Translations under genes and position numbers: made by a program
NCBI GenBank assembly: GCA_002352125.1
Contig: DEHU01000027.1
Coordinates: forward strand, 1 to 5,171
Direction: 5' to 3'
Origin: Competibacteraceae bacterium UBA2792
Lineage (GTDB): Bacteria; Pseudomonadota; Gammaproteobacteria; Competibacterales; Competibacteraceae
Length of the DNA stretch: 5,171 bases
Shown: one piece after another, positions 1-5,171 of the stretch
How the letters are laid out: each line of letters starts with the position of its first letter
Position numbering within the stretch: the first letter of the stretch is position 1
Notes under the pieces: model-generated
What the model saw: the letters and a program-made list of their open reading frames with translations, nothing else
Told to the model about the DNA's origin: nothing
Databases searched by the model: none

Positions 1-881
1 CCGCCGCGCTGGACGTGGCCGAGGATCGTCACCCGCGTGTCCTCGCCGAGCCGCTCCTCCAGCACCTGGCGCACGTAGTCGGCGCCGATCGGGTTGCCGG
101 CACGGTCGCACGCGCCTTCGGCGACCACCACGATGCTGTCGCGGCGCCCGGCGGCCCGGCCGTTGCGTAACAGCTCGCACATTTGATCTTCCCAGCCTTC
201 GGGCGGGGGATTTTCGGGGATAAGCACGTAGTCGGTGCCGCCGGCGATGGCGCTCATCAGAGCCAGATAACCGCAGTGCCGGCCCATGACTTCCACCACG
301 AAGCTGCGTTGGTGGCTCGCGGCGGTGCTGGTAATCGCGTCGATGGCTTCGACGATGCGATGCAGGGCGGAATCGGCGCCGATGGTCATGTCGGTGCCAA
401 CCATGTCGTTGTCGATCGAGCCGACCAGGCCGGCGATCATCAGCGCCGGATACCGTTGCGCGGTTTGCTCGTCGATCTCGCCGTTGCGCAACAGTTCTGC
501 CACCAGTTCCGGCCATTCCTGGCGGAAGGTATCCGCACCCGTCAGACTGCCGTCGCCGCCGATGATAACCAGCCGGTCGATGCCGTGTTGGATCAGATTG
601 CGAGCGGCCTGCAGGCGGCCTTCCCGCTCGCGAAAGCGGGCACAGCGGGCGGTGCCGATAATGGTACCGCCGCGATGCAGGATGCTGCCGGCGTCGTCCC
701 ACGCGAACGCTCGAATGCGGTCACCGCCGTCTACCATCCCCTGATAACCTTCGTAGATGGCAAATACCCTGGCTTCGAAGTGTATCGCCGTGCGGACGAC
801 GGCCCGTACCGCCGCGTTCATGCCCTGGGCGTCGCCGCCGCTGGTCAGGACGCCGATGCTTTTTGGCTGAAGGCTGGTCAT
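1..881 (-). CDS. pfkA: ATP-dependent 6-phosphofructokinase, eukaryote-like type (partial, C-terminus beyond left edge)
   Basis: Cytoplasmic glycolytic enzyme that phosphorylates fructose 6-phosphate to fructose 1,6-bisphosphate. The 293 complete codons present run from the start ATG (881-879) to the window edge, ending in the conserved GHVQRG substrate-binding segment, so the rest of the C-terminus is missing. Visible motifs: nucleotide loop [16 protein letters not shown] (residues 11-26); GGDGS (108-112), where the glycine after GGD indicates ATP rather than pyrophosphate as donor; catalytic GSIDND (154-159) with Asp157 as probable base, and no lysine of the PPi type before it; SHQR (189-192), MGR (199-201) and AEG (254-256), matching substrate contacts of the family. 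Residues 119-147 form an insertion absent from E. coli PfkA but present in animal and fungal enzymes. The start is supported by the family N-terminus beginning a few residues later and by GGGGA about 10 nt upstream. It is transcribed away from the XPB operon. The family is certain; whether it is allosteric cannot be seen. Confidence 0.95.
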
Positions 882-930
882 GGTTTGGTTTTCCCCGCTG
901 GATCGAACACTGGAATAAGGATAGGCGTTA

Positions 931-959
931 TTGGGTGATGCTGGATGCAGTAGTGTAAT
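931..959 (+). promoter_or_regulatory. candidate sigma70-type promoter for the XPB operon
   Basis: Possible -35 TTGGGT (931-936), a 17 bp spacer, and -10 TGTAAT (954-959, five of six matches to TATAAT). Transcription would start near 966, giving a leader of about 55 nt before the ATG at 1022. It lies in the 140 bp gap between two divergent genes, where a promoter for the rightward operon is expected. The -35 is only a half match. No equally good promoter for the leftward phosphofructokinase gene was found in the same gap. Confidence 0.4.
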
Positions 960-1021
960 TTTGCGACATTGCAAGACTCCGAACGCGAACTCAGCGCTCT
1001 TTCTTCTCCTAGGTCATCATC

Positions 1022-2896
1022 ATGGCTTACGCTTCCAACGAACCACAATCGATTCCCACGCTCGCCGCCGCCTTGCAAAATCAAACCGTCGAAAATCTGA
1101 AAAAATTTGCCGCCCTGGTGAACGACGCGGAGGCGAAACCGGCCCGCAAGGCGGATTTGATCGCGTTCATCCTACGCTACACGAACGGCGAACTGGGCCG
1201 ATTGCGCCAGGTCGAGGACGATCCCTTGCAAGCCCTCTGGCGCAGGCTCGATACGTTCCAGCAGGCGGTGGTGGCCGAGACCGTCCACGGTCCGGATTCG
1301 CGTTTCGACGTCGAGCGGTTCCGGGCGAAATATGGCCAGGCTCCCGATTTGAGTAAAGCCGATTTGTACACTTATCGTCAGTCGATTTCGTTGCTGAACC
1401 TGTTTATCCACGACGGGATCATGCCGGACGATCTGCGGCGGAGGTTCAAATCCTTCGTGCCCAAACCCGAACCGGTGCGGCTTTCGCCCCAAAACGAGAT
1501 TCCCGCCGAGTGGGTGCTGACCTACCAGGAATGGGATGAAAAGACCCGCAAGAGCAAAGCGTGCCAGCAGAGGGTTCCGATCACCCAGCGCCTGACCGAA
1601 CGAGCAGCCGTTCACGACCTCAAGGCGATCCTCCGCCTGATCGACGCCGGCAAGCTGGCGGTCAGCGACAAGACCCACCAGCCGGGCGCCGCCGCCCTGC
1701 GGACCCTCGACGCGCTGTTGCTGGGCGGCGATTTCTACGACGACAGCGGGTACGGCGAGTACGAGAAAATCGGCCCGATCAAGCCGTTCGCCTGGCCGAT
1801 GCTGGTACAGTCCGGCGGACTGGCGTCCCTGAGCGGCAAGACGTTGCAACTGACCAAGGCCGGGCAAAGGGCTCTGAGCGAGCCGGTGGAAAAAACGCTG
1901 GCGCAATTGTGGCAGCGCTGGCTGAAAACTACGCTGTTCGACGAGTTGCGGCGCATCGACTGCATCAAAGGCCAGACCGGCAAGGGCAAGCGGGGGTTGA
2001 CCGCCGTCGCCGGGCGCCGCGCCGCCATCCAGCAGGCGTTGCGTGGCTGCCCGCCGGGCCAATGGATCGCGGCCTACGATCTATTTCGCCAGATGCGGGC
2101 CACCGGCGCGGGTTTCGAGGTCACCCGCGATCCCTGGAATCTCTATGTCTGCGAACCCGGTTACGGCAATCTGGGTTCCGAGGGCTATCACGATTGGGAG
2201 ATTCTCCAGGCCCGCTACGCTCTCTGCCTGCTGTTCGAGTACGCCGCCACCCTGGGATTGCTCGACGTGGCCTATATCCCGCCGCACGGCGCCCGCCCGG
2301 ACTATCGCGATATCTGGGGCACCGACGATCTGGCCTTTTTCAGCCGCTACGACGGACTGCTCTACTTTCGCATCAATCCGCTGGGGGCCTACGCGCTGGG
2401 GTTGGCCAACCGCTACCAGCCAGCCGCGCCGGAAGTTGCCGCCACTCCCCTGCTGCGAGTGTTGCCCAATCTGGAAATCGCCGCCATCGGCGCGCGGCTG
2501 GAACCGGCCGACGCCATGCTGCTGGATAGCTACGCCGAGAAGGTGTCCGACGCGGTGTGGAGACTGGAGCAAAGCCGCCTGCTGGAAGCCTTGGAAGCCG
2601 GCCACGATATCGCGGTGCTGGCGGAACTGCTGGTTTCGCTCGGCGGGCAGCCGCTGCCGGAGACGGTGGAGCGGTTTCTGGAAGACATGGCCTGCCGCGT
2701 CCGCAGCTTGAAAGCCACCGGTACCGCCCGGCTGATCGAGTGCGCCGACGCGGTGCTGGCGACGCTGATCGCCAACGACAGCCGCACCAAACCGTATTGC
2801 CTGCTGGCTGGCGCCCGTTATCTGGCGGTGCCGGCCGAGTCCGAAGCCCGCTTTCGCGGCGCCCTGCGCAAGCTGGGTTACGGCCTGCCCAAATGA
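1022..2896 (+). CDS. helicase-associated protein, probable partner of the XPB helicase (XPB/Ssl2 N-terminal-like domain)
   Basis: Protein of 624 residues with no enzymatic motif that I can see. Residues 11-53 look like a small SAP-like helix-loop-helix (tentative). Residues about 195-285 and 390-465 read as winged-helix-like units (for example LTKAGQRALSEPVEKTL and INPLGAYALGLANRY). A basic loop at 316-333 could contact nucleic acid. Residues 475-565, starting TPLLRVLPNLEI and including QPLPETVERFLEDMACR, resemble the Pfam Helicase_C_3 / XPB-Ssl2 N-terminal domain. A short alpha/beta tail follows (566-624) ending LRKLGYGLPK. That C-terminal half also resembles the N-terminus of the helicase downstream. 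The ATG at 1022 has a weak AGGT (1011-1014) seven bases upstream. The stop overlaps the helicase start as ATGA, so the two are probably co-translated. A gene of this type sits beside ercc3 in mycobacteria (Rv0862c/Rv0861c, from memory). Role as a helicase regulator or DNA-binding partner is inference. Confidence 0.85.
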   Translation: MAYASNEPQSIPTLAAALQNQTVENLKKFAALVNDAEAKPARKADLIAFILRYTNGELGRLRQVEDDPLQALWRRLDTFQQAVVAETVHGPDSRFDVERFRAKYGQAPDLSKADLYTYRQSISLLNLFIHDGIMPDDLRRRFKSFVPKPEPVRLSPQNEIPAEWVLTYQEWDEKTRKSKACQQRVPITQRLTERAAVHDLKAILRLIDAGKLAVSDKTHQPGAAALRTLDALLLGGDFYDDSGYGEYEKIGPIKPFAWPMLVQSGGLASLSGKTLQLTKAGQRALSEPVEKTLAQLWQRWLKTTLFDELRRIDCIKGQTGKGKRGLTAVAGRRAAIQQALRGCPPGQWIAAYDLFRQMRATGAGFEVTRDPWNLYVCEPGYGNLGSEGYHDWEILQARYALCLLFEYAATLGLLDVAYIPPHGARPDYRDIWGTDDLAFFSRYDGLLYFRINPLGAYALGLANRYQPAAPEVAATPLLRVLPNLEIAAIGARLEPADAMLLDSYAEKVSDAVWRLEQSRLLEALEAGHDIAVLAELLVSLGGQPLPETVERFLEDMACRVRSLKATGTARLIECADAVLATLIANDSRTKPYCLLAGARYLAVPAESEARFRGALRKLGYGLPK

Positions 2897-4569
2897 GCGC
2901 TTACGCCCCCGACAACCCGCTGATCGTGCAGAGCGATCAGACGGTGCTGCTGGAAGTGCATTCGCCCCGCGCCGAAGCGGCCCGCGAGGCCATCGTGCCG
3001 TTTGCCGAATTGCTCAAGAGTCCGGAGCATATCCACACCTATCGGATCACGCCGCTGAGCATCTGGAACGCCCGCGCCGCTGGCCTGAGCACGGCGGAAA
3101 TGATCGAAGTGCTGAACCGCTATGCCAAGTACCCGGTGCCGGAAGGCGTGGTCCAGGAAATCGAGGCGCTGGGCCGGCGCTACGGGCTGGCAGTGATCGA
3201 ACGCGGCGCCGATCAGGGCCTGGTGTTGCGAGTGGCCGACGCGCCGCTGGCGGAACTGCTGGCGCGCGACCGGCGGGTGGCGCCCCTGCTGGGCGAACGG
3301 CCGACGGCGTTGCAATTCCGCATTCGGCTGGGCGTGCGGGGTCTGCTCAAGCAGGCGTTGGTCGCCATCGGCTATCCCGCCGACGATCTGGCCGGCTACG
3401 CCGAAGGTCAGGAATTGCCGCTGCGGTTGCGCGAGATCGCGGGCGGGGGCGAGCCGTTCGTCGTGCGCGACTACCAGCGGGAAGCAGCGGCGGCCTTCTA
3501 TCAGGATGGTCAGGCGCGCGGCGGTAGCGGGGTGATCGTGTTGCCCTGCGGCGCCGGCAAGACCATCGTCGGCATGGCGACGATGGCCCTGATCCAGGAG
3601 AACACCCTGATCCTGACCACCAGCCAAACCTCGATGGAGCAATGGCGGCGGGAACTGCTGGACAAGACCGATCTGCCGCCGGACGCCATCGCCGAATACA
3701 GCAGCCAACGCAAGGACACCGGGCCGGTAACGCTGGCGACTTACCAGATGCTGACCTGGCGCCCAAACCGGGACGGAGAGTTCGTCCATTTTGGCCTGTT
3801 TCACGCCCGTTCCTGGGGGCTGATCATCTACGACGAAGTACATTTGCTGCCGGCACCGGTGTTCCGCATTACCGCCGAGCTGCAATCGCGCCGCCGGCTG
3901 GGGCTGACCGCCACCCTGATCCGGGAGGACGGCCTGGAAGGCGACGTGTTCGCGCTGATCGGCCCGAAGCGCTACGACGTGCCGTGGCGGGAACTGGAAG
4001 GGCAGGGCTGGATCGCCGCCGCCAACTGCACGGAGATTCGGATTGCCCAGACTCCAGAACGGGACATGGAATACGCTCTGGCGGCCCGGCGCAACCAGTT
4101 TCGTATCGCGGCGGAAAATCCCTGCAAGCAGGCGGTGGTCCGGGACCTGCTGAAGCGGGAAGCGGGGCATCGCATTCTGGTGATCGGCGAGTACATCAGC
4201 CAGTTGGAGGAGCTAACGGCGAACATCGGGTTTCCGTTGCTGACCGGCAAGACCCCACAACTGGAGCGGGAGCGGCTGTATCAGGCGTTCCGCGACCGGG
4301 CGGTGCCGGGTCTGGTGTTGTCGCGGGTGGGGAACTTCGCCGTGGATTTGCCGGACGCGGACGTGCTGATCCAGGTGTCGGGCAAGTACGGTTCCCGCCA
4401 GGAAGAGGCGCAGCGGCTGGGGCGAGTACTGCGACCCAAGAGGGACGGGCGCCGGGCACGGTTTTATACCTTGGTCAGCCTGCGCACTTGCGAAGAGGAT
4501 TTTGCCCGTCACCGGCAACTGTTTTTGACCGAGCAGGGCTACAGCTATCGCATCGAGGGCGTAAGCTGA
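2893..4569 (+). CDS. xpb: XPB/ERCC3-type DNA repair helicase (superfamily 2, DEVH box)
   Basis: ATP-dependent 3'-5' DNA helicase/translocase of the XPB family; eukaryotic members open DNA in TFIIH for transcription and nucleotide excision repair. At 558 residues it is close to mycobacterial XPB. Order: XPB N-terminal/clutch-like domain (about 8-105); alpha/beta segment that may match the damage-recognition domain (106-165); Q-motif-like RDYQREAAAAF (192-202); Walker A LPCGAGKT (217-224); TTSQTSMEQW motif Ia (242-251); Walker B DEVH (314-317); motif III LTATLIRED (338-346), which includes the XPB-specific RED triad (344-346); second RecA lobe with LSRVGNFAVDLPDA (476-489) and motif VI QRLGRVLRPK (507-516) with its arginine fingers. 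All core residues are present, so it should be active. The chosen ATG overlaps the upstream stop (ATGA). The frame stays open upstream to 2557, but there it only shadows the preceding gene and lacks family similarity. There is no nuclease domain and no long eukaryotic N- or C-terminal extension. Confidence 0.95.
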   Translation: MSAYAPDNPLIVQSDQTVLLEVHSPRAEAAREAIVPFAELLKSPEHIHTYRITPLSIWNARAAGLSTAEMIEVLNRYAKYPVPEGVVQEIEALGRRYGLAVIERGADQGLVLRVADAPLAELLARDRRVAPLLGERPTALQFRIRLGVRGLLKQALVAIGYPADDLAGYAEGQELPLRLREIAGGGEPFVVRDYQREAAAAFYQDGQARGGSGVIVLPCGAGKTIVGMATMALIQENTLILTTSQTSMEQWRRELLDKTDLPPDAIAEYSSQRKDTGPVTLATYQMLTWRPNRDGEFVHFGLFHARSWGLIIYDEVHLLPAPVFRITAELQSRRRLGLTATLIREDGLEGDVFALIGPKRYDVPWRELEGQGWIAAANCTEIRIAQTPERDMEYALAARRNQFRIAAENPCKQAVVRDLLKREAGHRILVIGEYISQLEELTANIGFPLLTGKTPQLERERLYQAFRDRAVPGLVLSRVGNFAVDLPDADVLIQVSGKYGSRQEEAQRLGRVLRPKRDGRRARFYTLVSLRTCEEDFARHRQLFLTEQGYSYRIEGVS

Positions 4570-4590
4570 CGCCGCGCCCCATTGCGTCCA

Positions 4591-4613
4591 ACCGAGAGCC
4601 GGTGAGCTCTGGT
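4591..4613 (+). repeat. small inverted repeat after the XPB operon
   Basis: ACC-g-AGAGC (4591-4599) can pair with GCTCTGGT (4606-4613) around a six-base loop, giving eight pairs with one bulged G. It begins 22 bp after the helicase stop. No run of T follows, so it is not a classical intrinsic terminator. It could protect a 3' end or help Rho-dependent ending, or be chance. Confidence 0.3.
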
Positions 4614-4614
4614 A

Positions 4615-4642
4615 CTTGCTCCGTCGCGGGAACGAAAGCAAG
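4615..4642 (+). terminator. possible weak terminator hairpin downstream of xpb
   Basis: CTTGCT (4615-4620) pairs with AGCAAG (4637-4642), and CGT (4622-4624) with ACG (4632-4634) inside it, leaving a seven-base loop and a small internal bulge. It lies between the XPB operon and the AT-rich region before cysI, where a transcript end would be expected. The sequence after it is AT-rich but has no T-run, so intrinsic termination is doubtful. Confidence 0.25.
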
Positions 4643-4712
4643 AGATAATGATAAGTTATAAATTTATGGTAAAAAAATTCTTTATTTGCATATAAAAGCG
4701 ATGGTAGTGTTT
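4641..4712 (+). promoter_or_regulatory. AT-rich island, probable promoter/operator region of cysI
   Basis: Only 16 of these 72 bases are G or C, in sharp contrast with the GC-rich genes on both sides. It contains a perfect 10 bp palindrome ATAAATTTAT (4658-4667), -10-like hexamers GATAAT (4644-4649), TATAAA (4657-4662) and TATAAA (4691-4696), an A7 run (4671-4677) and TTTATTTGCAT (4681-4691). No -35 box with correct spacing stands out, which would fit an activator-dependent promoter. Genes of the cys regulon in gammaproteobacteria are commonly activated by the LysR-type protein CysB, which favours AT-rich sites. CysB control here is inference; no diagnostic site was recognised. Confidence 0.5.
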
Positions 4713-4713
4713 T

Positions 4714-4743
4714 CGGCCTAATCGCCCGGGCCCGATTCGGCCG
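4714..4743 (+). repeat. inverted repeat in the cysI upstream/leader region
   Basis: CGGCC-t-AATCG (4714-4724) pairs with CGATT-c-GGCCG (4733-4743): ten pairs with one T/C mismatch around the eight-base loop CCCGGGCC. It lies directly after the AT-rich island and ends 26 nt before the GGGGA ribosome-binding sequence of cysI. No T-run follows on either strand, so it is not an intrinsic terminator. It may be a leader hairpin or a dyad for a DNA-binding protein. Confidence 0.5.
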
Positions 4744-4783
4744 GAGCGGGAGCAACCGGACTTTCAGGTGGGGACCGACCACG

Positions 4784-5171
4784 ATGTATCAGTACGACCA
4801 ATACGATCAAACGCTGGTGGACGAGCGGGTAAACCAGTTCCGTGGCCAGGTTCGGCGTTATCTGGCCGGCGAACTGAGCGACGACGAGTTTCGACCGCTG
4901 CGGTTGATGAATGGACTCTACATCCAGCGCCATGCGCCGATGTTGCGGGTCGCCATTCCCTACGGGCTACTGTCGTCGCGGCAACTGCGCGCCTTGGCTC
5001 ACATTGCCCGCCGCTACGACAAAGGTTTCGGTCATTTCACCACCCGTCAGAACATCCAGTATAACTGGCCGAAGCTGGAAGAAACGCCGGATATCCTCGC
5101 CGAGCTAGCCCAAGTGGAGATGCACGCTATTCAGACCAGCGGCAACTGTATCCGCAACGTCACCGCCGACC
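4784..5171 (+). CDS. cysI: sulfite reductase hemoprotein (beta) subunit, N-terminal part (partial at right edge)
   Basis: Assimilatory sulfite reductase reduces sulfite to sulfide with six electrons, using siroheme and a 4Fe-4S cluster in the cytoplasm; the product feeds cysteine synthesis. The first 129 residues are present of a family usually near 550. Visible features: DERVNQFRGQVRRYLAGEL (13-31); RLMNGLYIQRHAPMLRVAIP (40-59); and the first nitrite/sulfite reductase ferredoxin-like half-domain through YDKGFGHFTTRQNIQYNW (78-95), ending in TSGNCIRNVTAD (118-129). Arg55, Arg88 and Arg124 lie in the conserved segments that hold siroheme- and anion-binding arginines in this family. The cluster cysteines lie beyond the window. 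Start ATG 4784 is preceded by GGGGA (4770-4774) with nine bases of spacing. The gene stands alone after a 214 bp gap and is probably transcribed from the AT-rich island. A ferredoxin-nitrite reductase is the main alternative, but the N-terminus looks like the proteobacterial CysI type. Confidence 0.9.
   Translation, partial: MYQYDQYDQTLVDERVNQFRGQVRRYLAGELSDDEFRPLRLMNGLYIQRHAPMLRVAIPYGLLSSRQLRALAHIARRYDKGFGHFTTRQNIQYNWPKLEETPDILAELAQVEMHAIQTSGNCIRNVTAD

Follow-up and report, generated by a model that had tools for sequence, protein, structure and literature searches.

An overlapping gene pair in Competibacteraceae that probably encodes a two-subunit, XPB-p52-like motor

The locus and its two genes

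The window, as we call the whole 5,171-nucleotide stretch of DNA analysed here, stems from a Competibacteraceae genome that, among named organisms, is related most closely to Candidatus Competibacter and Contendobacter. It carries two genes in tandem, one for an XPB helicase and, ahead of it, one for a protein that we refer to as the partner (Table 1). An earlier note on this DNA had described them as adjacent and overlapping, which is correct, and the region it singled out indeed runs from partner residue 475 (position 2444) to XPB residue 163 (position 3381). Upstream of the pair, a phosphofructokinase gene points away from it, and downstream a nitrite/sulfite reductase gene starts; scanning the flanks (850-1100 and 4540-4830) yielded no promoter- or terminator-like sites, and no tRNA was found within the window.

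Table 1. Features of the partner-XPB gene pair (positions in the window)
Feature	Position	Strand	Remark
Partner gene	1022..2896	+	624 aa; p52-like protein; ORF
Partner SAP/Rho-N-like helical segment, residues 13-56	1058..1189	+	weak
Partner winged-helix-like segment, residues 63-150	1208..1471	+	weak
Partner region aligning with p52 winged-helix part, residues 152-470	1475..2431	+	predicted fold
Partner clutch module, homologous to XPB N-terminus, residues 472-624	2435..2893	+	
ATGA overlap	2893..2896	+	XPB start codon over partner stop
XPB helicase gene	2893..4569	+	558 aa; NF045503 equivalog match
XPB N-terminal (clutch) domain, residues 8-136	2914..3300	+	PF13625 and human XPB alignment
XPB two-lobed helicase core, residues 190-554	3460..4554	+	ResIII 190-343, ERCC3_RAD25_C 368-554

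The helicase matches the NCBI equivalog model NF045503 with 835.9 bits over residues 9-555 (cut-off 610), and its residues 8-554 align with residues 23-571 of the human XPB chain 8ebt_A. Its GAGKT (220), DEVH (314), RED (344) and QRLGR (507) motifs, which we take to be Walker A, DEVH, RED and motif VI, respectively, are intact, and the patterns G[AS]GKT, DE[VC]H, RED and Q[RA]LGR are present in 121 of 121 aligned XPB rows. According to PMC6422496, XPB is the motor by which DNA is opened during human transcription and repair; the literature consulted also includes PMC3353954, PMC7672443, PMC13316683, PMC13024598, PMC10534295 and PMC9258230. The function of bacterial and archaeal XPB is called more elusive in a section of a 2026 review, and one purified bacterial XPB is described in a passage of this literature as having worked only at high molar excess.

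A module shared by partner and helicase

The earlier note had proposed that the C-terminus of the partner resembles the N-terminus of XPB, a similarity confirmed by alignment, by the Pfam family PF13625 (Helicase_C_3) and by hhalign. Local alignment of the two segments scored 79, as compared with a shuffle mean of 32.8 (sd 5.6), and none of 2000 shuffles scored as high. PF13625 scores above its curated threshold (34.2) in each protein, with 36.6 bits in the partner and 122.5 bits in XPB (residues 10-136), and at E <= 0.001 these are the only two places it matches in the window's genome (75% complete). In profile-profile comparison, partner residues 460-624 matched XPB residues 1-186 with E 1.8e-5 (probability 78%), the controls (partner N-terminus with XPB N-terminus or core, partner C-terminus with XPB core) reaching only E 0.06-0.28; full-length profiles gave E 6.5e-4 (28%) in one direction and 8.7e-6 (83%) in the other. 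Marginal values came from a search that included 19,965 locally shuffled decoys, in which an HMM of the partner C-terminus ranked XPB first (E 0.017) and an HMM of the XPB N-terminus ranked the partner second (E 1.3).

The extent of the match, which had been drawn by eye over the whole length of both segments, has to be qualified. Statistics directly back partner residues 512-621 with XPB residues 49-162; for the ~37 residues at the start of the module, the evidence is PF13625 (profile positions 5-119) and the predicted fold. When both window segments were aligned together with two other partners, three of the four landmark pairs fell into identical columns, and the first, PLLRVLPNLEI / PLIVQSDQTVLL, was shifted by one column.

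On profile evidence, intermediate partner families bridge the gap between the partner module and the XPB N-terminus. A six-row profile of actinobacterial partners (type A) gave E 1.4e-12 against the module in the window's partner and E 9.1e-7 against the XPB N-terminus; the Paenibacillus partner matched the latter with E 2.8e-8, and both gave E 0.22-0.24 against the XPB core. For the Deinococcus partner, E was 5.7e-6 with the window's partner module and 4.7e-4 with the XPB N-terminus. Moreover, a profile of ten partner modules, built without any XPB, placed XPB at ranks 1-7 (E 5.7e-4 to 0.013) and p52 at ranks 9 and 10 (E 0.12-0.14) among 177,635 PDB sequences.

Judged by these sequence comparisons, homology of the last 150 residues of the partner with the N-terminal module of XPB is confirmed. 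In a tree of 28 modules, of which 12 of 25 inner branches are open and two rows are long, all 14 XPB N-termini cluster together (94/98; recovered in 93% of 200 bootstrap trees), separate from the 14 partner modules, and the module of the partner therefore looks like the product of an ancient split rather than a recent copy of the adjacent gene. The shared domain itself is already recorded in Pfam as PF13625, under a misleading name: "helicase conserved C-terminal domain" hints at neither the XPB N-terminus nor a pairing.

Predicted architecture of the partner

Homologues of the partner are numerous (2055 proteins at E <= 0.001 among 7998 candidates scored), and PF13625 is precomputed for 116 of 120 relatives among the matches listed. 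It is also the sole Pfam family at E <= 1 in the partner itself; the Bax1 nuclease domain, which we take to be family DUF790, was not found at that threshold. Tfb2 (presumably PF03849) was equally absent there and from the 21 families matched by 43 partner-family members at E <= 10, and a full-length profile of window-type partners had no PDB match at E <= 10. Because this sequence test for Tfb2 failed, we term the partner p52-like rather than filing it as p52.

Foldseek searches with an AlphaFold2 model of the partner (pLDDT 83.9, pTM 0.76) returned TFIIH chains throughout ranks 1-41, and a winged-helix region followed by a clutch is predicted, as in p52 and as the earlier note had expected; whole-chain TM-scores with p52 are low (0.29/0.38 for 8ebs_D). 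Residues 473-624 of the model align with XPB residues 71-293, reaching further along XPB than the p52 clutch does. Among the p52 structural rows, 11 stop at p52 residues 399-405, three human ones (7lbm_Z, 7ena_4, 6o9l_2) extend to 435-451 at an rmsd of 8.3-9.0, and the remainder carry fungal numbering; in these predicted-fold alignments, a clear counterpart of the p8-binding tail of p52 was not seen. At the other end, partner residues 13-56 bear a weak resemblance to a SAP/Rho-N helix pair, which might serve to hold nucleic acid.

Co-occurrence and adjacency across genomes

In two groups of bacteria, partner and XPB show near-strict co-occurrence and adjacency. Among 40 relatives, the partner and an above-cut-off XPB were found in the identical nine genomes (Fisher 3.7e-9, genome kinship ignored). 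PF13625 occurs in 14 of 39 Competibacteraceae genomes, with exactly two matches, 116-125 bases apart, in all 14. Within single genera of this family the pair is present in some genomes and absent in others, which points to its having been gained or lost as a unit.

Cyanobacteria form the second group. Here, PF13625 was found in 11 of 386 genomes, ten of which hold both partner and XPB, and one of these (G647) holds two pairs (C23 and C71). The gap between the matches is 140-635 bases in nine pairs; in the other two it is 1267 and 3455 bases. Of the 11 partner matches, 5 reach the PF13625 cut-off. G101 is the exception: its XPB is intact, it lacks an intact partner, and short fragments of a partner and of a second XPB remain. 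Such decayed C-termini of XPB or partner occur in three cyanobacteria (G101, G165 and G198; L084:3768-3920, L085:3808-3984 and L086:4005-4355) and are read as signs of pair loss.

Further afield, a PF13625 partner comes after XPB in Paenibacillus, where the two overlap by 14 bases, and in Deinococcus, where one small gene separates them; in Arthrobacter the open frame of the partner lies upstream of that of XPB and overlaps it, and in Nonomuraea and Tsukamurella the two are about 3.5-3.8 kb apart. Eleven contigs of equal size among 120 listed partner and 120 listed XPB relatives suggest additional pairs. A survey of the phylum found the partner in 2 of 398 genomes, the window's own and G295, where XPB precedes it. 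In nine of nine genomes of the Pseudomonadota family f28 (L081-L083, L087-L092, e.g. L082:3184-4635), another protein of 464-761 aa precedes XPB with a 1- or 4-base overlap and a weak clutch signal only; in G295 (L081), an f28-type gene is joined by XPB and a window-type partner in a run of three overlapping genes.

Speaking against strict pairing, partner relatives without XPB in the flanks examined reside on plasmids of Cupriavidus, Polaromonas, Rhodococcus, Shewanella, Streptomyces and Kitasatospora; on the plasmids of the first four, no second PF13625 place was found. The Cupriavidus relative (L025:7743-9782) has Wadjet genes nearby, the Polaromonas one (L026:7989-9764) Hachiman genes.

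Comparison with known systems

In human TFIIH, according to passages of PMC6422496, p52 residues 306-399 fold like the N-terminal domain of XPB and the two modules dimerise pseudo-symmetrically, sheet against sheet; this interaction brings XPB into TFIIH and stimulates its ATPase, in agreement with the earlier note's picture of XPB held and stimulated by p52 through similar clutch domains. The bacterial pair shares with XPB-p52(-p8) the N-terminal module of XPB and a partner in which a winged-helix region precedes a module of that fold. It differs in consisting of two overlapping genes without a clear p8-binding tail, and its partner differs from p52 in a module extending to XPB residue 293, a possible, weakly indicated SAP-like N-terminus and the missing Tfb2 match.

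Rv0862c, the neighbour of the mycobacterial XPB (Rv0861c/Ercc3), presumably belongs with these partners. That XPB, where described in the source, has an N-terminal domain of the same kind; five of five actinobacterial partners examined match PF13625, and in three of the five (Nonomuraea, Arthrobacter, Tsukamurella) XPB lies beside the partner or within 4 kb. Type-A proteins differ in aligning with the window's partner over its second half only (224-532 with 263-622). Three of seven scanned type-A members contain a WYL domain (e.g. L032:115-2220), which in the Nonomuraea protein follows the clutch, the position of the p8-binding tail in p52.

A two-subunit motor and its alternatives

The reading as a minimal XPB-p52-like gene pair is supported by the shared module, the predicted p52-like architecture and the near-strict co-occurrence, and the helicase motifs are intact. 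Since the module of the partner is homologous to the XPB N-terminus and the rest has a p52-like fold, this overlapping gene pair probably yields a motor of two subunits, resembling XPB-p52, whose related modules would lock sheet to sheet. Both proteins would be co-translated from the overlapping start and pair through their clutches in a pseudo-symmetric heterodimer like that of human TFIIH. By analogy, the partner would grip the module of XPB with its own, deliver XPB to DNA through its winged-helix and SAP-like parts, and stimulate or position the ATPase as p52 does. The most likely use of such a pair would be DNA opening at lesions or at foreign DNA.

We consider it unlikely that the two genes are chiefly a mobile cassette for defence or genome stability instead of a housekeeping repair complex, an alternative that would leave the molecular pairing unchanged. 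The patchy presence of the pair in Competibacteraceae and cyanobacteria, the decayed remnants and the plasmid relatives beside Wadjet and Hachiman genes fit such a cassette, whereas the partner matched none of the PADLOC families at E <= 1, the PADLOC matches of XPB are confined to its helicase core, and the window places the pair between the phosphofructokinase and nitrite/sulfite reductase genes with no defence gene.

Improbable to a greater degree is that the module serves as a nucleic-acid-binding domain used separately by two proteins of one pathway, with no heterodimer formed through it. The partner module does run past the p52 clutch into the DRD-like region, which in human XPB (165-300) is described as DNA-binding in part of PMC6422496, and partner relatives do occur without a neighbouring XPB. 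Against this stand the corresponding modules being the XPB-p52 interface in human TFIIH (same passages), the co-occurrence with XPB in two groups and the p52-like layout ahead of the module. A Bax1-like nuclease subunit would be in line with archaeal XPB, which also has a dedicated protein partner, but is very hard to credit given the fold matches of our partner to p52 and XPB, PF13625 as its sole Pfam family at E <= 1 and the contacts of the nuclease Bax1, which, in the part of PMC7293015 concerned, are with the thumb and HD2 of XPB and not its N-terminal clutch.

Implications

In the open-access literature, no paper on a bacterial p52-like partner was found. Returning to the two-subunit motor, a p52-like escort could explain why purified bacterial XPB, in the passage cited above, needed a high molar excess, and the bacterial pair would offer a two-protein model of the clutch region hit by human disease mutations. 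A bacterial XPB with such an escort would also suggest that part of TFIIH predates eukaryotes. We tentatively propose, with somewhat more doubt than confidence, that the XPB-p52 pair is older than TFIIH: it may have arisen in prokaryotes from one duplicated clutch module, with eukaryotes building TFIIH around the pair and bacteria retaining it as a stand-alone machine of two genes, with several lines of partners.
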